A DNA stretch of 64,000 nucleotides, from NCBI GenBank assembly GCA_003169695.1, contig PNAS01000013.1, positions 81,797 through 145,796 on the forward strand. Reading direction: 5' to 3'. The notes beneath the pieces were generated by a model that was given only the letters and a program-made list of their open reading frames with translations, had not been told where the DNA came from and made no database searches. The DNA is from Spartobacteria bacterium (lineage in GTDB: Bacteria; Verrucomicrobiota; Verrucomicrobiia; Chthoniobacterales; UBA10450). The translations under genes and the position numbers were made by a program. This document shows, piece after piece, positions 1-64,000 of the stretch. How positions within the stretch are numbered: position 1 is the stretch's first letter; each line of letters starts with the position of its first letter.

Positions 1-17
1 TTCTATTTCTCGCTCGC

Positions 18-752
18 GTGGCTGCTGCTTTGATGAATGCGATCAGCGCTTGTGTCTCGGTGATCATTCCAGCCTTGAATGAAGAGGAGCCGATCTCGGC
101 CGTGGTGGCAGACTGCCTAACGACTAATCTGCCTGGCGAAATCATCGTGGTTGATAACGGCAGCACCGATCGCACGGCTGAGCGTGCGCGCGCCGCGGGG
201 GCCACGGTGGTCGCGGAACCTGTGCCCGGTTATGGTCGCGCCTGCGCCACTGGAGTCCGCGCTCTGTCGCCCAAATGCGAGATCGTTGTCTTTCTCGATG
301 GCGACGGGAGCGATTGCCCCGAGCTAATAGGGCAACTCGTGCAACCCATTGTCGACGGAGAACAAGACTTCGTGATCGGTTCGCGCACGCGCGGGAAGCG
401 CGAACCGGGAAGCATGAACCTCCAGCAAGTTTTCGCCGGCCGCATCGCGGGCTTTTTTTTGCGCCTTCTCTACGGTGTCCGGTATACCGATATGTGTCCC
501 TTCCGCGCCATCCGGAGTGATGCGCTGGATCGACTCGGAATGAAGGAAGAAACCTTCGGGTGGAATCTCGAGATGCAGATGCGCGCCGCGCGCGCGGGGT
601 TGCGCATTCTGGAAGTGCCGGTGAGTCATCGATGCCGGTCCGGCGGTGAATCAAAAGTGTCCGGCACGCTGCGTGGAACATTTGTCGCGGGGGCTCGGAT
701 AGTTGCGACGCTCTTTCGAATTGCAGCCGAGCGCCGAAGCGAGCGCCCGTAA
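18..752 (+). CDS. Family 2 glycosyltransferase (DPM1/DolP-mannose synthase-like)
   Basis: Predicted cytoplasmic GT2 enzyme that transfers a sugar from a nucleotide donor, probably to a lipid carrier. The GT-A fold is visible: the N-terminal strand VSVIIPALNEEE (about residues 13-24), EIIVVDNGSTD, and a metal-binding DxD-like motif in FLDGDGSDCPEL (about residue 92). Later comes the family segment CPFRAIRSDAL. At about 244 residues it lacks the C-terminal membrane helices of the other GT2 proteins in this window. The longest frame opens with GTG at 18; ATG at 33 (MNAISACVS) gives a better-aligned N terminus and may be the true start. The upstream promoter lies outside the window. Acceptor and donor cannot be told from sequence. 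Confidence 0.85.
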   Translation: MAAALMNAISACVSVIIPALNEEEPISAVVADCLTTNLPGEIIVVDNGSTDRTAERARAAGATVVAEPVPGYGRACATGVRALSPKCEIVVFLDGDGSDCPELIGQLVQPIVDGEQDFVIGSRTRGKREPGSMNLQQVFAGRIAGFFLRLLYGVRYTDMCPFRAIRSDALDRLGMKEETFGWNLEMQMRAARAGLRILEVPVSHRCRSGGESKVSGTLRGTFVAGARIVATLFRIAAERRSERP

Positions 753-795
753 ATTTTCATTCCGTGCGCCGTCAGCTCTTGTAACAATCGGTCCC

Positions 796-2346
796 ATGCA
801 TCGCCCTCGAGCCATCGCTGCCGGACTACTCGCGGGCACGCTCGCGGGTGTGGTCCTGACCGTCGTCATGCTGCTGCTCGCCTGGCTCTTCGGCGTGGCT
901 ACTCCACTGGCAATCTTTGGCGACCGACTTTCTGTGTTCATCCCGGCGGACACGTTTCTTTCCCTCATGGGCCGGGTTGGTGGCTACAACCACATGAAGC
1001 AGCTCGGCGTCGGCTCCGTCATTTTTGGGCAAGTCTTGGTCGGGGCACTTGGCGGAATGGTTTACGGCCTGGTGACGCGCCATCGACGCTACATTGGTTT
1101 TGGTGTCACCGGCACGATTTTCCTTTTGCTTCCACTGGCCGCCGTCTTGGTTTTCTTGTGGCCGGTCCTCGGCACGCATTATTTCGGCTTGCCAATTCGG
1201 CGGGCGACGGCGGTCACGCTGCTGGGTTTAGCCGCGGCGTTTGCCGCTTTCGAACGCACGCTCATCCTGACTTTCCGCTTTCTCACGCGCCCGAAGATGC
1301 AGATTAATAATCAGGAGTTTAGCCCCAGCATCGGCCGGCGCGCGATGCTCTTTGGTGGCTTGGGCATTCTGCTTGCCGGTGGGGCCGCCGGTCTCCTTCG
1401 CAAACTCTATGGCCTCGCCACCTTCAGTTATGACGGCATTCAGTACAAAGGCAGAACCGTTCAACCAATCACGCCTAACGACCAATTTTATTGCGTCACG
1501 AAAAATGTCGTCGACCCCCATGTGAACCCGTCGTTCTGGCGACTCGAGATCACCGGTCTCGTCAAGACTCGCCAAACCTATCGACTCGACCGGCTGAAAG
1601 CCCTGCCGGCCGTCATGCAGGAAACAACGTTGATGTGTATTAGCAACGGCCTTGACGCCGGCCTGATGAGCAACGCCGTCTGGAAGGGCGTGCCGATGGG
1701 CGCACTTTTGAACGCGGCCACGCCGCTCCCCGGCGCGGCGAAGGTCCGGCTGCACGGCGTTGACAACTATACCGACACGTTCCCGCTCGAGAAGGCAATG
1801 GATCCGACCACGCTCGTTGTTTATGAAATGAACGGCGAGCCTCTGCCGCATCGTCACGGATATCCTGCGCGCGCGATCGTGCCCGGTTACTTCGGCGAGA
1901 AACACGTGAAATGGATCACCCGCATCGAGGTCGCAGACGCGAATGCCAAAGGCTTTTACGAGACGCAAGGATGGGGCCCGGACTTCATCGTCCCAACGCG
2001 CTCGCGTTTCGATCAGCCGGATCATGAATCGACATTCAACATCGCCATGGCGCGCAACGGCATTCGCGTCGACGGTGTCGCGTTCGGTGGCGATCGTGGG
2101 ATCAGCCGAGTCGAAGTCAGTTTCGACGACGGCGAAAACTGGCAGGAAGCGAAGCTCGATTATCCCGGCACGAAATTGACCTGGGCTCTCTGGAGCTACG
2201 ATTGGCGCCCGGAAGCGCCGGACGATTACACGCTGGTCGTCCATGCCGTCGACGGCGAAGGTGAAGTCCAGGAATGGGACGAAGACCGCCCCTTCAAATC
2301 AGGCACGACGGGTTTTCACAAGATCGTCGTGCACGTGAGCGGTTAG
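796..2346 (+). CDS. Membrane-anchored molybdopterin oxidoreductase (sulfite oxidase/YedY family)
   Basis: A 516-residue fusion of an N-terminal membrane region (about four helices in residues 8-165) and a molybdopterin-binding oxidoreductase domain (about residues 230-400) followed by a Mo-co dimerisation-type domain at the C terminus. The likely Mo-ligand cysteine lies in LMCISNGLDAGLMSN; the segment GYPARAIVPGYFGEKHVKW is typical of the family. Members oxidise sulfite or reduce oxidised methionines or S-oxides; the substrate here is unknown. The start is set at ATG 796: the frame is open upstream to 703, but that part overlaps the preceding glycosyltransferase and looks non-coding. Its TAG stop overlaps the stop of the convergent glycosylase gene by 4 nt. 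Confidence 0.9.
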   Translation: MHRPRAIAAGLLAGTLAGVVLTVVMLLLAWLFGVATPLAIFGDRLSVFIPADTFLSLMGRVGGYNHMKQLGVGSVIFGQVLVGALGGMVYGLVTRHRRYIGFGVTGTIFLLLPLAAVLVFLWPVLGTHYFGLPIRRATAVTLLGLAAAFAAFERTLILTFRFLTRPKMQINNQEFSPSIGRRAMLFGGLGILLAGGAAGLLRKLYGLATFSYDGIQYKGRTVQPITPNDQFYCVTKNVVDPHVNPSFWRLEITGLVKTRQTYRLDRLKALPAVMQETTLMCISNGLDAGLMSNAVWKGVPMGALLNAATPLPGAAKVRLHGVDNYTDTFPLEKAMDPTTLVVYEMNGEPLPHRHGYPARAIVPGYFGEKHVKWITRIEVADANAKGFYETQGWGPDFIVPTRSRFDQPDHESTFNIAMARNGIRVDGVAFGGDRGISRVEVSFDDGENWQEAKLDYPGTKLTWALWSYDWRPEAPDDYTLVVHAVDGEGEVQEWDEDRPFKSGTTGFHKIVVHVSG

Positions 2347-3140
2347 CTCTTCTGGCAGCGCGGACACCAAGCCGTCGTACGTCCGCCAATCGTCTCGTGT
2401 CGCAAACTGGACCGGTGGCGCGGGCACACGCCCTTGCGTTTCCACTTTTGATGAATGAGCCAGTCAGCCGGAGGATCCGAAAAGTCTGGACCAATGATGC
2501 GTAGCAATTCGCTTGCGACAAAGCGTGTCTCTCGAAGTAATCGTGCGCGTTGCGCGGCAGATAAGGCGCCGGCCAAAACCGACGGTGCGATCTTCGCGCG
2601 CCATAAGATTTCGTCCGCCATCCAATTGCCAATCCCAGCAAATCCATTTTGCATTAGGACGATGGCTTTGATCGGCGCCCGTGCGTGACGATCGAGGAAT
2701 GCGTTCAGAAACCTGCGATCGAACTTGTCGGCGGAGATGTCGGGTCCTCCTGCTCGCCACCATTCGGGCTCGGACCTGCCATGATGAAATCGCACTCGGC
2801 CAAAGAGACGGGCATCGCGGAGAACAAGAGCCTGCTGCAGCTGTTGCAGGACGAAGTGATCGTGTTTCTCTGGGCGGAATCCGGCTGGCTCCGTCCGCAA
2901 TTTTCCGCTCATCCCGAGATGGACCCCAATCCAATTCCCGGCGGAGAATTCGAACAGCATCTGCTTCCCTCGCGCAAAGGAACGCAAGAGACGGCGACCG
3001 CTTAACAGGTCCACGATTCGTCGCGCATCGGTCCCCCGAAAAATCCTTTTCCGCGGATGGAGCTGCACTGCGATGATCTTCTGGCCGAGGCCGCAGTCCC
3101 ATTGCTTTCGAAAAAATTCCACCTCGGCCAGTTCAGGCAT
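2343..3140 (-). CDS. mutM: Fpg/Nei-family DNA glycosylase
   Basis: Base-excision repair glycosylase/AP lyase that removes oxidised purines such as 8-oxoguanine. The 265-residue protein starts MPELAEVEF, giving the catalytic N-terminal Pro and the following Glu. The helix-two-turn-helix region shows AGIGNWMADEILWRAKI (about residues 167-183). The C-terminal zinc finger reads C-x2-H-x16-C-x2-C instead of the usual four cysteines; His can still bind zinc. The start at 3140 is dictated by the required Pro-Glu terminus, although the frame is open to 3173. It is convergent with the molybdoenzyme gene (4-nt overlap of stops). Fpg is preferred over Nei because of MPELxEVE, but the A in place of P within PELPEVE is unusual. 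Confidence 0.88.
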   Translation of the reverse strand: MPELAEVEFFRKQWDCGLGQKIIAVQLHPRKRIFRGTDARRIVDLLSGRRLLRSFARGKQMLFEFSAGNWIGVHLGMSGKLRTEPAGFRPEKHDHFVLQQLQQALVLRDARLFGRVRFHHGRSEPEWWRAGGPDISADKFDRRFLNAFLDRHARAPIKAIVLMQNGFAGIGNWMADEILWRAKIAPSVLAGALSAAQRARLLRETRFVASELLRIIGPDFSDPPADWLIHQKWKRKGVCPRHRSSLRHETIGGRTTAWCPRCQKS

Positions 3141-3222
3141 TGGGCAAAGTAGAGCGGGCTCCCAGCGAGGCAATGACAGTCGGCGGCCTTTGAAGCAGGG
3201 CGGGGCGTGCTAACGTCAGTGG

Positions 3223-4179
3223 ATGGAGAAAGTGATTATCGTCGGCAGCGGGTGTGCGGGATTGACGGCGGCGATTTACGCGGCTCGTGGGAATTTAGAT
3301 CCACTCGTCTTAGAAGGCCGCCAGCCGGGCGGGCAGCTCTCCACGACCACGCTGGTCGAGAATTTCCCCGGCTTTCCCGAAGGGATCGACGGCCCGCAAC
3401 TGATCCTGAACATGCACGCACAGGCGGAAAAATTCGGAGCGCGCTTTTCCTATTCAGAGGTGACCGATTTCGAAGGGCGCGACGACCACATCCGAATCAA
3501 AGCCGACGACAAGTGGCTCGAGACACGCGCACTCATCATTGCAAGCGGCGCGGCGGCTCGCTGGCTTGGACTCGAAAATGAAGAGAAGCTGGTCGGCCAC
3601 GGATTGACCTCCTGTGCGACCTGCGACGGCGCCTTTTATCGCAATGTCCCTGTGTGCGTGATCGGCGGCGGAGATTCGGCGGCGGAAGAGGCACTGTTTC
3701 TCACGAAGTTCGCTTCGAAGGTTTATCTCATTCATCGTCGCGACAAACTGCGCGCCTCAAAAATCATGGCAGACCGCGTGCTCGCGTGCGAAAAAATCGA
3801 GCCGATCTGGAACACCGTGGTGACGAAATACCTTCCGGATGAAAAGGGGGAAATGTCCGCCGTGATGTTGCGCAACGTCGAGACACATGAAGAGCGCGAG
3901 CTGCCCGTCGCCTGCGTTTTCGTCGCGATCGGTCACGATCCAAACACCAAGGCGTTCGAAGGAAAACTCGAAACGGATTCCAACGGTTATCTGCTCGTTA
4001 GGCATCTCGCGGAAAGCAAACATCCCGGCGTTTTCATCGCGGGCGACGTAGCGGATCGCGTCTACAAGCAAGCCGTGACTGCTGCCGGCTCCGGCTGCGC
4101 TGCGGCGCTGGAGGCGGAAAAGTACTTGAGCGGCCTGGAGAAATGGAATTGCCGAGTGCCGATTGAGAAGGATGTATAA
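3223..4179 (+). CDS. trxB: Thioredoxin reductase
   Basis: NADPH-dependent flavoprotein that reduces thioredoxin; cytoplasmic; 318 residues, the usual length. The FAD-binding Rossmann motif GSGCAGLTAAIYAARG is at residues 7-22. The redox-active disulfide CATCDGAF is near residue 131, the NADPH motif GGGDSAAEEALF near 149, and the C-terminal FAD motif GVFIAGDVADRVYKQA near 268. The ATG start at 3223 is close to a purine-rich stretch. It stands alone, divergent from the glycosylase gene, with about 80 bp between them that must hold both promoters. Confidence 0.95.
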   Translation: MEKVIIVGSGCAGLTAAIYAARGNLDPLVLEGRQPGGQLSTTTLVENFPGFPEGIDGPQLILNMHAQAEKFGARFSYSEVTDFEGRDDHIRIKADDKWLETRALIIASGAAARWLGLENEEKLVGHGLTSCATCDGAFYRNVPVCVIGGGDSAAEEALFLTKFASKVYLIHRRDKLRASKIMADRVLACEKIEPIWNTVVTKYLPDEKGEMSAVMLRNVETHEERELPVACVFVAIGHDPNTKAFEGKLETDSNGYLLVRHLAESKHPGVFIAGDVADRVYKQAVTAAGSGCAAALEAEKYLSGLEKWNCRVPIEKDV

Positions 4180-4181
4180 CA

Positions 4182-4542
4182 ACCGCCGAGCTGAAAGCGC
4201 GAACGAAGGAATTTGCTCTGCGAATCATTCGCTTGGTTGACGCACTTCCGAACACGTCAAAAGAGCGGGATCGCAAATCAAATCATGCGCAGCGCAACCT
4301 CCGCCATGGCGAATTATCGAGCGGCCTGCCGCGTTCGATCTCGTGCCGAATTCATTGCGAAAATCGGAGTCGCTGAGGAAGAAGCTGATGAAACGGCGTT
4401 TTGGTTGGAGTTGATCATCGATTCTAATATTCGCAGCGAAAAACAAGTAGAACCGCTACTGAAAGAAGCGGGAGAGCTTGTAGCGATTATGGCTTCTTCG
4501 CGGAAATCGGCAGTTGCCAATCGGAAATCGGCAATTCGTTGA
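4182..4542 (+). pseudogene. Four-helix-bundle protein (S23-type), frameshifted
   Basis: Remnant of the small four-helix-bundle family (often annotated as 23S rRNA intervening-sequence protein). The N-terminal half (AELKARTKEFALRIIRL...) is read in one frame from about 4182, with no start codon in that frame. The rest (ANQIMRSATSAMANYRAAC... through EEEADETAFWLELI) is read in another frame to the TGA at 4540-4542. The shift falls near 4262 (gag-cgg-gat region). The last codons contain two copies of cggaaatcggca. It follows trxB directly, and its stop overlaps the TTG start of the next gene. A TTG-initiated shorter product from 4213 is possible but would lack the first helix. Confidence 0.65.
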
Positions 4543-5690
4543 AGATTTGCGACCTCACTCAATTTTACTCGCCTCTGAGTGGAGGCGTGAAGCGCTACGT
4601 CCACGAAAAGATTATCTACATCCAAGCGAAGTCTCCGGACGACGAACATATCCTCGTCATCCCTGGCGCAAAAACGGAGGTAATCGCGGGAGAGCGTTCG
4701 CGAATCTACTCGATTCATTCACCTCTTGTTTCCCGTTTATCTCGCTACCGCGTCCTTCTGAATCTGCGCGCAATCGGCGAAATTCTAGAGCGCGAGCGGC
4801 CCGATATCATCGAGTCCGGCGATCCCTATCAAGTTGGCTGGAAAGCGGTTTCCGCTGGCCGATTACTGAGAATTCCGGTGGTAGGATTTTATCATTCGCA
4901 TTTTCCGGAAGCGTATTTGCGCGGCCCCAAAAGATTCCTGCTCGCAGCCGCACAAAGATATGTGCGCAAGCTTTACAACCGCTTCGAGGCGACACTCGTG
5001 CCTTCGCAACAATTAGCGTGCGTCCTGGAAGATTGGGGCGTGCGCAACGTGCGCGTCGTAAACCTCGGCGTGAATACCGAGAGCTTTTGTCCAGTTCCCG
5101 ATGACTCGCCCCAGACCCGAAGTTCATTGAGGATCGAGCAGGACCGAAAACTTCTCCTCTACGTTGGACGGCTCGCTCAGGAGAAAAACACCGAGGCGCT
5201 TTTCGCATCCTTTGAAATGCTGGCGAAACGCCGGCCCGATAAATTCGAGCTGCTCATCATCGGCGATGGCCCGCAACGCGAACGGCTGCGCCAGCTCCAG
5301 GCTCAAAACGGGAACGTGAAGTGGATCCAGTACTGCGCCGATTCGCTCGAACTCGCGCGCTTTTATCGCGCCGCTGACTTGTTCGTTCATCCGGGCGTTC
5401 AAGAGACATTTGGCCTGGTCGCGCTCGAGAGCCAGGCTTGTGGCACGCCTGTGGTCGGAATTCGCGGCTCTTACATGGACCGGATCATTTTTCACGAACA
5501 GGAAGCGTGGGCCCGGGAAAACGCACCGGAGGCCTTGGCCGACGCGATCGAGGAGTTTTGTGGCAAAGATCTGAAAGGCTTGGGCGCGACGGCTGCGAGG
5601 GTGGCGGCTGAGCGTTATTCTTGGTCACGAGTTTTTGAGGGACTCCTTTGCATTTACCGCGAGGTCTGCGCAAACTACCGGCAGCATTAG
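4539..5690 (+). CDS. Family 4 glycosyltransferase
   Basis: GT-B fold retaining glycosyltransferase, 383 residues. The N-terminal acceptor domain starts ICDLTQFYSPLSGGVKRYVH, with the glycine-rich loop near residue 15. The C-terminal donor domain shows LLYVGRLAQEKNTEALFASF (about 206-225) and the EX7E catalytic signature in QETFGLVALESQACGTPVVG (about 288-307). It starts with TTG at 4539, overlapping the TGA of the upstream remnant (TTGA), which suggests coupling inherited from an intact arrangement. It is followed closely by a GNAT gene. The substrate is undetermined; relatives make mannosyl or glucosyl glycolipids or envelope polysaccharide. Confidence 0.88.
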   Translation: MKICDLTQFYSPLSGGVKRYVHEKIIYIQAKSPDDEHILVIPGAKTEVIAGERSRIYSIHSPLVSRLSRYRVLLNLRAIGEILERERPDIIESGDPYQVGWKAVSAGRLLRIPVVGFYHSHFPEAYLRGPKRFLLAAAQRYVRKLYNRFEATLVPSQQLACVLEDWGVRNVRVVNLGVNTESFCPVPDDSPQTRSSLRIEQDRKLLLYVGRLAQEKNTEALFASFEMLAKRRPDKFELLIIGDGPQRERLRQLQAQNGNVKWIQYCADSLELARFYRAADLFVHPGVQETFGLVALESQACGTPVVGIRGSYMDRIIFHEQEAWARENAPEALADAIEEFCGKDLKGLGATAARVAAERYSWSRVFEGLLCIYREVCANYRQH

Positions 5691-5694
5691 GCCA

Positions 5695-6384
5695 ATGAAG
5701 GACGAAAAAGCACTTGTGATTCGCAGTTACCGCGCCTCCGACCGTGCGGCCGTGCGACAACTCTGCTGCCAAACGGGCTTTCTCGGCGAGCCGATCGATC
5801 CGGTCTACGAAGATCACGAATTGTTCGCCGATTTTCTTACGACCTATTACACCGACAAAGAGCCCGAATCTTCTTTCGTGCTCGAGATCAACGGTGAGAT
5901 CTGCGGCTATTTGCTCGGATCGCGCAAGCCGCTTCGTAATCAATTCTATTCCTTCCGGCAGAATCTCCGGCTCTTCGTTCGGGCGCTCGCGCGTTATTTT
6001 GGATATAACGATCGGTCGCGAAAATTTATTCGTTGGATGATCAGCCACGGCTGGCGTGAGGTCCCGGCCGCACCGCGCCGAACGCCGCATTTTCACATCA
6101 ACCTTCAGGCGGACGCTCGTAAAATGTCGACAACTCGCGCGCTGATGAGCGCGTATTTGAGTTATCTCTATCGATGTGGCGAGAAGCGTGTCTACGGTCA
6201 GATCGTCACATTCGAGAGCCGGCGCGGTGAAAAGATGTTCGAGCGCTACGGCTTTCGCGTCATGAACAGGGGCGAGATCACGAAATACAAAGCGTTCTAT
6301 CCGGAATCGGTTTATCTCAGCACCGTCATCAAGAATTTGGAGACGGCGGAACCGCTCACGGTGGACGTCCGCTCGCGTTCGTAG
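5695..6384 (+). CDS. GNAT-family N-acetyltransferase
   Basis: Predicted acetyl-CoA-dependent acyltransferase of 229 residues. The fold is recognised from the N-terminal LVIRSYRASDRAAVRQLC and the central strand ESSFVLEINGEICGYLLGSR; the acetyl-CoA loop is not canonical. The C-terminal part has an HINLQADAR strand and the terminal pattern EKMFERYGFRVM, typical of GNAT enzymes. ATG 5695 lies 4 nt after the stop of the glycosyltransferase, so the two are probably cotranscribed. The frame extends upstream to 5635, but that overlaps the GT4 gene. Substrate unknown; context suggests modification of a glycolipid or amino sugar. Confidence 0.75.
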   Translation: MKDEKALVIRSYRASDRAAVRQLCCQTGFLGEPIDPVYEDHELFADFLTTYYTDKEPESSFVLEINGEICGYLLGSRKPLRNQFYSFRQNLRLFVRALARYFGYNDRSRKFIRWMISHGWREVPAAPRRTPHFHINLQADARKMSTTRALMSAYLSYLYRCGEKRVYGQIVTFESRRGEKMFERYGFRVMNRGEITKYKAFYPESVYLSTVIKNLETAEPLTVDVRSRS

Positions 6385-6434
6385 CCGGTGCGCTTGTCGC
6401 AAACCGTGCACTGCGCTACACTGCGCGCGTTATT

Positions 6435-6507
6435 GCCGGCATAGCTCAGTTGGTAGAGCAGCTGATTTGTAATCAGCAGGTCGTCGGTTCGAATCCGTCT
6501 GCCGGCT
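6435..6507 (+). tRNA. tRNA-Thr (anticodon UGU)
   Basis: A 73-nt cloverleaf. The acceptor stem pairs GCCGGCA (6435-6441) with TGCCGGC (6500-6506), and the D arm carries agctcagttggtagagc. The anticodon stem gctga/tcagc encloses loop TTTGTAA with anticodon TGT (decodes ACA), and the T arm contains ggttcgaatcc. The CCA end is not encoded. The stretch up to the next gene (about 6508-6812) shows no gene. Confidence 0.97.
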
Positions 6508-6812
6508 CCCGTCGTAACGGTCGTCGCGCCGTGCGCACCGGCCCCCACTGCGCCGCCTTGTGACGACGCGTCACAATCCGATCCCGGCCGGCGGACTGCA
6601 TCGCGTCGCATTGTGAAAACACATTCATTGCAATTTACGCTCGCGCTCGCCAGCCGCAGCTGATCAGTTTGAGCAGACTGCGCTTAGGCACTAGTCGGTG
6701 TTGCCATTCTCGATGAATCGCATCCGCGCCGCCCAATACTTCGGGACCTGCGTCAGGGCTATGTTTGCCGCCCGATGCCAGCGCTCCGGGAAGCGATTCG
6801 CTGCTAAATGAT

Positions 6813-8219
6813 TTACGGCGTGAACTTGTAGATTGCGCCCTCGTCGTCAGTACCCCCGTGGACGGTTGCACCATAGAAGTTGCCCGCTGAATCAGCCACC
6901 ATCCCGTTGTAAACGAAGGCCCCGTCGGGCGGGCCATTGAAGCGATGGACCACACTCTCCGTCCACGTCCCATTGGCGCCAGGCGCTAGCTTGAAGATTG
7001 TGCCGCAACTACATCCAGCGCCGCCCTCGCTCGTCGTGCCATACAAATTGCCGGCTGCGTCAGAAACGAGGTTGCTGATGGAATTTTGTCCGTCTCCCCC
7101 GCCGTTGAAGCTATAGAGCACCTTTTCGGTCCACTCCCCCGCGGCAGCTGGAGACAGCTGGTAAACGGAGCCCAGGTTATTTGCGCCATCGTAGTAAGTG
7201 GTGCCGTAGAGATTGCCCGAAGCATCCAAGAGTAAGCCGCCGTAGGGAAATCCCGCGTCGGGTTGGCCCTTAAAAGCGTAAATGGTCTTTAGATTCCATT
7301 CCCCCCCCGCTTGAGATGGTGTGAGCTCGAAGGCGACGCCCTTTCCATTCGCCCCACCTGCTGTAGCTACGCCGTAGAGATGCCCAGCATGAAGAAGGAA
7401 TCGACCAGCCGAGCCTGTCGCTCCATCGGTGCCGCCAGTAAAGGTGTGGATCACCTTGAATGTCCAGTTGCCCCTTGCATCAGGGTGCAATCCGTAGATG
7501 ACGCCGAGCCCATTTGCCCCTCCGGTTGGCGCCACCCCGTAGAGATTGCCGTGGCTGTCAATCGTCAGGCCTGCTCCGGGACCGGAGCCATCGTTGCCTC
7601 CGCTGAAGTAATGAATTACGTGTTGGCTCCAGCTTCCGCCAGAGTTGGTCAGCTTGTAAGCCACGCCGCACCCACCCTCACAAGAGCCCATGCCGCCGGT
7701 GACCGCTGTGCCATAGAGATTGCCCTGAGCGTCGAGCGTGACGCCTTTGTAGGGTTCTCCTCCATCCGCGCCACCCGTGAAGCTATAGAGCACGGTATGG
7801 ATCCAGCGGTTGCCGGACGGCGCCAGCCGGAACACTGTGCCACCGCCGAACTGACCACCTCGCACTGAAGTGCCGTAAAGGTTTCCCGCGCTATCGATAA
7901 CCAAATCAGTGTCGGTGTACTCGCCATCGTTGTCCCCGGCGAAGCTGTAAATTACCTTTCCGGTGGCCGCTCTGGCTCCGCTTGCCAGCATTGCGACCAG
8001 GGCGAACATCACCACAGCCCCACCCGCGGCATACGAGCATCGCCATCCGCGCACACCAAAAGATGTCGTTAGACCAGCAGATGCCCGGCAGTTTTTCGCG
8101 TTGTGATGTTTCGATGGCGGCGCATCTGATTCGTTGGACATGAAATACCGCAGAGCAAGGATGTAGTCGGGTTTCATAATAACGTGGTTTGACTGGTCAG
8201 ATCCTGTCATGTCAAGCAT
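6813..8219 (-). CDS. GloVer tandem-repeat secreted/surface protein
   Basis: A 468-residue protein made almost wholly of about eight tandem repeats of roughly 45-50 residues, each containing a core like GNLYGTTxxGG followed by GxVFKLxP and VLYSFxGGxDG. This is the 'choice-of-anchor tandem repeat GloVer' type common in Verrucomicrobiota and Acidobacteriota, expected to form a beta-propeller-like surface domain. One hydrophobic segment (GGAVVMFALVAMLASGARA, about residues 70-88) precedes the repeats and probably acts as a signal or anchor. The start is uncertain: ATG 8219, 8177 (MKPDYILAL) or 8141 (MSNESDAPP) are all in frame. No sorting signal is seen at the C terminus. Function unknown. Confidence 0.85.
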   Translation of the reverse strand: MLDMTGSDQSNHVIMKPDYILALRYFMSNESDAPPSKHHNAKNCRASAGLTTSFGVRGWRCSYAAGGAVVMFALVAMLASGARAATGKVIYSFAGDNDGEYTDTDLVIDSAGNLYGTSVRGGQFGGGTVFRLAPSGNRWIHTVLYSFTGGADGGEPYKGVTLDAQGNLYGTAVTGGMGSCEGGCGVAYKLTNSGGSWSQHVIHYFSGGNDGSGPGAGLTIDSHGNLYGVAPTGGANGLGVIYGLHPDARGNWTFKVIHTFTGGTDGATGSAGRFLLHAGHLYGVATAGGANGKGVAFELTPSQAGGEWNLKTIYAFKGQPDAGFPYGGLLLDASGNLYGTTYYDGANNLGSVYQLSPAAAGEWTEKVLYSFNGGGDGQNSISNLVSDAAGNLYGTTSEGGAGCSCGTIFKLAPGANGTWTESVVHRFNGPPDGAFVYNGMVADSAGNFYGATVHGGTDDEGAIYKFTP

Positions 8220-8221
8220 GA

Positions 8222-8585
8222 ATTCACACAGCTCTTCTTTAATTGTTAAGCTTGTTAAGCTGGGCTTGGGAGGATCGCCGTCGTGCTACGCAGGGGCACG
8301 ATGCCAGTTTTTGCAGCTTCTCCCTCCTGACTCCTCAAACCCTTACGAAATGTTCCCAGACGATAGACGCACAGGCCACGCAATCGCAGTTGCGTAGTAC
8401 CCTCTGCGATCGATCAGCCAACGTTGGCTTCGCTGCTAAAAGGAACGGCGGACGCTTTTCTGCTTTTAGGAGTAAATTTACATTCACAGCGGCCCGGCCC
8501 GCCGAAATCGTAGTGGAAAAATATTAACCTGCTAAATCTTACGGGCCGGTTGTAGAATTGATTTCCTGGACTCACCGGAAAACAG
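8222..8585. other. Intergenic region, no gene seen
   Basis: About 360 bp between the divergent GloVer gene and the amber-interrupted gene. It contains a short direct repeat (gttaagctt twice near 8247) and short open frames without coding character. Both promoters should lie here, but none can be assigned with confidence. Confidence 0.5.
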
Positions 8586-9425
8586 ATGATTAAAGGCAGC
8601 GACATCACCGTTAATGTCATCGCGTCGATTATTGCATCAGCCATTCTGCTGATCGCCGGATTTCTCTGGGGAAAATATAAAGAGCGGCGACCCTTCGGCC
8701 GGAATTTGGAGGAATACGATTTCTATCCTTACACGATCAATCGGGACAACCTGCCCGAGTTCAATCTCAAGGATTTCCGGCTGGGCATGCATTATTTCCT
8801 GAAGAACAACGACCACACCGCTGCGCGAGCGCGCATTTTCATCGGGGAACAAAACAACGTGCGCACGCAGCTCGAACCGGCCGAGCAGAAAACTTACGCT
8901 AAACTTTTTGAGAAATACGATGGCAAGAAAATCGCGGACGACACGACCGAGTATTTGGAAAATTACGCGCGCATTGTTCACTTGATTGGAAAATCATTCC
9001 CAAACATTGGCATGGAGATTTTGCTGCATAATCTGGCGGACCCGTCGCATTCCCTCATTTGTCTGGAGAACAATGCCACCGGCCGCCACTTGCGTGACGG
9101 GACAACCAATCTGCTCATCGATCTGAAGAAGCGGCAACTTTAGCACGAGGACAAGTTGAACTACGAGTTGAATATCGGAGCGCGAAAATTCAAGTGCACC
9201 ACAATCCCGATCTATCGCCCGGAATTTGGAGTCGTCGGTGCGATCTGCATCAACGCCGATGTAAATTATCTAGCCGACGAAGTGATGAACAGCCGCGACC
9301 GCATCGAAGCGTTCTTCAAAAACTTTTGCCGCACCGACATGCAACTCGATGAAAATATTCTCAGCAAGGACGAGTATGCCAAAGCGCTGAAGGGTAAGCG
9401 GCATTTCAAGGACGAAAGCGTTTGA
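8586..9425 (+). pseudogene. Membrane-anchored YheO-like PAS-domain protein, split by in-frame TAG
   Basis: One open frame interrupted by a single TAG at 9141-9143. The first part (185 residues) has an N-terminal membrane helix (IIASAILLIAGFLWG, residues 15-29), then a soluble domain, then the beginning of a YheO-like PAS domain: GMEILLHNLADPSHSLICL and ATGRHLRDGTTNLLIDL. The second part, in the same frame after the TAG, continues the PAS domain: ELNIGARKFKCTTIPIYRP then GVVGAICINADVNYL. YheO-like domains normally run through this junction without a break, so I read this as a nonsense mutation (probably CAG to TAG). No C-terminal helix-turn-helix, usual in YheO, is present. A functional short product cannot be excluded. 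Confidence 0.65.
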
Positions 9426-9776
9426 TCGATTTGTCGTACGAGACACCGACAGCATGCCGTATCTCGTCCGTGGGAAGAACTATCTCTGCAATTTGGCTGG
9501 GCAAACGTGTCATCTTGATTCGATGATCAATCCCGGGCCGACATCGGCGACTATTACGCGGAATTCTCGGAGATCCGTTCAAAACTCGGCGGGAGTCCCC
9601 CAAAGGCGCTTCGCGAAACCATCGAGTCTACCCTGAATTACTATCGGGAGTTTATCTCACTACGTGTAAATAATCTGCCAACGCGAACTCCGACCTGGCT
9701 CGACACCCAGGGTATCTTACCGAGAAGCCACGCAAAGCTAAAAGCAGACGATGAGGCCGATGAACTCCTTCATTGA
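9424..9776 (+). pseudogene. Degenerate unknown gene (frameshifted)
   Basis: Coding-like sequence that changes frame. From 9424 one frame reads DRFVVRDTDSMPYLVRGKNY and LCNLAGQTCHLDSMI. Near 9532 the signal moves to another frame reading RADIGDYYAEFSEIRSKLGG through TWLDTQGILPRSH to a TGA at 9774-9776. Joined, it would be a soluble, charged protein of about 115 residues with no family I recognise. It begins at the stop of the PAS-domain pseudogene, so the pair may once have formed an operon. No convincing intact start codon; ATG 9454 is internal. Confidence 0.45.
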
Positions 9777-9788
9777 TAATATTGGTTT

Positions 9789-11267
9789 ATGAAGACCCAA
9801 GCAGGAACTCTTAAGAGTCTCCCAGCCGTCACCAACGAGGCGAGTCAATGGTGGTTCTTTTGCCTGCTCATCGTGGTGCTCAAGATTTTCCTTTTCGCGC
9901 TAGATCCTCTGCCAAAGATGTTCATGGGCGATTCCGCCTGCTATATCTCCACGGCGCTGGACGGCTGGCTTCCAGACGACCGTTCCTACTTCTATGGATA
10001 TGTGATTCGCTGGGTGGCCCTGTGGACGGAAAGCCTGACTCCTCTTCTCCTGCTGCAGAGTTTCGTCAGCGCGTTGACAGCTCTACTTCTGGCACACACT
10101 TGCAGGACGATATTCGGTCTGTCTGCGCGAAGCTCTTACATCATTGGCTTCATCTGCGCGCTCGATCCGTTCCAGTTGGTGTGGGAACGCTACGTCATGA
10201 CGGAAACTATCAGCCTCTTTTTCTATGTGGCGGGGCTATACTTTTCTTTCCTTTACCTGAAACATCGCCGTATCCGGCATCTGGCGATCGTGCAGGGATT
10301 TTGGGTTCTTTTGATAGGTTTCCGAATGAGCTACCTTCTCGTGGTTCAGGTAAGCGCTGTTCTCCTACCGATTATGGCTTTTTGTCCACTTTTGCTTGCA
10401 ACATGGCGCAATCGCCGCGGTGCCCAAGCCCGTGGATTTCACACGGTGAAGCTCGCTTTCGTTCATCTCTTAACAAGTATCGCCATGATGTTGCTCCTGC
10501 ATGGGGCGTATAGACAGGCGAACGGCTTGTTCTTCGGTCGCGAGCCAGCTTACCTTTACGCAACAGGCCTTCATCTCCTAGCCTTTTGGGCCCCTATCCT
10601 GGTGCCAGCTGACGCCTCAGATGAGCGTTTGGCGCGAATCATCGAACAAGGCGATGAGTTCGACATCAAAGAGTTGACGGCGAGAAACAACCAGCGTTTC
10701 GCCCCGGACTATCTTGTCGATAGATGGCAAGAGGTGGAACCGGACGGGCCGCGTGCCAGTCAGATCGCCAAAGAAACGGCATTGCGTGCGTTGCGGCGAA
10801 ATCCACTGCAAGTGCTTCATCTGGCGGCACGAACTTTTGCCCAGTACTGGAATCTGAAAGATCTTCGACATTACGCGAGGATCGATCTGGGTCACAACGA
10901 CCTTACCTTGGAACAAAACTCGATGCTGGCGGAAAGTTTCCATCTCGCGACTGACGGCCGGATCATAGGCGCCCCGCCCACGGTGCTGCAGCGGTATTTC
11001 CTCCTTTCGTGGCCCTATTGCTATTTCCTGCTTCTATCGCCGATTTTGGGCGTTTCGGCTCTCTATCTCGCTCGTGAAAAGCAACTCGCTCTGTTGCTTC
11101 TGCTGCATCTCGTCATAATCCTGGCAGTGACGTTCACCTTTGCTGTGGCGCCGAGTCTCCGCTACCTCCAGCCGGCTTCTGTGTTGACGCTTCTTACCGT
11201 CGCACTTTGTTTCCGGGCCTTCCTAAATAGCCGATCTCCGGAAGAGCCAGCATTAAGCTCGTCATGA
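9789..11267 (+). CDS. Multi-spanning membrane protein, GT-C glycosyltransferase-like
   Basis: A 492-residue protein with about nine to ten hydrophobic helices spread over its length and a soluble loop at about residues 275-390. The first periplasmic loop contains an acidic site in MFMGDSACYISTALDG (about residue 46), the position where GT-C enzymes of the ArnT/PMT type keep the catalytic Asp. Members transfer sugars from polyprenyl-phosphate donors on the outer face of the inner membrane. The downstream epimerase starts inside its stop codon (ATGA, 11264-11267), placing it in the polysaccharide operon. It could instead be a polymerase-like membrane protein. Confidence 0.7.
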   Translation: MKTQAGTLKSLPAVTNEASQWWFFCLLIVVLKIFLFALDPLPKMFMGDSACYISTALDGWLPDDRSYFYGYVIRWVALWTESLTPLLLLQSFVSALTALLLAHTCRTIFGLSARSSYIIGFICALDPFQLVWERYVMTETISLFFYVAGLYFSFLYLKHRRIRHLAIVQGFWVLLIGFRMSYLLVVQVSAVLLPIMAFCPLLLATWRNRRGAQARGFHTVKLAFVHLLTSIAMMLLLHGAYRQANGLFFGREPAYLYATGLHLLAFWAPILVPADASDERLARIIEQGDEFDIKELTARNNQRFAPDYLVDRWQEVEPDGPRASQIAKETALRALRRNPLQVLHLAARTFAQYWNLKDLRHYARIDLGHNDLTLEQNSMLAESFHLATDGRIIGAPPTVLQRYFLLSWPYCYFLLLSPILGVSALYLAREKQLALLLLLHLVIILAVTFTFAVAPSLRYLQPASVLTLLTVALCFRAFLNSRSPEEPALSSS

Positions 11268-12247
11268 AAGCCTTCGTGACTGGAGGGGCCGGATTCATCG
11301 GCAGCCATTTGGTTAGCCGGCTGTTAGAGTCCGAGACAGCTGAAAGAGTGGTTGTTTATGACAACTTCACCTCGGGGCAACGAAGTTACCTTCAGGCCCT
11401 GACGAGCGATCGGCGGCTGTCTGTGATAGAGGCCGACCTGAAGGATGCTGGGCGAGTCCGTGAAGCCATGGTTGGATCCGACACAATCTTTCATCTCGCG
11501 GCGAATCCGGACATCGCGAAGGCGATCACACAACCCGATATCGATTTCTGGGAAGGAACCTACCTGACGCAGAACGTTTTGGAAGCGATGCGCCAGACTG
11601 GGGCCCCTCGCATATTCTACACCTCGGGCAGCGGCGTGTACGGCGAGGACCCAGCCGTGGATTTTCCCGAGAGCTATGGCCCTTGTATTCCAATTTCAAC
11701 CTACGGCGCCAGTAAGCTGGCATCCGAATCGCTCATTGCCGCTTACTGCCACATGTTCGGTCTTGCGGCTCTAGTCTTTCGTTTCGCCAACGTGGTGGGA
11801 CCTCGGCAAACACACGGAGTAGGCTACGATTTTATCCGCCGGCTGAAGAGCGATTCAACGTCGCTACGCATTCTCGGCGATGGCACTCAGGAGAAAAGCT
11901 ACATCCACGTCGATGACGTATTGGAAGCGATCTTTCTTGTCGCGGCCAATGCTATTAAACCATACGAAGTTTTCAATGCCGCGACTGACGATTACGTTAC
12001 TGTGCGACAAATCGCGGATTTGGCCGTGGCAATCGCAGGCCTCCGGCCGGATGCGGTAAGATATGATTTTACCGGCGGTGACCGCGGCTGGAAAGGGGAC
12101 GTGCCTATTGTGCGCTTTGACTGCGCGAAGATCAAAGCGCTGGGCTGGAGAAACCGCCGATCTTCCGCGGAAGCGCTGTGCGACGCCATGGAAGCCATGC
12201 GAAGAGAGATCGAAAGTGCACAAGCCGAAGACAACGGCTCCATTTGA
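11264..12247 (+). CDS. NAD-dependent epimerase/dehydratase (GalE-like SDR)
   Basis: Extended short-chain dehydrogenase acting on a nucleotide sugar, 327 residues. The NAD-binding motif GGAGFIGSHLVSRLLE is at residues 7-22. A Ser-Gly-rich catalytic region is followed by YGASKLASESL (YxxxK, about residues 147-151), then a substrate region with FRFANVVGPRQTHGVGYDF and GDGTQEKSYIHVDDV. The pattern matches UDP-glucose 4-epimerase and related UDP-sugar epimerases. It overlaps the upstream membrane protein by 4 nt and precedes a methyltransferase. The exact sugar cannot be named. Confidence 0.9.
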   Translation: MKAFVTGGAGFIGSHLVSRLLESETAERVVVYDNFTSGQRSYLQALTSDRRLSVIEADLKDAGRVREAMVGSDTIFHLAANPDIAKAITQPDIDFWEGTYLTQNVLEAMRQTGAPRIFYTSGSGVYGEDPAVDFPESYGPCIPISTYGASKLASESLIAAYCHMFGLAALVFRFANVVGPRQTHGVGYDFIRRLKSDSTSLRILGDGTQEKSYIHVDDVLEAIFLVAANAIKPYEVFNAATDDYVTVRQIADLAVAIAGLRPDAVRYDFTGGDRGWKGDVPIVRFDCAKIKALGWRNRRSSAEALCDAMEAMRREIESAQAEDNGSI

Positions 12248-12295
12248 TATCGATGCAGCACCATCGCCGATAGGAAGCCCTGCCTGAATGAGAAG

Positions 12296-13000
12296 ATGAA
12301 ACCCGCGGATGAAAACAAGCCCGAGTTCGATAAATCTGCTCGCGACTACGAGGCGCTTTTCCAGCCGTGGTTAAAGGTCGCTGGGGCGTCGCGCGAGTAT
12401 TTTGCCCGGTCTAGATTGAACTGGTTATCCTATCGCCTGGGCGAGCAAAAAATCGCACCGAGGAGGGTGATGGACTTTGGTTGTGGCACAGGGATGTCTC
12501 TTTCGTTGCTGGCGGACATTCTCGATGCGGAGCAGGTCATAGGATTGGACACATCGGAAGAGTCGCTGGCCGTTGCACGCGAATCGGTCGGAAGCCGGCC
12601 CGTAGAACTCGCTACTCCCACTAAGTATGTTCCACAACAAGATCTCGACCTGGTTTTTTGCAATGGTGTGTTCCATCACATACCGGTGGCGGAGCGACCA
12701 GCGGCGGTGAATTATGTTTATCGTTGCTTGCGGCCCGATGGTATGTTCGCACTGTGGGAAAACAACCCCTGGAATCCTATTCATGCTTTGGCCATGAAGT
12801 ATTCGGAGATAGATGAAAATGCAGTTCCGCTCCCGCTCCCGGAGTCGCAACGGCTCGTTGGTTCGGAGCCTTTCCGAGTGATTCAAACCGACTATTTGTT
12901 TTTTTTCCCAGGGTATTTCAGCTGGCTTTACCCGTTGGAAAAATGGCTGATCAAGGTGCCGTTGGGCGCCCAGTACCAGGTTCTCGCTCGTAAAGAGTGA
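12296..13000 (+). CDS. Class I SAM-dependent methyltransferase
   Basis: A 234-residue methyltransferase with motif I VMDFGCGTGMSLSLL (about 54-68), an acidic end of strand 2 (VIGLDTSEESL) and motif IV-like LDLVFCNGVFHHIP (about 115-128). The post-motif CLRPDGMFALWENNPWNP suits small-molecule methyltransferases. Cytosolic; the methyl acceptor is probably a sugar or lipid intermediate, given its place between an epimerase and a GT2 gene. ATG 12296 has a purine-rich upstream stretch (gaatgagaag). Its C-terminal region is hydrophobic and aromatic (YLFFFPGYFSWLYPL) and may touch the membrane. Confidence 0.85.
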   Translation: MKPADENKPEFDKSARDYEALFQPWLKVAGASREYFARSRLNWLSYRLGEQKIAPRRVMDFGCGTGMSLSLLADILDAEQVIGLDTSEESLAVARESVGSRPVELATPTKYVPQQDLDLVFCNGVFHHIPVAERPAAVNYVYRCLRPDGMFALWENNPWNPIHALAMKYSEIDENAVPLPLPESQRLVGSEPFRVIQTDYLFFFPGYFSWLYPLEKWLIKVPLGAQYQVLARKE

Positions 13001-13051
13001 CTATGTATGGTGGGCTAAACGGCGTGATGGCGGCGATGCTGGAGAAATTGA

Positions 13052-14281
13052 ATGCCGAATGACGCCCAGGCCGTGGGGACGGCTCCGCGTTTCATCGTCG
13101 AGCATCTTGCGCCGGGAAACGCAGTGCTCGGTAACGTCGAACTAAGCATCGTCGTCCCTGCTTTGAATGAGGAGATTACCGTGGGCGAATTCATTGAGTG
13201 GTGCAAGGAGGGCCTGGAGCGCGCCGGCGTGAACGGTCAAGTTCTCATTGTCGACAGCTCCAACGATGATACGGCCAAGATTGTTCTTGGGCATGGCGGC
13301 GAGGTCCTCCGCACGCCGAAGCGAGGGCTTGGCCGGGCGTACATCGATGCCATTCCTTATATCCGCGGAAAATGGATCGTGATGGGCGACGCGGACTTGA
13401 CCTACGACTTTCGGGAACTGACTCCTTTCGTTGAGGAGTTTCGAAAAGGAACGGAGTTTGTCATGGGCAGCCGCTTGCGAGGCAGCATCGAGAAGGGGGC
13501 GATGCCAGGATTGCACCGGTACTTCGGCACACCTTTGACGACTTGGATTCTCAATCGCATCTATGGGAGCAACTACTCGGATATTCATTGCGGGATGCGG
13601 GGACTTACGCGTGCCGCTTTGGAGAAAATCGATCTTAGGTCGCAGTCCTGGGAGTATGCTAGCGAGATGGTCCTGAAGGCTGCACGACTGGGTCTGGCCA
13701 CCGCCGAGGTGCCTGTGAGGTTTTACAAGGATCGTGAGGGGCGTGTCAGTCATCACCGGCGCATGGGCTGGCTGTCGCCGTGGCTGGCTGGCTGGCTGAA
13801 CTTAAAAGTGATGCTCGTTTACACTCCGGATTCGTTCCTGCTCAAGCCCGGCATCGCACTTATGGCAATCGGATTGTTGCTTTCTTTTGGCCTGGCGGGG
13901 GGACCCGTCACCATGGGAAACATTGGCTTTAGCCTTTACTGGATGCTGCTCGGCGTCACCTGTACGACTCTGGGTTATAGCTCTGTCCAAATCGGAGTGC
14001 TGGCGCGCGTCATGCACGGCCTGCGACCCTCGTTTGTTAAGCGGGCGCAAAAATTCGTGACATACGATCGCGGAATGTTCGTGGCGACCGCCTCTGTGGC
14101 GTTGGGGGTGATGCTTCTGACCACGTTGGTCTACCGTTATGTGAACCACGGACTCCGATTGGAAGGTATTTCACACCCGGCCATCCTCGGTCTGCTGCTG
14201 ATCATTCTCGGATTCCAAACGTTTTGTTTCACTCTGCTCATGGAGATGGCGCAACGCGTCGCATCGAAGCTCCGCGAATGA
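13052..14281 (+). CDS. Family 2 glycosyltransferase with C-terminal membrane helices
   Basis: A 409-residue inverting glycosyltransferase resembling polyprenyl-phosphate mannosyl/glucosyl transferases. The GT-A domain starts LSIVVPALNEEITVGEFIEW (about residue 30), with ILIVDSSND and the metal site MGDADLTYDF (about residues 110-119). HCGMRGLTRAALEKID is the family's acceptor-loop region. After about residue 250 there are four hydrophobic helices, as in DPM-type enzymes that load sugars on lipid carriers. It ends in an ATGA overlap with the next methyltransferase. It may supply the lipid-linked sugar used by the GT-C proteins nearby (inference). Confidence 0.88.
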   Translation: MPNDAQAVGTAPRFIVEHLAPGNAVLGNVELSIVVPALNEEITVGEFIEWCKEGLERAGVNGQVLIVDSSNDDTAKIVLGHGGEVLRTPKRGLGRAYIDAIPYIRGKWIVMGDADLTYDFRELTPFVEEFRKGTEFVMGSRLRGSIEKGAMPGLHRYFGTPLTTWILNRIYGSNYSDIHCGMRGLTRAALEKIDLRSQSWEYASEMVLKAARLGLATAEVPVRFYKDREGRVSHHRRMGWLSPWLAGWLNLKVMLVYTPDSFLLKPGIALMAIGLLLSFGLAGGPVTMGNIGFSLYWMLLGVTCTTLGYSSVQIGVLARVMHGLRPSFVKRAQKFVTYDRGMFVATASVALGVMLLTTLVYRYVNHGLRLEGISHPAILGLLLIILGFQTFCFTLLMEMAQRVASKLRE

Positions 14282-14898
14282 GTATGCGGGCGGATGAGAG
14301 CTACGGACAGCGGGGGCTAACCATGGCTGATCGGCTGGGCGCGTGGTTGTCGCAGCGGGCAATTCGCCGATACCTCCCAAGGCGGAGTGACCTTGAAGTA
14401 TTGGAGCTCGGCTGCGGCTACCATGCTGCCCAGTTAATTGCCTTAAACCGGACATTGAAGCGAGGCATCGGAGTGGACTTTCACGTCGCGCCGGAGCTGC
14501 AAGCGTTGGAACGGTTTACCTTCCATGAAGGCACAATCGAGGAGACACTTCCGAAGCTGGAGAGTGAAACAGTGGACGTGGTGATGCTTATCTCGGTCTT
14601 GGAACATCTTGCTGAGCCACATTTGGCCATCCAATCCGCCTGGCGGCTGCTCAGGCCGTCAGGGCTGCTGCTTATCAACGTTCCGACGTGGCTCGGAAAG
14701 CGATTCTTGGAGTTCTCTGCTTTCCGGCTCGGTTTCAGTCAGACAGTCGAGATGGACGATCACAAAATGTATTACAGCAAACGCGATCTCTGGCCGATCC
14801 TGGTCCGATCTGGTTTCAAGCCGAGTCAGATTCGACTGAGGTATCACAAATTTGGTCTGAATCTGTTTGCGGCGGCCAGGAAGATGGATCTCGACTAG
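14278..14898 (+). CDS. Class I SAM-dependent methyltransferase
   Basis: A 206-residue methyltransferase. Motif I is VLELGCGYHAAQLIALNR (about residues 40-57), with DVVMLISVLEHLAEP (about 99-113) and the post-I segment LLRPSGLLLINVPTWLGKR. The start at 14278 (ATGAGTATG) overlaps the TGA of the GT2 gene by 4 nt; the frame is open upstream but overlaps that gene. It is followed after 140 bp by the heptose-kinase gene. The acceptor is likely a glycan or glycolipid precursor; nothing in the sequence fixes it. Confidence 0.85.
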   Translation: MSMRADESYGQRGLTMADRLGAWLSQRAIRRYLPRRSDLEVLELGCGYHAAQLIALNRTLKRGIGVDFHVAPELQALERFTFHEGTIEETLPKLESETVDVVMLISVLEHLAEPHLAIQSAWRLLRPSGLLLINVPTWLGKRFLEFSAFRLGFSQTVEMDDHKMYYSKRDLWPILVRSGFKPSQIRLRYHKFGLNLFAAARKMDLD

Positions 14899-15038
14899 CA
14901 GGACCAGGCGCACCTCAGTCTGAAAGAGACTACGATAGGCAATTTTGCTCGTTTTCCGGGCATTTGCCTCGCTCGGGACGCAATTTGTTGATATCGTCTG
15001 GACAAGCTGGCCCAACTTTTCAACGCTCAGAGTTCTGG

Positions 15039-16019
15039 ATGATCATCACGCGCTCTCCATTGCGAATCTCTCTCGGCGGTGGCGGGACTGATCTGCCCTC
15101 CTATTCTCGGGAGCACGGCGGCTTTCTCATCGCCGCCGCCATCGACAAGTACATCTACATCAACGTTCATCGCCGCTTCGTGGATGGCTTTCTCCTGAAG
15201 TATTCTCATCTCGAGGAAGCAGCCACGATCGAGGAAATCAAGCACCCTATCATTAGGGAAGCGTTGAGGCTGGCAGGCGTGCAGGAACGCAATTTGGAGA
15301 TCACAAGCATGGCCGACATCCCCGCCGGAACCGGGCTCGGCTCGTCTGGGAGTTTTACCACGGCATTGCTCAAGGCCTTGCACGCATTGCGCAAGAATCT
15401 TGTTCACCCGGCTGAACTTGCCGAGCAGGCCTGTCATATTGAGCTAGAAAAACTGCGCGAACCAATTGGAAAACAGGACCAATACATTGCGGCCTATGGC
15501 GGCATCACCTGTTTCAAATTCATGCCCGACGGTCAGGTTGAGGCGTGGCCGCTGAAAATCTCGGAAGAGACTTTGTATAACCTGGAGGATAACCTCCTGC
15601 TCTTCTTTAGCGGCTATGCGCGCTCGGCGTCGAAGATCCTCCAGGAACAGGACGACAAGAGCAAACAAGCCGACAAGGCGATGGTGGAGAATCTGCATTT
15701 CGTGAAAGAGCTCGGGCAACAGAGTCAAGCCGCCCTCGAAGGCGATAATCTGCCTGAGTTCGCCCGGCTGATGGGCGTCCACTGGCAGCGCAAAAAAGAA
15801 CGCTCAGAAAGCATGAGCAATCCGGACATCAACGCCTGGTACGATTGCGCGATGGCGAACGGTGCGCTCGGCGGAAAAATAATCGGAGCAGGCGGCGGCG
15901 GCTTTCTCATGTTCTACGCTCAAGATAAAGCTCGCCTACGCCATGCCATGCGCGAGAGAGGATTGAAGGAAGTCCGTTTCCGCTTCGACTTCGAAGGCAC
16001 GAAGATTCTCAATCAATGA
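15039..16019 (+). CDS. hddA: D-glycero-alpha-D-manno-heptose 7-phosphate kinase
   Basis: GHMP-superfamily kinase of 326 residues that phosphorylates heptose 7-phosphate at C1. The N terminus MIITRSPLRISLGGGGTDLP is characteristic of HddA-type kinases. The phosphate-binding loop PAGTGLGSSGSFTTALL is near residue 96, and the C-terminal GHMP motif GAGGGGFLMFYA near 285. ATG 15039 is chosen because it starts directly at the conserved strand; a longer open frame exists from 14688 but overlaps the methyltransferase. It overlaps the next gene by ATGA (16016-16019). Together with the next three genes it forms the GDP-D-glycero-D-manno-heptose branch. Confidence 0.9.
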   Translation: MIITRSPLRISLGGGGTDLPSYSREHGGFLIAAAIDKYIYINVHRRFVDGFLLKYSHLEEAATIEEIKHPIIREALRLAGVQERNLEITSMADIPAGTGLGSSGSFTTALLKALHALRKNLVHPAELAEQACHIELEKLREPIGKQDQYIAAYGGITCFKFMPDGQVEAWPLKISEETLYNLEDNLLLFFSGYARSASKILQEQDDKSKQADKAMVENLHFVKELGQQSQAALEGDNLPEFARLMGVHWQRKKERSESMSNPDINAWYDCAMANGALGGKIIGAGGGGFLMFYAQDKARLRHAMRERGLKEVRFRFDFEGTKILNQ

Positions 16020-16762
16020 CGGCGCAAGCGGAAGAGATTGACCTAACCGATTGGCCGGTGGCCATCCTGGCTGGCGGACTCGCAAAACGACTGCGGCCGA
16101 TCACCGGGACAAATCCCAAAGCGTTAGTGACCGTCGCGGGGGTGCCGTTTATTGCGCATCAACTGCGGCTGCTCCATTCCGCCGGTCTGCGCCGGATTAT
16201 CATTTGCGCCGGCTATCTCGGAGAAATGATTGAGGCGGAAATTGGCGACGGCGCGAGCTTTGATCTGCGGATCGATTACTCCTTCGACGGACCGCGTTTG
16301 CTCGGTACGGCCGGGGCTTTGAAACGGGCGCTACCCCTGCTTGGGCGCCGCTTTTTCGTTTTGTATGGCGATTCTTATCTACCGATCGACTACCGGAAAG
16401 CAGCGCTCGCCTTTGCCACTGACGATAAGACGGGGCTGATGACTGTTTACAGAAACCAAGGTCGCTGGGACACGAGCAACGTCCAGTTCGAAGAAGGCCA
16501 AATCCTGTGTTACGACAAAAAGCAAAGCACTCAGGAAATGCATCACATCGATTATGGGCTTGGCATTCTGCGTGCGGAGTCACTTGCTTCCTGGCCGCAC
16601 CATGAACCATTCGATCTGGCGGACGTCTACCGCCGTCTCCTTTCCGAAAATCAATTGTCCGGACATGAAGTGACAGAGCGTTTTTACGAGATTGGCTCAC
16701 GGGAAGGTCTGGCGGAACTCGATGCTTTCCTGCGCCACCACCCCGCCTTTGGTCCATCATGA
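16016..16762 (+). CDS. hddC: Heptose-1-phosphate guanylyltransferase-like nucleotidyltransferase
   Basis: Sugar-nucleotide pyrophosphorylase of 248 residues, predicted to join GTP and heptose 1-phosphate to give GDP-heptose. The signature VAILAGGLAKRLRPITGTNP (about residues 16-35) includes the GG-x-AxRL nucleotide loop. ALVTVAGVPFIAHQLRLL follows, and FFVLYGDSYLPIDYRKA (about 117) holds the metal-binding Asp. It is coupled by ATGA to both the kinase before it and the isomerase after it. The nucleotide (GTP) is inferred from neighbours, not from residues. Confidence 0.87.
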   Translation: MTAQAEEIDLTDWPVAILAGGLAKRLRPITGTNPKALVTVAGVPFIAHQLRLLHSAGLRRIIICAGYLGEMIEAEIGDGASFDLRIDYSFDGPRLLGTAGALKRALPLLGRRFFVLYGDSYLPIDYRKAALAFATDDKTGLMTVYRNQGRWDTSNVQFEEGQILCYDKKQSTQEMHHIDYGLGILRAESLASWPHHEPFDLADVYRRLLSENQLSGHEVTERFYEIGSREGLAELDAFLRHHPAFGPS

Positions 16763-17355
16763 GTTACTCCGAACAACACCTGCGAGAGACTGCCCAGATC
16801 GCGTCCCAGCTGGACCCCGCCCTTTGCGAAAGAGCCGTGGACTTGCTGGCTTCGGTGCGCGAACGCGGCGGGCGCCTTTTCATCCTTGGCGTTGGGGGCA
16901 GTGCAGCCAACGCTTCGCACGCTGTAAATGATTTTCGCAAGATTGCGGGCCTGGAATGTTACGCGCCGACGGACAACGTTTCCGAATTGACCGCGCGGAC
17001 GAACGACGAAGGCTGGCGCACGGTCTTCGCCGAGTGGCTGAAAGGCAGCCGCCTCAACGACAAGGACGCGCTTCTCATCCTTTCCGTCGGCGGGGGTAAC
17101 GTGGAAAAGAACATAAGCCCGAACTTGGTCGCCGCCTTGGAGGTTGCAAAAGAGCGGGGAGCCAGCGTGCTTGGCATCGTCGGCCGGGACGGCGGTTTCA
17201 CGGCAAAGGTAGCGGACATTGTAATCGTTATTCCGACGGTGAACGCAAACAACACCACCCCGCATGCCGAAACATTCCAGGCGGTGCTGTGGCATCTTTT
17301 CGTCAGCCATCCGAAGCTAAAGGTCGCGCAGACGAAATGGGAGAGCACGAAATAA
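16759..17355 (+). CDS. gmhA: Phosphoheptose isomerase-like SIS protein
   Basis: A 198-residue SIS-domain protein that should convert sedoheptulose 7-phosphate to D-glycero-D-manno-heptose 7-phosphate. It shows the phosphosugar-binding loop GVGGSAANASHAVNDFRK (about residues 47-64), the segment ELTARTNDEGW, the second glycine-rich site LSVGGGNVEKNISPN and the C-terminal TPHAETFQAVLWHLF, whose His/Glu are placed as in GmhA. It is coupled upstream by ATGA and overlaps the phosphatase start by one base (TAATG). The four-gene set makes GmhA the preferred call over other SIS isomerases. Confidence 0.87.
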   Translation: MSYSEQHLRETAQIASQLDPALCERAVDLLASVRERGGRLFILGVGGSAANASHAVNDFRKIAGLECYAPTDNVSELTARTNDEGWRTVFAEWLKGSRLNDKDALLILSVGGGNVEKNISPNLVAALEVAKERGASVLGIVGRDGGFTAKVADIVIVIPTVNANNTTPHAETFQAVLWHLFVSHPKLKVAQTKWESTK

Positions 17356-17912
17356 TGCGGCGCGCGGTCTTTCTCGACCGCGACGGTGTCATCAACAAGC
17401 CAGTGGTCCGCGAAGGCCGGCCGCAGCCACCGGCAGAGGTAAACGACTGGGAGCTTTATGAAGACGTGCCGGCCGGCTGCGCCCAACTCGAAGCAGCCGG
17501 CTATCTGCTCGTCGTCGTGACCAACCAACCGGATGTGGCGCGTGGAGCGCAGACGCGCAGGGTGGTGGAGGCGATGCAGCGGAAAATGCTGGCTGCCTTG
17601 CCGCAGATTGCGCGCGTGGAAGTCTGCTGGCACGCCGGCGCCGACTGGGCGGATCCTTGCGACTGCCGCAAGCCTCAGCCCGGTATGGTCCTGCGCGCGG
17701 CCAATGCGCTGAACATCGACCTGACCCAAAGTTTTCTGATTGGCGATCGCTGGCGAGATGTCGATTGCGGTCACGCCGCCGGCTGCCGAACTGTTTTTAT
17801 CGATCGGAATTACTCCGAGGCGCTCAAGCAACCTCCGGACTGGAGCGTCCAATCGTTTGGTCAAGCGGTCGAGGTAATCCTACGGACGGAGCGCGCGCCG
17901 GTGCGCCGTTAG
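17355..17912 (+). CDS. gmhB: D-glycero-D-manno-heptose 1,7-bisphosphate 7-phosphatase
   Basis: HAD-family phosphatase, 185 residues, removing the C7 phosphate before nucleotidyl transfer. HAD motif I is VFLDRDGVINKP (catalytic Asp pair) and motif II VVVTNQPDVARG. The GmhB zinc-binding insert is visible as CWHAGADWADPCDC (Cys, His, Cys, Cys) followed by RKPQPGM (motif III Lys), and motif IV is FLIGDRWRDVDCG. ATG 17355 overlaps the isomerase stop. It completes the GDP-heptose set hddA-hddC-gmhA-gmhB. Confidence 0.92.
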   Translation: MRRAVFLDRDGVINKPVVREGRPQPPAEVNDWELYEDVPAGCAQLEAAGYLLVVVTNQPDVARGAQTRRVVEAMQRKMLAALPQIARVEVCWHAGADWADPCDCRKPQPGMVLRAANALNIDLTQSFLIGDRWRDVDCGHAAGCRTVFIDRNYSEALKQPPDWSVQSFGQAVEVILRTERAPVRR

Positions 17913-17956
17913 AAGCGGCTTGCGCTCGCGCTTCAAAGATCGCTAGTTGAAGAGAG

Positions 17957-18682
17957 ATGAGCACGGCCATCCTGGAAAAGCTCGCGATTAAGATTTTTGC
18001 GGACGGCGCGGACCTGAAAGGCATCATCGATCTTTATCGGAAGCCATTCATTCAGGGGTTTACAACCAATCCGACGCTGGTGCGAAAGATGGGGATCTCG
18101 GATTACGAAGTTTTTGCACGTTCCGCTCTGGAAATCGTTACCGACAAGCCGATTTCATTCGAAGTCTTCTCCGATGAATTTCCAGAGATGCGTCGCCAGG
18201 CTCTTAAGATCAGAGATTGGCAGGACAACGTTTATGTCAAAATTCCGATCACGAACACACGAGCGGAATCGGCAATTGACCTCATCCGCGATTTGGCGGC
18301 TGAGGGCGTTAAGTTGAACGTGACCGCGGTGCTCACTCGCAAGCAGGTGCAAGCCGTAGCTAGCGCGCTAAATCGGGAAATCCCGTCGGTGGTCTCCGTT
18401 TTCGCCGGCCGGGTGGCAGATACCGGGGTCGATCCGCTGCCTTTGATGAAGAAGTCGCTGGAGTTGATCTCGGCATTACCTGGAGCGGAGCTACTCTGGG
18501 CGAGCGTGCGGGAGGTGCTGAACATTTTCCAGGCATCCGCCTGCGGGTGCCATATCGTCACCGTGCCACATGATATTTTAGCAAAGGCAATAAAGCTAGG
18601 TGGGATGGATCTCGAAGAGTTGTCGCTCGACACCGTGCGCATGTTCTACGCTGACGCCGTCGCCGCTGGCTTTCAGCTCTGA
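17957..18682 (+). CDS. Transaldolase-family protein
   Basis: A 241-residue protein of the small transaldolase/fructose-6-phosphate aldolase family. The Schiff-base lysine lies in DNVYVKIPITNTR (about residue 95). The TIM-barrel landmarks IFADGADLKGI, GFTTNPTLVRKMG and NVTAVLTRKQV are clear, as are VSVFAGRVADTGVDP and ITVP-like IVTVPHDIL. It sits 44 bp after the heptose genes on the same strand with a good Shine-Dalgarno (gaagagag). Transaldolases make or consume sedoheptulose 7-phosphate, the precursor used by GmhA, so it may feed the pathway. FSA-type aldolase activity is the alternative. Confidence 0.85.
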   Translation: MSTAILEKLAIKIFADGADLKGIIDLYRKPFIQGFTTNPTLVRKMGISDYEVFARSALEIVTDKPISFEVFSDEFPEMRRQALKIRDWQDNVYVKIPITNTRAESAIDLIRDLAAEGVKLNVTAVLTRKQVQAVASALNREIPSVVSVFAGRVADTGVDPLPLMKKSLELISALPGAELLWASVREVLNIFQASACGCHIVTVPHDILAKAIKLGGMDLEELSLDTVRMFYADAVAAGFQL

Positions 18683-18811
18683 TTGAGTAGAATCTCGCGA
18701 TAGGAATGCAATCGGGACTGCAACCTGATCGTCTGCTTTGAATGCAATATTTATGGCAATCGCTGTCTGGTTGAGCTACGTCTCTGGATTCTCTAATACG
18801 CAAGGAAAAGC

Positions 18812-19747
18812 TTGTATAAAAATACGGTAATCAGCGTAGTCGTCCCTGCATACAACGAGGAACGCTTTATTGGCCAAGTGCTGTCGACAATGCCAGAGCT
18901 TGTCGACAGGATTGTGATCGTCGATGATTGCAGCTCGGACGACACATTTGGAGTAGCCAGCAGCTCAAAGGACCCGCGTGTAGTAGTAATCAAAACGGCA
19001 CGCAACTGTGGGGTCGGAGGCGCGATGAAACTCGGCTACAGGGAGGCCTTAGAGCTTGGGGGGCAAGTCTTGGTGAAAATGGACGGGGACGGCCAGATGG
19101 CACCAGAACAGCTAACCCTGTTGTTGGATGCGATAATCGAAAGAGGGTATGACTATGCGAAGGGAAACCGATTTCTGCACACCGCGGCCATTAACCAGAT
19201 GCCCGCCATTCGAATCTTCGGCAACATCGTACTGACCTTTCTGACAAAAGCCGCATCGGGTTATTGGCATATCTTCGATCCACAAAACGGCTATACTGCG
19301 ATTCGAGCGCAGGCGCTTCGCTCGATCTCTTTAGAAACGATAGATGAGCACTTTTTCTTCGAGAACGATTTATTGGTGCGCTTGAATATCCAAAATTACC
19401 GAGTCGCGGATATCGCGATACCCGCTCGGTATGGACAGGAGGTTTCCGATCTTCGCGTTTCAAAGATACTGTTCACATTTCCTGCCCTGCTCTTTGGTCG
19501 GTTCGCATATCGTATAGTCCAGAAGTACATCCTGCGTAACTTCTCGCCCGTCGCGCTTTTTCTCTTGCTCGGTCTGCCTATCTTCCTCTGCGGAGTCCTC
19601 TTCGGGCTGTATCTTTGGGCGCGAGCTATGATCACGGGCGAAGCCACCCCAACCGGCAGCATCATGCTGGCCCTGGTGCCGATTGTCCTCGGGTTTCAGC
19701 TCTTGCTGCAAGCGATTGTCTTGGACATTCAGGAAACCCCACGATGA
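18812..19747 (+). CDS. Family 2 glycosyltransferase (DPM1-like) with two C-terminal helices
   Basis: A 311-residue GT2. VISVVVPAYNEERFIGQVLS opens the GT-A domain; DRIVIVDDCSSDDTF and VKMDGDGQMAPEQL hold the catalytic acidic residues (about 80-93). DPQNGYTAIRAQALRSI is the acceptor loop. Two membrane helices end the protein (residues about 248-268 and 285-305). It starts with TTG at 18812 after aaggaaaag. The last about 70 residues (RNFSPVALFLLLGLPIFL to IQETPR) recur in a separate remnant at 23681-23893, and an ATG overlapping its stop (19744) resembles the start of the GT-C gene at 23890, pointing to a rearranged GT2/GT-C operon. Confidence 0.87.
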   Translation: MYKNTVISVVVPAYNEERFIGQVLSTMPELVDRIVIVDDCSSDDTFGVASSSKDPRVVVIKTARNCGVGGAMKLGYREALELGGQVLVKMDGDGQMAPEQLTLLLDAIIERGYDYAKGNRFLHTAAINQMPAIRIFGNIVLTFLTKAASGYWHIFDPQNGYTAIRAQALRSISLETIDEHFFFENDLLVRLNIQNYRVADIAIPARYGQEVSDLRVSKILFTFPALLFGRFAYRIVQKYILRNFSPVALFLLLGLPIFLCGVLFGLYLWARAMITGEATPTGSIMLALVPIVLGFQLLLQAIVLDIQETPR

Positions 19748-20028
19748 GCGCGGCGTTGCTCGCGTCGCCCCGGCCTGGTTCGGGTCCTCCGACAATCGGT
19801 AACTTAATTTACGTGTCTGTACTTTCGTGCGGAAAAGAGACGATATCTCCTTAAGGTCGACTTCGAATGCCTAGAATCGCGCCGGGGCAATCGGATACCT
19901 TGCACTTAGAGATTGCGTTTATCTTTCGCGAAATATTCGACGTTAATGCTCAGCAGGAGGCGATAGCCGCGTATTCTTGCTTCCACACTGTTTATGGCAC
20001 AAGTCTCTTAACTCGCAAAGGAGTTAAT

Positions 20029-20304
20029 ATGACAAAGGTTCTAAATAGACGTCTCGATGTGGAGGCGATCGAGTTTTTCTTGAGGACTCGCTATCCCGGA
20101 AACCTGCTTACCTGTAAGCTCTGGGCATGTGCGTATCTATATGAGGCTCAGGAGGGCGTAGCTCCACGTGGACGTATCCAAGTTCGATTAGGTCGACTTA
20201 CTAGTCCGCTCCTCTGTCTGGTGATACTAACCTGGTTTGGAGTTCGCAGTGCCGTGAAATGGCTGAAAGGTGGCCTTCAGGTATATTGGCACCATCTCCT
20301 ATGA
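20029..20304 (+). CDS. Small unknown protein upstream of GMC oxidoreductase
   Basis: A 91-residue protein with no family I recognise. The start ATG 20029 has a strong Shine-Dalgarno (aaaggag, 5 nt spacing); the open frame extends to 19867 but that part lacks a ribosome site. The N-terminal half is charged (LDVEAIEFFLRTRYPGN). The C-terminal half has a hydrophobic helix (SPLLCLVILTWFGVRSAVKW). It ends ATGA-coupled to the GMC oxidoreductase, so it may be an accessory or membrane-tethering subunit for that enzyme (inference). Confidence 0.65.
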   Translation: MTKVLNRRLDVEAIEFFLRTRYPGNLLTCKLWACAYLYEAQEGVAPRGRIQVRLGRLTSPLLCLVILTWFGVRSAVKWLKGGLQVYWHHLL

Positions 20305-21854
20305 CGCTCGACGCGGACGTCATCATCGTTGGATCCGGTCCTGCGGGCGCTGCCGCCGCCTTGGAGCTGTCCAAGATAACGGAAGTCTTGATGCTGGACA
20401 TCGGCCATTCGGCACCTGAGGAATCGCCAGGTGTGGATCGTTTCGTCGAACTCTTGGGAGAAAGACTCGAGGGAATGTCTATTATCAGTGAGCCATACCT
20501 AAGCCCAAAGCTGAGGTCGCCGTTTTTTCGTTACGTTACGCGCTCGTGGCGCGAGCTCTCGCCCATCCACTCCAGCGACTTCAAGGGCGAACTGAGTCTT
20601 GCTTTAGGCGGTTTGGCTAACGCCTGGGGCTCTGGCTTGTATGAGTTTGACGATACGGATCTACGTGGCTTCCCCATCAGTTACTCAGAGCTGCAGCCAT
20701 TTTATCTCAGCTTAACCAAACACATAGGAATTTCTGGAGGAGGCGACGAAGTCGCCAGCGTGTTAGGGTCCAGAGAATGCCTGCTCCCCCCAATGCCGCT
20801 AGCGGGTACTCTGAAGGCCCTGTACGCGCATTCGCAAAGACCAAAGGTGAAGGCGTTCCTCCACCGAAATCGAATTCATATCGGACGGCAGCGTTTAGGA
20901 ATTCTAACTGAGCCGCATCGTGGACGCCCCGCGTACTCGTTTGATGGGAAGGATTTTTTTCGGCCATGGAAAGCCGCTATCTACAATCCGGCTTACACTG
21001 TCCGAGAGCTGGAGGCCCTCGGAAAACTGCGCTTCCGCCGCGGCGTTCTTGTCAAACAATTTAAGGAGTTTCCTGATCGCGTTCGCGTGGATGCTGTCGA
21101 CCTATCGAGCGGTCAGCCCGTAGAATTCTCTGCGAAACGCTTGCTTCTTGGAGCTGGTGCGATCAACTCCGCAAGAATAGTTTTGCAGTCATTCAAGGAT
21201 TACTCAACCAGACTTCCAATGTTAGAGAATCCTATCTCCTTCGTTCCATTCATTCACTTTGCCAGCTTAGGGTCGGACTCAAAGGAAAACTCCTTCACTG
21301 GAGCGCAGTTGGCTTTGATTTTCGATGGACCAGAGCACCGCGACCGAGTGCAAGGAAGCTTTTACAACCTTTCCGGCGTGCTTTCCTCCGATTTTCTTTT
21401 CGACTTTCCCTTTTCCGCTTCAGGCAATCTTTTTTGCCTGGCGAAAATCCTAGGAGCCATGGGAGTCCTGCAAATTTATTATTCCGACGCTCCTAACCCG
21501 GCGAGCTTCCTCTCACTAAGCACCGAAGGAGCGCTGGAGTTGCACTGTCCTGCCCGTCGCTTCGGAAAGGTCGAGGGCAAGCTCATCAACGCTTTGAGAA
21601 AAATGGGGTTTTGGAGCGCGCCGTTTCTAGTCCGCTACGCGGAAGGGGGTAGCAGTTTCCATTACGCTGGAACCCTGCCTATGCGCGAGGCGAACGATTC
21701 GATCGGATTCTCCACCGACCGATTCGGAAGGCTGAATCGCTGCAAACATGTGTATGTCGTTGATGCGTCGTCATTCCCACTTTTGCCGGCAAAGAATCTC
21801 TCGCTTACGATAATGGCTAACGCGATGCGAATTGCGTCAAAGTTGGTGTTATGA
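20301..21854 (+). CDS. GMC-type FAD oxidoreductase
   Basis: A 517-residue flavoprotein of the glucose-methanol-choline type, predicted to oxidise an alcohol or sugar. The FAD motif is DVIIVGSGPAGAAAALEL (residues 6-23). GGLANAWGSGLYEFDD corresponds to the second FAD contact. RLLLGAGAINSARIVL is mid-protein, and the C-terminal signature VYVVDASSFPLLPAKNLSLT is typical of GMC_oxred_C. A candidate catalytic His lies in SSFHYAGTLPMRE. It overlaps its neighbours at both ends by ATGA, so the unknown protein, this enzyme and the epimerase form one translational unit. Confidence 0.85.
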   Translation: MTLDADVIIVGSGPAGAAAALELSKITEVLMLDIGHSAPEESPGVDRFVELLGERLEGMSIISEPYLSPKLRSPFFRYVTRSWRELSPIHSSDFKGELSLALGGLANAWGSGLYEFDDTDLRGFPISYSELQPFYLSLTKHIGISGGGDEVASVLGSRECLLPPMPLAGTLKALYAHSQRPKVKAFLHRNRIHIGRQRLGILTEPHRGRPAYSFDGKDFFRPWKAAIYNPAYTVRELEALGKLRFRRGVLVKQFKEFPDRVRVDAVDLSSGQPVEFSAKRLLLGAGAINSARIVLQSFKDYSTRLPMLENPISFVPFIHFASLGSDSKENSFTGAQLALIFDGPEHRDRVQGSFYNLSGVLSSDFLFDFPFSASGNLFCLAKILGAMGVLQIYYSDAPNPASFLSLSTEGALELHCPARRFGKVEGKLINALRKMGFWSAPFLVRYAEGGSSFHYAGTLPMREANDSIGFSTDRFGRLNRCKHVYVVDASSFPLLPAKNLSLTIMANAMRIASKLVL

Positions 21855-22744
21855 GGATAATGATTACGGGCATCAGAGGCTTCTTAGGCTCCGCTCTGGC
21901 GCGTTCATTCTTCCAAGAAGGCGACACGGTTTGCGGAACATCAAGTAAGGGGACGGGGCCCGCTAGTGCTCTTCCGTCGGAAATCAAAATAGCCAGGCTG
22001 GCCTTGGGCGACGTAGTATCTTCCCGTATTTTCGAGGAAATCGATTACGTAATTCATTGCGCCCATGATTTTTCGCCTGGCGCGTTCGAACACAACGTCG
22101 AAGGGACAAGAAGAATCTTTGAGGCGGCTAAATCCTCTGGAGTCCCTCTCCAGGCTTTTGTTTCTTCTTACTCCGCGACCCCGAGTTCCGTAACCGAATA
22201 CGGCAGAGCGAAGTTCGAATTGGAAAGGTTTTTTGAAGCAAACGCTGGTGTTGTCCTGAAGCCAGGTCTGGTGCTTGGTTCAGGCGGACTAGGCGGGCGC
22301 ATGCTAAATACCATGAGAAAGTCCTGGATTTTTCCAATACCCAGCGGAGTCAGGTTTCCATATGTTGGACTGAAAGACTTTGTTCGGACGGTGAGAAAAA
22401 TAGCGTCGACCAGTCAAACTGGAGTGCACAAGATTTTCTATTCGGATCTGACCAGCTTCAGTGAGATAGCCGCTGCGGTAAAAATGGACACGGGTCGTCC
22501 CCTCTTCACTATCATGGTCCCGGTCAATACCATCTCTTTTGGCTTGAGCGCCGCTGAATGTTTATTGGACAGGCTCCGCATTCGCCTTCCTGTCAGATCG
22601 GACAGCTTTAAGAGTTTAGAGGCTAACCAGCTTACTCCCGGTGGGGCCAACTGCGGACTCCTTCCGACGTCGCACACGACATTACAGGAAGTGGTTTCCG
22701 CAGCCGTGCGAGAACTCGATCATGCGGTATTCATCAGTTCATAA
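21851..22744 (+). CDS. NAD-dependent epimerase/dehydratase family protein
   Basis: Atypical extended SDR, 297 residues. The Rossmann motif is ITGIRGFLGSALARSFFQ (residues 5-22), the catalytic YxxxK is in TEYGRAKFELERFF (about 116-120), and YVIHCAHDFSP is the usual mid-strand region. It acts on a nucleotide sugar or a sugar-like substrate. It overlaps the GMC gene by ATGA. With that enzyme it could carry out oxidation and reduction or epimerisation at one sugar carbon; the order and substrate are unknown. Confidence 0.8.
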   Translation: MRIMITGIRGFLGSALARSFFQEGDTVCGTSSKGTGPASALPSEIKIARLALGDVVSSRIFEEIDYVIHCAHDFSPGAFEHNVEGTRRIFEAAKSSGVPLQAFVSSYSATPSSVTEYGRAKFELERFFEANAGVVLKPGLVLGSGGLGGRMLNTMRKSWIFPIPSGVRFPYVGLKDFVRTVRKIASTSQTGVHKIFYSDLTSFSEIAAAVKMDTGRPLFTIMVPVNTISFGLSAAECLLDRLRIRLPVRSDSFKSLEANQLTPGGANCGLLPTSHTTLQEVVSAAVRELDHAVFISS

Positions 22745-22745
22745 C

Positions 22746-23546
22746 ATGAGCCTCTTGAATCTTCTTCTGGAGCCGAAATTGCAAGGAATCGACCTGCAGG
22801 GTTTCGATCGGATCGCTCTTCACGCCGAGATCCTTGCCCAAAAACCTCTTATTCGAGAAGTCTTCAAGGAGTTTTACGACACTTCGATTTCTCTCGATCG
22901 CATGTATTTCGACGACGTGGCAGGATACCGGATCGAGTTGGGTGCAGGGACAAGCTTGTTTAAGAAATACTATAGCGACGTAATCTCAACGGACGTGCAG
23001 CCCGCGCCACACCTCGACGCGGTCATCGACGCAGAGGACATGAACCTTAGTGACGAATCAGTGCGAGCACTATTTGGCATCAACTGTTTTCACCATTTTG
23101 CTGATCCTTGCAAATTTTTCGCCGAGCTTCTCCGTGTCTTAAAGCCAGGAGGTGGATGTATCCTGATCGATCCTTATTTCGGAGTGCTTTCGCGAATCCT
23201 TTATAAACGCTTGTTTAGTAGCGAGGCTTATGACTGTAGTGCTCGGGATTGGGGTTACTGTGCGGATCATGCCAGAAAATCGGCGCGTCCCAATCAAGCG
23301 CTCACTTATCTGGTTTTCTTCAGGGATCGAACAAAGTTTGACACTTTGTTCCCTCAACTCGAGATCGTGCATTCGCGGGTTCTGCCGAACTACATCCGCT
23401 ATCTCCTCTCTGGAGGGTTGAATTTTCGGCAAATCGTTCCTTCTTTTCTCACCCCGCTTCTCCGCAGATCGGAAGTGGCTCTCTCACGCCTCGCTCCGAT
23501 TCTCGGGCTGCACCATGTAGTGGTAATTCGAAAGCGGAAATCGTGA
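22746..23546 (+). CDS. SAM-dependent methyltransferase-domain protein
   Basis: A 266-residue protein with methyltransferase features: motif I is YRIELGAGTSLFKKYYSD (about residues 60-77), then ISTDVQPAPHLDAVIDAEDM and INCFHHFADPCKFFAELLRV, with the post-motif LKPGGGCILIDPYFGVLS. ATG 22746 is 1 nt after the previous stop; ATG 22722 (MRYSSVHN) is an alternative start overlapping that gene. It closes the GMC cassette, just before the duplicated GT2 remnant. Methyl acceptor unknown. Confidence 0.8.
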   Translation: MSLLNLLLEPKLQGIDLQGFDRIALHAEILAQKPLIREVFKEFYDTSISLDRMYFDDVAGYRIELGAGTSLFKKYYSDVISTDVQPAPHLDAVIDAEDMNLSDESVRALFGINCFHHFADPCKFFAELLRVLKPGGGCILIDPYFGVLSRILYKRLFSSEAYDCSARDWGYCADHARKSARPNQALTYLVFFRDRTKFDTLFPQLEIVHSRVLPNYIRYLLSGGLNFRQIVPSFLTPLLRRSEVALSRLAPILGLHHVVVIRKRKS

Positions 23547-23680
23547 GCCCGAAAATTGGGGTTCTCCGAGCGGGATGTTCCAATACCCGGCCATGGTTGA
23601 CTTCTGGATGTCTCGACTGGTCGCTCACCGCGCTAATTTCCCCTGCAACAAACATTACGTGTTTCATTCCTCAGGTGTCG

Positions 23681-23893
23681 CGTAACTTCTCGCCAGTAGC
23701 GCTTTTCTTGTTGTTAGGCCTTCCGATCTTTCTTTGGGGGTCATTTTTTGGCTGGTATCTTTGGGCACAGATATTGATTACAGGCGAGGCCGCGCCAACT
23801 GGTAGCATCATGCTTGCCTTCGTGTCGATTGTCCCCGGATTCCAGCTCCGGCTGCAAGCTATCGTTCTGGATATTCAAGAGACGCCGCGATGA
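23681..23893 (+). pseudogene. 3' remnant of a duplicated GT2 glycosyltransferase
   Basis: Reads RNFSPVALFLLLGLPIFLWG through to VLDIQETPR and stop, matching the last about 70 residues of the GT2 encoded at 18812-19747, with many silent differences in the DNA. The sequence before it (23547-23680) shows no GT2 similarity. The frame is open from 23543, but no catalytic domain is present. Its stop overlaps the start of the GT-C gene (ATGA at 23890-23893), preserving the junction an intact GT2/GT-C operon would have. Confidence 0.8.
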
Positions 23894-26196
23894 GTGTCCT
23901 GTTCTTCGCACTTCCCAGGTACTTGCTGGTCGCTCTGTTGTGTGCGGCAGCATATATGATCGGAAATGCAATTCTGCGACGCTTGGAATTCGCGTGCCTG
24001 CCGGAACGCCTATTGATCTGCACTGCGTTTGGGCTCGGCGTCCTTTCGCACTTGGTTTTGCTTGTGGGCGTTGTGGGCTGGCTGACCCCGCCTGGAGTGA
24101 TCGGCGGGATCATAGCGTTAGGAACAGTGGTTATGCTAATTCCGCGCGAGCCCGAACGGGCGGCGGAAATCGAGCGTCCTCTCCCGCGCTTTTCCCGGCT
24201 AACTTGGAGCCTGTTGGCCTTGGGTCTGGTTACGACCGTGGTCTTGCTCTGGCCTCTTCTTCTTTTACCGCTGTACCCCCCTACAGACTTTGACGAGACG
24301 ATGACCCATTTGGCCGCGCCAAAAATGTGGCTCGCAGCACACGCGGTGATTGTTACCCCTTTTTTGCGCAATCAAATTCTACCCCAGTCGGCGCAAACCC
24401 TCTTTGCGGTCTTGATGCTCGCGAAAGACGATCTCGCTCCTAAGATTTTGTCATTAGCTTCCATCGGGTTGATTGGGATAGGACTCTATGGTTGGGGGAA
24501 AAGAGTTTATGGCATGAATGTTGGAATCCTCGCGGCAACCTTTTGGATGGGTAGTCCAATCGTTCTCGCCTTGGCTCCGATCGCAAGCTATCACGCGTTG
24601 GCCGCTCTCTTCGCATTCGGATCGATCTATGCGGTCGCAACTTACGCGACCACTCGCCAGATCACCTGGTTGTTCCTAGCGGGTGTCTTTACGGGCTTTG
24701 GGCAAAGTACCTGGCCATTGTCCATTTTTTTCCTGCCCATTCTCGCCGTGGCCTCTGTTTACTTCATCTTCAAGGAGCGACGGGTCAAGCCCATGCTGGC
24801 GATAGCCGGCGGGATAATGTTGGGCTGGGGGCCCGCTTTGGCCCGTGCCGCCTGGCATACTGGAAACCCTTTTTATCCGCTGCTCACCGAAGTTTTCGGC
24901 ACTGGTCCTTGGTGGACAGCCGCCGATTTCGCCAGCGTAACTCAGGACGTGCACCGTTTTGGCTTGCGACGCACGTTCGAGAATTTCTTCATCCTTCCCT
25001 ATGCCCTGGTTGCTCACCCCGACAAGTTCCAGGCGATTGAGACCTACTCGATTGGACTCTTCCTTTTAATCCCTGTTGTCGCTATCCGGAGCGCCCTCGA
25101 CAAGTACATGCGTTGGCTTGCAGCCATGGTGCTGTTTTATGTAATTGCCTGGTTCTTCTTCGGTCAGATCATGAGATATCTGATCTTAATTATCCCGGTT
25201 ATCTGCATAATTACGGCGCTGGCAATTTGTTGGCTAATCGATTTAATCTTTGGCCGGGGTTCGAAGTGGGGTTCGATCTTGGTCGCTGTTGCTGCTTTGG
25301 GCCTTCTTGTTCCAAGCGCGTTGTTCCTCCGCAAGGAGGCAACAAGCCGGGGAGCGATACCTATGGCTGGCGACAAGAGAGCAGCCTACATTGCGGCGAG
25401 GATTCCGGAATATCCTGCGATGACGGTGGTAAACAAAGCTCCCGCTCCTGTCTATTCATTATTCGGCACGAACGTTGCCTATTATGCAGACAGTACTTTC
25501 ATGGGGGATTGGTTCGGACCGGGTCGATACTCGGAGGTGCTCGCCTCCTTTCGGGATGGTCAAGCCCTGTATTCGACCCTCCATCGGCTAGGAGCCAGAT
25601 ACTTCCTTATAAGCCGAATTGAAAGACTCGTTCCTCCGCTGCCACATGATTCGCAGTTCGACAGTCATTTCGAGCCGATCTTTGCGAATTCTGCCGCGGA
25701 ACTATATCGAATTCACGATGTACCAAGAATCGTCTCCGCGAATCATCCAAACCTATTACGCAATTCCGACTTTGATGACGTTGTTAATAAGTGGCCGACC
25801 GAGTGGACGCACGACGGCGCGCCAGTTGTAGGTGCGCCCGAGAACGGAGCGGCGTCTGGCAAGGTCGCCGTGGAGGTTACGGACAAGGACGATCTTCAAC
25901 AGCCAGTCCGAGTAACCCCCGGCGATGTTTATGAACTTGAATTACAGGCCGAGGCCGATCGTCCGGGCAAAGTTTTCCGATTGCAGGTTAACTGGATAAA
26001 CAAAGATGGACAAATATGCGACGTCTTCATCCGGGTGTGCACGGCAACCACAGACTGGCAGCGTTATTCGTGTAAGCTCACGGCCCCCCTCTGCGCTGAA
26101 CTGGCTCAGGTATACGCAAGCGGACAGTCTAGTGAATTCGTTTGGCTCGATAGCTTTGTTTTTAAGGACGAAACGACGAAAGATTGGGCTCACTGA
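23890..26196 (+). CDS. Large GT-C-type membrane glycosyltransferase with C-terminal carbohydrate-binding-like domain
   Basis: A 768-residue protein. Residues 1-500 contain about eleven to twelve hydrophobic helices. The first large outer loop has acidic residues in YPPTDFDETMTHLAAPKMW (about 134-152), the GT-C catalytic position. A periplasmic region follows, and residues about 620-760 form a beta-rich domain (NLLRNSDFDDVVNKWPTEWT to EFVWLDSFVF) resembling carbohydrate-binding modules of the CBM4/9 or discoidin type. It probably transfers a sugar from a polyprenyl-phosphate donor to a surface glycan or protein. It was coupled to a GT2 whose remnant immediately precedes it. Confidence 0.75.
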   Translation: MSVLFFALPRYLLVALLCAAAYMIGNAILRRLEFACLPERLLICTAFGLGVLSHLVLLVGVVGWLTPPGVIGGIIALGTVVMLIPREPERAAEIERPLPRFSRLTWSLLALGLVTTVVLLWPLLLLPLYPPTDFDETMTHLAAPKMWLAAHAVIVTPFLRNQILPQSAQTLFAVLMLAKDDLAPKILSLASIGLIGIGLYGWGKRVYGMNVGILAATFWMGSPIVLALAPIASYHALAALFAFGSIYAVATYATTRQITWLFLAGVFTGFGQSTWPLSIFFLPILAVASVYFIFKERRVKPMLAIAGGIMLGWGPALARAAWHTGNPFYPLLTEVFGTGPWWTAADFASVTQDVHRFGLRRTFENFFILPYALVAHPDKFQAIETYSIGLFLLIPVVAIRSALDKYMRWLAAMVLFYVIAWFFFGQIMRYLILIIPVICIITALAICWLIDLIFGRGSKWGSILVAVAALGLLVPSALFLRKEATSRGAIPMAGDKRAAYIAARIPEYPAMTVVNKAPAPVYSLFGTNVAYYADSTFMGDWFGPGRYSEVLASFRDGQALYSTLHRLGARYFLISRIERLVPPLPHDSQFDSHFEPIFANSAAELYRIHDVPRIVSANHPNLLRNSDFDDVVNKWPTEWTHDGAPVVGAPENGAASGKVAVEVTDKDDLQQPVRVTPGDVYELELQAEADRPGKVFRLQVNWINKDGQICDVFIRVCTATTDWQRYSCKLTAPLCAELAQVYASGQSSEFVWLDSFVFKDETTKDWAH

Positions 26197-26315
26197 TTAA
26201 GAATGACAAAGGAGCGAGGTTTCTGAGACCCGGGTTCGATTGGCGTTTGTCTAGAACAACAATTCGACGACAAAGTCACAACGTGGGGAAGGATGTGTGA
26301 CATCGCTGCGACAGA

Positions 26316-27452
26316 TCACGGTTTGCCGGTCGTGTCATGCCGAGCAATTCCTAGCTCCGTTACGAGGCCTCTCGGCAAGCGAACTTCAATGAACTGGTAA
26401 ATGAAATACTTTACTCCGACCGGCAGCTTGCTTATCAAATCCTGCGGAGGTGATTTGGTCCTGTACAGCACCTGAAAGTGGTCAAGCAGGCCGGCTCGCA
26501 CCATTCCATCCGAGAATGAATCTCCGCACAGGACGGTTGGCGGCAGGAGACCTTGGTCATTCACGAAGCGAGCAATATATTCAAAAGGGTCCTTTGCGAC
26601 CTCATAAGTATAGGGCGGCGCTGGGAACTTCTCGGCAACGAAGAGCGCCTGCTCATTAGGTGGATAAAACAGCGGCATGAAAGTTGCCTCGCCGCCACTC
26701 ATTTTCTCAATTTTGATCTTTAATGGATATCGCCAAAAGGGAACATTTCGATGCTCGGCCTCAGCGATCTCATTGACAAGAGTCCGAGCTACTTCCGCTG
26801 CCGCGGGGTCGTTCCAATGCAAGTCGGTCTTGTGAAAAACCTGGCGCTCAGACTTCAGCGATTCGAGTATTTCAGTAGTATCGATGTAAACGATACCGGG
26901 CATGGCATGCAACTCTGCCCGGAAGTCATCAAAGCGCCGATGGCTCATTATTCTTCGAGCGGCATAAGGCAGGAATTCCGGGTAAAACTTGTCCTTCAGC
27001 TGGTTCGTGACCACAACTAGGCTTATTCCGCGCTCCTGCAAAACGTCTCGCAATTCAGCGAACCGCTTTGCCACGGCAGTGAGATCGGCGTCGCTCATCT
27101 CGTCCTCGGCTGGTATTTCGCTATCGATTATGTTCCGAAGGTAAAGCCACCCTTCTTTCCCGATATAAACCTTGTCCGAGACACCGAAAACAGAGTAGTC
27201 AATTTGTGTTTTCGCACGAATCAGCCAATCGCGATATCCGTAATGATCGGCGAACCACTTCTGGGCCTGTGAAACAAAGGCTACCGGGCTCAGGATTTCC
27301 CCCAGCCTTGGGGTGCGTTCACGATTGCGATTTTCATCGAGCAGGGACACTGTTGGAAAACGCGTGACCATCTGAATAATAGGCAATAACAAGAGGGCGA
27401 AAAAGACGGAGATGATCGCGATTTTTTCCATTCGGCTCGCGGGAGTGGTCAT
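26316..27452 (-). CDS. AlgJ/AlgX-like polysaccharide O-acetyltransferase
   Basis: A 378-residue periplasmic SGNH-type enzyme anchored by one N-terminal helix (IAIISVFFALLLLPIIQMV). The AlgX/AlgJ signatures are present: GVSDKVYIGKEGWLYL (about 97-112), the DxH motif in HKTDLHWNDPAAAE (about 208) and the Ser motif VLCGDSFSDGM (about 312), giving a plausible Ser-His-Asp triad. It would acetylate an exopolysaccharide using acetyl groups passed across the membrane by the MBOAT protein encoded just upstream (6-bp gap). Specific substrate unknown; alginate is not implied. Confidence 0.87.
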   Translation of the reverse strand: MTTPASRMEKIAIISVFFALLLLPIIQMVTRFPTVSLLDENRNRERTPRLGEILSPVAFVSQAQKWFADHYGYRDWLIRAKTQIDYSVFGVSDKVYIGKEGWLYLRNIIDSEIPAEDEMSDADLTAVAKRFAELRDVLQERGISLVVVTNQLKDKFYPEFLPYAARRIMSHRRFDDFRAELHAMPGIVYIDTTEILESLKSERQVFHKTDLHWNDPAAAEVARTLVNEIAEAEHRNVPFWRYPLKIKIEKMSGGEATFMPLFYPPNEQALFVAEKFPAPPYTYEVAKDPFEYIARFVNDQGLLPPTVLCGDSFSDGMVRAGLLDHFQVLYRTKSPPQDLISKLPVGVKYFIYQFIEVRLPRGLVTELGIARHDTTGKP

Positions 27453-27458
27453 ACGTCC

Positions 27459-28871
27459 TTAGAACCGGAAATAGATAAAGGGACTAAACCCATTTACCGA
27501 CATCATGATGATGGCCAGAACTGCGACGAACAGTGAACAGACGGATAGCGCGGGCGCAAAAGAGTATCGATTGTTCGCATAGCTGGCGAACCATTGATAG
27601 GGAACGAGAGAACACAAGATTCCCAAAACCAAGTACACGACCTTGTCCATGGTCATGGTCGACAAGATTAAGGGGTTCAGCATGCTCACGTTGCGAAGGC
27701 TGAACATGGCTCGAAGGTACGCCATCGCGGCCGTGAGACTTTCGGCACGGAAGAAGACCCAACCCACCATGACCGCCAGCATCGCATAAATCCAGCCAAG
27801 GAAGGCCGGGACAGGCAGCCTGAACCATCGCTTAGCCAGCCTTTCTGAGATGAGCAATCCGCCGTGATAGAGTCCCCAGACCACGAATTTATAGGCGGCC
27901 CCGTGCCACAGGCCGCAAAGGAAAAAGACGAGGAACAGATTGAACAGAGTTCGCGCCATCGCTGATCGATTGCCGCCCATGGGAATATACACATAGTCCT
28001 TGAACCAGCGGGAAAGCGTCATGTGCCAGCGCCGCCAAAATTCGGTCACGCTGCGTGAGCGGTAAGGCTGATCGAAGTTTTCTGGGTACCAGAAACCCAG
28101 GACGCGACCCAATCCTATCGCCATGTCGGAGTAGCCGGAAAAGTCGAAGTAAATCTGCAGAGTATAGGCGGTGACCCCAATCCACGAAGCAGTAAAGCCC
28201 AATGAGTGGGGAGATAACTTGAAAATCTTGTCCGCCACAACTCCCATATTGTCCGCGAGGATGACTTTTTTGCCCAAGCCGAAGCAAAATTGCGTCACGC
28301 CATTATAAACATCATCCAGGCGGATCTCCCGCCGGTGAACCTGCGTTTGGATTTCTTGGTAACGCACGATCGGTCCGGCGATCAACTGTGGAAAACAGGA
28401 ATGATACATCCCAAAATCAATCAGGTTTCGGGCCGGTTTCACGCGCCCCATGTAAACGTCAGCGATGTACGAAATAGCCTGAAAAGTGAAGAAGGAGATA
28501 CCTATTGGCAGTATCGGGTTAACTGCCGGCCATGAGACATGCCAGCCGAGAGCTGCCAATACGTCGCGCACGGCTGAAAGAAAAAACTTAGAATATTTAT
28601 AGTACAAAAGCGGGAAGATGTTGATCATCACTCCGGCGCAAAAATAGGCCTTCTTTAGCCGAGCAGGCGTGGTTTCAAGCCGCAATGACAAGTAATAGTT
28701 GAAGAACACGGACAAAACCAAAATGGCCGTGAGTTCCCCCGAAGTGGTGAAATAAAAAAACAGGCTTGCGAAGAATAGGAGTCCGTTCTTGCTCGCCCGC
28801 GGAGCGGCAAAATATAAGACAAGGAATGCCGGGAGAAAGGCGAATAAAAACGCTGGAGAACTAAAAAGCAT
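27459..28871 (-). CDS. MBOAT-family O-acyltransferase (AlgI-like)
   Basis: A 470-residue integral membrane protein with about ten to twelve helices. MLFSSPAFLFAFLPAFLVLY is the typical AlgI start. The MBOAT core includes RSVTEFWRRWHMTLSRWFKD (about residue 290) and the active-site His in FFLCGLWHGAAYKFVVWGLY (about 336). It should move acetyl groups from cytoplasmic acetyl-CoA to the periplasmic side for the AlgJ-like partner encoded next. The two form a leftward operon convergent with the GT-C gene. Confidence 0.92.
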   Translation of the reverse strand: MLFSSPAFLFAFLPAFLVLYFAAPRASKNGLLFFASLFFYFTTSGELTAILVLSVFFNYYLSLRLETTPARLKKAYFCAGVMINIFPLLYYKYSKFFLSAVRDVLAALGWHVSWPAVNPILPIGISFFTFQAISYIADVYMGRVKPARNLIDFGMYHSCFPQLIAGPIVRYQEIQTQVHRREIRLDDVYNGVTQFCFGLGKKVILADNMGVVADKIFKLSPHSLGFTASWIGVTAYTLQIYFDFSGYSDMAIGLGRVLGFWYPENFDQPYRSRSVTEFWRRWHMTLSRWFKDYVYIPMGGNRSAMARTLFNLFLVFFLCGLWHGAAYKFVVWGLYHGGLLISERLAKRWFRLPVPAFLGWIYAMLAVMVGWVFFRAESLTAAMAYLRAMFSLRNVSMLNPLILSTMTMDKVVYLVLGILCSLVPYQWFASYANNRYSFAPALSVCSLFVAVLAIIMMSVNGFSPFIYFRF

Positions 28872-29135
28872 CGTGTCCTTCAGAGGCCAAATTGTTATCC
28901 GCGCCGGATCCTCCAGAGCCCCTGATCACCCTGCGCGGGCAATCGCAACTGCCGATATTCGCGCCAATAGACTTAGTCCGTTTGGTGAATGAAAAACCGT
29001 TCATGACGAAGTCAAGCAGCAGCTGCGAATTTTGTAAATGGGGACAAATGTTTCCCCCAACCGGTGCGGCCGATAACCGATTGAGATTTTATCAAAGTTC
29101 GAGAAGGTGCCTCATCGCACTTTTCGAAGATTAAT

Positions 29136-29556
29136 GTGGAGATCAGACGTATTGCTATTGCTTCCGTTCGCACCTCGCAGGCCTGTCATGGTTGCGTGGC
29201 TGATTTGATTCAAGCGCTCTCATCCCTAGCCGTTTCTTTTGGAACTCAGCCGAAAACGATCGAGCACTTCCCTGAACTCCACGACTTTCAGATTGTGAAG
29301 ACAGGCGGAACCTATGTCCTCACAATGTTACAGCGAAGGTGTGGTCCAGAGATCTGATCGTCTTGTCTTTCACGGTGGGGCCAGGAACGACTTGAAAATG
29401 CGAGTTTTCGCCGAATGTGATCTGCTCAAGTACCTTGCGGCAGCAGGTTTATCGGAAATAGAGGTCCATCGAAACCCATTCTTTCAATACGGGATCTGGT
29501 GGGCGAGGCTTTGCTCGTTTCCGATTTCGGCAAGCAAGTCGACGAATCGCTCTTGA
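29136..29556 (+). pseudogene. C-terminal remnant of a zinc-ribbon methyltransferase
   Basis: Two frames together match the end of the methyltransferase at 34571-35386. GTQPKTIEHFPELHDFQIV corresponds to GTQAETVEHFPELYDFTII. After a shift near 29340, DRLVFHGGARNDLKMRVFAE corresponds to DLIFHGGPGSTLEMRVFAE, ending near CSFPISASKS. The methyltransferase core and the zinc-ribbon part are missing. It is a degraded partial duplicate. The flanking 28872-29135 holds nothing recognisable. Confidence 0.7.
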
Positions 29557-29956
29557 AAAAGCCTGAGCGGATCTTCTGGCCAATCCGGTCCGCCTTCGCG
29601 GTCAGGGCGCTTCCAACGGGCCTTCTTCGTCCTCCCATCGCTCATCCGTTGTATGAAAAGCTGTCACAGGAAAAGCGCGTCGCAAAGTCTGCGGGACGGC
29701 TTGCCGCATAAGCCGACTTTCTGTGTCAAGCTTTCGGTGGCGACGGAGGAGCGGGATCCGCAGTTCCCTTTGTGACGCAGGATTACGCCGACATGCAGCA
29801 TCTCCCGGATTCATTCACGCCATGATCTCATTGCGCGTTTGAGTTCGACAATCCTCCCCAAAAAATGGCGTCCCATTGAAGTTTTTGCTGGACGCGACGG
29901 TCTCCTGTGGACACGCTCAGGCATTCTTCGCGAGGAGGGCTCCTAAAAAAACCTTT
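29557..29956. other. Intergenic region, no gene seen
   Basis: About 400 bp after the methyltransferase remnant. Short open frames on both strands have no coding character or recognisable protein. The promoter of the arylsulfotransferase gene should be in its right part; no clear element is assigned. Confidence 0.5.
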
Positions 29957-32224
29957 ATGAAAATTTTCTCTACAGTCATCGTCTTCGTCGTCTTCATGGT
30001 CTTCTCCCATCTCGCCGGCGCCAGTGAGGCAGATGACACTACGATAACAATCACCGGCCAGACCGCTGGTGTTACGCCATTCATCAGTCAGCTGACTTTG
30101 ACAGCTAGTGACACGACCGTTCTGAAGAGCATTCAATTCACGGTCACTCCAAAGCCAACCTCCGTCACCCGGCCGCTCTCAGGTACTTATTCCAACGACT
30201 ACCTCATAAGCCGGGGGTTTGAACAGCCGCCAGCACTGGAGATCCTTTTGCCAGTCTACGGACTTTACGATGGATATGCGAATACCGTTACACTGACTTA
30301 TCGCTTTCTTGACGGCTCATCAAAACAAGATAGCACCACAATCACGACCGCCATTTTCGATGATCCTTGCGGATACAAGAATCCGACGATCGTGCAAGCA
30401 CGTACAAATAACACCGATCTGAGCTACGACTACATCATGGTTAAGGGCGCTTGCAGCACTTCCTCGCCTGCCATCATCGATACGGACGGCGCACTGCGGT
30501 GGGTGGGTACGACTGGCTTCTCGGTCATTACTGCCACTTTTTTTGATAACGCGGCCTATCTTGCTCATGGCCCCCAACTGTATCGAATCGAGCTCGATGG
30601 CGCTTTCACCCTCCTTGGCGATTACAGCGGTCTCGGAGTCAGTGATTTCCACCACAACATCGACCGTGGCAAAGTAGGAGTTATCCTGGAAGCGGATACC
30701 GCAACATACGTCGAATCGGTGGTCATTGAAGTGGACGCTTTAGGCAAAGCGTTAAAGCAATGGAACATGGCCGACATCATCAGCGCAGCCATGATCGCCG
30801 GGGGAGATGATCCCAGCCAGTTCGTTTATCCGGCGCCGACCGACTGGTTCCATAACAACGCCGTTACCTACAATCGGGCGGATGACTCTTTGATCGTTTC
30901 GAGCCGGGAAAACTTTCTTATTTGTATCGATTATGAGACAAGCGCGATCAAGTGGATCCTTGGAGACCCGACGAAAAAGTGGTTCCAATTTCCTTCTTTG
31001 AGGCAATTTGCGCTCACGCTCGCGCCCGGCAGCCTGCCTCCGATCGGGCAACACGCTGTCTCGGTCACCTTTGATCAGAACATCCTGGTGCTTGATAACG
31101 GACAAGAAAGCGGCTTTCAGTCGCCACCGGGAGAGCAACGTAACTATTCGAGCCCTCGTAAATATAAGTTGGATTTGAATACAAAAATCGCCACCGAAGT
31201 CTGGAATTTTGAGATGGGTCAAAGTATCGTTTGTCCCTTCTGCGGGAGTGTCTATGAGGACGCGCCGCTGAACTACCTCATCGACTATCCGTTTGTCAAC
31301 GGCGTTGTAGCCGAAAGCATGTCGCGGCTCCTCGGCTTAAATGCCGCTGGCGAGACGATTTTTTCCTACCAGTACCCGACGACGGGGTGTAATACGGCCT
31401 TTAACTCCATCCCGCTTCACCTGGAAAGTACAAAGTTTCCGGTGGTGGGACCTCAAGCGCTTAACCTTTCGACGCGCGGAACAGTCTCAGGCGGTGACAA
31501 CGCTCTAATCGGTGGCTTTATCGTCACCGGAACCGATCCAAAGACGATAGTGCTTCGCGCGCTAGGGCCATCGCTCAGCGGCTCCGGGCTTTCCGGTGCG
31601 CTCACCGATCCGGTTCTCAGCGTGTATGACTCTTCCGGCACTGTCATCGCAACCAACGACGATTGGCAGACGGACATCGGCGCGGCGTTTATGGTGAACA
31701 ATGGCCTCGCGCCAACCAATCCATCTGAATCGGCCACTCTCCAGACCTTGGCGCCAGCCGCCTACACCGTGGCGGTCACCGGAAAGGACTCGACCCCGGG
31801 AATTAGCTTGGTCGAGATTTACGACCTCTCGCCGGGATCCAACTCTAAGTTGGCGAACATCGGCACCCGCGGTTCCGTCGGTATGGGCGATGGCGCACTC
31901 ATCGGTGGCTTTATCGTTGGAGACGTGGCAAGCGCGACCGTCGTCGTGCGCGCCCTTGGCCCATCGCTCGCTTCTCTCGGGGTGAGCGAACCGCTAAGCG
32001 ATCCCACGTTGACGATCTACGACGTGAATGGCTCTGCCATCGCGAGCAACGACAACTGGCAAGACGATATTAACGCGACCGACATCCAGCAAAATGGACT
32101 CGCGCCGGTGAATGCGTTGGAATCGGCAATCGTGCTGCACCTGCCCGCAGGAGCGTATTCCGCCATCGTGCGCGGAGCTGGTGGCGGTACAGGCGTTGGC
32201 TTGGTGGAAGTCTACAACCTCTAA
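29957..32224 (+). CDS. Secreted arylsulfotransferase-like protein with two C-terminal repeat domains
   Basis: A 755-residue exported protein. The signal peptide is MKIFSTVIVFVVFMVFSHLA. Residues about 130-480 resemble the arylsulfate sulfotransferase (ASST) beta-propeller, with WFHNNAVTYNRADDSLIVSS and IGQHAVSVTFDQNILVL at the usual central histidine strands. Residues about 500-755 are two copies of a roughly 130-residue domain: TRGTVSGGDNALIGGFIVTG and TRGSVGMGDGALIGGFIVGD, each followed by LRALGPSLxxxG, LxDPxLxxYD and NDxWQ. Such repeats are common at C termini of verrucomicrobial secreted proteins. It may move sulfate between phenolic or glycan acceptors at the cell surface. ATG 29957 begins the signal peptide; the frame upstream to 29876 is not needed. 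Confidence 0.83.
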   Translation: MKIFSTVIVFVVFMVFSHLAGASEADDTTITITGQTAGVTPFISQLTLTASDTTVLKSIQFTVTPKPTSVTRPLSGTYSNDYLISRGFEQPPALEILLPVYGLYDGYANTVTLTYRFLDGSSKQDSTTITTAIFDDPCGYKNPTIVQARTNNTDLSYDYIMVKGACSTSSPAIIDTDGALRWVGTTGFSVITATFFDNAAYLAHGPQLYRIELDGAFTLLGDYSGLGVSDFHHNIDRGKVGVILEADTATYVESVVIEVDALGKALKQWNMADIISAAMIAGGDDPSQFVYPAPTDWFHNNAVTYNRADDSLIVSSRENFLICIDYETSAIKWILGDPTKKWFQFPSLRQFALTLAPGSLPPIGQHAVSVTFDQNILVLDNGQESGFQSPPGEQRNYSSPRKYKLDLNTKIATEVWNFEMGQSIVCPFCGSVYEDAPLNYLIDYPFVNGVVAESMSRLLGLNAAGETIFSYQYPTTGCNTAFNSIPLHLESTKFPVVGPQALNLSTRGTVSGGDNALIGGFIVTGTDPKTIVLRALGPSLSGSGLSGALTDPVLSVYDSSGTVIATNDDWQTDIGAAFMVNNGLAPTNPSESATLQTLAPAAYTVAVTGKDSTPGISLVEIYDLSPGSNSKLANIGTRGSVGMGDGALIGGFIVGDVASATVVVRALGPSLASLGVSEPLSDPTLTIYDVNGSAIASNDNWQDDINATDIQQNGLAPVNALESAIVLHLPAGAYSAIVRGAGGGTGVGLVEVYNL

Positions 32225-32549
32225 CAGTCCGTAAGCGGTCTAGTGGCGGCGGGCGGTAGACGCATCCGCGGCTTAGACCCGCTGCTTTGGGTGGTCCGAA
32301 TCATCCTGCTGGTCACTGTCACATTTACGTCACGATCAGGTCGCGATCGAAAATTTCAGTCCGCAGAAATAAAAAGTGGATAACACCTGCGGAAGAGGTC
32401 CTAACCAGGCCTTTCTCTGACTTTTGAAAATTGTAATGGATCTTATTAAAGGCAGTGTTCGAGAGCTTGAGTCTCCGCTCGCGGCGTTCCAGAGGATTCG
32501 GAAGGGGATGAAGGACCAAAGAAAAGCGACCGCGCGTGTCATGAGCTTT
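32225..32549. other. Intergenic region, no gene seen
   Basis: Region between the convergent arylsulfotransferase and methyltransferase genes. I find no recognisable coding sequence, RNA gene or clear terminator hairpin here. Confidence 0.45.
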
Positions 32550-32783
32550 TTAACCGATAGAATTGCCAGAAGTTGTCGTCGAGGCCGAGATGTTGAGCCA
32601 GCGCCCGCCCGACGCGAAAGGCAGCGTCATGATCTTGATGGCCGCCTTCCCGTGCGGGCTGACTCCCTTTTTCAGTTCAAACGAAATTCTTGACGTAATA
32701 AACACCCCGTCGTGTCCTGATGCGCCAGTAAAAAGAGAGTCTTCGTATGGGGCCCCGTTTAATGCGAGTGTTCGACTGATCAA
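32550..32783 (-). CDS. Possible small unknown protein
   Basis: An open frame of 77 codons directly after the stop of the leftward methyltransferase, starting with TTG (or CTG slightly upstream). Its middle part reads as a plausible beta-rich domain (DGVFITSRISFELKKG, IKIMTLPFASGGRWLNIS). No family recognised, no good ribosome site; it could be the leftover 5' part of a lost gene or non-coding. Confidence 0.3.
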   Translation of the reverse strand: MISRTLALNGAPYEDSLFTGASGHDGVFITSRISFELKKGVSPHGKAAIKIMTLPFASGGRWLNISASTTTSGNSIG

Positions 32784-32788
32784 ATATA

Positions 32789-34486
32789 TCAGTCAACCGG
32801 AAATGCGCCGGCGAATGCTATCGCAAGGCCTTCGGAACTGGCCTCGTATTCGCCATTCGGTCCGGTGACTTCTCGAAACAGGTCAAGCTCGGCTACATCG
32901 TTAACGGATGGAAGGATGGCCACCCACAAGAGAGACTCCGATTGCCAAATCCGTTCAAGGTAGAGTTGCCGATCCCGATGTTGAATTCGGATACGCGCAT
33001 GCCCGCCCTCCGGGACCGCGCAGGAGTATCGCAATACGATTAGCAGCTTCTGTCGGCACGGCGGAATGTTAAATCTGCCGTGTTGAGATTTTAACATTAA
33101 GGTGACAATAGGCCTGCCCTGCTCGGTCTCTTGTGCACTAAATTGCCAGCAGTCCGCTGGAAAGAAATTCGCTATTTCATTTTCATCCGCCGTTTGAATA
33201 TCTGGAAGCAGGGAGCAGTCATGAAGGAGAATCCTCCTGATCCGATCGTTCCAGGCGTAGAGGATACCGCCCTTTCTTTCAAAGCCGTCCTGCAAGGCAG
33301 GATTGCGCCGGTGTGCTTGGCCGTTGGGCTTCTCAACAATGATTTGGACTGCGGCGCCGAAGATCTCCGATAGAGCGGTTCGAAACGCTTCCTGATCGGA
33401 AACAGGCGGAAGGCTGCAGAGCGATTGAGCGATCTGCTCAGCGAACGGCCGCAGCTGCTCGGACGATGGCAGGTGGAACTGCATGCCTTCGGCCACATCA
33501 TCAAAGTGCTGCATGGCGGTAGCGCGTCGCTCAGCCAACGTTGATTCAATGATATTGGATAAATTCTCGGAACCTTTGTGGCGGCTATCCAACCAGAACT
33601 TTTCCAACTCACCCATACAGTCCTCCGGAGTTAATACGAGTTTGATGATCTTTGTGTTCGAATTGAGCAGGTCGAGCAGGCGCCGGAGTGGGATTATCTG
33701 ATTCTCTATCATGCCGAACAATGTTTCGGGTCTGCTGCCAAGATAGGGTTCGGCGAAAGTGCGAATAACTCCCAGGTCATTCAAAGCGCGCTCAAACTTT
33801 GTGAAATTTGCGGGTCGGTTGGTGCGGAATGCATAAAAGCAACATGCTCGATGGCATGGCTCGTTGAGTAACAAAAGCAGACCACCCGGTGCGAGTACGC
33901 GTTGGAGCTCAGAAATAACTATTTCATACTTCCAAGTGTGATGAATAGCAGAGCTGATATATATCAAGTCGAACGAATCTGCTTCGAAGGGCAGGGCATG
34001 AAAATCGCCCGCCACCAGCTGTGGTCGGGCTGGTATACCAGCGGTGGCCGCCATTCGCCTGCCTAATTCCAGCGCTTTGGCTGAGATATCGAGCAAAGTA
34101 ACATCGCAATTCAGTTCCTGCTGCAGTCGGTAACCAGTAGTGTGCGCATAACTGGCCACCTCCAGAACTTTCATCCCCTGTGCTCTGGAACGGCGACCGT
34201 GATCTTCCATGACAGACAAGACGTAATGATAATGGGCATCACTCACCTGTGCCAAATTAGGATCAACCGTCAAGGAGTGCCAGGCACACTCCCCGACCAG
34301 GGCCTGATATTCTCCGATTAAATCTAAATTGCCATGGTTCACTGTTTGTGTCGCGTCTTCGCCTTTTAACCAATGTGCGTTCTGATATCCGTGTCCGACC
34401 AACCCCTTCTGATTTACTCGCGTTGCGGACCGAATATGTAATAGTTCGTTCGCAGTGCAAATAAGGGATCGGATCGAACGTACCAA
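32789..34486 (-). CDS. Two-domain protein with SAM methyltransferase core
   Basis: A 565-residue protein. Residues about 100-240 form a class I methyltransferase: MKVLEVASYAHTTGYRLQQE (motif I), LDISAKALELGRRM, FDLIYISSAIHHTWKYEIV and LAPGGLLLLLNEPCHRACC. The remaining 300 residues include a region without recognised domains and a C-terminal beta-rich domain (NIPPCRQKLLIVLRYSCAV onward) that may bind a glycan. The start is TTG 34486 and uncertain. It is divergent from the zinc-ribbon methyltransferase at 34571, with the two starts only about 85 bp apart. Cytosolic; acceptor unknown, probably glycan-related by context. Confidence 0.72.
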   Translation of the reverse strand: MVRSIRSLICTANELLHIRSATRVNQKGLVGHGYQNAHWLKGEDATQTVNHGNLDLIGEYQALVGECAWHSLTVDPNLAQVSDAHYHYVLSVMEDHGRRSRAQGMKVLEVASYAHTTGYRLQQELNCDVTLLDISAKALELGRRMAATAGIPARPQLVAGDFHALPFEADSFDLIYISSAIHHTWKYEIVISELQRVLAPGGLLLLLNEPCHRACCFYAFRTNRPANFTKFERALNDLGVIRTFAEPYLGSRPETLFGMIENQIIPLRRLLDLLNSNTKIIKLVLTPEDCMGELEKFWLDSRHKGSENLSNIIESTLAERRATAMQHFDDVAEGMQFHLPSSEQLRPFAEQIAQSLCSLPPVSDQEAFRTALSEIFGAAVQIIVEKPNGQAHRRNPALQDGFERKGGILYAWNDRIRRILLHDCSLLPDIQTADENEIANFFPADCWQFSAQETEQGRPIVTLMLKSQHGRFNIPPCRQKLLIVLRYSCAVPEGGHARIRIQHRDRQLYLERIWQSESLLWVAILPSVNDVAELDLFREVTGPNGEYEASSEGLAIAFAGAFPVD

Positions 34487-34570
34487 TGCCGATCCACCTC
34501 GCTACCCCGAATCAGAATCCATCCTAGTGACGAACGTCAGCGGGGGAATCGGTTCGCCATTTTGATCACG

Positions 34571-35386
34571 ATGGAAAGCCAAACTACTTTTCAACCCGGA
34601 ACGCTCCGTTTCCGATGCAACGTTTGCGGGCAGAAGTGTCTTATCAATGGCGAAGAGCTTCAGCGCGAGCTGGCCTCGTGTCCCGTATGCAATTCCTCAC
34701 CACGAACCCGCGCAATCGTTCGAACACTTTCAGTCGAGCTCTTCGGTGAGAATCTCGCATTGGCAGATTTTCCTGCGAAGAAGGAACTCCGTGGTTTAGG
34801 TATGACTGACTCAGAAGCGTACGCCAAACAACTCGCTGAGAAATTCACCTACGAAAACACCTACTTGCACCAGGAACCCTATCTCGACATTTCTGCTACT
34901 GAAGTTGCCTCGGAGCGGCTGGAATCAAGCGATTTTATTATTTCATCGGAGATCTTTGAACATGTCGTTCCTCCGGTTCAGAGAGCATTTCAGAACACAT
35001 TCAAAATGCTCAAGCCGGGCGGAATTCTTGTCCTTACGGTCCCGTACGGGACTCAGGCGGAGACGGTCGAACATTTCCCTGAGCTCTACGATTTCACCAT
35101 CATTGCAGACAATGGCTCCTACCGGCTTAAGAATGTAACTCGCTCCGGCGAGGTGCAAGAGTTTCGTGACTTAATTTTTCACGGAGGACCCGGATCAACC
35201 CTCGAAATGCGTGTCTTCGCCGAAGCGGCGTTGCTTCACCACCTGGCTGAGGCGGGATTTGAAGCTATCACCGTGCATCGGACGCCGGATCTTCCCCACG
35301 GCGTCTGGTGGCCGGAACCGTGGTCGTTTCCGTTTTCCGCGAGACGACCGAGGTCGAATGTCTCGGGTCTGAAGGCGAATGCCTGA
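34571..35386 (+). CDS. Zinc-ribbon methyltransferase (type 11)
   Basis: A 271-residue methyltransferase with an N-terminal zinc ribbon: CNVCGQKCLING and SCPVCNSSPRTRAIVR give two CxxC pairs. The core has an atypical motif I (LRGLGMTDSEAYAKQLAEKF), then DFIISSEIFEHVVPPVQRAF and MLKPGGILVLTVPYGTQAET; the C terminus contains HGVWWPEPWSFPFSARRP. ATG 34571 is chosen over TTG 34562 three codons upstream. Its 3' half is duplicated as the broken copy at 29136-29556. Similar proteins sit in O-antigen and exopolysaccharide clusters; substrate unknown. Confidence 0.78.
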   Translation: MESQTTFQPGTLRFRCNVCGQKCLINGEELQRELASCPVCNSSPRTRAIVRTLSVELFGENLALADFPAKKELRGLGMTDSEAYAKQLAEKFTYENTYLHQEPYLDISATEVASERLESSDFIISSEIFEHVVPPVQRAFQNTFKMLKPGGILVLTVPYGTQAETVEHFPELYDFTIIADNGSYRLKNVTRSGEVQEFRDLIFHGGPGSTLEMRVFAEAALLHHLAEAGFEAITVHRTPDLPHGVWWPEPWSFPFSARRPRSNVSGLKANA

Positions 35387-35523
35387 ATCAAGCTCTCGTC
35401 GCGCATCAACTCTTTTTCTCTCCTTTCCCGGGTTCTTCAGCCTCCACAACGGCCCCAGGCACCCCACTACCTTTTTTTTAGATTGGAAATTGAACCGGCA
35501 TCTGTTCAATCCACCCAGGCGCG

Positions 35524-37500
35524 ATGAAGAATCTTTGGGACCCCATCGAGGCGAATAAATGCCAGTCCGACCTGGAGCAGCGAGTTTATTCCTCCCGGCT
35601 GTTGGGACGGGATGCCACGCTTGTGCTTCATGGCGGCGGCAATACCTCCGTCAAGGTCAGGGAACGCAATGTCCTGGGCGAGGAAGAAGAGATTCTTTAC
35701 GTCAAAGGCAGCGGCTGGGACTTGGAGACAATCCAGGTGGAGGGATTCGTTCCGGTCCGGATGGCGCATTTGCTGAAGCTGGCGAAGGTCGATGCGTTGT
35801 CGGATCCGCAGATGGTGAACGAGCTCGCCTCCCAGGTGACTCGCGCCGGTGCGCCAGCTCCATCGGTTGAAACGATTCTGCACGCGGTTCTGCCGCACAA
35901 ATTTGTCGACCACACGCATGCGGACGCAGTCCTGGCCATCACCAACACGGCCAGCGGCGAAGCGCGCATCCGCGAGATCTACGGCGCCGAAGTCCTGATC
36001 CTCCCTTACGTCATGCCGGGGTTCGATCTGGCGAAAGCCTGTGCGAGAGAATTCGAGACGAAGGCGAAGCCGTCGACCATCGGAATGGTCTTGATGAATC
36101 ACGGCATTTTCTCGTTCGGTGCGACGGCGGAAGAATCGTACGGCCGCATGATCGCGCTCGTGGACCGCGCCGAGAAGTATCTGAAGCAGCGCAACGCCTG
36201 GGATCTCACGATCGCGGATACGCCGGTCGCCGAGAAGCCGGCCCGATTGGAGATCGCTACGCTCAGGCGCGATGTCGCCCTGACTGCGGGTTCGGCGGTC
36301 GTGATGTCGACATATTCGGACCCGCAGTCGCTGGCTTTTGCCCGAGCCGCCGATGTGCGTGATGTCTCGCAACAAGGGCCGGCCACGCCCGATCATGTCC
36401 TGCGCACCAAACGCCTTCCGATGCTGGGCCGGAATATCCAGGCGTATGCGGAAGCGTACCGTGAATATTTTTCGCGCAATGCCGCGAGCGCAAAGGAACC
36501 CAAGACGATGCTTGATCCGGCGCCGCGCGTGATTTTGGATATTGAATTTGGTCTGTGTTGCGTCGGGCCCTCCGCGAAGGAGGCTGGGATAGCTCGCGAT
36601 CTTTATTCCCATACCATCGATGTGATCTCGAGGGCAGAAGCGCTGGGCGGTTATCGCGCGCTCTCCGAGAAAGAACTGTTTGAATTCGAATACTGGGACT
36701 TGGAACAGGCGAAGTTGCGCCGCGCGGGTATGCGGCCCGTTTTCGGCGGTGAAATCGCATTGGTCACCGGCGCGGCCTCAGGGATAGGCCGAGCGTGCGT
36801 GGAGGCTCTACTAAGACGTGGGGCGGCGGTAGTAGGTCTCGACATCGATCCTAACATCGCGACCTGTGCCGGCTCTCGGCCTGACTATCTGGGGTTGCAC
36901 TGCGACGTTACATCGGAGGGGGCTGTCGCCAACGCGTTGGAAGCTGGTGTCCGGGCTTACGGCGGGTTGGATATGCTTATCCTAAATGCCGGTGTCTTTC
37001 CTGCCGGCACGCCGATCGAAAAGCTGAGCACTGAGGAATGGCGGAACGTCTTAAGCGTGAATCTCGACGCCAACCTGACGCTGATGCGCGAATGCTATCC
37101 GCTTCTGAAGTTGGTGCCAACGGGCGGACGCGTTGTTGTGATTGGCTCGAAGAACGTAGTTGCTCCCGGACCTGGCGCCGCCGCCTACTCTGCATCTAAG
37201 GCGGCGCTGACGCAGCTCGCGCGAGTAGCTGCTTTGGAATGGGGCGGGGCGGGTATACGCGTAAACACGCTTCATCCGAATGCAGTTTTCGACACAGGTC
37301 TCTGGACCGAAGAAGTGCTCAAGGCGCGAGCGGAGAGCTATGGTTTGTCGATCGAAGCCTACAAACGCAACAACGTCCTCAAAACAGAGGTTCGCAGCAT
37401 GGACGTTGGAGAACTGGTGGCCGAATTATGCGGACCCACCTTTGCGAAGACCACCGGGGCGCAGATCCCTATCGATGGCGGGAACGACAGGGTTATTTAA
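35524..37500 (+). CDS. Bifunctional class II aldolase / short-chain dehydrogenase
   Basis: A 658-residue fusion. The N-terminal class II aldolase/adducin-like domain (about 1-370) has VLHGGGNTSVKVRERNVLGE, VKGSGWDLETI, the zinc-binding VDHTHADAVLAITNT and MNHGIFSFGATAEESYGRM. The C-terminal SDR domain (about 400-658) has ALVTGAASGIGRACVEALLR, LILNAGVFPAG and the catalytic YSASKAALTQLAR. The family is related to rhamnulose-1-phosphate aldolase/lactaldehyde dehydrogenase and is thought to act in deoxysugar or sugar-phosphate catabolism. It appears monocistronic with its own promoter region at 35390-35520. The C-terminal half has some AT-richer codons. Confidence 0.9.
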   Translation: MKNLWDPIEANKCQSDLEQRVYSSRLLGRDATLVLHGGGNTSVKVRERNVLGEEEEILYVKGSGWDLETIQVEGFVPVRMAHLLKLAKVDALSDPQMVNELASQVTRAGAPAPSVETILHAVLPHKFVDHTHADAVLAITNTASGEARIREIYGAEVLILPYVMPGFDLAKACAREFETKAKPSTIGMVLMNHGIFSFGATAEESYGRMIALVDRAEKYLKQRNAWDLTIADTPVAEKPARLEIATLRRDVALTAGSAVVMSTYSDPQSLAFARAADVRDVSQQGPATPDHVLRTKRLPMLGRNIQAYAEAYREYFSRNAASAKEPKTMLDPAPRVILDIEFGLCCVGPSAKEAGIARDLYSHTIDVISRAEALGGYRALSEKELFEFEYWDLEQAKLRRAGMRPVFGGEIALVTGAASGIGRACVEALLRRGAAVVGLDIDPNIATCAGSRPDYLGLHCDVTSEGAVANALEAGVRAYGGLDMLILNAGVFPAGTPIEKLSTEEWRNVLSVNLDANLTLMRECYPLLKLVPTGGRVVVIGSKNVVAPGPGAAAYSASKAALTQLARVAALEWGGAGIRVNTLHPNAVFDTGLWTEEVLKARAESYGLSIEAYKRNNVLKTEVRSMDVGELVAELCGPTFAKTTGAQIPIDGGNDRVI

Positions 37501-37920
37501 CTCAGGCGGCTCGACTGGGTCTCGCCCTACCAGGAAAGCCGTTGTGTGCCGTCGGCCTATTCGGTAAAGAAGGTCTCTTCCAGAGGCCCGACCTCTCAGC
37601 TAAGTATCGCGCTATACTGTAGTGGAAAAAAAAGCTTAGTTAGCGTCACTAGCCCGCGCGATCCCGGGCACCGGCGCGCTTTGATTACGTCTGGATTTGT
37701 TCACTGTGAACGGCACAGGATCGCTACCCCTGGGCGGTGACGCCATATCATGATGCGCTTTATCGATAGCGACATTAAAAAGCCCAGCTTCGTTGGACGC
37801 GTGCTGGTGGCCAGTGCGGTCTGACAAGGTTTCTGTGCAGCTTTGCGATGAAAAGGCCATCACATTCCTCGGGGGAATTTCTGCTTGACGGTCACTTTAC
37901 GGCCTCAACACACTCGCGAA
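37501..37920. other. Intergenic region, no gene seen
   Basis: About 420 bp without a recognisable gene. It includes a run of A residues near 37625 (ggaaaaaaaagc) and short frames lacking coding character. A promoter for the GYF-domain gene is expected but not identified. Confidence 0.5.
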
Positions 37921-38472
37921 ATGCAGATTCATATCGCGCGCAACGGACAGCCGACGGGGCCTTTCTCACTGGAGGAGGTAAACCGCCAACTGGCCGCCGG
38001 AACGCTGAGCGTCTCCGATCAGGCGTGGTATGAAAGCGCGGCCGGTTGGGCGCCACTTTCCACGGTGCCCGGCGTGAGCAGCAACCCGACCGGCAGCACA
38101 TCACCCCAGCCCGCTGGCGCAACGACTCCGAGCGTGCCAGCAGTCACGGCTCCGACGGTTGGAGGTCCCGTAACAGCAGTACCAGTCCCATCCGGTCAGA
38201 CTGAGCCGCTTGCCATCTGGTCGCTTGTTCTCAGCTTGCTCGCGGTGTGTGGATTTTGCTGCACGCCGGTCGTGATCACGGGAATCGGCGGGGTAGTCTG
38301 CGGACACCTTGCCCTTTCCAAGATCGGAACAAAGCCAGAGTTGCAGGGCCGCGGTCTGGCGGTGGCAGGACTGATCATCGGGTATTTCGCCATCATTGGC
38401 TGGCTGCTCTGGGTCCTCCTCTTCGGTGGTCTCGCTGTGATGCAGGGAATCCTTCACAGTATCTCCAGATAA
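37921..38472 (+). CDS. GYF_2/DUF4190 membrane protein
   Basis: A 183-residue protein. The N-terminal GYF_2-type domain is clear: MQIHIARNGQPTGPFSLEEV with DQAWYESAAGWAPLSTV. A Pro/Thr/Val-rich linker (about residues 58-95) follows, then two membrane helices (LAIWSLVLSLLAVCGFCC and GLAVAGLIIGYFAIIGWLLW) separated by GHLALSKIG, the DUF4190 pattern. ATG 37921 fits the domain start; the frame is open from 37885. Function unknown; such proteins are common in Verrucomicrobiota and Planctomycetota. Confidence 0.8.
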   Translation: MQIHIARNGQPTGPFSLEEVNRQLAAGTLSVSDQAWYESAAGWAPLSTVPGVSSNPTGSTSPQPAGATTPSVPAVTAPTVGGPVTAVPVPSGQTEPLAIWSLVLSLLAVCGFCCTPVVITGIGGVVCGHLALSKIGTKPELQGRGLAVAGLIIGYFAIIGWLLWVLLFGGLAVMQGILHSISR

Positions 38473-38583
38473 AGACCGAGCGATACGCGCGATACCCGCC
38501 CGCCGCGTGTAGACGAGACGGAGCGAAATTCCCTTGAATTATTGCGTTGACACGCGCTCGCGAAAATCTGTAATCAAGCCCCT

Positions 38584-38934
38584 ATGAAGCGACTCATTTC
38601 CGGTCTTCCACTACTTTTCACTGCTACAACTCTTCTCGCGCAAAGCTCGTCGCCTGACGACGCTGCGGCTACGGCGGCCGCAACGCCCGAAATAATAAGC
38701 GATAAAGCTGCGGCGGGATTTGCGGCGCTATTTGGAGGCCTCTTCTGTGTGATTTGGCTGGTTTTTCTCGCCATCTGGCTCTGGATAGCGATCTGGATCA
38801 TGAAAGACGCAAAGCGCCGCCAATCACCGAATGCCACACTTGTCATAGTGCTGGGCTGGTTGGTCCCGCTCGTTGGACTGATTGTCCACCTGGCGACGCG
38901 GCCCAAGACGATCCCGGGCGCGCCCAATCCGTAA
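38584..38934 (+). CDS. Small membrane protein with PLDc_N-like region
   Basis: A 116-residue protein with a signal peptide (MKRLISGLPLLFTATTLLAQ), a short Ala/Ser-rich stretch and two hydrophobic segments around IWLVFLAIWLWIAIWIMKDA and VLGWLVPLVGLIVHLATRPK, the pattern of phospholipase-D-nuclease N-terminal (PLDc_N)-like membrane proteins. It is a paralogue of the protein at 39141, which has the same layout plus a zinc ribbon. Function unknown. Confidence 0.7.
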   Translation: MKRLISGLPLLFTATTLLAQSSSPDDAAATAAATPEIISDKAAAGFAALFGGLFCVIWLVFLAIWLWIAIWIMKDAKRRQSPNATLVIVLGWLVPLVGLIVHLATRPKTIPGAPNP

Positions 38935-39012
38935 GGCGCACTTTTTACTGCCGGTGCGGCGAGCCGCAAATCCCGCTTCGAATACGACGGGGCTGCACGG
39001 ATGCATTCGGGG

Positions 39013-39078
39013 ACCTCGCACGGAGATCACAACGCACACCACGGATAGAAACCTTTGTGACCTTTGTGGACTTGGTGT
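39013..39078. repeat. Intergenic repeat, copy 1
   Basis: About 66 bp (acctcgcacgg... to ...gtggacttggtgt) closely matching 39912-39978. Both copies lie in gaps after genes and share the core gtgacctttgtggacttgg. Such degenerate intergenic repeats are widespread in environmental bacterial genomes. No coding potential. Confidence 0.7.
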
Positions 39079-39140
39079 GAGATCCCTCGATCTCCTAATT
39101 GCATTGACAGGCGAGCGCGGAAATCCGTAAGGAAAGGCTC

Positions 39141-39542
39141 ATGAAGAGATTCCTTTCCGGTCTTCCCCTGTTTTTCATGGTCGCGAACCTGTTTGCTCAA
39201 CGCTCGACGCCATCGGCGAACAGTTCACCGGACTCCGCGGAGGCTGCGGCGGCAGCAGCAGGTATGGCGGGAGTGGGCTTTGCTTGTTGCTTCCTTTATC
39301 TGCTCTTGATCGCGGGTTGCCTCGCAGCCTGGATATTCGTCGCCATCTGGATTATGCGCGATGCCAAGAGCCGTCAGTCGGAGAACGCTCAACTGGTGAC
39401 GATCCTGGGCTGGCTTGTTCCTGTGGTGGGACTGATCGTCCATCTAGCCACCCGGCCAAAAGTCAATCTCGTCGTATGCCCGCATTGCAAGAAGAAGCGC
39501 ATCGAAGGCAGCCCGGTCTGCCCGCACTGCGGCCAGCCGTAA
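39141..39542 (+). CDS. Small membrane protein with PLDc_N-like region and C-terminal zinc ribbon
   Basis: A 133-residue paralogue of the protein at 38584. The signal peptide is MKRFLSGLPLFFMVANLFAQ. Two membrane segments follow (VGFACCFLYLLLIAGCLAAW and VTILGWLVPVVGLIVHLATR), then a four-cysteine zinc ribbon: CPHCKKKRIEGSPVCPHCGQ (two CPxC pairs). The yidD frame starts inside its 3' end. ATG 39141 is 5 nt after a purine-rich stretch (aaggaaaggctc). Function unknown. Confidence 0.72.
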   Translation: MKRFLSGLPLFFMVANLFAQRSTPSANSSPDSAEAAAAAAGMAGVGFACCFLYLLLIAGCLAAWIFVAIWIMRDAKSRQSENAQLVTILGWLVPVVGLIVHLATRPKVNLVVCPHCKKKRIEGSPVCPHCGQP

Positions 39543-39859
39543 GGAAGCGCCGAGTCTGGGCCATTTGGATCGCCGTGGTTGTCCTCGCAGCTGCGGCGAT
39601 TTGCGATTGGACGCGGCCGCCCCGGCAACAAATCTCCGTTGCGCTTTACGAAAGGATCGTGATCGGCGGGTATCGGGTGCTCCTGAAGCCGCTTTCTGAC
39701 CGTTTCGTCCATTGCCGGTTCCAGCCGACCTGCTCGCGCTATTCCGAGGAAGCGATGCTCGCGCACGGTTTCCCGAAAGGCCTCTGGCTCACAACCGCGC
39801 GATTACTCCGCTGCATGCCCTGGGTGCCGGTGGGCACGCGCGATCCCGTGCCGCCTTGA
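39476..39859 (+). CDS. yidD: Membrane protein insertion efficiency factor YidD
   Basis: Helper of YidC-dependent membrane protein insertion. The conserved YidD core is in the last 75 residues: LYERIVIGGYRVLLKPLSD, then HCRFQPTCSRYSEEAML and HGFPKGLWLTTARLLRCMPW. A membrane helix (VWAIWIAVVVLAAAAICDW) precedes it. The start is uncertain: ATG 39476 gives 127 residues overlapping the zinc-ribbon gene; GTG 39575 lies within the helix and would shorten it. Usually yidD sits next to rnpA/yidC; here it stands apart. Confidence 0.82.
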   Translation: MPALQEEAHRRQPGLPALRPAVRKRRVWAIWIAVVVLAAAAICDWTRPPRQQISVALYERIVIGGYRVLLKPLSDRFVHCRFQPTCSRYSEEAMLAHGFPKGLWLTTARLLRCMPWVPVGTRDPVPP

Positions 39860-40258
39860 GAACGATTATTCTTAACCTCGGATGACACGGATGCCGTGGA
39901 TGAATTCGCGAACCTCACACGGCGGTCACAACGGGACACCAAGGATAACAACCTCTGTGACCTTTGTGGACTTGGGGTAAGGCTGGGAATCTTGACGGTA
40001 AGTGTTTCGGGTTACCGCCTACCAGCCTTCAGGTATCCGTCCATCCGCGTAATCCGCGGTCGTTCTTCCAAAGCGTAGGTTCGGTGCTCCCGTTCCTAGT
40101 TGGGACGTTGGCGACGGCCTCCCGCCGCCTGTTTTACAAACGACCCCCGAGCGTGTAGATAGCACGGGCTTAATGCTGGATAGCAGCGCGGGCGATGACA
40201 GAATCGTAGTGCGCGGCGCGGAAGGATAGATCGCCGTGATCACTTCCACGGGGGAGAG
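39860..40258. other. Intergenic region with repeats
   Basis: About 400 bp without a gene. It holds the second copy of the 66-bp repeat (39912-39978) and a segment near 40037 (ccgtccatccgcgtaatccgcggtc) of the type often scattered in environmental genomes. No intact coding sequence seen. Confidence 0.55.
39912..39978. repeat. Intergenic repeat, copy 2
   Basis: Second copy of the repeat at 39013-39078 (acctcacacgg... to ...gtggacttggggt), roughly 80% or more identical by eye, same orientation. Confidence 0.7.
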
Positions 40259-40711
40259 ATGACGCCAAAGCAAGCTCTTAGCTTCGTAAAGACGAACGGC
40301 ATTGCGCTGGAATCGGGGCGCGGGCCGGTTCCGAGCCTGGCTCAGACGATCGCCGGCGAGGCGATTCGCGGCAGCTGGTGGGCGCATCCAAAGGGGCACG
40401 CCATCTTCCTCTGTTCGCGCGCGATCCGGGAATCGAAAGACGTATTGGTCTGCCGCCTCGTTGGAGGCAAGGTGACCTATGTGCATCGGCGGCTCTGGCC
40501 CGCATTAGTACGGCTGGCCGAGCAATTCGATGCCCATCGCCTGGCCGCCATCCGGGAAGTTCACACCGCCACGGGAAAGCATAAGATTAAAGTCACGGTC
40601 TTTCCGGGGTGGGTTCCTTCAGAGATAATACGAGCGGCCGCCAACATCACCGCTGAGCAAGCCGCCGAAATGCTCCGAATCGCGGGGATAAGCCCTACCT
40701 GGAAAGGTTAA
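40259..40711 (+). CDS. Unknown conserved-looking protein
   Basis: A 150-residue soluble protein, no family recognised. The ATG at 40259 follows a strong Shine-Dalgarno (gggggagag). Features: GSWWAHPKGHAIFLCSRAI, DVLVCRLVGGKVTYVHRRLW and a C-terminal helix-rich stretch (ITAEQAAEMLRIAGISPTW). The aromatic/basic composition could fit a nucleic-acid-associated role, but there is no evidence. It is convergent with the unknown gene at 40798. Confidence 0.6.
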   Translation: MTPKQALSFVKTNGIALESGRGPVPSLAQTIAGEAIRGSWWAHPKGHAIFLCSRAIRESKDVLVCRLVGGKVTYVHRRLWPALVRLAEQFDAHRLAAIREVHTATGKHKIKVTVFPGWVPSEIIRAAANITAEQAAEMLRIAGISPTWKG

Positions 40712-40797
40712 AGTGCGACCGAAAGGGAGCATTAACTACTCGCTGGTGCGTTCCCACCATGGACGGTTCTTGAACTCAGGCGGGGTTTTCTGCGAGG

Positions 40798-41109
40798 CTA
40801 GCGACCCGCCTGCGCAAATTCCTCCACCGTCATGACTACGTCGCGATCTTCAAAAGGGACGTGAGTGGACGCGGTAAATTTATAGGCGGTTCTGCGGGTA
40901 CGGATTTCCTTGATCGTGAAATTAACGGATCGTTCGCGAATGGTGAAGAGCAGCGTTAATCCGACCCTGCGAAACCTCGCATCGATATCTTTGATCCATT
41001 CCTTGAAGCGCTCCGGATTAAATGTAGACATCTCTCGGGTTAAAACCGAATGGACGAGCTGGCGGATTGCTTCGCGTTGCTCTTTGGGACGGGAATGCAT
41101 CAGGATCAT
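40798..41109 (-). CDS. Unknown small protein
   Basis: A 103-residue soluble protein, charged, with alternating strands (VGLTLLFTIRERSVNFTIKE, then RTAYKFTASTHVPFEDRDVV). No family recognised. ATG 41109 or 41100 may be used. It lies just downstream of the single-domain response regulator on the same strand (about 65-bp gap), so the two may be cotranscribed. Confidence 0.5.
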   Translation of the reverse strand: MILMHSRPKEQREAIRQLVHSVLTREMSTFNPERFKEWIKDIDARFRRVGLTLLFTIRERSVNFTIKEIRTRRTAYKFTASTHVPFEDRDVVMTVEEFAQAGR

Positions 41110-41173
41110 GCCTGGGGTTGAGCAGGACGGGTGCCGAACCAGAGCAAACGTCGACGATCAGCGCCAGAGACCG

Positions 41174-41560
41174 TCACTCAATTCTTGACGCCGGTCCCAG
41201 TAACCTTGCGACCAGGTTCTCGATGTCAGCGATACACACAGGTTTCTTGAGATACGCGTCACCGCAGATCGCGAGGGCGCGCTCGACTTCCGCTGCATCG
41301 CCGTACGCTGAATAATAGAGAATCGGAATGCCCGGACGCATTTCGTGCAGCTTCTGGCACAGCTCAACGCCCGTGCCGTCGGGTAGCCGCACATCGAGGA
41401 TATAGAGATCGAAAGTGATGTCTTTCGCCAGTTCCAAGGCCTCCGCCACACTGCCAGCGGTCAGGACGCCATAACCGCGGTCCTGTAACAAGGCGGCCAT
41501 CATGAGCCTCGTATCTTGATGATCGTCGACGTGAAGGATGCGAGCTCGTGTGTGTTCCAT
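41174..41560 (-). CDS. Single-domain response regulator (CheY-like)
   Basis: A 128-residue receiver domain without an output domain. The acidic pocket is ILHVDDHQDTR, the phospho-acceptor Asp lies in LYILDVRLPDGTGVEL (about residue 54), the switch Ser is in ILYYSAYGD, and the conserved Lys in AYLKKPV (about residue 106). It signals through protein contacts, probably receiving phosphate from a hybrid histidine kinase elsewhere. A second, broken receiver gene lies 260 bp away on the other strand. The gap 41561-41823 shows no gene. Confidence 0.88.
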   Translation of the reverse strand: MEHTRARILHVDDHQDTRLMMAALLQDRGYGVLTAGSVAEALELAKDITFDLYILDVRLPDGTGVELCQKLHEMRPGIPILYYSAYGDAAEVERALAICGDAYLKKPVCIADIENLVARLLGPASRIE

Positions 41561-41823
41561 GGCAGGCGGTTTTGTAATTGGTCGATTTAGCGTATCAGCA
41601 TCAACTGGTTTATGCGATCACTTCGCGCACCAAGGTTGCCGTTTCGGCGCCATTTAAGGGTTCTCCTGTGCACACGGAATTCTCATTGACGGGCTCGGCC
41701 CGCAGCAGGCATTATTAAGTCGCCCTCGCGGATTATCGAATGGGGGGAATAACAAATATGCGCGCGAATGCTGCTGATGCTATTCACGCCACCGTTGCCC
41801 CACGGAATGGAAGCGCCCGATAG

Positions 41824-42231
41824 ATGATCCAACCGCACCCCCTCCGCGTTCTCTGTGCGGACGATAACGCCCGCGTGCTCGACATGCTCGCGAAGACGCT
41901 GGAGTCCCGCCGGCCACCACGTTGAAGTCGCAACGGATGGGCGTGCGGCCGTCATGAGAGTCGCGAAGGACCCGAGCTACTTTCAGCTGATCGTCACCGA
42001 CACACGCATGCCTCGTCTCGACGGCTTCGGCGTCGTCCAGGAAGCCCGCTCTGCCGGTTACCAAGGGAAGATTATCATCTTCGCGAACTCCTTAAGTCCC
42101 GAGGATCGGCAACGCTACAGGGAGTTGCGAGTCGACCAGGTTATCGATAAGCCGGGCAAACCGGCGAGCTGGTGGGCGCCGTCAGCGAACTAAAAGCTTC
42201 GATCGGCGAGCCAGCGCGCGTTGCCCGCTAG
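41824..42231 (+). pseudogene. Receiver-domain protein with two compensating frameshifts
   Basis: Starts ATG 41824 (LRVLCADDNARVLDMLAKTL), then loses frame at about 41912, where one extra C in tcccgcc makes the frame run into TGA. Removing it gives GHHVEVATDGRAAVMRVAKD and the acceptor-Asp region FQLIVTDTRMPRLDGFGVVQ. A second, opposite one-base shift near 42163 restores the original frame to end GELVGAVSELKASIG and TAG 42229-42231. The domain is otherwise well preserved, so this is a very recent pseudogene or two sequence errors. It ends overlapping the convergent cysteine desulfurase gene. Confidence 0.75.
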
Positions 42232-43415
42232 ACGCCGGTCGGTTCTCGAACCGCCGACGCCGGCGACAGACTACGCAGCTTCGCGATCACCTGTGGCACG
42301 ATCTCAAGCACTTTGTCCACCTCGGCCTCGGTGTTAAAACGGCCGAACGAAAAACGCATGCTGCCACGGGTGCGATCAGCGCTCAATTTCATCGCGCGCA
42401 AAACGTGCGAAGCCTCGAGCGATCCGGTGCGGCAGGCCGAGCCGGCGGAGCAACAAACCCGATGACGATCAAGCATCGCAAGCGCTGCGCCCGATTCGAC
42501 CCCGGCGAATGAGAGATTCGAAGTGTTCGGCAGGCGCGCGCCTCGAGATCCATTTACAAATGTTTCCGGCACCTTCTCGAGCATGGTCGCTTCAAATCGA
42601 TCGCGCATCGCGCGAACGCGCGTCGCTTCATCCCCCAATGCTGCGGCGGCGCATTCAGCCGCCTTACCCAACGCGACGATAGAGGCGACGTTTTCAGTTC
42701 CCGCGCGACGATTGTTCTCCTGGCTGCCGCCAATCAACGAGGGCCTGAAGGCCGAGCGTTTTTTAACGTAAAGCGCCCCCACGCCTTTCGGGCCATGCAG
42801 CTTATGCGCAGAAAGGGAAAGGGAATTGATCGTCGAATCCGCGAGCCGAATCGGTATTTTTCCCACAACCTGGATCGCGTCCGTATGGAACAGGACGCGG
42901 TTTCTCAATGCCATCTCCGCGATTTCTTCGACCGGGAATACGACGCCGGTTTCATTGTTGGCCCACATCGCGGAGATGATCGCGGTGTGCGGCGTGATCG
43001 CGCGCCCCAATTCCTCCAAGTCGAGATTCCCCTCGGCGTCGACGCCGACCGTGGTCACCATACAGCCTTGTTTCGAAAGAGCATCGCAATGACGCCACGT
43101 CGCGCTGTGTTCGACCGCGGTCGTGACGATGTGCTGTCGAGCCGGATCAAGCTGCAGCGCGGAATTTACCGCTGCATTATTGGATTCTGTGCCGCAGCTG
43201 GTGAAAACAATCTCGCCCGGCTCACACCCAAGGAGCGCGGCCACGCGCTCGCGCGCGAGATCGACCGCACTCCGCACTTGCGCGCCAAACCCGTAGCCGC
43301 TCGAAGGATTCCCGAAATATTTTGTGAGAAATGGCAGCATCTCCTCGATCACGGCTGGATCGAGCTGCGTGGTCGCGTTGTTATCGAGATAAATGATCTG
43401 CTCGCTGGAGATCAT
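42228..43415 (-). CDS. Cysteine desulfurase (NifS/IscS type)
   Basis: PLP enzyme, 395 residues, that takes sulfur from cysteine for Fe-S clusters and tRNA thiolation. It starts MISSEQIIYLDNNATTQLDP. The PLP lysine is in SLSAHKLHGPKGVGALYVKK (about residue 200), the cofactor region HTDAIQVVGKIPI precedes it, and the active-site Cys loop reads CCSAGSACRTGSLEASHVLR (about residue 320). Start 43415 is chosen because it gives the standard N terminus; the frame is open to 43487. No iscU or regulator lies next to it. Confidence 0.92.
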   Translation of the reverse strand: MISSEQIIYLDNNATTQLDPAVIEEMLPFLTKYFGNPSSGYGFGAQVRSAVDLARERVAALLGCEPGEIVFTSCGTESNNAAVNSALQLDPARQHIVTTAVEHSATWRHCDALSKQGCMVTTVGVDAEGNLDLEELGRAITPHTAIISAMWANNETGVVFPVEEIAEMALRNRVLFHTDAIQVVGKIPIRLADSTINSLSLSAHKLHGPKGVGALYVKKRSAFRPSLIGGSQENNRRAGTENVASIVALGKAAECAAAALGDEATRVRAMRDRFEATMLEKVPETFVNGSRGARLPNTSNLSFAGVESGAALAMLDRHRVCCSAGSACRTGSLEASHVLRAMKLSADRTRGSMRFSFGRFNTEAEVDKVLEIVPQVIAKLRSLSPASAVREPTGV

Positions 43416-43464
43416 GCAAAGTGAGGAGCTTAATCCCCGGTCGCTGCCGATGTAAAGCGTGGCG

Positions 43465-43806
43465 CTACTCCGGCGGCCTTGGTGCATTTCCCGGATGCTG
43501 AGGCGCCCGGTGTGTGTAACGAAAGTAGAGATTGCGAAGATAGATTGGAAGGGGCATCGCAGTGCTTAACACGCCTACGGAATCCCGCTGGTAGATCGCG
43601 AAATAACTCAGCATCAGCAGGCTCCCAAGCGCGCTGCATTCCCAGAAGCCAAACGGAATCACACTTTTGCGCGCCCGTTCTGAAGCGATCCATTGAATAA
43701 TAAAGCGCAGGCCGAAAACTAGGCTGCCGGTCAGTCCCACGATTTTCCACGGATGAATCGCGATTCCCAAAAAGTGCGTCTCGGCGAGAAACTGGAGGCT
43801 GTTCAT
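43465..43806 (-). CDS. LAB_N-domain membrane protein (lipid-A-disaccharide synthase N-terminal-like)
   Basis: A 113-residue membrane protein with about three helices. The motifs GLTGSLVFGLRFIIQWIASE, SVIPFGFWECSALGSLLMLS and IYLRNLYFRYTH match the LAB_N family, found fused to or near lipid A enzymes and glycosyltransferases. The family resembles the small helper subunits of polyprenyl-phosphate sugar systems; function unproven. It lies just upstream of the cysteine desulfurase on the same strand. Confidence 0.82.
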   Translation of the reverse strand: MNSLQFLAETHFLGIAIHPWKIVGLTGSLVFGLRFIIQWIASERARKSVIPFGFWECSALGSLLMLSYFAIYQRDSVGVLSTAMPLPIYLRNLYFRYTHRAPQHPGNAPRPPE

Positions 43807-43928
43807 AAGGAAAGACGTTCCGACAGATCGGTGCAGGCAACCAGCTTTTTGTCACCGCAAGGCTCACCACACTGCCCTTGTTTCGATTCCGCGCTTGATC
43901 TCAGCGCGGCGCGAGCGATGAAAACACC

Positions 43929-44375
43929 ATGTCCGCTCCGAAAGTAGCCGAATGGCGAACCAGCCTCGCGAACACGCCCGAACAGGTCGGCCGCTGCTGC
44001 TCCGTCATGCGTGAACTGCGTCCCCACATCAAGGCCATCGATTTCGCTGCGCGGGTGCTGAGCCAGCAGAATGAGGGGTACCAACTTGCGTTTCTCGAGC
44101 TGGACGGGGTCGTCCGCTCCGTGGCGGGCTTTCGCATCTTGCATCTGCTTTTCTCCGGACGCACGCTTTACATCGACGATCTCGTCACGCACGATTCCGA
44201 CCGCTCTCGCGGATTTGGCGCCGCGCTTTTCGATTGGCTCGTCAAACATGCGAAGGAGCAGGCTTGCGAGTACCTTACCCTCGATTCCGGTGTGCAAAGA
44301 TTCGCTGCGCATCGCTTTTATCTGACCCGGGGCATGGATATCACTTCGCACCACTTTCAGTTGAAGCTGAATTAG
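43929..44375 (+). CDS. GNAT-family N-acetyltransferase
   Basis: A 148-residue GNAT enzyme: LAFLELDGVVRSVAGFRIL (strands), LYIDDLVTHDSDRSRGFGAA with the acetyl-CoA loop RSRGFGAALFDWLVKHA (about residues 98-114), and the end FYLTRGMDITSHHFQLKL. Substrate unknown. It precedes hisC by about 115 bp on the same strand. Confidence 0.85.
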   Translation: MSAPKVAEWRTSLANTPEQVGRCCSVMRELRPHIKAIDFAARVLSQQNEGYQLAFLELDGVVRSVAGFRILHLLFSGRTLYIDDLVTHDSDRSRGFGAALFDWLVKHAKEQACEYLTLDSGVQRFAAHRFYLTRGMDITSHHFQLKLN

Positions 44376-44491
44376 TAATCCTGCTAACCTTCCAGCCGCA
44401 ACCGATAGCTCATGACGACCGCCTTTTCTTTTGGCTGCTCGCCGCACCGCAACCTGTTCATCTTCTAAAATCCACCTAAGATTCCCCCCGC

Positions 44492-45598
44492 ATGTCATCC
44501 ATTTGGGATATTGCCAATCCTCAGCTGCGCCACTTGGCCGTTTACGAACCAGGGAAGCCGATCGAGGAGACCGCGCGCGAGCTCGGCGCGGACGCCAGCA
44601 AAATTATCAAGCTCGCCTCGAATGAGAACCCGCTTGGTCCGTCTCCAAAAGCGTTGGCGGCGATGCGCGCCGCGTTGAACTCGGCGAATCTCTACCCTGA
44701 CGGAGGCGGCTATTATCTCTGCGAAGCGCTCGCGGCCAAACTCGGTCTCACCCGAGATCACATCATTCTCGGGAGCGGGTCGAATGAGATAATCGAGTTT
44801 CTCGGACACGCCTTCCTCAATCGCGGGGACGATGTCATCACTTCCGAGCATGCCTTCATTGCCTACAAATTGGTCGCGGCGGTTTTTGGGGCGCGCACGA
44901 TCCAAGTGCCCAGTCCCGACTTGCGCCACGATCTTGAAGGAATGATCGCCGCCATCACGCCAAAGACCCGCCTCATCTTCATCGCGAATCCAAATAACCC
45001 GACCGGCACTCTGGCGGGCCAGGATGAAATCGACCAGTTCATCGAACGGGTGCCGGAAAACGTGGTCGTCGTTTTCGACGAAGCCTATTTTGAATACCTC
45101 GACGATCCGCCGGACACACTGCGCTTTGTGCGGGCGGGCCGAAACGTTGCGGTGCTCCGGACGTTTTCAAAAATTCAGGGCCTGGCCAGTTTGCGAATTG
45201 GCTACGGTATCGCGCGGCCTGAGCTGATTCAGGTGCTGCAAAAAACGCGACAGCCGTTCAACGTGAACGGCCTCGCCCAAGCCGCCGCGCTGGCTGGCCT
45301 CGCCGACGTCGAACATCGGCGCGAAACGAAACGCATCACCGACGAAGGCCGCGCCTATTTGCAGGACCAATTCAGGGCGATGAATCTGCAATTCGTCCCG
45401 AGCGCGGCGAATTTCGTTCTCGTGAAAGTGGGAGATGGCGCCGAGACTTTCAGGAAACTGCTCGAACGACAGATCATTGTGCGCGCGTTGAAAGGTTACA
45501 ATCTGCCGGAGTGGATTCGGATTTCGGTCGGCACGATGGAGCAAAATCGAAGATGCATCGCAGCATTGCGGGAAGTTTTGAACAGCCCGCCAGCGTGA
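44492..45598 (+). CDS. hisC: Histidinol-phosphate aminotransferase
   Basis: PLP aminotransferase of 368 residues catalysing the histidinol-phosphate step of histidine synthesis. Family landmarks: IIKLASNENPLGPSPKALAA (about 38-57), FIANPNNPTGTL, VVVFDEAYFEY (PLP-contacting Asp), and the PLP lysine in VLRTFSKIQGLASLRIGYG (about residue 225). Its TGA overlaps the GTG start of mnmE (GTGA). HisC enzymes can have broad specificity, so a role with other amino acids is possible. Confidence 0.9.
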   Translation: MSSIWDIANPQLRHLAVYEPGKPIEETARELGADASKIIKLASNENPLGPSPKALAAMRAALNSANLYPDGGGYYLCEALAAKLGLTRDHIILGSGSNEIIEFLGHAFLNRGDDVITSEHAFIAYKLVAAVFGARTIQVPSPDLRHDLEGMIAAITPKTRLIFIANPNNPTGTLAGQDEIDQFIERVPENVVVVFDEAYFEYLDDPPDTLRFVRAGRNVAVLRTFSKIQGLASLRIGYGIARPELIQVLQKTRQPFNVNGLAQAAALAGLADVEHRRETKRITDEGRAYLQDQFRAMNLQFVPSAANFVLVKVGDGAETFRKLLERQIIVRALKGYNLPEWIRISVGTMEQNRRCIAALREVLNSPPA

Positions 45599-46956
45599 GG
45601 GAGGCTGCGGAGCGCGCGACGTCGCGTGATACGATCGCTGCGATCTCCACGCCGACCGGCGAAGGCGCCATCGCTTTGATCCGCATCTCGGGCGAGGACG
45701 CGATTGGAGTTGCCGATCGCATTTATCGTGGCAAAGAAAAGCCATCGGATTTTCCATCGCACACCCAGCGACTGGGCGAAATCTTCGAAGCGGATCGATT
45801 GATCGATCAGGTCATGCTCTCGGTCCATCGCACACCGGCCACTTACACCGGTGAAGATCTTGTGGAGGTCAGTTGCCACGGTGGAATTCTCGTGACGGCC
45901 CGCGTTCTCGAGGCCTGTCTGCGTGCGGGCGCACGCTCGGCGCGGCCGGGCGAATTTTCCGAGCGCGCCTTCCTGAATGGAAAGATGGATCTGACGCAGG
46001 CCGAGGCTGTCATGGATTTGATCCGCGCCCAAAGCGATCTCGCGCTTCGCTCCGCGAATGAGCAACTGGAAGGACGGCTTGGCTCCGAGATCAGAGCCAT
46101 CCGCGCGCAGCTGATCGAGACGCTCGCGCATGTGGAAGCCGCGATCGATTTTCCGGAGGAAGACATCGCGCCCGATGAAGGCGACAGACTGTGTGCGCGC
46201 CTTGATTCCGTCCGGCAGAAAATGCGTGATTTGCTCGCGACGGCCGAACAAGGACGGATTTTGCGCGAAGGGATCCGCGCGGTCATCTACGGCCCGACCA
46301 ACGCGGGGAAATCGAGTCTGTTAAATCGACTTCTTGGTTACGACCGCGCCATTGTCAGCGAAAGGCCGGGCACGACGCGCGACACGATCGAAGAAGTGAT
46401 AAACCTGCGCGGCATTCCGATTCGATTGCTGGACACGGCTGGTCTGCGCGATTCCCGGGATGAACTGGAGCGCGAGGGGACCGTGCGCACGGAAAGATCG
46501 CTCGCCACGGCTGATCTCCTTCTTCACGTCCTCGACCGTAATGCGCCGAAGCCCGCCGAGTTCAACAGGCCCTCGACAGATCAAATTGAGCTCGTGCTTC
46601 TCAACAAGAGCGATCTGTCGGAACATTCCGACTGGAAGCATCATGATGCGCTGCGGATTTCGTGCCTTAAAGAAAACGGTCTGCACGGCCTGGAAGAGGC
46701 CATTCTTGCGCGCATTTCGGAGAACCATTTGCGACCTGAAAGCGCTCTCGCGATCAACGCGCGCCATCGCGATTGTCTCAGGCGCGCTCTCGATTCCTGT
46801 GAGTTGGCGCACGCCACGATGAAGGCTGGCCTCGCACCGGAATATATGGCGGTAGATCTTCGCGCGGCGTTGCGCGCGGTCGGCGAGATTACCGGCGCGG
46901 AGAACGTGGAGGAAATCCTCGACTCCCTCTTCGCGCAATTCTGCATCGGCAAATGA
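45595..46956 (+). CDS. mnmE: tRNA uridine-5-carboxymethylaminomethyl modification GTPase MnmE
   Basis: GTPase that with MnmG modifies wobble U34. A 453-residue product starts with GTG 45595 inside the hisC stop (ATG 45553 is an alternative). The N-terminal domain has DTIAAISTPTGEGAIALIRI. The G domain has G1 GPTNAGKSSLLNRLLG (about residue 225), G3 DTAGLRDS and G4 LLNKSDLS. The C-terminal CIGK (catalytic Cys motif) ends the protein. Its stop overlaps the pyrD start by ATGA. Confidence 0.95.
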   Translation: MREAAERATSRDTIAAISTPTGEGAIALIRISGEDAIGVADRIYRGKEKPSDFPSHTQRLGEIFEADRLIDQVMLSVHRTPATYTGEDLVEVSCHGGILVTARVLEACLRAGARSARPGEFSERAFLNGKMDLTQAEAVMDLIRAQSDLALRSANEQLEGRLGSEIRAIRAQLIETLAHVEAAIDFPEEDIAPDEGDRLCARLDSVRQKMRDLLATAEQGRILREGIRAVIYGPTNAGKSSLLNRLLGYDRAIVSERPGTTRDTIEEVINLRGIPIRLLDTAGLRDSRDELEREGTVRTERSLATADLLLHVLDRNAPKPAEFNRPSTDQIELVLLNKSDLSEHSDWKHHDALRISCLKENGLHGLEEAILARISENHLRPESALAINARHRDCLRRALDSCELAHATMKAGLAPEYMAVDLRAALRAVGEITGAENVEEILDSLFAQFCIGK

Positions 46957-47975
46957 ATGCCGCCGACGCCTACGAACGTTTCGTTAGGCCGACTCTTTTC
47001 TCTCTCCCTCCCGAAACGGCTCATTCTCTGGCGCTCGGCTGTCTCCGTGCCGCTTCACGGCTGCCCTTCGCGCTCCGCGCGCTCAATTCCTTTCAGTCGC
47101 CCGCGAAACCGAGAAAGGTTTTCGGCATCACTTTTCCCAATGTAATCGGACTGGCCGCGGGATTCGACAAGAATGGCGTCGCGCTTCCGGCGTGGGCGGC
47201 GCTCGGCTTCGGTTTCATCGAGATCGGGACCGTGACGGCAAAAGCGCAGCCCGGAAATCCGAAGCCACGGATTTTCCGGTATCCTGAGCAAGGGGCGCTG
47301 GTCAATCGCCTGGGTTTCAACAATGACGGAGCGGACGCTATCGCGGCCAGGCTGCGCAGGTTGCGCGGACGTGGCCGCTGGCCTGGAATACCAGTCGGCA
47401 TCAACCTCGGAAAATCAAAGATCACTCCTATCGAAGAGGCGGCGGATGATTATCTCTACTCGTTCCGGCTGCTCCGTGAGTTCGCCGATTACGTCGTGCT
47501 CAACGTCAGTTCACCGAACACGCCGGGTCTTCGCACATTGCAAGAGCACGATGCACTCCAGCAATTGCTGCGCGTAATTCGCAAAGAAAACCAAATCGCT
47601 CGGAAGCGTATTCTGTTGAAAATCGCGCCGGATCTTTCGCTCCCCGATCTCGAGCAAGTCATCACAACGTGCGAAGAAAACGACATCGCCGGAATAATCG
47701 CGACGAATACGACACTCGATCACGCGGCGATCCCGCCGGCAGTCGATCAAGCCGGGGGGCTGAGCGGCCTGCCGTTGCGAGAAAAATCGACGGAACTTGT
47801 GCGCGCGATTACCGCTCGTTCGCGATTGCCGGTCATCGCTTCCGGTGGAATTTTTGACGCGGAGGGCGCGAGGGAAAAATTGGAGGCTGGTGCGCAGCTC
47901 TTGCAGCTTTATACGGGCTACGTATATCGCGGTCCGGCTCTCCTCGCGGAAATCGCCCGCACCTTGCCAGAGTAG
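46953..47975 (+). CDS. pyrD: Dihydroorotate dehydrogenase (quinone, class 2)
   Basis: FMN enzyme of 340 residues that oxidises dihydroorotate in pyrimidine synthesis and passes electrons to quinone. The N-terminal membrane-associating helix RPTLFSLPPETAHSLALGCL marks class 2. Other landmarks are VIGLAAGFDKNGVALPAW, IEIGTVTAKAQPGNPKPRIF, the active-site Ser in LNVSSPNTPGLRTLQ, IIATNTTLDH and the FMN-phosphate site VIASGGIFDAEGAREKLEAG. Coupled to mnmE by ATGA. The gene order hisC-mnmE-pyrD probably reflects one transcript. Confidence 0.95.
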   Translation: MNAADAYERFVRPTLFSLPPETAHSLALGCLRAASRLPFALRALNSFQSPAKPRKVFGITFPNVIGLAAGFDKNGVALPAWAALGFGFIEIGTVTAKAQPGNPKPRIFRYPEQGALVNRLGFNNDGADAIAARLRRLRGRGRWPGIPVGINLGKSKITPIEEAADDYLYSFRLLREFADYVVLNVSSPNTPGLRTLQEHDALQQLLRVIRKENQIARKRILLKIAPDLSLPDLEQVITTCEENDIAGIIATNTTLDHAAIPPAVDQAGGLSGLPLREKSTELVRAITARSRLPVIASGGIFDAEGAREKLEAGAQLLQLYTGYVYRGPALLAEIARTLPE

Positions 47976-47999
47976 TCCCATCAAATCCTATGTCCGATT

Positions 48000-48031
48000 G
48001 ATATGAATCCGACGCGATATGAATCCGACGC
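48000..48031. repeat. 16-bp tandem duplication
   Basis: gatatgaatccgacgc occurs twice head to tail between pyrD and the amber-interrupted small gene. No palindrome; possibly a replication-slippage duplication. Confidence 0.85.
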
Positions 48032-48045
48032 GTCGAGGGGAGCGT

Positions 48046-48360
48046 ATGCGATACAGAAGTGAGCAAACGAACGTCACGATTTTCATTCAACCGGGATTGT
48101 ATTAGCGAGTAGAGGAGCTCGAGGGCGAGACGGCACCTCTACCCAGTCCGCTCCAGAGCGGCTTTTCCAGCGAGGTCGCTTATCTCGCGCTTGGCGCCTT
48201 TTCGCTCTCGGAAAGCGGCGAAGCGTTTTTTGTTCTCTCAAACGATCGCGACGAAATCTGGTTCATCTCGAACCGCCATTTGCGCACGCATACGCTTCGG
48301 CCAACCTCAACCGAGTTTCGGCTGCCGCTTCAGGCAGCTCAGAAACGGACAAGGTTAGCT
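48046..48360 (+). pseudogene. Small unknown gene interrupted by in-frame TAG
   Basis: ATG 48046 has a strong Shine-Dalgarno (gagggga) and reads MRYRSEQTNVTIFIQPGLY, then TAG at 48103-48105. The same frame continues RVEELEGETAPLPSPLQSGF and SSEVAYLALGAFSLSESGEA, FFVLSNDRDEIWFISNRHLR, all clearly protein-like. A single C-to-T change (CAG to TAG) would explain it. The true end is unclear: the frame stays open to 48627 across the bioB 3' end, but coding character fades near 48350. Family not recognised. Confidence 0.6.
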
Positions 48361-49068
48361 GGCGAAGATTGCTTCGGTGACCCGATGGGCGGCGGGCGCT
48401 TGGGAGACATCAGTCTCTACACCTTCGTGATTCAATCCCAGCCCGCGCAGGAGCGCGACATCGGTGTCCGCGGCCGGGTTATCCGCGGTGAGGAGTTTGT
48501 CTCCGTAGAAGATGGAGTTGGTCCCCGCGAAAAAACAGAGCGCCTGTCCTTCACGCGAAATCCGGGTCCGGCCGGCGGTGAGACGGACACGTGCTTCCGG
48601 AAGCGCGATCCGAGTGACAGCAATTAGCCTAACGAGTTCAAAAATATCGACGGGCGGTTGATCGCCGAGCGGTGTGCCGGGCATCGCCATCAGGCAGTTG
48701 ATCGGCACGCTTTCCGGCGGCGGATCGAAATTGCTCAGGACTTCGAGCATGCGCAGCCGGTCGGTGGTGGATTCGCCCATGCCGATGATTCCACCACAGC
48801 AGACTGACATGCCACTCTCCTGCACGACTGCGATTGTGTTCAAGCGATCGGTGAAGGTGTGCGTGGTCACGATCTCGGGATAGAACTCCGGCGAGGTGTC
48901 GATGTTGTGATTGTAGGCTGTGACGCCAGCCGCTTTTAATTTGCGTGCCTCAGTTGATCCGATCTGGCTCACTTCGCGGACGGTCTCGAGAACTTGCTCG
49001 AACTTCGGTGTGCCATCGCGCACGCCGCGCCACGCGTGGGCTGTCGACGCGCTTCTGACCTCAGACCT
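48355..49068 (-). pseudogene. bioB: Truncated biotin synthase
   Basis: Only the C-terminal two-thirds of BioB remains (from about AHAWRGVRDGTPKFEQVLE). Intact features are AGVTAYNHNIDTSPEFYPEI, TTHTFTDRLNTI, CCGGIIGMGES, INCLMAMPGTPLGD and FFAGTNSIFYGDKLLT (the Fe-S/substrate end). The N-terminal region with the radical-SAM CxxxCxxC cluster is absent. In addition, about 13 residues (the usual VCxTLGMLT stretch) are missing between VREVSQIG and STEARKLKAAG. The break abuts the 3' end of the secreted-protein gene at 49079. It cannot make active enzyme. Confidence 0.85.
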
Positions 49069-49078
49069 CGACCCTAGA

Positions 49079-49774
49079 TCACCGGCTGACCCACTTGGAG
49101 TCCTTCCCGGAAATGACCGGCAGTTCGTTCAGCATGTACTGAGTCTTCCCAATGACGCCCCACATCTGGGTGCCGGTCGCGGCGTACCATTTTTTCGACA
49201 TGCTTTCTCCGGTATGGCAACCCCAGCTCTTGATGTTGGCGCCGCGCGCGAAAACGCGACCGTTGATTTTCTTCAAGTCGTCTTCGTGCAGCCACGATTT
49301 GCAGGCACTCTCGATGTTGCTGCTGTAATCGAACATGAAGCACTTCGCGTTTGAATGACCGAAGTACTCGAAGTCAGCGATTTTCACGCTGTCGCGCGCC
49401 TGACCGCTATTCAGGTAATTGATCACGTCGTCGCCTTTCCGAATGTAGATCAGGTTCAGGTTATACTTGTCGCGCACTGTGCCGATGAGGCTGATCAAGT
49501 CCTGCTTGTCTTGCACCGCGCGATCTTTGTAGCCCTGGCCATAAACCAACCAGGTGATCTTGGCATCCGGGGCCTGGGCGCGAATCTGGTCGGTCCGAAC
49601 GCGCGCCGCGTGGACAAAATTCGCCCACCAATGATCGTGCGGCTGAGCTTTATATTTCTCCCATTGCATTAACGAAGGCCCGCCGACCAATAGGACGTAT
49701 TCGCCCTGGGGCGCGGCTGGCAAGGGGGATGCGAAGAGCAGGCAAAGCGGCAAAAGGAGGAGTAGTCGTTTCAT
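49079..49774 (-). CDS. Secreted unknown protein with caspase-like His/Cys pattern
   Basis: A 231-residue protein with a clear signal peptide (MKRLLLLLPLCLLFASPLPA). The mature part has EYVLLVGGPSLMQWEKYK, ITWLVYGQGYKDRAVQDKQD, a histidine in DFEYFGHSNAKCFMFDYSS (about residue 139) and a cysteine in IKSWGCHTGESMSKKWYAAT (about residue 189). A GHS strand followed by a strand ending xGCxTG is the order of the His/Cys dyad in clan CD (caspase/gingipain-like) peptidases; here this is inference only. Exported to periplasm or outside. It sits between lysA and bioB. Confidence 0.65.
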   Translation of the reverse strand: MKRLLLLLPLCLLFASPLPAAPQGEYVLLVGGPSLMQWEKYKAQPHDHWWANFVHAARVRTDQIRAQAPDAKITWLVYGQGYKDRAVQDKQDLISLIGTVRDKYNLNLIYIRKGDDVINYLNSGQARDSVKIADFEYFGHSNAKCFMFDYSSNIESACKSWLHEDDLKKINGRVFARGANIKSWGCHTGESMSKKWYAATGTQMWGVIGKTQYMLNELPVISGKDSKWVSR

Positions 49775-49856
49775 CGGAATAAGCAGGGAGCACTATTTAT
49801 GCTGGAGACGGGATGTGCGCAAGCGATACACCGTAGGCACCTCGGGGCCGGGCCCA

Positions 49857-51167
49857 TTAAAATACGGCGTCGCGCTCGCCGCGAACCAGATCGTCGAAGG
49901 TTTGGCGTTCACGGATGAGAGCTGACTTTTCACCACTCACGAGCGCTTCGGCGGGCAGCGGCCGTGAATTGTAATTCGAGGCCATCACAAAACCATAGGC
50001 GCCCGCGCTCATCAGCGCGGCGAGGTCGCCCTCTTTCATTTCCGGCAGCTCCCGGTCTTGCGCAAAAAAATCGCCACTCTCGCAGACCGGTCCGACCACA
50101 TCCACCGGTTCGCGCGCGGAGTCTTGCGCCTCACGGACCGGAACGATCTCGTGGTAACTCTGGTAGAGCGCGGGCCGGATCAAGTCGTTCATGCCGGCGT
50201 CGACGATCACGAACTTTTTGTTCTCGGTTCGTTTGATATAACGGACGCGAGTTAGGAGGACGCCGGCATTGCCGACGAGCAGGCGGCCAGGCTCGAGCAG
50301 AACGCGCAGTCCGATTGCACGCAATGGCGGCGAGATGGCGGCAACGTAATCGTGGATCGTGAGCGGAAGAATAGTCGTCGCTCGCACGCGATCCTTTTCG
50401 CTCCACCAGTCGCCGCTGCCGCTGGCAAACGATGACTCGTAAACAATCCCGATGCCGCCACCGACGTTAAGGAATTCAAGGGGGTGACGTTCTCTTAACC
50501 TCAGAATCAGCGGCGTTATTTTTGTGATCGCCTCAGCGAATGGCGCCGCCTCGGTAATTTGCGAGCCGATGTGCATTTGCACGCCGCGGATCGCGATGTT
50601 CGGCATCTGCGCCGCCCGCTCATAAACTTTAGCCACATAGTCTAGAGCAATGCCGAACTTGTTTTCACTGCGCCCGGTCGAGACGTAGCGATGTGTTCCG
50701 GCATCGACGTCGGGGTTAATGCGCAACGCGATCGGCGCCTGCACGCCTTTGCTCCGTGCGATTCGATCGATGTAAGCGAGTTCCGCTTCGCTCTCGACGT
50801 TGAAACTCAAGACTTGTTGCTCGAGCGCATACTCGATTTCCTCCTGCGACTTCCCGACCCCGGCGAAGGTGCAGGACCGCGGATCGCCGCCGGCCGCGAG
50901 AACGCGAAAGAGTTCGCCGCCGGAAACGATGTCGAACCCCGCGCCTTCCCGCGACAGCAAACTGAGAATGGCGCGATTCGAGTTCGCTTTGACCGCGTAG
51001 CAAATCAGGTGGTCGATCTCGCTGAGCGCCGCATCGAGTCTTCGGTAGTGATCGAGAATCGTGCCGGCGCTGTAGACGTAGAGCGGCGTTCCATATTTCT
51101 CTGCGGCGCGTTCGAGATTCACGCCTTCGCAATGCAGGCTGCCGTCGTGATAACGAAATGAGTGCAC
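49857..51167 (-). CDS. lysA: Diaminopimelate decarboxylase
   Basis: PLP enzyme of 436 residues, last step of lysine synthesis. The PLP lysine is in HLICYAVKANSNRAILSLL (about residue 54), the group-IV decarboxylase signature GAGFDIVSGGELFRVLAAGG follows, and VQMHIGSQITE, FLNVGGGIGI and the Cys loop GPVCESGDFFAQDRELP (about 340) are typical of DapDC. The C-terminal AGAYGFVMASNYNSRPLPAE is diagnostic of LysA. Standard length. It appears monocistronic. Confidence 0.94.
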   Translation of the reverse strand: MHSFRYHDGSLHCEGVNLERAAEKYGTPLYVYSAGTILDHYRRLDAALSEIDHLICYAVKANSNRAILSLLSREGAGFDIVSGGELFRVLAAGGDPRSCTFAGVGKSQEEIEYALEQQVLSFNVESEAELAYIDRIARSKGVQAPIALRINPDVDAGTHRYVSTGRSENKFGIALDYVAKVYERAAQMPNIAIRGVQMHIGSQITEAAPFAEAITKITPLILRLRERHPLEFLNVGGGIGIVYESSFASGSGDWWSEKDRVRATTILPLTIHDYVAAISPPLRAIGLRVLLEPGRLLVGNAGVLLTRVRYIKRTENKKFVIVDAGMNDLIRPALYQSYHEIVPVREAQDSAREPVDVVGPVCESGDFFAQDRELPEMKEGDLAALMSAGAYGFVMASNYNSRPLPAEALVSGEKSALIRERQTFDDLVRGERDAVF

Positions 51168-51225
51168 GCATCAGGATGCGTCGGTGCAGAAATGGCGCAA
51201 ACAAGAAACGAGCGATCTGGGCGCT

Positions 51226-52044
51226 CTACGTGATCGATTTTGTGCGGAACAATGAAATCAATGAGACGATGATCAAAAGCGCGCCAAATGTGCAAACGAT
51301 TGCCGCGCCCGAGGGCAAGTCCCACCAGAAAGAAAAGAAGAGCCCGCCCACGCCGCCCATCAACGCGATGAGCCAACCAATCAAAAGCCGTCGGCCGAGC
51401 GAACCGGCGAGATTGATCCCGCAAACGGCAGGCACTATGAGATAACTGAACACGAGGAGCACACCGGCGATGCGAACGAAACTCGTGACGACAAGACCGA
51501 ACGCGGCATAAAAAAGAAAATCCCACCAGCGCACACGTAAGCCCTTCTCATAAGCGCCGTCGCGATCGTAGGAGACGAGCAGAAAGTTCCGGCGCAAAAC
51601 GAAATGCAGAATGCCGACGATCGCGAAAAGTCCAAAGCACTTCCAAACTTCCAGAGGGGTTACGAGAAGGATATTTCCCACCAGCATCTGTTTGATCTGC
51701 TCGTCGCCTTCGGCGGCGCGGCTCAACAGCAAGACCGCCGCTGCCGCCGCAACGACGTAAGCAATGCCGATGACCGCTTCCTGCGGAACCTGACTGGTCC
51801 GTTTGCCAGTGACGGAAAAGATCGCAGCCCCCACCAGAGTAAAACCGAGAGCGATCGCAAAGGTCGCCGGACTCTGGAGGTCGATCCGGAAGAGCAACGC
51901 GACGCAGATGCCGAGGGACGCCATCTGCGCCATCGCGATGTCGATAAAAATGATGCCACGCTGCACAACATGGAGACCGAGATAAACAAGCAGCCACGGT
52001 AGAAGCACACAGGCCACGATGGGCCAGAACATTACGTCCCACAT
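51226..52044 (-). CDS. Metal ABC transporter permease (ZnuB/TroC type)
   Basis: A 272-residue inner membrane permease with about seven to eight helices, for Zn2+ or Mn2+ import. Landmarks: VVQRGIIFIDIAMAQMASLG (the ABC-3 family signature near residue 26), FSVTGKRTSQVPQEAVIGIA and VLLVFSYLIVPAVCGINLAG. Start 52044 is chosen because the frame beyond it (to 52077) reads through a palindromic repeat. It lies downstream of the binding protein with that 95-bp repeat between them. No ATP-binding subunit gene is found next to it, which is unusual. Confidence 0.88.
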   Translation of the reverse strand: MWDVMFWPIVACVLLPWLLVYLGLHVVQRGIIFIDIAMAQMASLGICVALLFRIDLQSPATFAIALGFTLVGAAIFSVTGKRTSQVPQEAVIGIAYVVAAAAAVLLLSRAAEGDEQIKQMLVGNILLVTPLEVWKCFGLFAIVGILHFVLRRNFLLVSYDRDGAYEKGLRVRWWDFLFYAAFGLVVTSFVRIAGVLLVFSYLIVPAVCGINLAGSLGRRLLIGWLIALMGGVGGLFFSFWWDLPSGAAIVCTFGALLIIVSLISLFRTKSIT

Positions 52045-52060
52045 ATCAGCAGCTTCCTTT

Positions 52061-52155
52061 ATCAGGTAGGGACGCACCTTCGGGGCGTCCGATTATTTTT
52101 GGGAGATGCAATCGGGCGAGAAGTCGGACGCCTTGGAGAGGCGTCTCTACCTGAT
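52061..52155. repeat. Long inverted repeat between binding protein and permease genes
   Basis: The ends are near-complementary: atcaggtagggacgc on the left against gcgtctctacctgat on the right, and the inner arms ggcgtccga/tcggacgcc also pair. The RNA could form a long hairpin with a loop of about 30 nt. Similar 'ggcgtctgtgcc' palindromes occur elsewhere in the window (60870). Likely a mobile palindromic repeat. Confidence 0.8.
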
Positions 52156-52167
52156 GGGAGCGATTCT

Positions 52168-53076
52168 TCATTTCATCCCGGCGGCGAGTCGCGAAACAAG
52201 CGTATCGATTAGCTTCACGTAAGAGTCGGTATTCGGAAGCGCGCCCGGATATTGCGCGAAATCCACGACCTTTGCGCCGGTCGAACTGGCGACCTTTTCA
52301 GCGATCTTTCGATCGTGGAAGGGCTCGACGATGATGGCTTTGATTTTCTGCGCTTTCATCTTTTCGATCACTTCCGCGAGATGTGAAGGCGACGGCGGAA
52401 TGCCCGGCTTGGGCTCGAGAAAAATATCGATGTTCAAACCGAAACGGTGCGCGAAGTAGACCCACGAGTCATGGTAAGCGACGACGCTTTGCCCTTTGAA
52501 CGGCAGCATGGCCGTGCCCCATTCCTGTAGCTTGGCATTGATCGTCGCCTCGAACTTCTTGTAGTTCGAATCGTAGAAGGCCGCGTTTGGCGTATCCACC
52601 GCGGCGAACGATTGCGCAATGTGCAGCGCGACTGTCTTCGCGATGATCGGGTCGGTCATGAAATGGGGATTTCCCAACGCGTGGACGTCGCCGGCCGCGC
52701 GCGTCACCTCCGCTGGCACATTCATCAAGCGCACGCCTTGTGAGGCTTGCACCCGGCCGGGTTTACCGACTTCGATTTTCGGATTCCGCGCGTTCTGCAA
52801 GAGCGGGGGCAACCAGCCGATCTCGAGTTCCGCGCCGCCATCGATCAGCACGTCCGCGCTGCGCAGTTGAACGACGAAGCTGGGGCGCGCGTCGACGAAG
52901 TGCGGATCCTCGGTCGGCTTCGCCATCGCGCTCACGTCGATTTTGTCGCCACCAACTTCCCGCGCCAGCGCAGCGAAGTCGGGCAGCGTCGTGACGACTT
53001 TAATTTTCGCCTCCGCGGCGGTGGCGACGATCGCGGAAAGCGCCGCGCTCAAAAAGATTCGGGTGAGGTTTTTCAT
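52168..53076 (-). CDS. Metal ABC transporter substrate-binding protein (ZnuA-like)
   Basis: A 302-residue periplasmic cluster-9 binding protein. The signal peptide is MKNLTRIFLSAALSAIVATA. The mature part has IKVVTTLPDFAALAREVGGD and metal-ligand positions in PTEDPHFVDARPS (His), LGNPHFMTDP (His), VVAYHDSWVYFAHRFGL (His) and VVDFAQYPGA (Asp), as in Zn/Mn binding proteins. The His-rich loop typical of ZnuA is absent, so zinc or manganese cannot be distinguished. It is the third gene of the leftward operon 55141-51226. Confidence 0.9.
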   Translation of the reverse strand: MKNLTRIFLSAALSAIVATAAEAKIKVVTTLPDFAALAREVGGDKIDVSAMAKPTEDPHFVDARPSFVVQLRSADVLIDGGAELEIGWLPPLLQNARNPKIEVGKPGRVQASQGVRLMNVPAEVTRAAGDVHALGNPHFMTDPIIAKTVALHIAQSFAAVDTPNAAFYDSNYKKFEATINAKLQEWGTAMLPFKGQSVVAYHDSWVYFAHRFGLNIDIFLEPKPGIPPSPSHLAEVIEKMKAQKIKAIIVEPFHDRKIAEKVASSTGAKVVDFAQYPGALPNTDSYVKLIDTLVSRLAAGMK

Positions 53077-53088
53077 AAATGTGTGGAG

Positions 53089-54684
53089 CTAAAATTTGTG
53101 GGCACCATGCGCGCCGAGAATGAATTCGAACTGAAAGAACAGCGAATCGACCTCGCGGCCCGGGAGGAATTCATTCTCCTCCAGGAAATCGTGATTGTAT
53201 TGCAGGCGGAGCTTCGAAAATTCCGTCGGATACCAGGTCAGGTTGGCCGAGATGCGCGAGCGTGTTTGGCGCGTAATGTCGTCGGTGAAGAGCGAATCCT
53301 GCATATGGAGATAATCGCCGCGGAGGCCCACGACCCAGCCTTTTTTGAAGCCCCAGAGCACCTGCGAATACGTTCCCCAGTCGTCGAAGATTTCACTCAC
53401 GGGGAAGGATTCATCAAGTCCACGTCCGGCCTCGAAGCGCCGATACATCGCCTCGGTCTGCCATTTCACAAACGGGAATCCCCCTTCGGCTCGCGGGCTC
53501 TTCCATTTGTAGAGGAAATCACCACCGTAAATCTGGGTGTGCGAGTTTGGTCCGGTGTCATTGGAGCCGAACGCCCCTGAGGCGCCCACAAGGACGGTTT
53601 GCGTGTCACTCAGGTTGAATGAGTTCTCCCAGCGTGGAACGAAAACGAAGTCGCGTAGCGCGCTCGCGTCGCGATCGATTGTCTGGCGCCCATAGAAAAC
53701 GCCGCCGTCGCCCGGGTTGCGAAAGGAATACGCAGTTCCACCGCGCCCGTTTTGGACGGCGAAGATGACTTGCGAATACCACGGGACGGGCACGGTCCAG
53801 GAGATTTGCGCGCCGACTCCGCGTAAACCGTCGGGGCCGAGCAGACGCCCATTCACAAGCGGGGAATCGGCGAACTCCCAGGTGTGCGGATGCGTTGGGT
53901 TGATGCGGCCAAAGGCGTCGAAAAACTGCCCGGCTTTGATCTGCAAGCCGAACGGCAAACTCGTCGTTTGCAGAAACGCCTCTTCGAGCTCGATCTCTGT
54001 CGCGTTACCATTGTCGAGCTTGAGGACAATGTTAGCGAAGCCTTCGAAATAAGGATCGACCGCGCCGTCGATGGCGATTTCCGCGTTGCGCGCATTGAAG
54101 CCACGCTGTTGCGGATCGTGGTCGCCGACTTCGATTTGATCCAGGTTGCGCGCGCTGGAACCGGCGAGCGCGAACATGCCATCGAACGAAATGTTCATGT
54201 AATTCTTGCTTCCGCCACCGGTGATTGGGATCGGTTGCGTCAAGGAAGAGCCGGTGTCCGAAGTCGTTGAAGTCGCGGTTACGGCCTCGTCGGTGGTCGG
54301 GAATGCGCCGGTCGCGCTGCCATTCGCGTTGACCGATGGCGCGGAGGCGACGACGGCATTGTCCGTGGTGGGGAAAAGCGGCGGCGGGCTCGTTGCTGGC
54401 GCGGGGGAGCTGGAGGCTTCGGCGGACTGCGGTTCCGGGCTTTGGGGCAGCGAAGGCGCCGCGGAATTATTTTTTTCCATCGCGGACTGCTGCTCTTTCA
54501 CCTGCTGCTGCAGGGTCTGCACCATTGCGGTAAGCGATTGGACTTGGTGACGCAATGCTTCAACATCGGCGGCGGTGGCGGGCGTTGTCCCTGCTGGAGC
54601 TGAGTCGCCTGCAGGCTCAGCGCTGCGCGCCGTTTCTGTTGCCACCGCGCAACAGGCAAGCGCCACAAAAACAAACATTCTCAT
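53089..54684 (-). CDS. Outer-membrane beta-barrel (porin-like) with N-terminal coiled coil
   Basis: A 531-residue exported protein with signal peptide MRMFVFVALACCAVATETA. A coiled coil (VEALRHQVQSLTAMVQTLQQ) and a low-complexity Ala/Pro/Ser linker (about 70-155) follow. The C-terminal barrel is rich in aromatic, alternating strands (GLQIKAGQFFDAFGRINPTH, then TWYPTEFSKLRLQYNHDFLE), ending in FQFEFILGAHGAHKF, an aromatic C-terminal residue as in outer-membrane barrels. It resembles OprP/OprO-type porin-like proteins. Placement 12 bp upstream of the metal-binding protein suggests an outer-membrane entry route for the metal (inference). Confidence 0.75.
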   Translation of the reverse strand: MRMFVFVALACCAVATETARSAEPAGDSAPAGTTPATAADVEALRHQVQSLTAMVQTLQQQVKEQQSAMEKNNSAAPSLPQSPEPQSAEASSSPAPATSPPPLFPTTDNAVVASAPSVNANGSATGAFPTTDEAVTATSTTSDTGSSLTQPIPITGGGSKNYMNISFDGMFALAGSSARNLDQIEVGDHDPQQRGFNARNAEIAIDGAVDPYFEGFANIVLKLDNGNATEIELEEAFLQTTSLPFGLQIKAGQFFDAFGRINPTHPHTWEFADSPLVNGRLLGPDGLRGVGAQISWTVPVPWYSQVIFAVQNGRGGTAYSFRNPGDGGVFYGRQTIDRDASALRDFVFVPRWENSFNLSDTQTVLVGASGAFGSNDTGPNSHTQIYGGDFLYKWKSPRAEGGFPFVKWQTEAMYRRFEAGRGLDESFPVSEIFDDWGTYSQVLWGFKKGWVVGLRGDYLHMQDSLFTDDITRQTRSRISANLTWYPTEFSKLRLQYNHDFLEENEFLPGREVDSLFFQFEFILGAHGAHKF

Positions 54685-54817
54685 TTCATCTCCTGATTGG
54701 ATCGGGCTCGTGCGCCCGACATGAATTCTGAACGGACTAACTGCGTTCGGCGCACATTGGTTCAGCAGCCGGCGGAACGCGCGCGCGCGACTGTCCGCAA
54801 AAGCGGAACACCAATGG

Positions 54818-55141
54818 TCAGGAGATCGCCGGCGGAGCGTGCTCGAGAAGAGAGAATTCGAGACGCGGACCGACTAGTTGAAAGTGACGATGGACCGGAG
54901 TGGACAGCGGCTTGGGTGGCTGCGGAGCAATCGCGATTGCGGCACACGGCGCGTGTTGGCAACTACCCGACGTCAGCAGCGTTACCGCACATTCGTGGGT
55001 TGAGCCGGTCGGCTGGTGAAGGCGCTCGTGGAGTTGCGGCGCGGCGGCGAGCACCAGCGCGAAAAGAAGCGCCCCGATAAATCCGGCGGCCACGATCGCG
55101 CGCAGCACGATCAAGTTGCCGTCGCTGAGACGCAGCTTCAT
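54818..55141 (-). CDS. Small Cys/His membrane protein at head of metal operon
   Basis: A 107-residue protein with one membrane helix (VAAGFIGALLFALVLAAA) followed by HERLHQPTGSTHECAVTLL and SGSCQHAPC, a His/Cys-rich stretch, then a Pro-rich tail. Proteins of this kind are found next to metal-uptake or metal-sensing genes; a direct role is not shown. ATG 55141. It is the first gene of the operon and lies 87 bp from the left edge of the transposon, whose insertion separates it from its original upstream DNA. Confidence 0.6.
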   Translation of the reverse strand: MKLRLSDGNLIVLRAIVAAGFIGALLFALVLAAAPQLHERLHQPTGSTHECAVTLLTSGSCQHAPCAAIAIAPQPPKPLSTPVHRHFQLVGPRLEFSLLEHAPPAIS

Positions 55142-55220
55142 TGCGCGCGAGTCTGCCTCCGGTGAGTGAACATCGCAAGCACGATCTGTAGCCCGTTCGC
55201 GGCGGAAGCGATTGGTGGCG

Positions 55221-55228
55221 GCAGGGTA
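55221..55228. repeat. Target-site duplication, left copy
   Basis: gcagggta, repeated exactly at 58533-58540 on the other side of the transposon. The length of 8 bp is typical of IS1-family insertions. Confidence 0.9.
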
Positions 55229-55248
55229 GGTAGTGTCCTAATTTGAAA
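55229..55248 (+). repeat. Transposon left terminal inverted repeat
   Basis: GGTAGTGTCCTAATTTGAAA; perfect inverted match to 58513-58532. Confidence 0.95.
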
Positions 55249-55259
55249 TCAGGGGCCGG

Positions 55260-55748
55260 TCAGCGCTGGGTCTTCAAAAGGCGTTTATTCACCTTCTCGG
55301 ATCGCTCGACTAAATTGAATTTGTTCTCGTGCGCCGGAATCGAGAATGAAAATTCTGTGACACCATGGTTGCATATTGTGAAATCCCCCAAGGAGATGAC
55401 ATCCATGCCAATAAGAATGTCACATCCCACGTCAACAGCAGCCACCTCGACCTGTGCTACGGTCACTGAGCTCGGAAGGAGTAAATCAACAAAGTAGGTG
55501 GAAGCCACGCCGGAGCTGTTAACCCCTTTGACCGGGCGTTTCCCAGACGCGGGCAACTTCAGCGCCTTAACGACGGCATGGCTGATGCAACTGTGAGTCG
55601 CACCCGTGTCCCAGATCGCGTTGAATTGCTGCCCCGCGCTGTCGCCATAAAGCTGTTTAGCCGGACGAATTTGTACCGGCGTTATCAGTGTCGGAACCAG
55701 CCCCGAATATTTAACGTTAAACGCCCTGTGAAGCTGCTGTCCCATCAC
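55260..55748 (-). CDS. Retropepsin-like aspartic protease (transposon passenger)
   Basis: A 162-residue clan AA aspartic protease. The active-site motif is AIWDTGATHSCIS (DTG at about residue 47), and the second hydrophobic glycine strand reads DILIGMDVISLGDFTICNHG (about 110-129), as in retropepsins, which work as dimers. No signal peptide. Its ATG overlaps the stop of the DUF5678 gene by 4 nt, so the two are made together. The pairing of a DUF5678 protein with an aspartic protease is known from several bacterial phyla; the substrate is unknown and could be the partner itself (inference). It ends only 11 bp from the left terminal repeat. Confidence 0.87.
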   Translation of the reverse strand: MMGQQLHRAFNVKYSGLVPTLITPVQIRPAKQLYGDSAGQQFNAIWDTGATHSCISHAVVKALKLPASGKRPVKGVNSSGVASTYFVDLLLPSSVTVAQVEVAAVDVGCDILIGMDVISLGDFTICNHGVTEFSFSIPAHENKFNLVERSEKVNKRLLKTQR

Positions 55749-56005
55749 CGGACGAAAACACGCGAATGAAACATAGCGATCTGCGCGTCTTCATCCGGGG
55801 CAACGAACTGAACCAAGAAGGTTCCCGGCTTATTCCCCTGCGCAATCGCCTCTGCAATTGCTTTCGCCTTGTCGTTATAGTCCCCGATCACTTCGGACCC
55901 CTTAATGACGATGCAGCGCCCAAAATACCGGAGGCGCAGCTCGGCTTCGTGCGATTTGTAATATTCGTATTCTTTGTCGAGGGATGTTGCCATTACCGTG
56001 TCCAT
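55745..56005 (-). CDS. DUF5678-family small protein (transposon passenger)
   Basis: An 86-residue soluble protein with the DUF5678 pattern: EYEYYKSHEAELRLRYFGRC, IVIKGSEVIGDYNDKAKAI and GNKPGTFLVQFV. ATG 56005 or 55993 may start it. It overlaps the downstream protease gene by ATGA. Role unknown; in other genomes members often sit before a retropepsin-like gene, as here. Confidence 0.85.
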   Translation of the reverse strand: MDTVMATSLDKEYEYYKSHEAELRLRYFGRCIVIKGSEVIGDYNDKAKAIAEAIAQGNKPGTFLVQFVAPDEDAQIAMFHSRVFVR

Positions 56006-56080
56006 CTGGAGAGAAACGTCGCTCGTATCTTAGCAGGCTGCAACCAAATCGAAGCAGCGACCGTGCCCGGCTGTCAATTA

Positions 56081-56377
56081 CTAAGTTTTGAACTCTCTGG
56101 TCTTCGCCGCAATCGCCACTTTGACAGCGGTTTGCGGGGAATCGACTGGTGGGATTTCCAGCACTGCCGTTGATTTCGTTTCGTTCCCGTCTTGGTAACT
56201 CCATGCGTAGCAGCGTTTCGCCTTGGCGTGCCCAATAAGGTCAAAGACTGCCACCGTGCCCTGCCATGCCGTCTCTCCGCGAAAGACTTCATGGACTGGC
56301 ACGGACTCAACGTGACGCGATTCGCAGCCGTGCATGGCCCGAATCGCCTTTTGAAGTTCTGCGATCTTGTCGGCCAT
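56081..56377 (-). CDS. Unknown protein coupled to the transposase
   Basis: A 98-residue soluble protein (MADKIAELQKAIRAMHGCES, then GTVAVFDLIGHAKAKRCYAW and AVKVAIAAKTREF). Its ATG shares one base with the transposase stop (TAATG on the minus strand), so translation is coupled and it may assist or regulate transposition (inference). The central part looks like a short beta-sheet domain with a Trp/Tyr pair. No family recognised. Confidence 0.75.
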   Translation of the reverse strand: MADKIAELQKAIRAMHGCESRHVESVPVHEVFRGETAWQGTVAVFDLIGHAKAKRCYAWSYQDGNETKSTAVLEIPPVDSPQTAVKVAIAAKTREFKT

Positions 56378-57192
56378 TAGAGAAGGTCTGCGATTGTCCA
56401 GTGACTCGATTCGATGCCTGCGGCCATTGCTGGCGTGCAACGGATTGTCCCATGAGTTTTCACGAAGTTGTAATACGCCAGATGCAGGGCGATTGCCGCT
56501 TTGAAATTCGGAAGCTTTTTTGAGAACGCCAGCGTCAAACGAGCGAGACGTTTGCAGTGCGTGCGGACAGTCAGATTCGCCCGTTCAATGTATGACGTGC
56601 AAACCTTGTCAGGATTCGGGTCGCCCACGATTGCTGTCTTATACACTGCCGTAAGGTGCGCTGGGCTGTATTTGCGCTGATCTTCGACGGCAGGGGCCGA
56701 ATACTCTTTCACTATCTGCGCGTAATCAATTTCAGCGCCGAACGCCATTTCCACCGCGTCAGGATATGCGGAAAGCGCATCTGTCGAAAGCTGGATGCGA
56801 CTGTCTAACCGGCTCGCCAAATCTTCCATGAAGGTAACGGCATGGTAGCGGTCGCGTTTCCCTACGAGGAAAGACGGCATCAATTTCGTTTCAGGGTCAA
56901 TCGCAAGGAATGTCCAAACGTCGCCCATTCCTGAGCGTCGATCTTCTTTCGATGCGTGGCGCTGTTTCTTCCCGATGAATCCCCAAATCTCATCAACTTC
57001 GATGTGCGAGCATTTCAGGCCGCGCATTTTCTGATCGAGAATCTGACAGCAGTGTTCGCCCACGCTAACGCCAAGGCGCATGATCGTGTCACGATGAATG
57101 CCGCTGAGACGCTCGATTGAACGAATCGAATTTCCTTCTGCGAGAGCACCGATCACAATCGCTTGTTTTTCTTTGCTAAGAACGTTTGCCAT
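56377..57192 (-). CDS. IS1-family DDE transposase
   Basis: A 271-residue single-frame transposase. The N-terminal helix-turn-helix shows VIGALAEGNSIRSIERLSGI and HRDTIMRLGVSVGEHCC. The catalytic domain has the first Asp in CSHIEVDEIWGFIGKKQRH (about residue 66), the second in IQLSTDALSAYPDAVEMAF (about residue 138) and the Glu in VCTSYIERANLTVRTHCKR (about residue 203). Unlike classical IS1, no programmed frameshift is needed. The C-terminal YNFVKTHGTIRCTPAMAAGI is shared by many IS1 single-ORF transposases. It appears intact and the element ends match, so it may be active. Confidence 0.93.
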   Translation of the reverse strand: MANVLSKEKQAIVIGALAEGNSIRSIERLSGIHRDTIMRLGVSVGEHCCQILDQKMRGLKCSHIEVDEIWGFIGKKQRHASKEDRRSGMGDVWTFLAIDPETKLMPSFLVGKRDRYHAVTFMEDLASRLDSRIQLSTDALSAYPDAVEMAFGAEIDYAQIVKEYSAPAVEDQRKYSPAHLTAVYKTAIVGDPNPDKVCTSYIERANLTVRTHCKRLARLTLAFSKKLPNFKAAIALHLAYYNFVKTHGTIRCTPAMAAGIESSHWTIADLL

Positions 57193-57214
57193 ATAATATT
57201 TTGTCTTGAATAAA

Positions 57215-57268
57215 TGTATGTCACGAAATAGAGTAGGTCAATAACTATTTTGTGTATGTCGAGAAATA
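57215..57268. promoter_or_regulatory. Candidate operator: two 16-bp direct repeats between divergent genes
   Basis: tgtatgtcacgaaata (57215-57230) and tgtatgtcgagaaata (57253-57268) match at 14 of 16 positions, 38 bp apart. They lie between the transposase start (57192) and the ribbon-helix-helix gene, the second spanning its ATG. This suits binding by the ribbon-helix-helix protein to control both transcripts; binding is not shown. Confidence 0.5.
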
Positions 57269-57444
57269 AATCGAGAGGCCGGGGGCGACCAAAGCTGCCA
57301 GAGGGTGAGGCTCGAAATGCCGTGTTTCCCCTGCGAATGTCAGAGGTGGAACACAGGATTTTGACGAAAGCGGCGGCTAAAGCCGGTTTGCCGCTCTCAG
57401 AATGGGCTAGAAATCACTTGCTTTCTAAAGCCAAAGCCGGATAA
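57256..57444 (+). CDS. Ribbon-helix-helix DNA-binding protein
   Basis: A 62-residue protein with a basic N terminus (MSRNKSRGRGRPKLPEGEAR) and an Arc/CopG-type fold: the strand AVFPLRMSEVEHRIL then helices TKAAAKAGLPLSEWARNHLL. Such proteins act as dimeric repressors or as plasmid mobilisation accessory factors. It is divergent from the transposase with 64 bp between them. ATG 57256 is preferred over TTG 57250. Confidence 0.8.
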   Translation: MSRNKSRGRGRPKLPEGEARNAVFPLRMSEVEHRILTKAAAKAGLPLSEWARNHLLSKAKAG

Positions 57445-57503
57445 TTCTCTTGTTATTAAGTGGCCGGTGCGTCGCCTGAAAAGGCATTGCCCCGGCTGCC
57501 CTT

Positions 57504-57562
57504 CCGAGCCGCTTGGTAGTCTGCTACGACTTTCTAAACCAAGCGGCTCGGTGCTTTTTATG
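57504..57562 (+). terminator. Strong hairpin, probable rho-independent terminator
   Basis: A perfect 13-bp stem, ccgagccgcttgg (57504-57516) with ccaagcggctcgg (57539-57551), and a 22-nt loop, followed by tgcttttta. It lies about 60 bp after the ribbon-helix-helix gene. A structured RNA or transposon-specific element is an alternative, because the loop is long. Confidence 0.7.
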
Positions 57563-57773
57563 TCGGCGCTTTCTTATGGCCGGGCAGGCCACGTCGCGCT
57601 AACTGTTATCATCTAGTTGAGCGAGGTTTACGCTTCCTGTCGCATAATTGCAAGCAGTTTTCGCAAAAAAGAGAATATCGCTACGCCTCGTGTTTATCAC
57701 TTTTGATAAACAGTGTTTCGCGCGCTTTTAGCTTGCCTTCGATGAGGAAGACCCCGCATAAACGACATTCGGA
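57563..57773. other. Transposon internal non-coding stretch
   Basis: Together with the terminator it forms a gap of about 330 bp between the ribbon-helix-helix gene and the BamE-like gene. It is AT-richer than the host and has a partial palindrome near 57692 (cacttttgataaacagtg). It probably holds the promoter of the rightward genes. No gene seen. Confidence 0.5.
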
Positions 57774-58034
57774 ATGAACAAACTGTTGTGCGTGGTTATC
57801 ACGGCTTCGATGCTTACGGTGTGCTCCGTAATGGCGGAAGACGACCTCGGCCTATTGATCTTCAATCATCGAATCGCTATCGGAATGACCTTCGCGAACG
57901 TGCAAGCCGCGTGGGGTAAGCCGGAAAGGGTAGATAGATCTACCTACAGTGACGGCATAAAGGAACTCTGGTTTTTTAGCAACCGGTGCCTTGTTGTGTT
58001 TGAAAACGGCAGGGTCGTCAGTTTCCACGAGTAA
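57774..58034 (+). CDS. Exported BamE/SmpA-like small protein (transposon passenger)
   Basis: An 86-residue protein with signal peptide MNKLLCVVITASMLTVCSV (cleavage near MAEDD). The mature part follows the BamE-like fold: IAIGMTFANVQAAWGKPERV, then IKELWFFSNRCLVVFENGRV. BamE-like domains fold as small alpha-beta units and are found in many unrelated lipoproteins. No lipobox. Role in the transposon unknown. Confidence 0.75.
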   Translation: MNKLLCVVITASMLTVCSVMAEDDLGLLIFNHRIAIGMTFANVQAAWGKPERVDRSTYSDGIKELWFFSNRCLVVFENGRVVSFHE

Positions 58035-58091
58035 TTCGACTGACTTCGCACCGTTCGGGGCGCTATAACGCTCCCGGCTTAAACATCCCCC

Positions 58092-58487
58092 GTGGAAGTA
58101 GAAAATTACGATCTTTCGGATTGGGAATCCGATTTCTTCTTTCTCTCAAGATACGTATTCCGTTCAGAATCCGGTTACTTTCCGCCGGACTACGAGCAAG
58201 AGATAAAAGAGCACTTTGAAAAGGATCATCCCCAGAGTGCGGAGTTTCGGCTTCGGAGAACTTTGGCAGCGCTTCGGTTTCTGATTTCAAATTTAGACTC
58301 CTTTAAGGTTGGTGGTCTTGCTCAAGAACCACCCGACGAGGCCGTGCAAATAAGCGATTCGCTATGGTTTGCGCTCTGGATGATTTTCTGCGAGCCGGAT
58401 GAAGAGAACTTCGACCCAAATCCTGACCCGCAAAAGGTCGTAGAGATTGCGGAGGAAGCCGACGCGGACGGCCTGTTTTCAGCTTAA
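58092..58487 (+). CDS. Acidic unknown protein (transposon passenger)
   Basis: A 131-residue, strongly acidic protein (MEVENYDLSDWESDFFFLSR, then PDEENFDPNPDPQKVVEIAE). GTG start at 58092. No family recognised; the acidic character could suit a DNA mimic or inhibitor, but nothing proves it. It ends 25 bp before the right terminal repeat. Confidence 0.6.
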   Translation: MEVENYDLSDWESDFFFLSRYVFRSESGYFPPDYEQEIKEHFEKDHPQSAEFRLRRTLAALRFLISNLDSFKVGGLAQEPPDEAVQISDSLWFALWMIFCEPDEENFDPNPDPQKVVEIAEEADADGLFSA

Positions 58488-58512
58488 TTCGGGCTAGTTC
58501 GGGCTGATTCGG

Positions 58513-58532
58513 TTTCAAATTAGGACACTACC
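58513..58532 (-). repeat. Transposon right terminal inverted repeat
   Basis: TTTCAAATTAGGACACTACC on the + strand, the exact reverse complement of the left repeat. Confidence 0.95.
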
Positions 58533-58540
58533 GCAGGGTA
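58533..58540. repeat. Target-site duplication, right copy
   Basis: gcagggta, identical to 55221-55228. Confidence 0.9.
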
Positions 58541-58587
58541 CACTCGCTGGACAGGGCCGGAGTGTTAGTGTACGAAACGCTGCGCTT

Positions 58588-58908
58588 ATGATCGGACCAG
58601 CCAAGATCTATTTCATCGTTTTTGGTCTGCTCACCATCGTGGGTGGCGTGATCGGCTACGCTAAAGCTGGCAGCACCGCGTCCATCATTGCCGGCTCGAT
58701 TTGTGGAGTTCTTTTGCTGGTTGCGGCCTATTTGCTCCCGGAACATTTGGCATTGGGTCTTTGCGTCGCCGCCGTTATTTCGATCGCGCTGGCCGGCCGG
58801 TTCGCTCCGATTTTCGTTAAGACCGGTCAGGCCATGCCAGCCGGGTTGATGTCCGTGCTGAGTGTGATCGGCGTCATCATGGCGATCGTCGCCTGGATTA
58901 AGAAGTAA
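58588..58908 (+). CDS. TMEM14-family membrane protein
   Basis: A 106-residue protein with four hydrophobic helices and glycine-rich turns: IYFIVFGLLTIVGGVIGYAK, AGSTASIIAGSICGVLLLVA, ALGLCVAAVISIALAGRFA and GLMSVLSVIGVIMAIVAWIK. It matches the UPF0136/TMEM14 family, whose role in bacteria is unknown. It lies 50 bp downstream of the transposon, 9 bp before the GH75-like gene. Confidence 0.87.
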   Translation: MIGPAKIYFIVFGLLTIVGGVIGYAKAGSTASIIAGSICGVLLLVAAYLLPEHLALGLCVAAVISIALAGRFAPIFVKTGQAMPAGLMSVLSVIGVIMAIVAWIKK

Positions 58909-58917
58909 CCGGAACGC

Positions 58918-60276
58918 GTGGCCAGATTTCGTCTGAGGACGTTGCGCCGTTTCGCCTTCTTTTTGCTCCTGGCGGCGCTGACGGCGATTGTCCTGCGATG
59001 GATTTCCCTTGAGCGATGGCATAGAACGCAGGTCGCGCGCGATGTACCAGCCGAAATCGAAATTCCAGAAAAAACGCCGACGCCGTCGCAGCCAAGCAAG
59101 CCGCCGGTGATCACGGGTCGGCTCGACACCGCGCGGCTCTTCAGCGGGATCACGGTACACGCCACCGTCGACCCGATCCCGGGCGGCGCGGCTTCCGAAG
59201 AACGCGCTGATCCTCAAAGTTATGTCCTCGATCTAAAACTGCACGCGCGCGTTCCGGCGCCGAACAAGACAATCGAGGAGCTCGCCAAAGTCAGCCCTGA
59301 GCTGCCGAGGCTGCTTCCGGGATTGGCGGCGATGCTGACGCCGGATTCGGTCTCGCCTTTCTTCAAGGAGCTTTACGACACAAAGCTGAAACTTCTGCAG
59401 GAAAATCTTGTCCGGCTGGATCAACTTCTTTCGCGCCACAACTTCTACGACTGCCAGACGGTGCTCCAATTGCGCCATCCGGAGAGCCATCGCCGCGCGG
59501 TGCTGTTGCAATCCGACATGGATGTCGACGCGGATGGTTCGGACTCCGACCGGCTACCCGCCGGCTCGGGTGCGTCGCCAAATTTCAAACCGGTCACGAG
59601 TTTCAGGTGGCCGAAGAAAAGTCTGATCCCCAATGCTTATCTGCCGCCCCTGGAAGAAAAGCTGAAACGCTACGAAGGAGAGCTGTCGGTCAAAGGGACC
59701 GCCGCGGAGCGCAAACGCGAGTTGAAAGGCGCGATCTCGCAATTGCGGGACGAAATCGAGTCGCTCAAGAGATACAGCTTTCTGATCGGCGCGACTGATC
59801 CCTACATCGTTTTGCCCTCGGGTCTGGGCAAGGCGGACGGCGGTAAGGTGGGCGATTATGTCGTGGTCGTCTTCGGGGAGGTTATTTACCCGGCGATTGT
59901 CGGCGACATCGGTCCCTCGGACAAAGCGGGCGAAGCATCGTTGCGGGTAGCAAAGGAAATCAACGCCAATGCGACACCGAATAACCGCCCGGTAAGCGAT
60001 CTGAAAGTTACTTACTTAATTTTCCCCGGCACGGCCGACCCGCCATTCGGTCCGCCCGACCTCGAGAAGCTGCAAGCGCGTTGCGAGACGCTGGTGAAGG
60101 AAATCGGCGGAGCAAGCGTTCCGCTGCACCACTGGGAAAATATCATTCCGCCGCTTCCCAGCCCGACGCCGACTCCCACGCCAATGCCTACCCCCAGCGC
60201 GACACCCGCGTCGTCCGCAGCAACCCCTGCTGCGGCCTCGATGTTCGCGTTTCCGCTACCATCACCGACGCCGTGA
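58918..60276 (+). CDS. GH75 chitosanase-like protein with C-terminal Pro/Thr tail
   Basis: A 452-residue exported or anchored protein (GTG start; N-terminal helix FAFFLLLAALTAIVLRWI). The central part matches glycoside hydrolase family 75: LLQSDMDVDADGSDSDR (catalytic-Asp region, about residue 198) and VVVFGEVIYPAIVGDIGPSD with KAGEASLRVAKEIN (about 315-345). A helical insert (about 240-285) separates them. The tail is a low-complexity PTPTPMPTPS stretch. GH75 members cleave chitosan; many bacterial homologues of this size have unknown substrates. It may act on peptidoglycan-like or chitosan glycans. Confidence 0.8.
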   Translation: MARFRLRTLRRFAFFLLLAALTAIVLRWISLERWHRTQVARDVPAEIEIPEKTPTPSQPSKPPVITGRLDTARLFSGITVHATVDPIPGGAASEERADPQSYVLDLKLHARVPAPNKTIEELAKVSPELPRLLPGLAAMLTPDSVSPFFKELYDTKLKLLQENLVRLDQLLSRHNFYDCQTVLQLRHPESHRRAVLLQSDMDVDADGSDSDRLPAGSGASPNFKPVTSFRWPKKSLIPNAYLPPLEEKLKRYEGELSVKGTAAERKRELKGAISQLRDEIESLKRYSFLIGATDPYIVLPSGLGKADGGKVGDYVVVVFGEVIYPAIVGDIGPSDKAGEASLRVAKEINANATPNNRPVSDLKVTYLIFPGTADPPFGPPDLEKLQARCETLVKEIGGASVPLHHWENIIPPLPSPTPTPTPMPTPSATPASSAATPAAASMFAFPLPSPTP

Positions 60277-60334
60277 AGCTCAGACGGAATGACGGCGCGA
60301 TTTCTGAGACCGGTTGTAGGCTTTTCGAGCCAAT

Positions 60335-60847
60335 ATGAGCAAGGCTTTCACGCGCGAAGAAAACGACGGACCGGACATTCCTGATCTTCCGCCACTGACA
60401 TCGACGCTTGCCCCCGGCGCGAAGAATTACATCACGGCGGCAGGCGCGCAGAAACTGTGCGATGAACTCCAGCAGTTAGTCGAAATTACGCGAACGGCGC
60501 TCGCGAATTCGCCAGATGATCCGGATGCAAAGTGGCAGTTGGCGAGGCTTGACCAGCGAATCATGCAGCTTGAGGAAAGTTTGCGGTCGGCCGAAATCGT
60601 CACGCCCACCAACGGCCCGGCGGATGTCGTACGCTTCGGCGCCACTGTCACCGTCCGTGAAAGCGACGGGAACGAGGCGAGTTACCGGATCGTTGGTGTC
60701 GATGAAATAGACATCGATCACGGCTGGGTCAGTTGGTTGTCGCCGATTGCGAAAGCTCTGTTGAATCGCAAACGAAGCGAGCGCATTTGCTTTAAGTTTC
60801 CATCCGGGGAAGAGACACTGGAGATCGTGGATATTCGATATGAATGA
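60335..60847 (+). CDS. GreA/GreB-family transcription elongation factor
   Basis: A 170-residue protein. The N-terminal coiled coil (AAGAQKLCDELQQLVEITRT, then AKWQLARLDQRIMQLEESLR) resembles the Gre tip that enters the polymerase secondary channel. The C-terminal FKBP-like domain has VRFGATVTVRESDGNEASYR, IVGVDEIDIDHGWVSWLSPI and AKALLNRKRSERICFKFPSG. The paired acidic residues at the Gre coiled-coil tip are replaced by SPDDPDAK, which still contains Asp. Distinct from canonical greA; may be a regulator of polymerase. Confidence 0.85.
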   Translation: MSKAFTREENDGPDIPDLPPLTSTLAPGAKNYITAAGAQKLCDELQQLVEITRTALANSPDDPDAKWQLARLDQRIMQLEESLRSAEIVTPTNGPADVVRFGATVTVRESDGNEASYRIVGVDEIDIDHGWVSWLSPIAKALLNRKRSERICFKFPSGEETLEIVDIRYE

Positions 60848-60869
60848 AGTTGAAGTGGCGCACCGTTTT

Positions 60870-60924
60870 GTAGGGCGTTTCTGTGAAACGCCGTTTTCCC
60901 CGGCGTCTGGCACAGACGCCCTAC
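60870..60924. repeat. Imperfect palindromic repeat
   Basis: gtagggcgtttctgtgaaac on the left faces ggcgtctggcacagacgccc on the right, able to form a hairpin. It lies just before the amidohydrolase start and shares sequence style with 52061-52155 (gacgc/gcgtc arms); likely a mobile intergenic palindrome. Confidence 0.75.
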
Positions 60925-60938
60925 AAGAAGAAAAACGC

Positions 60939-62663
60939 ATGGCACAAGCGCATTCGTTACGGCAGTGGATCGCGCGAGCCCTCGCCGCGTTTCTCTTTTT
61001 GATCGCCGTGACCCCGCTCGCGCGGGGCGGAGAAAAAGAATCCGTTCCCTCTGCGCCCTTCGACTTCGTCATTAAAGGGGGAATGCTTTACGATGGTGCG
61101 GGCGGGAAGCCACGCATTACGGATGTGGCGCTCCGCGGCGATCGCATCGCCGGCATAGGGAATTTTCCGGCGGAGCGGGCGCGTACCGTAATCGATGCGA
61201 AAGGGATGGCGGTGGCACCCGGCTTCATCAACATGCTCTCGTGGTCGACCGAATCGCTCATCGAGGACGGCCGATCGCAAAGCGAAATTCGCGAAGGCGT
61301 GACGACTGAGATCATGGGCGAAGGCTCATCCATGGGCCCCGTCAACGATCGCATTAGGGAACGGATGCGACGCGAGCAGGGCGACATCAAGTACGAGATC
61401 AAGTGGAACACGCTCGCGGAATATCTGCGCTATCTGGAGCAGCGCGGCGTCTCCTGTAACGTCGCTTCCTTTATCGGCGCGACCACAATTCGCGAGCACG
61501 TCATTGGCCTAGAGGACAAACAGCCGACTCCGGAGCAGCTTGAGCAAATGCGCCAGCTCGTCCGCCAGGAAATGGAAGCGGGCGCGCTCGGGATCGGCAC
61601 GTCGCTCATTTATCCGCCTGCGTTTTATGCCAGGACCGAGGAGTTGATCGAGCTCTGCAAGGTCGCCGCGAAATATCAGGGCAAATACATCTCGCACATG
61701 CGTAGCGAAGGAAATCAGTTGCTTGAGGCGATCGATGAATTGCTGCGCATTAGCAAGGAAGCGGGCATCCCAGCGGAGATTTATCACATCAAAGCGGCCG
61801 GCCAGTCGAACTGGGGAAAAGCCGACGCGATGCTGGCGAAGATCGAAGCTGCGCGCAAAACCGGGCTGAAGATTACGGCCAATATGTATACCTACACCGC
61901 CGCCGGCACCGGTCTGGACGCCTGCCTGCCGCCCTGGACCGAAGACGGCGGATATCCAGCCTTGTTCAAACGGCTCCGCGACCCCGCCGCGCGCGAGAAA
62001 ATCGCGGCTGAGGTGCGAACGCCGAGTGACAAGTGGGAAAACCTTTATCTCGCCGCCGGCTCGCCGGAGAAAATCCTGCTCGCCGGATTCAAGTCGGAAA
62101 AACTGAAACCGCTCACGGGCAAATCGCTGGCCGAGGTCGCGAAGATGCGCGGCAAGGATCCGATCGAGACCGCGATGGATTTGATCAGCGAAGACGAGTC
62201 CCGGATCGACTCGATCTACTTTCTCATGTCGGAGGAGAACGTGAAGAAAGAGATCGCGAAGCCTTGGGTCTCGTTTGGATCCGACGAAGCGTCGCAGGCG
62301 CCGGAAGGCACCTTCCTGAAGTCGAACTGTCATCCGCGCGCTTACGGCAACTTCGCGCGCGTGCTCGGAAAGTATGTCCGCGAAGAAAAGGTGCTGACGC
62401 TCGCGGACGCGATCCGGAAGCTGAGCGGCCAGCCCGCGACGAATCTCGGTCTCGACCATCGCGGGTTCATCCAGGAAGGAATGTTCGCGGACCTTGTTGT
62501 TTTCGATCCGGCGACGATTGCCGACCGCGCCACTTTCGAAAAGCCGCACCAGTATGCGGTCGGGATGAAGCATGTCTTCGTGAATGGCGTGCAGGTTTTG
62601 AAAGATGGCGAACACACCGGAGCGAAACCGGGACGCGCGCTTTGGGGGCCGGGCAAACTGTAA
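60939..62663 (+). CDS. D-aminoacylase/N-acyl-D-amino-acid deacylase-like amidohydrolase
   Basis: A 574-residue amidohydrolase with a signal or anchor helix (ARALAAFLFLIAVTPLARGG). N-terminal composite sheet: FDFVIKGGMLYDGAGGKPRI, ALRGDRIAGIGNF. At the usual HxH metal site the sequence reads APGFINMLSWSTESLIEDGR, lacking the histidines. Later motifs are present: YISHMRSEGNQLLEAIDELL, AEIYHIKAAGQSNWGKADAM, WVSFGSDEASQAPEG and LADAIRKLSGQPATNLGLDH. This subgroup probably binds one metal or differs in activity. ATG 60939 is chosen because the frame upstream crosses a palindromic repeat. Confidence 0.82.
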   Translation: MAQAHSLRQWIARALAAFLFLIAVTPLARGGEKESVPSAPFDFVIKGGMLYDGAGGKPRITDVALRGDRIAGIGNFPAERARTVIDAKGMAVAPGFINMLSWSTESLIEDGRSQSEIREGVTTEIMGEGSSMGPVNDRIRERMRREQGDIKYEIKWNTLAEYLRYLEQRGVSCNVASFIGATTIREHVIGLEDKQPTPEQLEQMRQLVRQEMEAGALGIGTSLIYPPAFYARTEELIELCKVAAKYQGKYISHMRSEGNQLLEAIDELLRISKEAGIPAEIYHIKAAGQSNWGKADAMLAKIEAARKTGLKITANMYTYTAAGTGLDACLPPWTEDGGYPALFKRLRDPAAREKIAAEVRTPSDKWENLYLAAGSPEKILLAGFKSEKLKPLTGKSLAEVAKMRGKDPIETAMDLISEDESRIDSIYFLMSEENVKKEIAKPWVSFGSDEASQAPEGTFLKSNCHPRAYGNFARVLGKYVREEKVLTLADAIRKLSGQPATNLGLDHRGFIQEGMFADLVVFDPATIADRATFEKPHQYAVGMKHVFVNGVQVLKDGEHTGAKPGRALWGPGKL

Positions 62664-62713
62664 CCGCCTCGCTGTGCGAGGCGGCTGTGGACGCACGCGC
62701 TGCGGTTATCGCT

Positions 62714-63352
62714 CTACCGCGATTTGGTGTCAGCCCTGGCTTCGATCTGATCCAGCGTCGGATCGTTTTGCTGGATCCATGTTTGGATGGCGCCGACTTC
62801 CTCCGGACCGAGTGCAGTTGCTCTCGGACCTTGGGAATTCACCAGAGCTTCTGTGGAGTCCGACAACACGGGTTTCGCCTTTTTGATGGAAAACCGCCAG
62901 TGACGGCCGAAGCGCAGCAGTGAGTAATACATTGTCTTGGCCTCCAGCGCGCCGACTCCGCTGCACCGCATCGCAGTATAAAACATGCGATCGGTTTCCC
63001 GCGGCGGGCGAGTTTTTTGATCGTAAGCCACATCGTGGAGCACGGACGCGTTCCGATACTTTCCCTCGAACGGCCCGCCCATGAACGACCAAAGAGCGCG
63101 CGGTATCGATGCACCGTCGATCTCGGATCCGGCTGGCGCGATCCAAACTACGCCTTGCGGATCGGTATAACGCAATTCGCTCAAAAGCGTCATCGTCCTG
63201 CCGTCAGCATCCCAGCGCGTGTCGATCGGGCCACTGTAGTAGCCCCAAGTGTTGGTTTGTTTGAGGTGCTCTTGCGGCGCGGATTTGCTCCTTCCAAATA
63301 CACAGGAGGATAGCAACGCAGCTATGAGAACGAGAACGACTCTCACAAGCAC
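62714..63352 (-). CDS. DUF1353-family lipoprotein
   Basis: A 212-residue protein with a lipobox (LVLIAALLSSC, Cys17). The DUF1353 domain is visible: TLLSELRYTDPQGVVWIAPA, GSEIDGASIPRALWSFMGGP, FEGKYRNASVLHDVAYDQKT and RETDRMFYTAMRCSGV. Members resemble small phage-linked or cell-wall proteins of unknown function. It lies 3 bp after the ResB-like gene on the same strand. Confidence 0.87.
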   Translation of the reverse strand: MLVRVVLVLIAALLSSCVFGRSKSAPQEHLKQTNTWGYYSGPIDTRWDADGRTMTLLSELRYTDPQGVVWIAPAGSEIDGASIPRALWSFMGGPFEGKYRNASVLHDVAYDQKTRPPRETDRMFYTAMRCSGVGALEAKTMYYSLLRFGRHWRFSIKKAKPVLSDSTEALVNSQGPRATALGPEEVGAIQTWIQQNDPTLDQIEARADTKSR

Positions 63353-63355
63353 TCG

Positions 63356-64000
63356 TTAGGTTGCGGAGGGAACGAGCGATTTTTCTCTCTTTTCGCGCGG
63401 GGATCGCGACGCGGTCGAGGTAGGAGTCGAGGCGGCCGGTCGGCGAAAGCCTTTCAGATAAAAGAGCATGAAGATACCCAAGACAATCAGGAGCGAGCCG
63501 ATCCATTTCAGCAGCCAGCCCGGATCGCGCAAAATCTGGATCGTACTTTGCCCGAGGTTGTCCGGGTTCCAGGAGGCCTGCGACATTTTGTAAGTGAGTC
63601 CCGTCCACGTACGCCACCATGCGCCGGGATAACTGAATGGGTTATTCATCCAACATTGGCCAGTGGCGGTCTGGCCTTCCTGGCTCGTGACGAGCACAGT
63701 GCTCTTGAATCCCGCCGGACTGTCGTTGCCTTCGTTGCGTTGCACTTCGAATTCAGTCAGCTCCAGAGCGATCGGCAATGGTATTTGTTTCCAGCCGTAC
63801 GCGATTTGCACGTCCGCCGGTGACGCCGGCACGCTCACTTGCCAACCCGCCGGGACCCATTGCTCGGAAGTTTCCGAGCCTTGTTGGAAACGGATGCGGA
63901 CGCCGTCGGGCAACTCTGCCGTAGCGGGCGAATTCGTGGCCGGACTGAAATCCATCCACTCTTGCGCGTGCGGCATCGTGCGATCGAGCGTCAATTGCCA
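63356..64000 (-). CDS. ResB-like cytochrome c biogenesis protein, 3' part
   Basis: Partial gene running off the window; about 214 codons are visible. The segment VLVTSQEGQTATGQCWMNNP, FSYPGAWWRTWTGLTYKMSQ, ASWNPDNLGQSTIQILRDPG and WLLKWIGSLLIVLGIFMLFY matches the C-terminal periplasmic domain and last helix of ResB/Ccs1-type proteins. It ends in a charged Pro/Ser/Thr-rich tail. The reading frame stays open to the window edge. Confidence 0.75.
   Translation of the reverse strand, partial: WQLTLDRTMPHAQEWMDFSPATNSPATAELPDGVRIRFQQGSETSEQWVPAGWQVSVPASPADVQIAYGWKQIPLPIALELTEFEVQRNEGNDSPAGFKSTVLVTSQEGQTATGQCWMNNPFSYPGAWWRTWTGLTYKMSQASWNPDNLGQSTIQILRDPGWLLKWIGSLLIVLGIFMLFYLKGFRRPAASTPTSTASRSPREKREKSLVPSAT

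Follow-up and report, generated by a model that had tools for sequence, protein, structure and literature searches.

Is the element at positions 55229–58532 of the window (the whole 64,000 nucleotide stretch of Spartobacteria DNA that was analyzed) an insertion sequence that once trapped neighboring genes, or does it belong to a group of transposons that regularly carry cargo? IS1 family elements are compact, ~0.8–1.2 kb in length and without passengers, and the family is defined by terminal inverted repeats of ~20 bp that start with GG and by a target duplication of 8–9 bp. The element analyzed here is a complete IS1-related transposon of 3304 bp with seven genes.

The terminal inverted repeats are located at positions 55229–55248 (plus strand) and 58513–58532 (minus strand) and are identical at 20/20 bp. 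They are the longest perfect inverted pair among those listed for 54800–59000, and the left end is of the type found in relatives. The target-site duplication gcagggta is present at positions 55221–55228 and 58533–58540 and is identical at 8/8 bp on the two sides. When up to 2 mismatches are allowed, the 19-bp end sequence is found at 14 places in the same genome (the two of the window included) versus 0 for a reversed control pattern. The exact boundaries given in a preliminary description of this DNA, i.e. 20-bp inverted repeats, gcagggta duplications and an open transposase frame, are all borne out. That description also spoke of a complete IS1-family transposon with seven passengers. A complete IS1-type element with cargo is indeed present, but there are not seven passengers because the total of seven counts the transposase; the genes are three of the backbone (transposase, ORF-B and a ribbon-helix-helix-like gene) and four of the cargo. 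An Rfam scan of 54800–59000 at gathering score gave no match. A candidate for an older right-end relic at 58281–58298, inside the open reading frame of the acidic protein, matches at 17 of 24 bases (score 17 was reached by 0 of 150 shuffles, score 16 by 21 of 150) and was set aside as unproven.

The transposase gene (positions 56377–57192, minus strand) encodes a 271 aa IS1-type DDE transposase as judged by Pfam and alignment. The match to PF03400 is 36.4 bits (cut-off 24.1), and residues D67, D138 and E203 are invariant in 33/33 aligned transposases. The score with the NCBIfam IS1 equivalog NF033558 is only 59.7 bits, which is under the 100-bit cut-off; thus the protein is a distant relative and not a core IS1 transposase. 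The NCBIfam IS1595 domain scores 25.1 bits, under its threshold of 75 bits. ORF-B (positions 56081–56377, minus strand) encodes 98 aa, and its ATG overlaps the transposase stop codon (TAATG). The ORF-B profile matches 24 of the 25 elements that have window-type ends. A comparison with solved structures gave no clear relative (best E-value 0.48), and a search for ORF-B in plasmids found none.

The third backbone gene is divergent from the transposase (positions 57250–57444, plus strand) and encodes a small ribbon-helix-helix-like protein, a probable regulator, whose profile matches 15 of 31 elements. It was previously termed a ribbon-helix-helix protein. This identity is weak, as the NikA-like match of 26.9 bits is just below the cut-off of 27. 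The gene itself, however, is conserved among relatives. Both this protein and the transposase-coupled protein had been counted as cargo, and comparison places them instead in the family backbone. A hairpin at positions 57504–57551 (plus strand), found in the sequence and in the inverted-repeat listing, has a 14-bp perfect stem, a 20-nt loop and a T-run following, and is read as a putative terminator of the ribbon-helix-helix-like gene; it is absent from a terminator scan that accepts loops of 3–8 only. Folding of the minus strand at 57445–57570 gives a z value of −5.06. The hairpin is located approximately where relatives have a tRNA-like gene.

A search for related elements found 32 distinct complete relatives of 2.2–4.2 kb, which have related ends and different cargo. 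They come from Verrucomicrobiota, a single Acidobacteriota MAG and three plasmids of alphaproteobacteria. Together with the window element there are 33 distinct complete elements, of which 31 display exact 8-bp duplications and two (E070 and E116) a single mismatch, the duplication having itself been part of the search criterion. It had been proposed to look for copies with other 8-bp duplications, and related elements with such ends do carry different ones. Removed before counting were E071 and L193 (taken as the E070 insertion) and E120 (the same as E073). Several transposase-bearing loci were not counted as complete. No end pair with a duplication was found for L074, L078, L119, L123, L185 and L214, and no ends at all for L150 and L151; the ends of L129 are doubtful; the transposase of L138 and of L148 is broken; L218 and L219 are distant and have no ends; and L081, L187 and others are fragments. 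The transposase tree displays two supported clades. In 34 of the 35 elements listed, a set that includes short and duplicate ones, GC content is lower in the element than in its flanks. A peptide-pattern search of IMG/VR found no relative of the transposase.

The cargo of the window element begins with a 162 aa retropepsin-like aspartyl protease (positions 55260–55748, minus strand). Its matches to PF13650 (6.4e-10) and PF13975 (3e-9) confirm the earlier identification. The last 4 nt of an 86 aa open reading frame (positions 55745–56005, minus strand) coincide with the start of the retropepsin gene, and in L212, from another genome, a homologue adjoins a fragment of a retropepsin. This protein was previously assigned to DUF5678, but it belongs to no Pfam family and has no such match at E ≤ 1. 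The coupled pair is a candidate toxin-antitoxin (TA) or abortive-infection-like retention module. The two other cargo genes are on the plus strand. One encodes a further 86 aa protein (positions 57774–58034) with a signal-like N-terminus as judged by eye; it has no family above cut-off, and Pfam does not confirm the proposed BamE-like identity. The other encodes a 131 aa acidic protein (positions 58092–58487) with no family match. Three of the four cargo proteins are thus without a family match, and none of the cargo open reading frames listed for the window clusters with any from another element. The set had been called undescribed; a literature search of limited extent found no description of it.

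Family cargo includes AbiU/AIPR, GmrSD, RmrA-like, Fic, PIN, SocA and ClpP-like proteins and many unknowns. The tendency towards defence and TA genes is only partial because many cargo proteins across the family match no family. The scan covered 66 cargo open reading frames chosen mechanically (at least 80 aa); for the window this choice took the antisense frame 55766–56173 and not the 86 aa gene, which was scanned separately with Pfam. Flanking genes also match PADLOC models (46 families, each with one member among the best 25 of 46), and therefore no PADLOC enrichment is claimed for the cargo; this comparison rests on the best 25 families of each list. RES/Xre genes of an Acidiphilium plasmid were considered as cargo but are located outside the element.

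Two elements of one genome, E130 and E131, share 94% identity along 854 bp of the transposase region and 75% along the last 250 bp. Elsewhere they share only one 21-nt match at E ≤ 1e-3, and their duplications differ. Near-identical transposase regions joined to unrelated cargo mean that cargo is exchanged. In E114, the duplication is at an outer end and an inner end is bypassed. Comparison of the elements shows that everything apart from the backbone is exchangeable cargo.

A tRNA-like gene is found in 13 of 25 ORF-B-bearing loci and in one other, i.e. in 14 elements, mostly 251–297 nt upstream of the transposase. These genes display G3:U70/A73, which is alanine identity, and mostly the anticodons UUA or CUA; most are of a type expected to read stop codons. 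Most have a 7/5 shape and up to five fit the 8/4 or 9/3 "allo-tRNA" forms. ARAGORN, a covariance model and an acceptor/T-arm scan found no tRNA-like gene in the window element; another element of the same genome, on G000:C25, contains one (46924–46996). Pairing of a suppressor tRNA with the stop codon of the transposase, ORF-B or ribbon-helix-helix-like gene was considered and gave no consistent match. The covariance-model matches in L190, L134 and L147 and the L148 tRNA, called Phe (gaa), look other or ordinary and were not counted. Those of L148, L190 and L134 are 18–26 nt inside an end, and therefore near-end tRNA genes may also be captured cargo. Ordinary tRNAs outside elements score 24–46 bits and the weaker element matches 22.7–40.5; the covariance model alone is thus non-discriminating. 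It is tentatively suggested, at somewhat less than even odds, that the clade is a dedicated TA/abortive-infection carrier with a four-part backbone of transposase, ORF-B, ribbon-helix-helix repressor and a private alanine-type tRNA (stop- or UAN-reading, ~270 nt upstream), and a natural home of allo-tRNAs. The tRNA would control the element or its cargo, acting either as a nonsense suppressor or as a tRNA mimic, and the window member would have lost it while sharing a genome with an element that encodes one.

The reading preferred here, with a probability of about 0.88, takes the window element for an autonomous transposon with cargo, from a clade related to IS1. The DDE transposase would act on the GGTAGTGTCCTAATTTGAAA ends, move all DNA between them and leave an 8-bp target duplication; the anatomy and the many independent insertions of relatives support this step. 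ORF-B most likely is a transposition accessory, and the ribbon-helix-helix-like protein most likely represses the shared promoter region. Cargo is probably replaced when the transposase passes over one of its own ends and uses an outer one, the pattern displayed by E114, or alternatively by recombination between elements. TA/abortive-infection-like cargo could favor retention of the element.

Empty sites, also proposed earlier, are found in congeners: the flanks are joined without the element in four of seven (G001, G003, G005 and G006). Perfect ends and duplication suggest the recent movement that had been proposed, but the element is single copy and no near-identical copy was found in 58 genomes. 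The single copy, and cargo that clusters with that of no other element, would also fit an ordinary IS1-type element whose ends once trapped neighboring DNA, with no cargo-exchange lifestyle. This is very improbable given the 32 distinct complete relatives of 2.2–4.2 kb and the two near-identical transposases with different cargo in one genome. The single copy could also belong to an element that is dead and can at most be mobilized in trans by a relative, for example that of G000:C25, which is in the same genome and has identical 20-bp ends and a 74.6% identical transposase. The open transposase frame, the presence of all invariant residues and the perfect ends make this unlikely.

A slightly less unlikely alternative, though still a doubtful one, concerns ORF-B, which, with or without the ribbon-helix-helix-like gene, may be an addiction-type module or otherwise selected for itself and not a transposition helper. 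ORF-B is also found as stand-alone copies with no transposase nearby in the window's own genome, and dN/dS is ~0.12–0.26 in the six closest stand-alone pairs. Against this, most elements have it coupled to the transposase, and family-profile searches found no TA family match. Around the stand-alone copies, de novo ends were sought and none was convincing; integron cassettes were considered and rejected, as adjacent repeats looked coding or low-complexity.

With the autonomous cargo transposon as the preferred reading, IS1-type transposition, usually tied to tiny elements, appears to run a modular cargo system that ranges across Verrucomicrobiota and alphaproteobacterial plasmids and includes defence- and TA-like genes. 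Stop-anticodon tRNA-like genes at a near-constant site offer a concrete genomic context for unexplained non-canonical tRNAs, whose role becomes testable by AlaRS charging, UAA/UAG suppression and influence on transposition. Some allo-tRNAs are reported to have AlaRS identity elements, and a hypothesis assigns some of them to transposable elements or TA systems (PMC7609411 and PMC7590224, in the parts considered). Up to five tRNA-like genes of relatives resemble these forms; unlike them, most tRNAs of the relatives are 7/5 in shape, with G3:U70 and anticodons that are mostly UUA/CUA, and the window element has none. Tn3-family transposons carry diverse TA genes and pairs (PMC7157771, in part). 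The family described here likewise is a transposon group with TA-type genes among its cargo, but it uses another transposition system, and the pair in the window element is not among recognized TA pairs.

The window element resembles the IS1 family in its PF03400 match, its GG-starting 20-bp inverted repeats and its 8-bp duplication. It differs in its 3.3 kb length, its ORF-B and ribbon-helix-helix-like backbone genes, its four cargo genes of a kind variable in the family, and a transposase under the NCBIfam equivalog cut-off. ISs that carry passenger genes have been termed "transporter ISs" (Siguier et al. 2009, as cited in the part of PMC3129680 considered). Like these, the window element has passenger genes between its own ends and inside the duplication; unlike transporter ISs as described there, its clade displays conserved accessory genes together with fast-changing cargo.

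The window element is 3304 bp long (55229–58532) and has the exact ends and 8-bp repeats claimed in the preliminary description: the terminal inverted repeats are 20 bp and perfect, and the target duplication gcagggta is identical at 55221–55228 and 58533–58540. Its transposase, an open frame of 271 aa on the minus strand, matches the Pfam IS1 transposase family above cut-off and does not reach the NCBIfam IS1 equivalog cut-off. There is only one full copy in its own genome (G000), where a 19-bp end pattern gives 14 matches with two or fewer mismatches, the window's two included, and the reversed pattern, as a control, gives none. A weak resemblance to the terminal repeat (17 of 24 bases) at 58281–58298, within the acidic ORF, could be what remains of an older end, or arise by chance.

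Relatives were gathered by DNA, protein and end-pattern searches, and the fetched loci (L numbers; the element in each bears the same number with E) were then screened for ends and a duplication in three screens, with allowed lengths of 7–10, of 8, and of 8–9 and exact. These gave 24, 3 and 6 elements, thus 33 distinct complete elements including that of the window; E071 and E120 (first screen), L193 (second) and L129 (third) were dropped from the count. Sizes range from 2.2 to 4.2 kb. The duplication is 8 bp in all 33 and exact in 31, with one mismatch in E070 and E116. The ends are related, not identical, e.g. GGTAGTGGCTCAG..., GGTAGTGTATCAG... and GGCGTTGTCC... Named hosts are Verrucomicrobiota, one Pyrinomonadaceae MAG (L075) and plasmids of Mesorhizobium loti (L215:3799–7168), Hoeflea sp. 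(L216:3561–7784) and Acidiphilium multivorum (L217:4264–6897), the plasmid elements being complete with perfect 8-bp duplications. Genomes with G numbers belong to the window's class or to closer groups; a transposase match at E ≤ 1e-20 occurs in 32 of 384 genomes sampled across the class. The transposase alignment has 33 rows, i.e. 32 complete elements (E080, whose transposase is damaged, was left out) and L214. D67, D138 and E203 are common to all, and the rows fall into two supported clades (18 and 15).

Three minute elements, 33–40 bp long, are nothing more than two ends joined directly to each other, each element with a perfect 8-bp duplication (L141:3532–3564; G006:C42:71966–72003, represented in L049, L065 and L220; L192:3997–4036), and the exact pattern occurs in 2 of 83 family genomes. 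They may have arisen from whole elements by hairpin-promoted deletion, or be collapses in the assembly.

The 7.8 kb around the element was searched against eight genomes of the genus, own genome included. An empty site, which the preliminary description advised looking for, is seen to the extent that the flanks lie together without the element in four congeners (G001, G003, G005 and G006, with 57–163 bases between matched pieces); a base-exact empty site is not, the insertion spot in congeners being too diverged. Among the loci listed, L156 (G001) and L160 (G005) align with the joined window flanks straight through the insertion point, and L155/L162 (G003) have the two flanks side by side. The flanks are about 2.8 kb apart in G004 and about 7.5 kb apart in G002, with no match to the window element between them in either, and are on opposite strands of one contig in G007. 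The approximately 7.5 kb of other DNA between the orthologous flanks in G002 (G002:C25:69318–76822) is possibly another insertion.

Backbone and cargo were distinguished by ORF clustering and profile searches. The protein coupled to the transposase (ORF-B, 98 aa) and the ribbon-helix-helix gene (RHH) had been taken as cargo, an assignment that does not hold. Of 25 elements with window-type ends, 24 have ORF-B, whose start codon in the window begins within the transposase stop codon; the count takes in short elements, the E070/E071 pair and the partial copies E139 and E146, and the exception is E133, of 497 bp. Fifteen of 31 elements, with E070/E071 entered as two, have a small RHH-like gene. 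In the other clade, several elements lack ORF-B and encode a small, basic protein with a KGG motif (the Mesorhizobium one is annotated 'histone H1'). ORF-B may have a helper role, and RHH may be a repressor. Stand-alone ORF-B genes without a transposase are present in the window's own genome (L180, L181, L182, L183 and L136, on contigs C78, C12, C41, C36 and C54); in close pairs, dN is far smaller than dS. No end was found near these genes, except one about 6 kb off in L136. An ORF-B match is absent in two of seven congeners (G003 and G006).

Apart from the backbone, gene content varies between elements. Sixty-six cargo ORFs were picked mechanically in 27 elements; they match 21 Pfam families, including AIPR, GmrSD_N, Fic, PIN, PIN_10, DUF433, NYN and the window's retropepsin; those with several members are SocA/Panacea (2), IrrE-type peptidase (2) and ClpP (3). 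PADLOC matches in single elements are AbiU (2.2e-144, L118) and RmrA (L128), and over the 66 ORFs, in the best 25 of 28 families, RmrA has 2 members, PD-Lambda-2_B 2 and SoFic 1. In 100 flanking ORFs the Pfam matches are mostly of housekeeping type (best 25 of 133 families) and PADLOC gives one member per family (best 25 of 46), PD-T4-6, mad and kinase being strong among the matches listed. Because flanking ORFs match PADLOC families too, the cargo appears to show a tendency to defence and TA functions, with no enrichment claimed or measured over the flanks. The window cargo is rare (retropepsin in 2 and its 86-aa partner in 3 of 286 genomes, own included), aside from L212, where a homologue of the 86-aa protein adjoins a retropepsin fragment.

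Relatives with differing 8-bp duplications, looked for from the outset, were found. E130 and E131, in the same genome, are an example: the transposase region is shared at 94% identity over 854 bp and the last 250 bp at 75%, and elsewhere nothing aligns at E ≤ 1e-3 but one 21-nt match. By sequence, the cargo is an HTH/IrrE-type protein in one and a ClpP-like protein in the other, a case of cargo exchange. E114 has a good inner end that is passed over; the duplication lies at an end 438 bp further out (L114:7349–7787), which suggests capture of 438 bp of neighbouring DNA. The cargo protein common to E113 and E114 is 48% identical, the transposase 77%. A second shared cargo protein (E070, E115, E122 and E149) shows 22–30% identity, with transposases 57–73% identical in four pairs compared; the E122 copy has no Pfam match.

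ARAGORN, run over 45 loci, detects tRNA genes at the same place inside E113, E114, E115, E124, E152 and E076, with the stop-reading anticodon UUA in four, AUA in E115 and a four-base anticodon in E076. It also calls a tRNA-Phe in E148, immediately within one of the ends, and further tRNAs outside elements. The Rfam tRNA gathering score is reached by E115, E124, E152 and E076; E113 and E114 are below. When each is folded by itself, the six are only slightly more stable than shuffled sequences (z −0.8 to −1.8); E113, E114, E124 and E152 have a cloverleaf as their best fold, E115 and E076 do not. A covariance model built from the six matches E070 (63 bits, small deletions), E117 (57) and L185 (53, cut by a contig end), with lower scores in E073 (40.5), L119 (39.3), E122 (26.3) and E149 (22.7). 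As ordinary tRNAs outside elements score 24–46 bits, the weaker matches rest on place and acceptor structure. A simple acceptor/T-arm scan, not requiring G3:U70, added E077 (1 match in 620 shuffled control segments), giving 14 elements in total.

By our reading, the anticodon is UUA in E113 (L113:4925–4997), E114 (L114:5099–5171), E124 (L124:8784–8858), E152 (L152:7986–8059), E076 (L076:5643–5716), E070 (L070:1112–1182), E117 (L117:7845–7917) and E073 (L073:5814–5880), AUA or ambiguous in E115 (L115:6243–6315), CUA in L119 (L119:7189–7257) and L185 (L185:7887–7955), probably UCA in E149 (L149:7547–7615), GUA in E077 (L077, about 366–278 nt upstream of the transposase) and unclear in E122 (L122:9377–9444). 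The stop codon used by the transposase, ORF-B or RHH gene does not vary with the anticodon. The gene is present in 13 of 25 ORF-B-bearing loci with transposase and in 1 of 15 of the other clade (E152). On the transposase strand, its 3′ end precedes the start of the transposase by 251–297 nt in 12 of 13 measured (121 nt in E073), and by about 278 nt in E077. All 13 in which the two acceptor strands can be seen have G3:U70 and A73, which specify alanine identity. The window element has no tRNA-like gene by ARAGORN, covariance model or acceptor/T-arm scan. At that place it has hairpins (z −5.06), one of which is read as a putative RHH terminator; its genome does encode a tRNA-like gene, in the element on G000:C25. 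Ordinary-looking or other tRNA-like genes, possibly captured host tRNAs, lie 18–26 nt inside the terminal repeat and point at it in L148:2751–2837, L190:5302–5373 and L134:3549–3636.

Comparison at the sequence level shows the anatomy, many insertions with 8-bp duplications, a conserved backbone and differing cargo behind near-identical transposases. The element would move autonomously and could capture DNA by use of outer ends, and TA-like cargo would favour its retention. The clade may be a dedicated carrier of host-retention genes, with a backbone of transposase, ORF-B and RHH and a private alanine-type tRNA; we put this at roughly 0.4, the odds being lowered by ordinary-looking tRNAs that are likewise placed immediately within ends (L148, L190 and L134) and by the covariance model, which does not separate weak matches from ordinary tRNAs. 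The tRNA may be a suppressor, a mimic or captured cargo.

In the literature searched, with subscription papers largely outside it and tRNAs the subject of a small part of the searches, no description was found of an IS1-type clade with such backbone, cargo or tRNA; insertion sequences with passenger genes are already known as a concept, according to passages of PMC3129680. Allo-tRNAs, non-canonical tRNAs, are described in parts of a review (PMC7609411) as having an unexplained role and as hypothesised to be part of transposable elements or TA systems, and some bear AlaRS identity elements, as passages of PMC7590224 state. Their 8/4 form is also fitted by E073 and E149 and, by eye, by E122 and L119, and their 9/3 form by E077.
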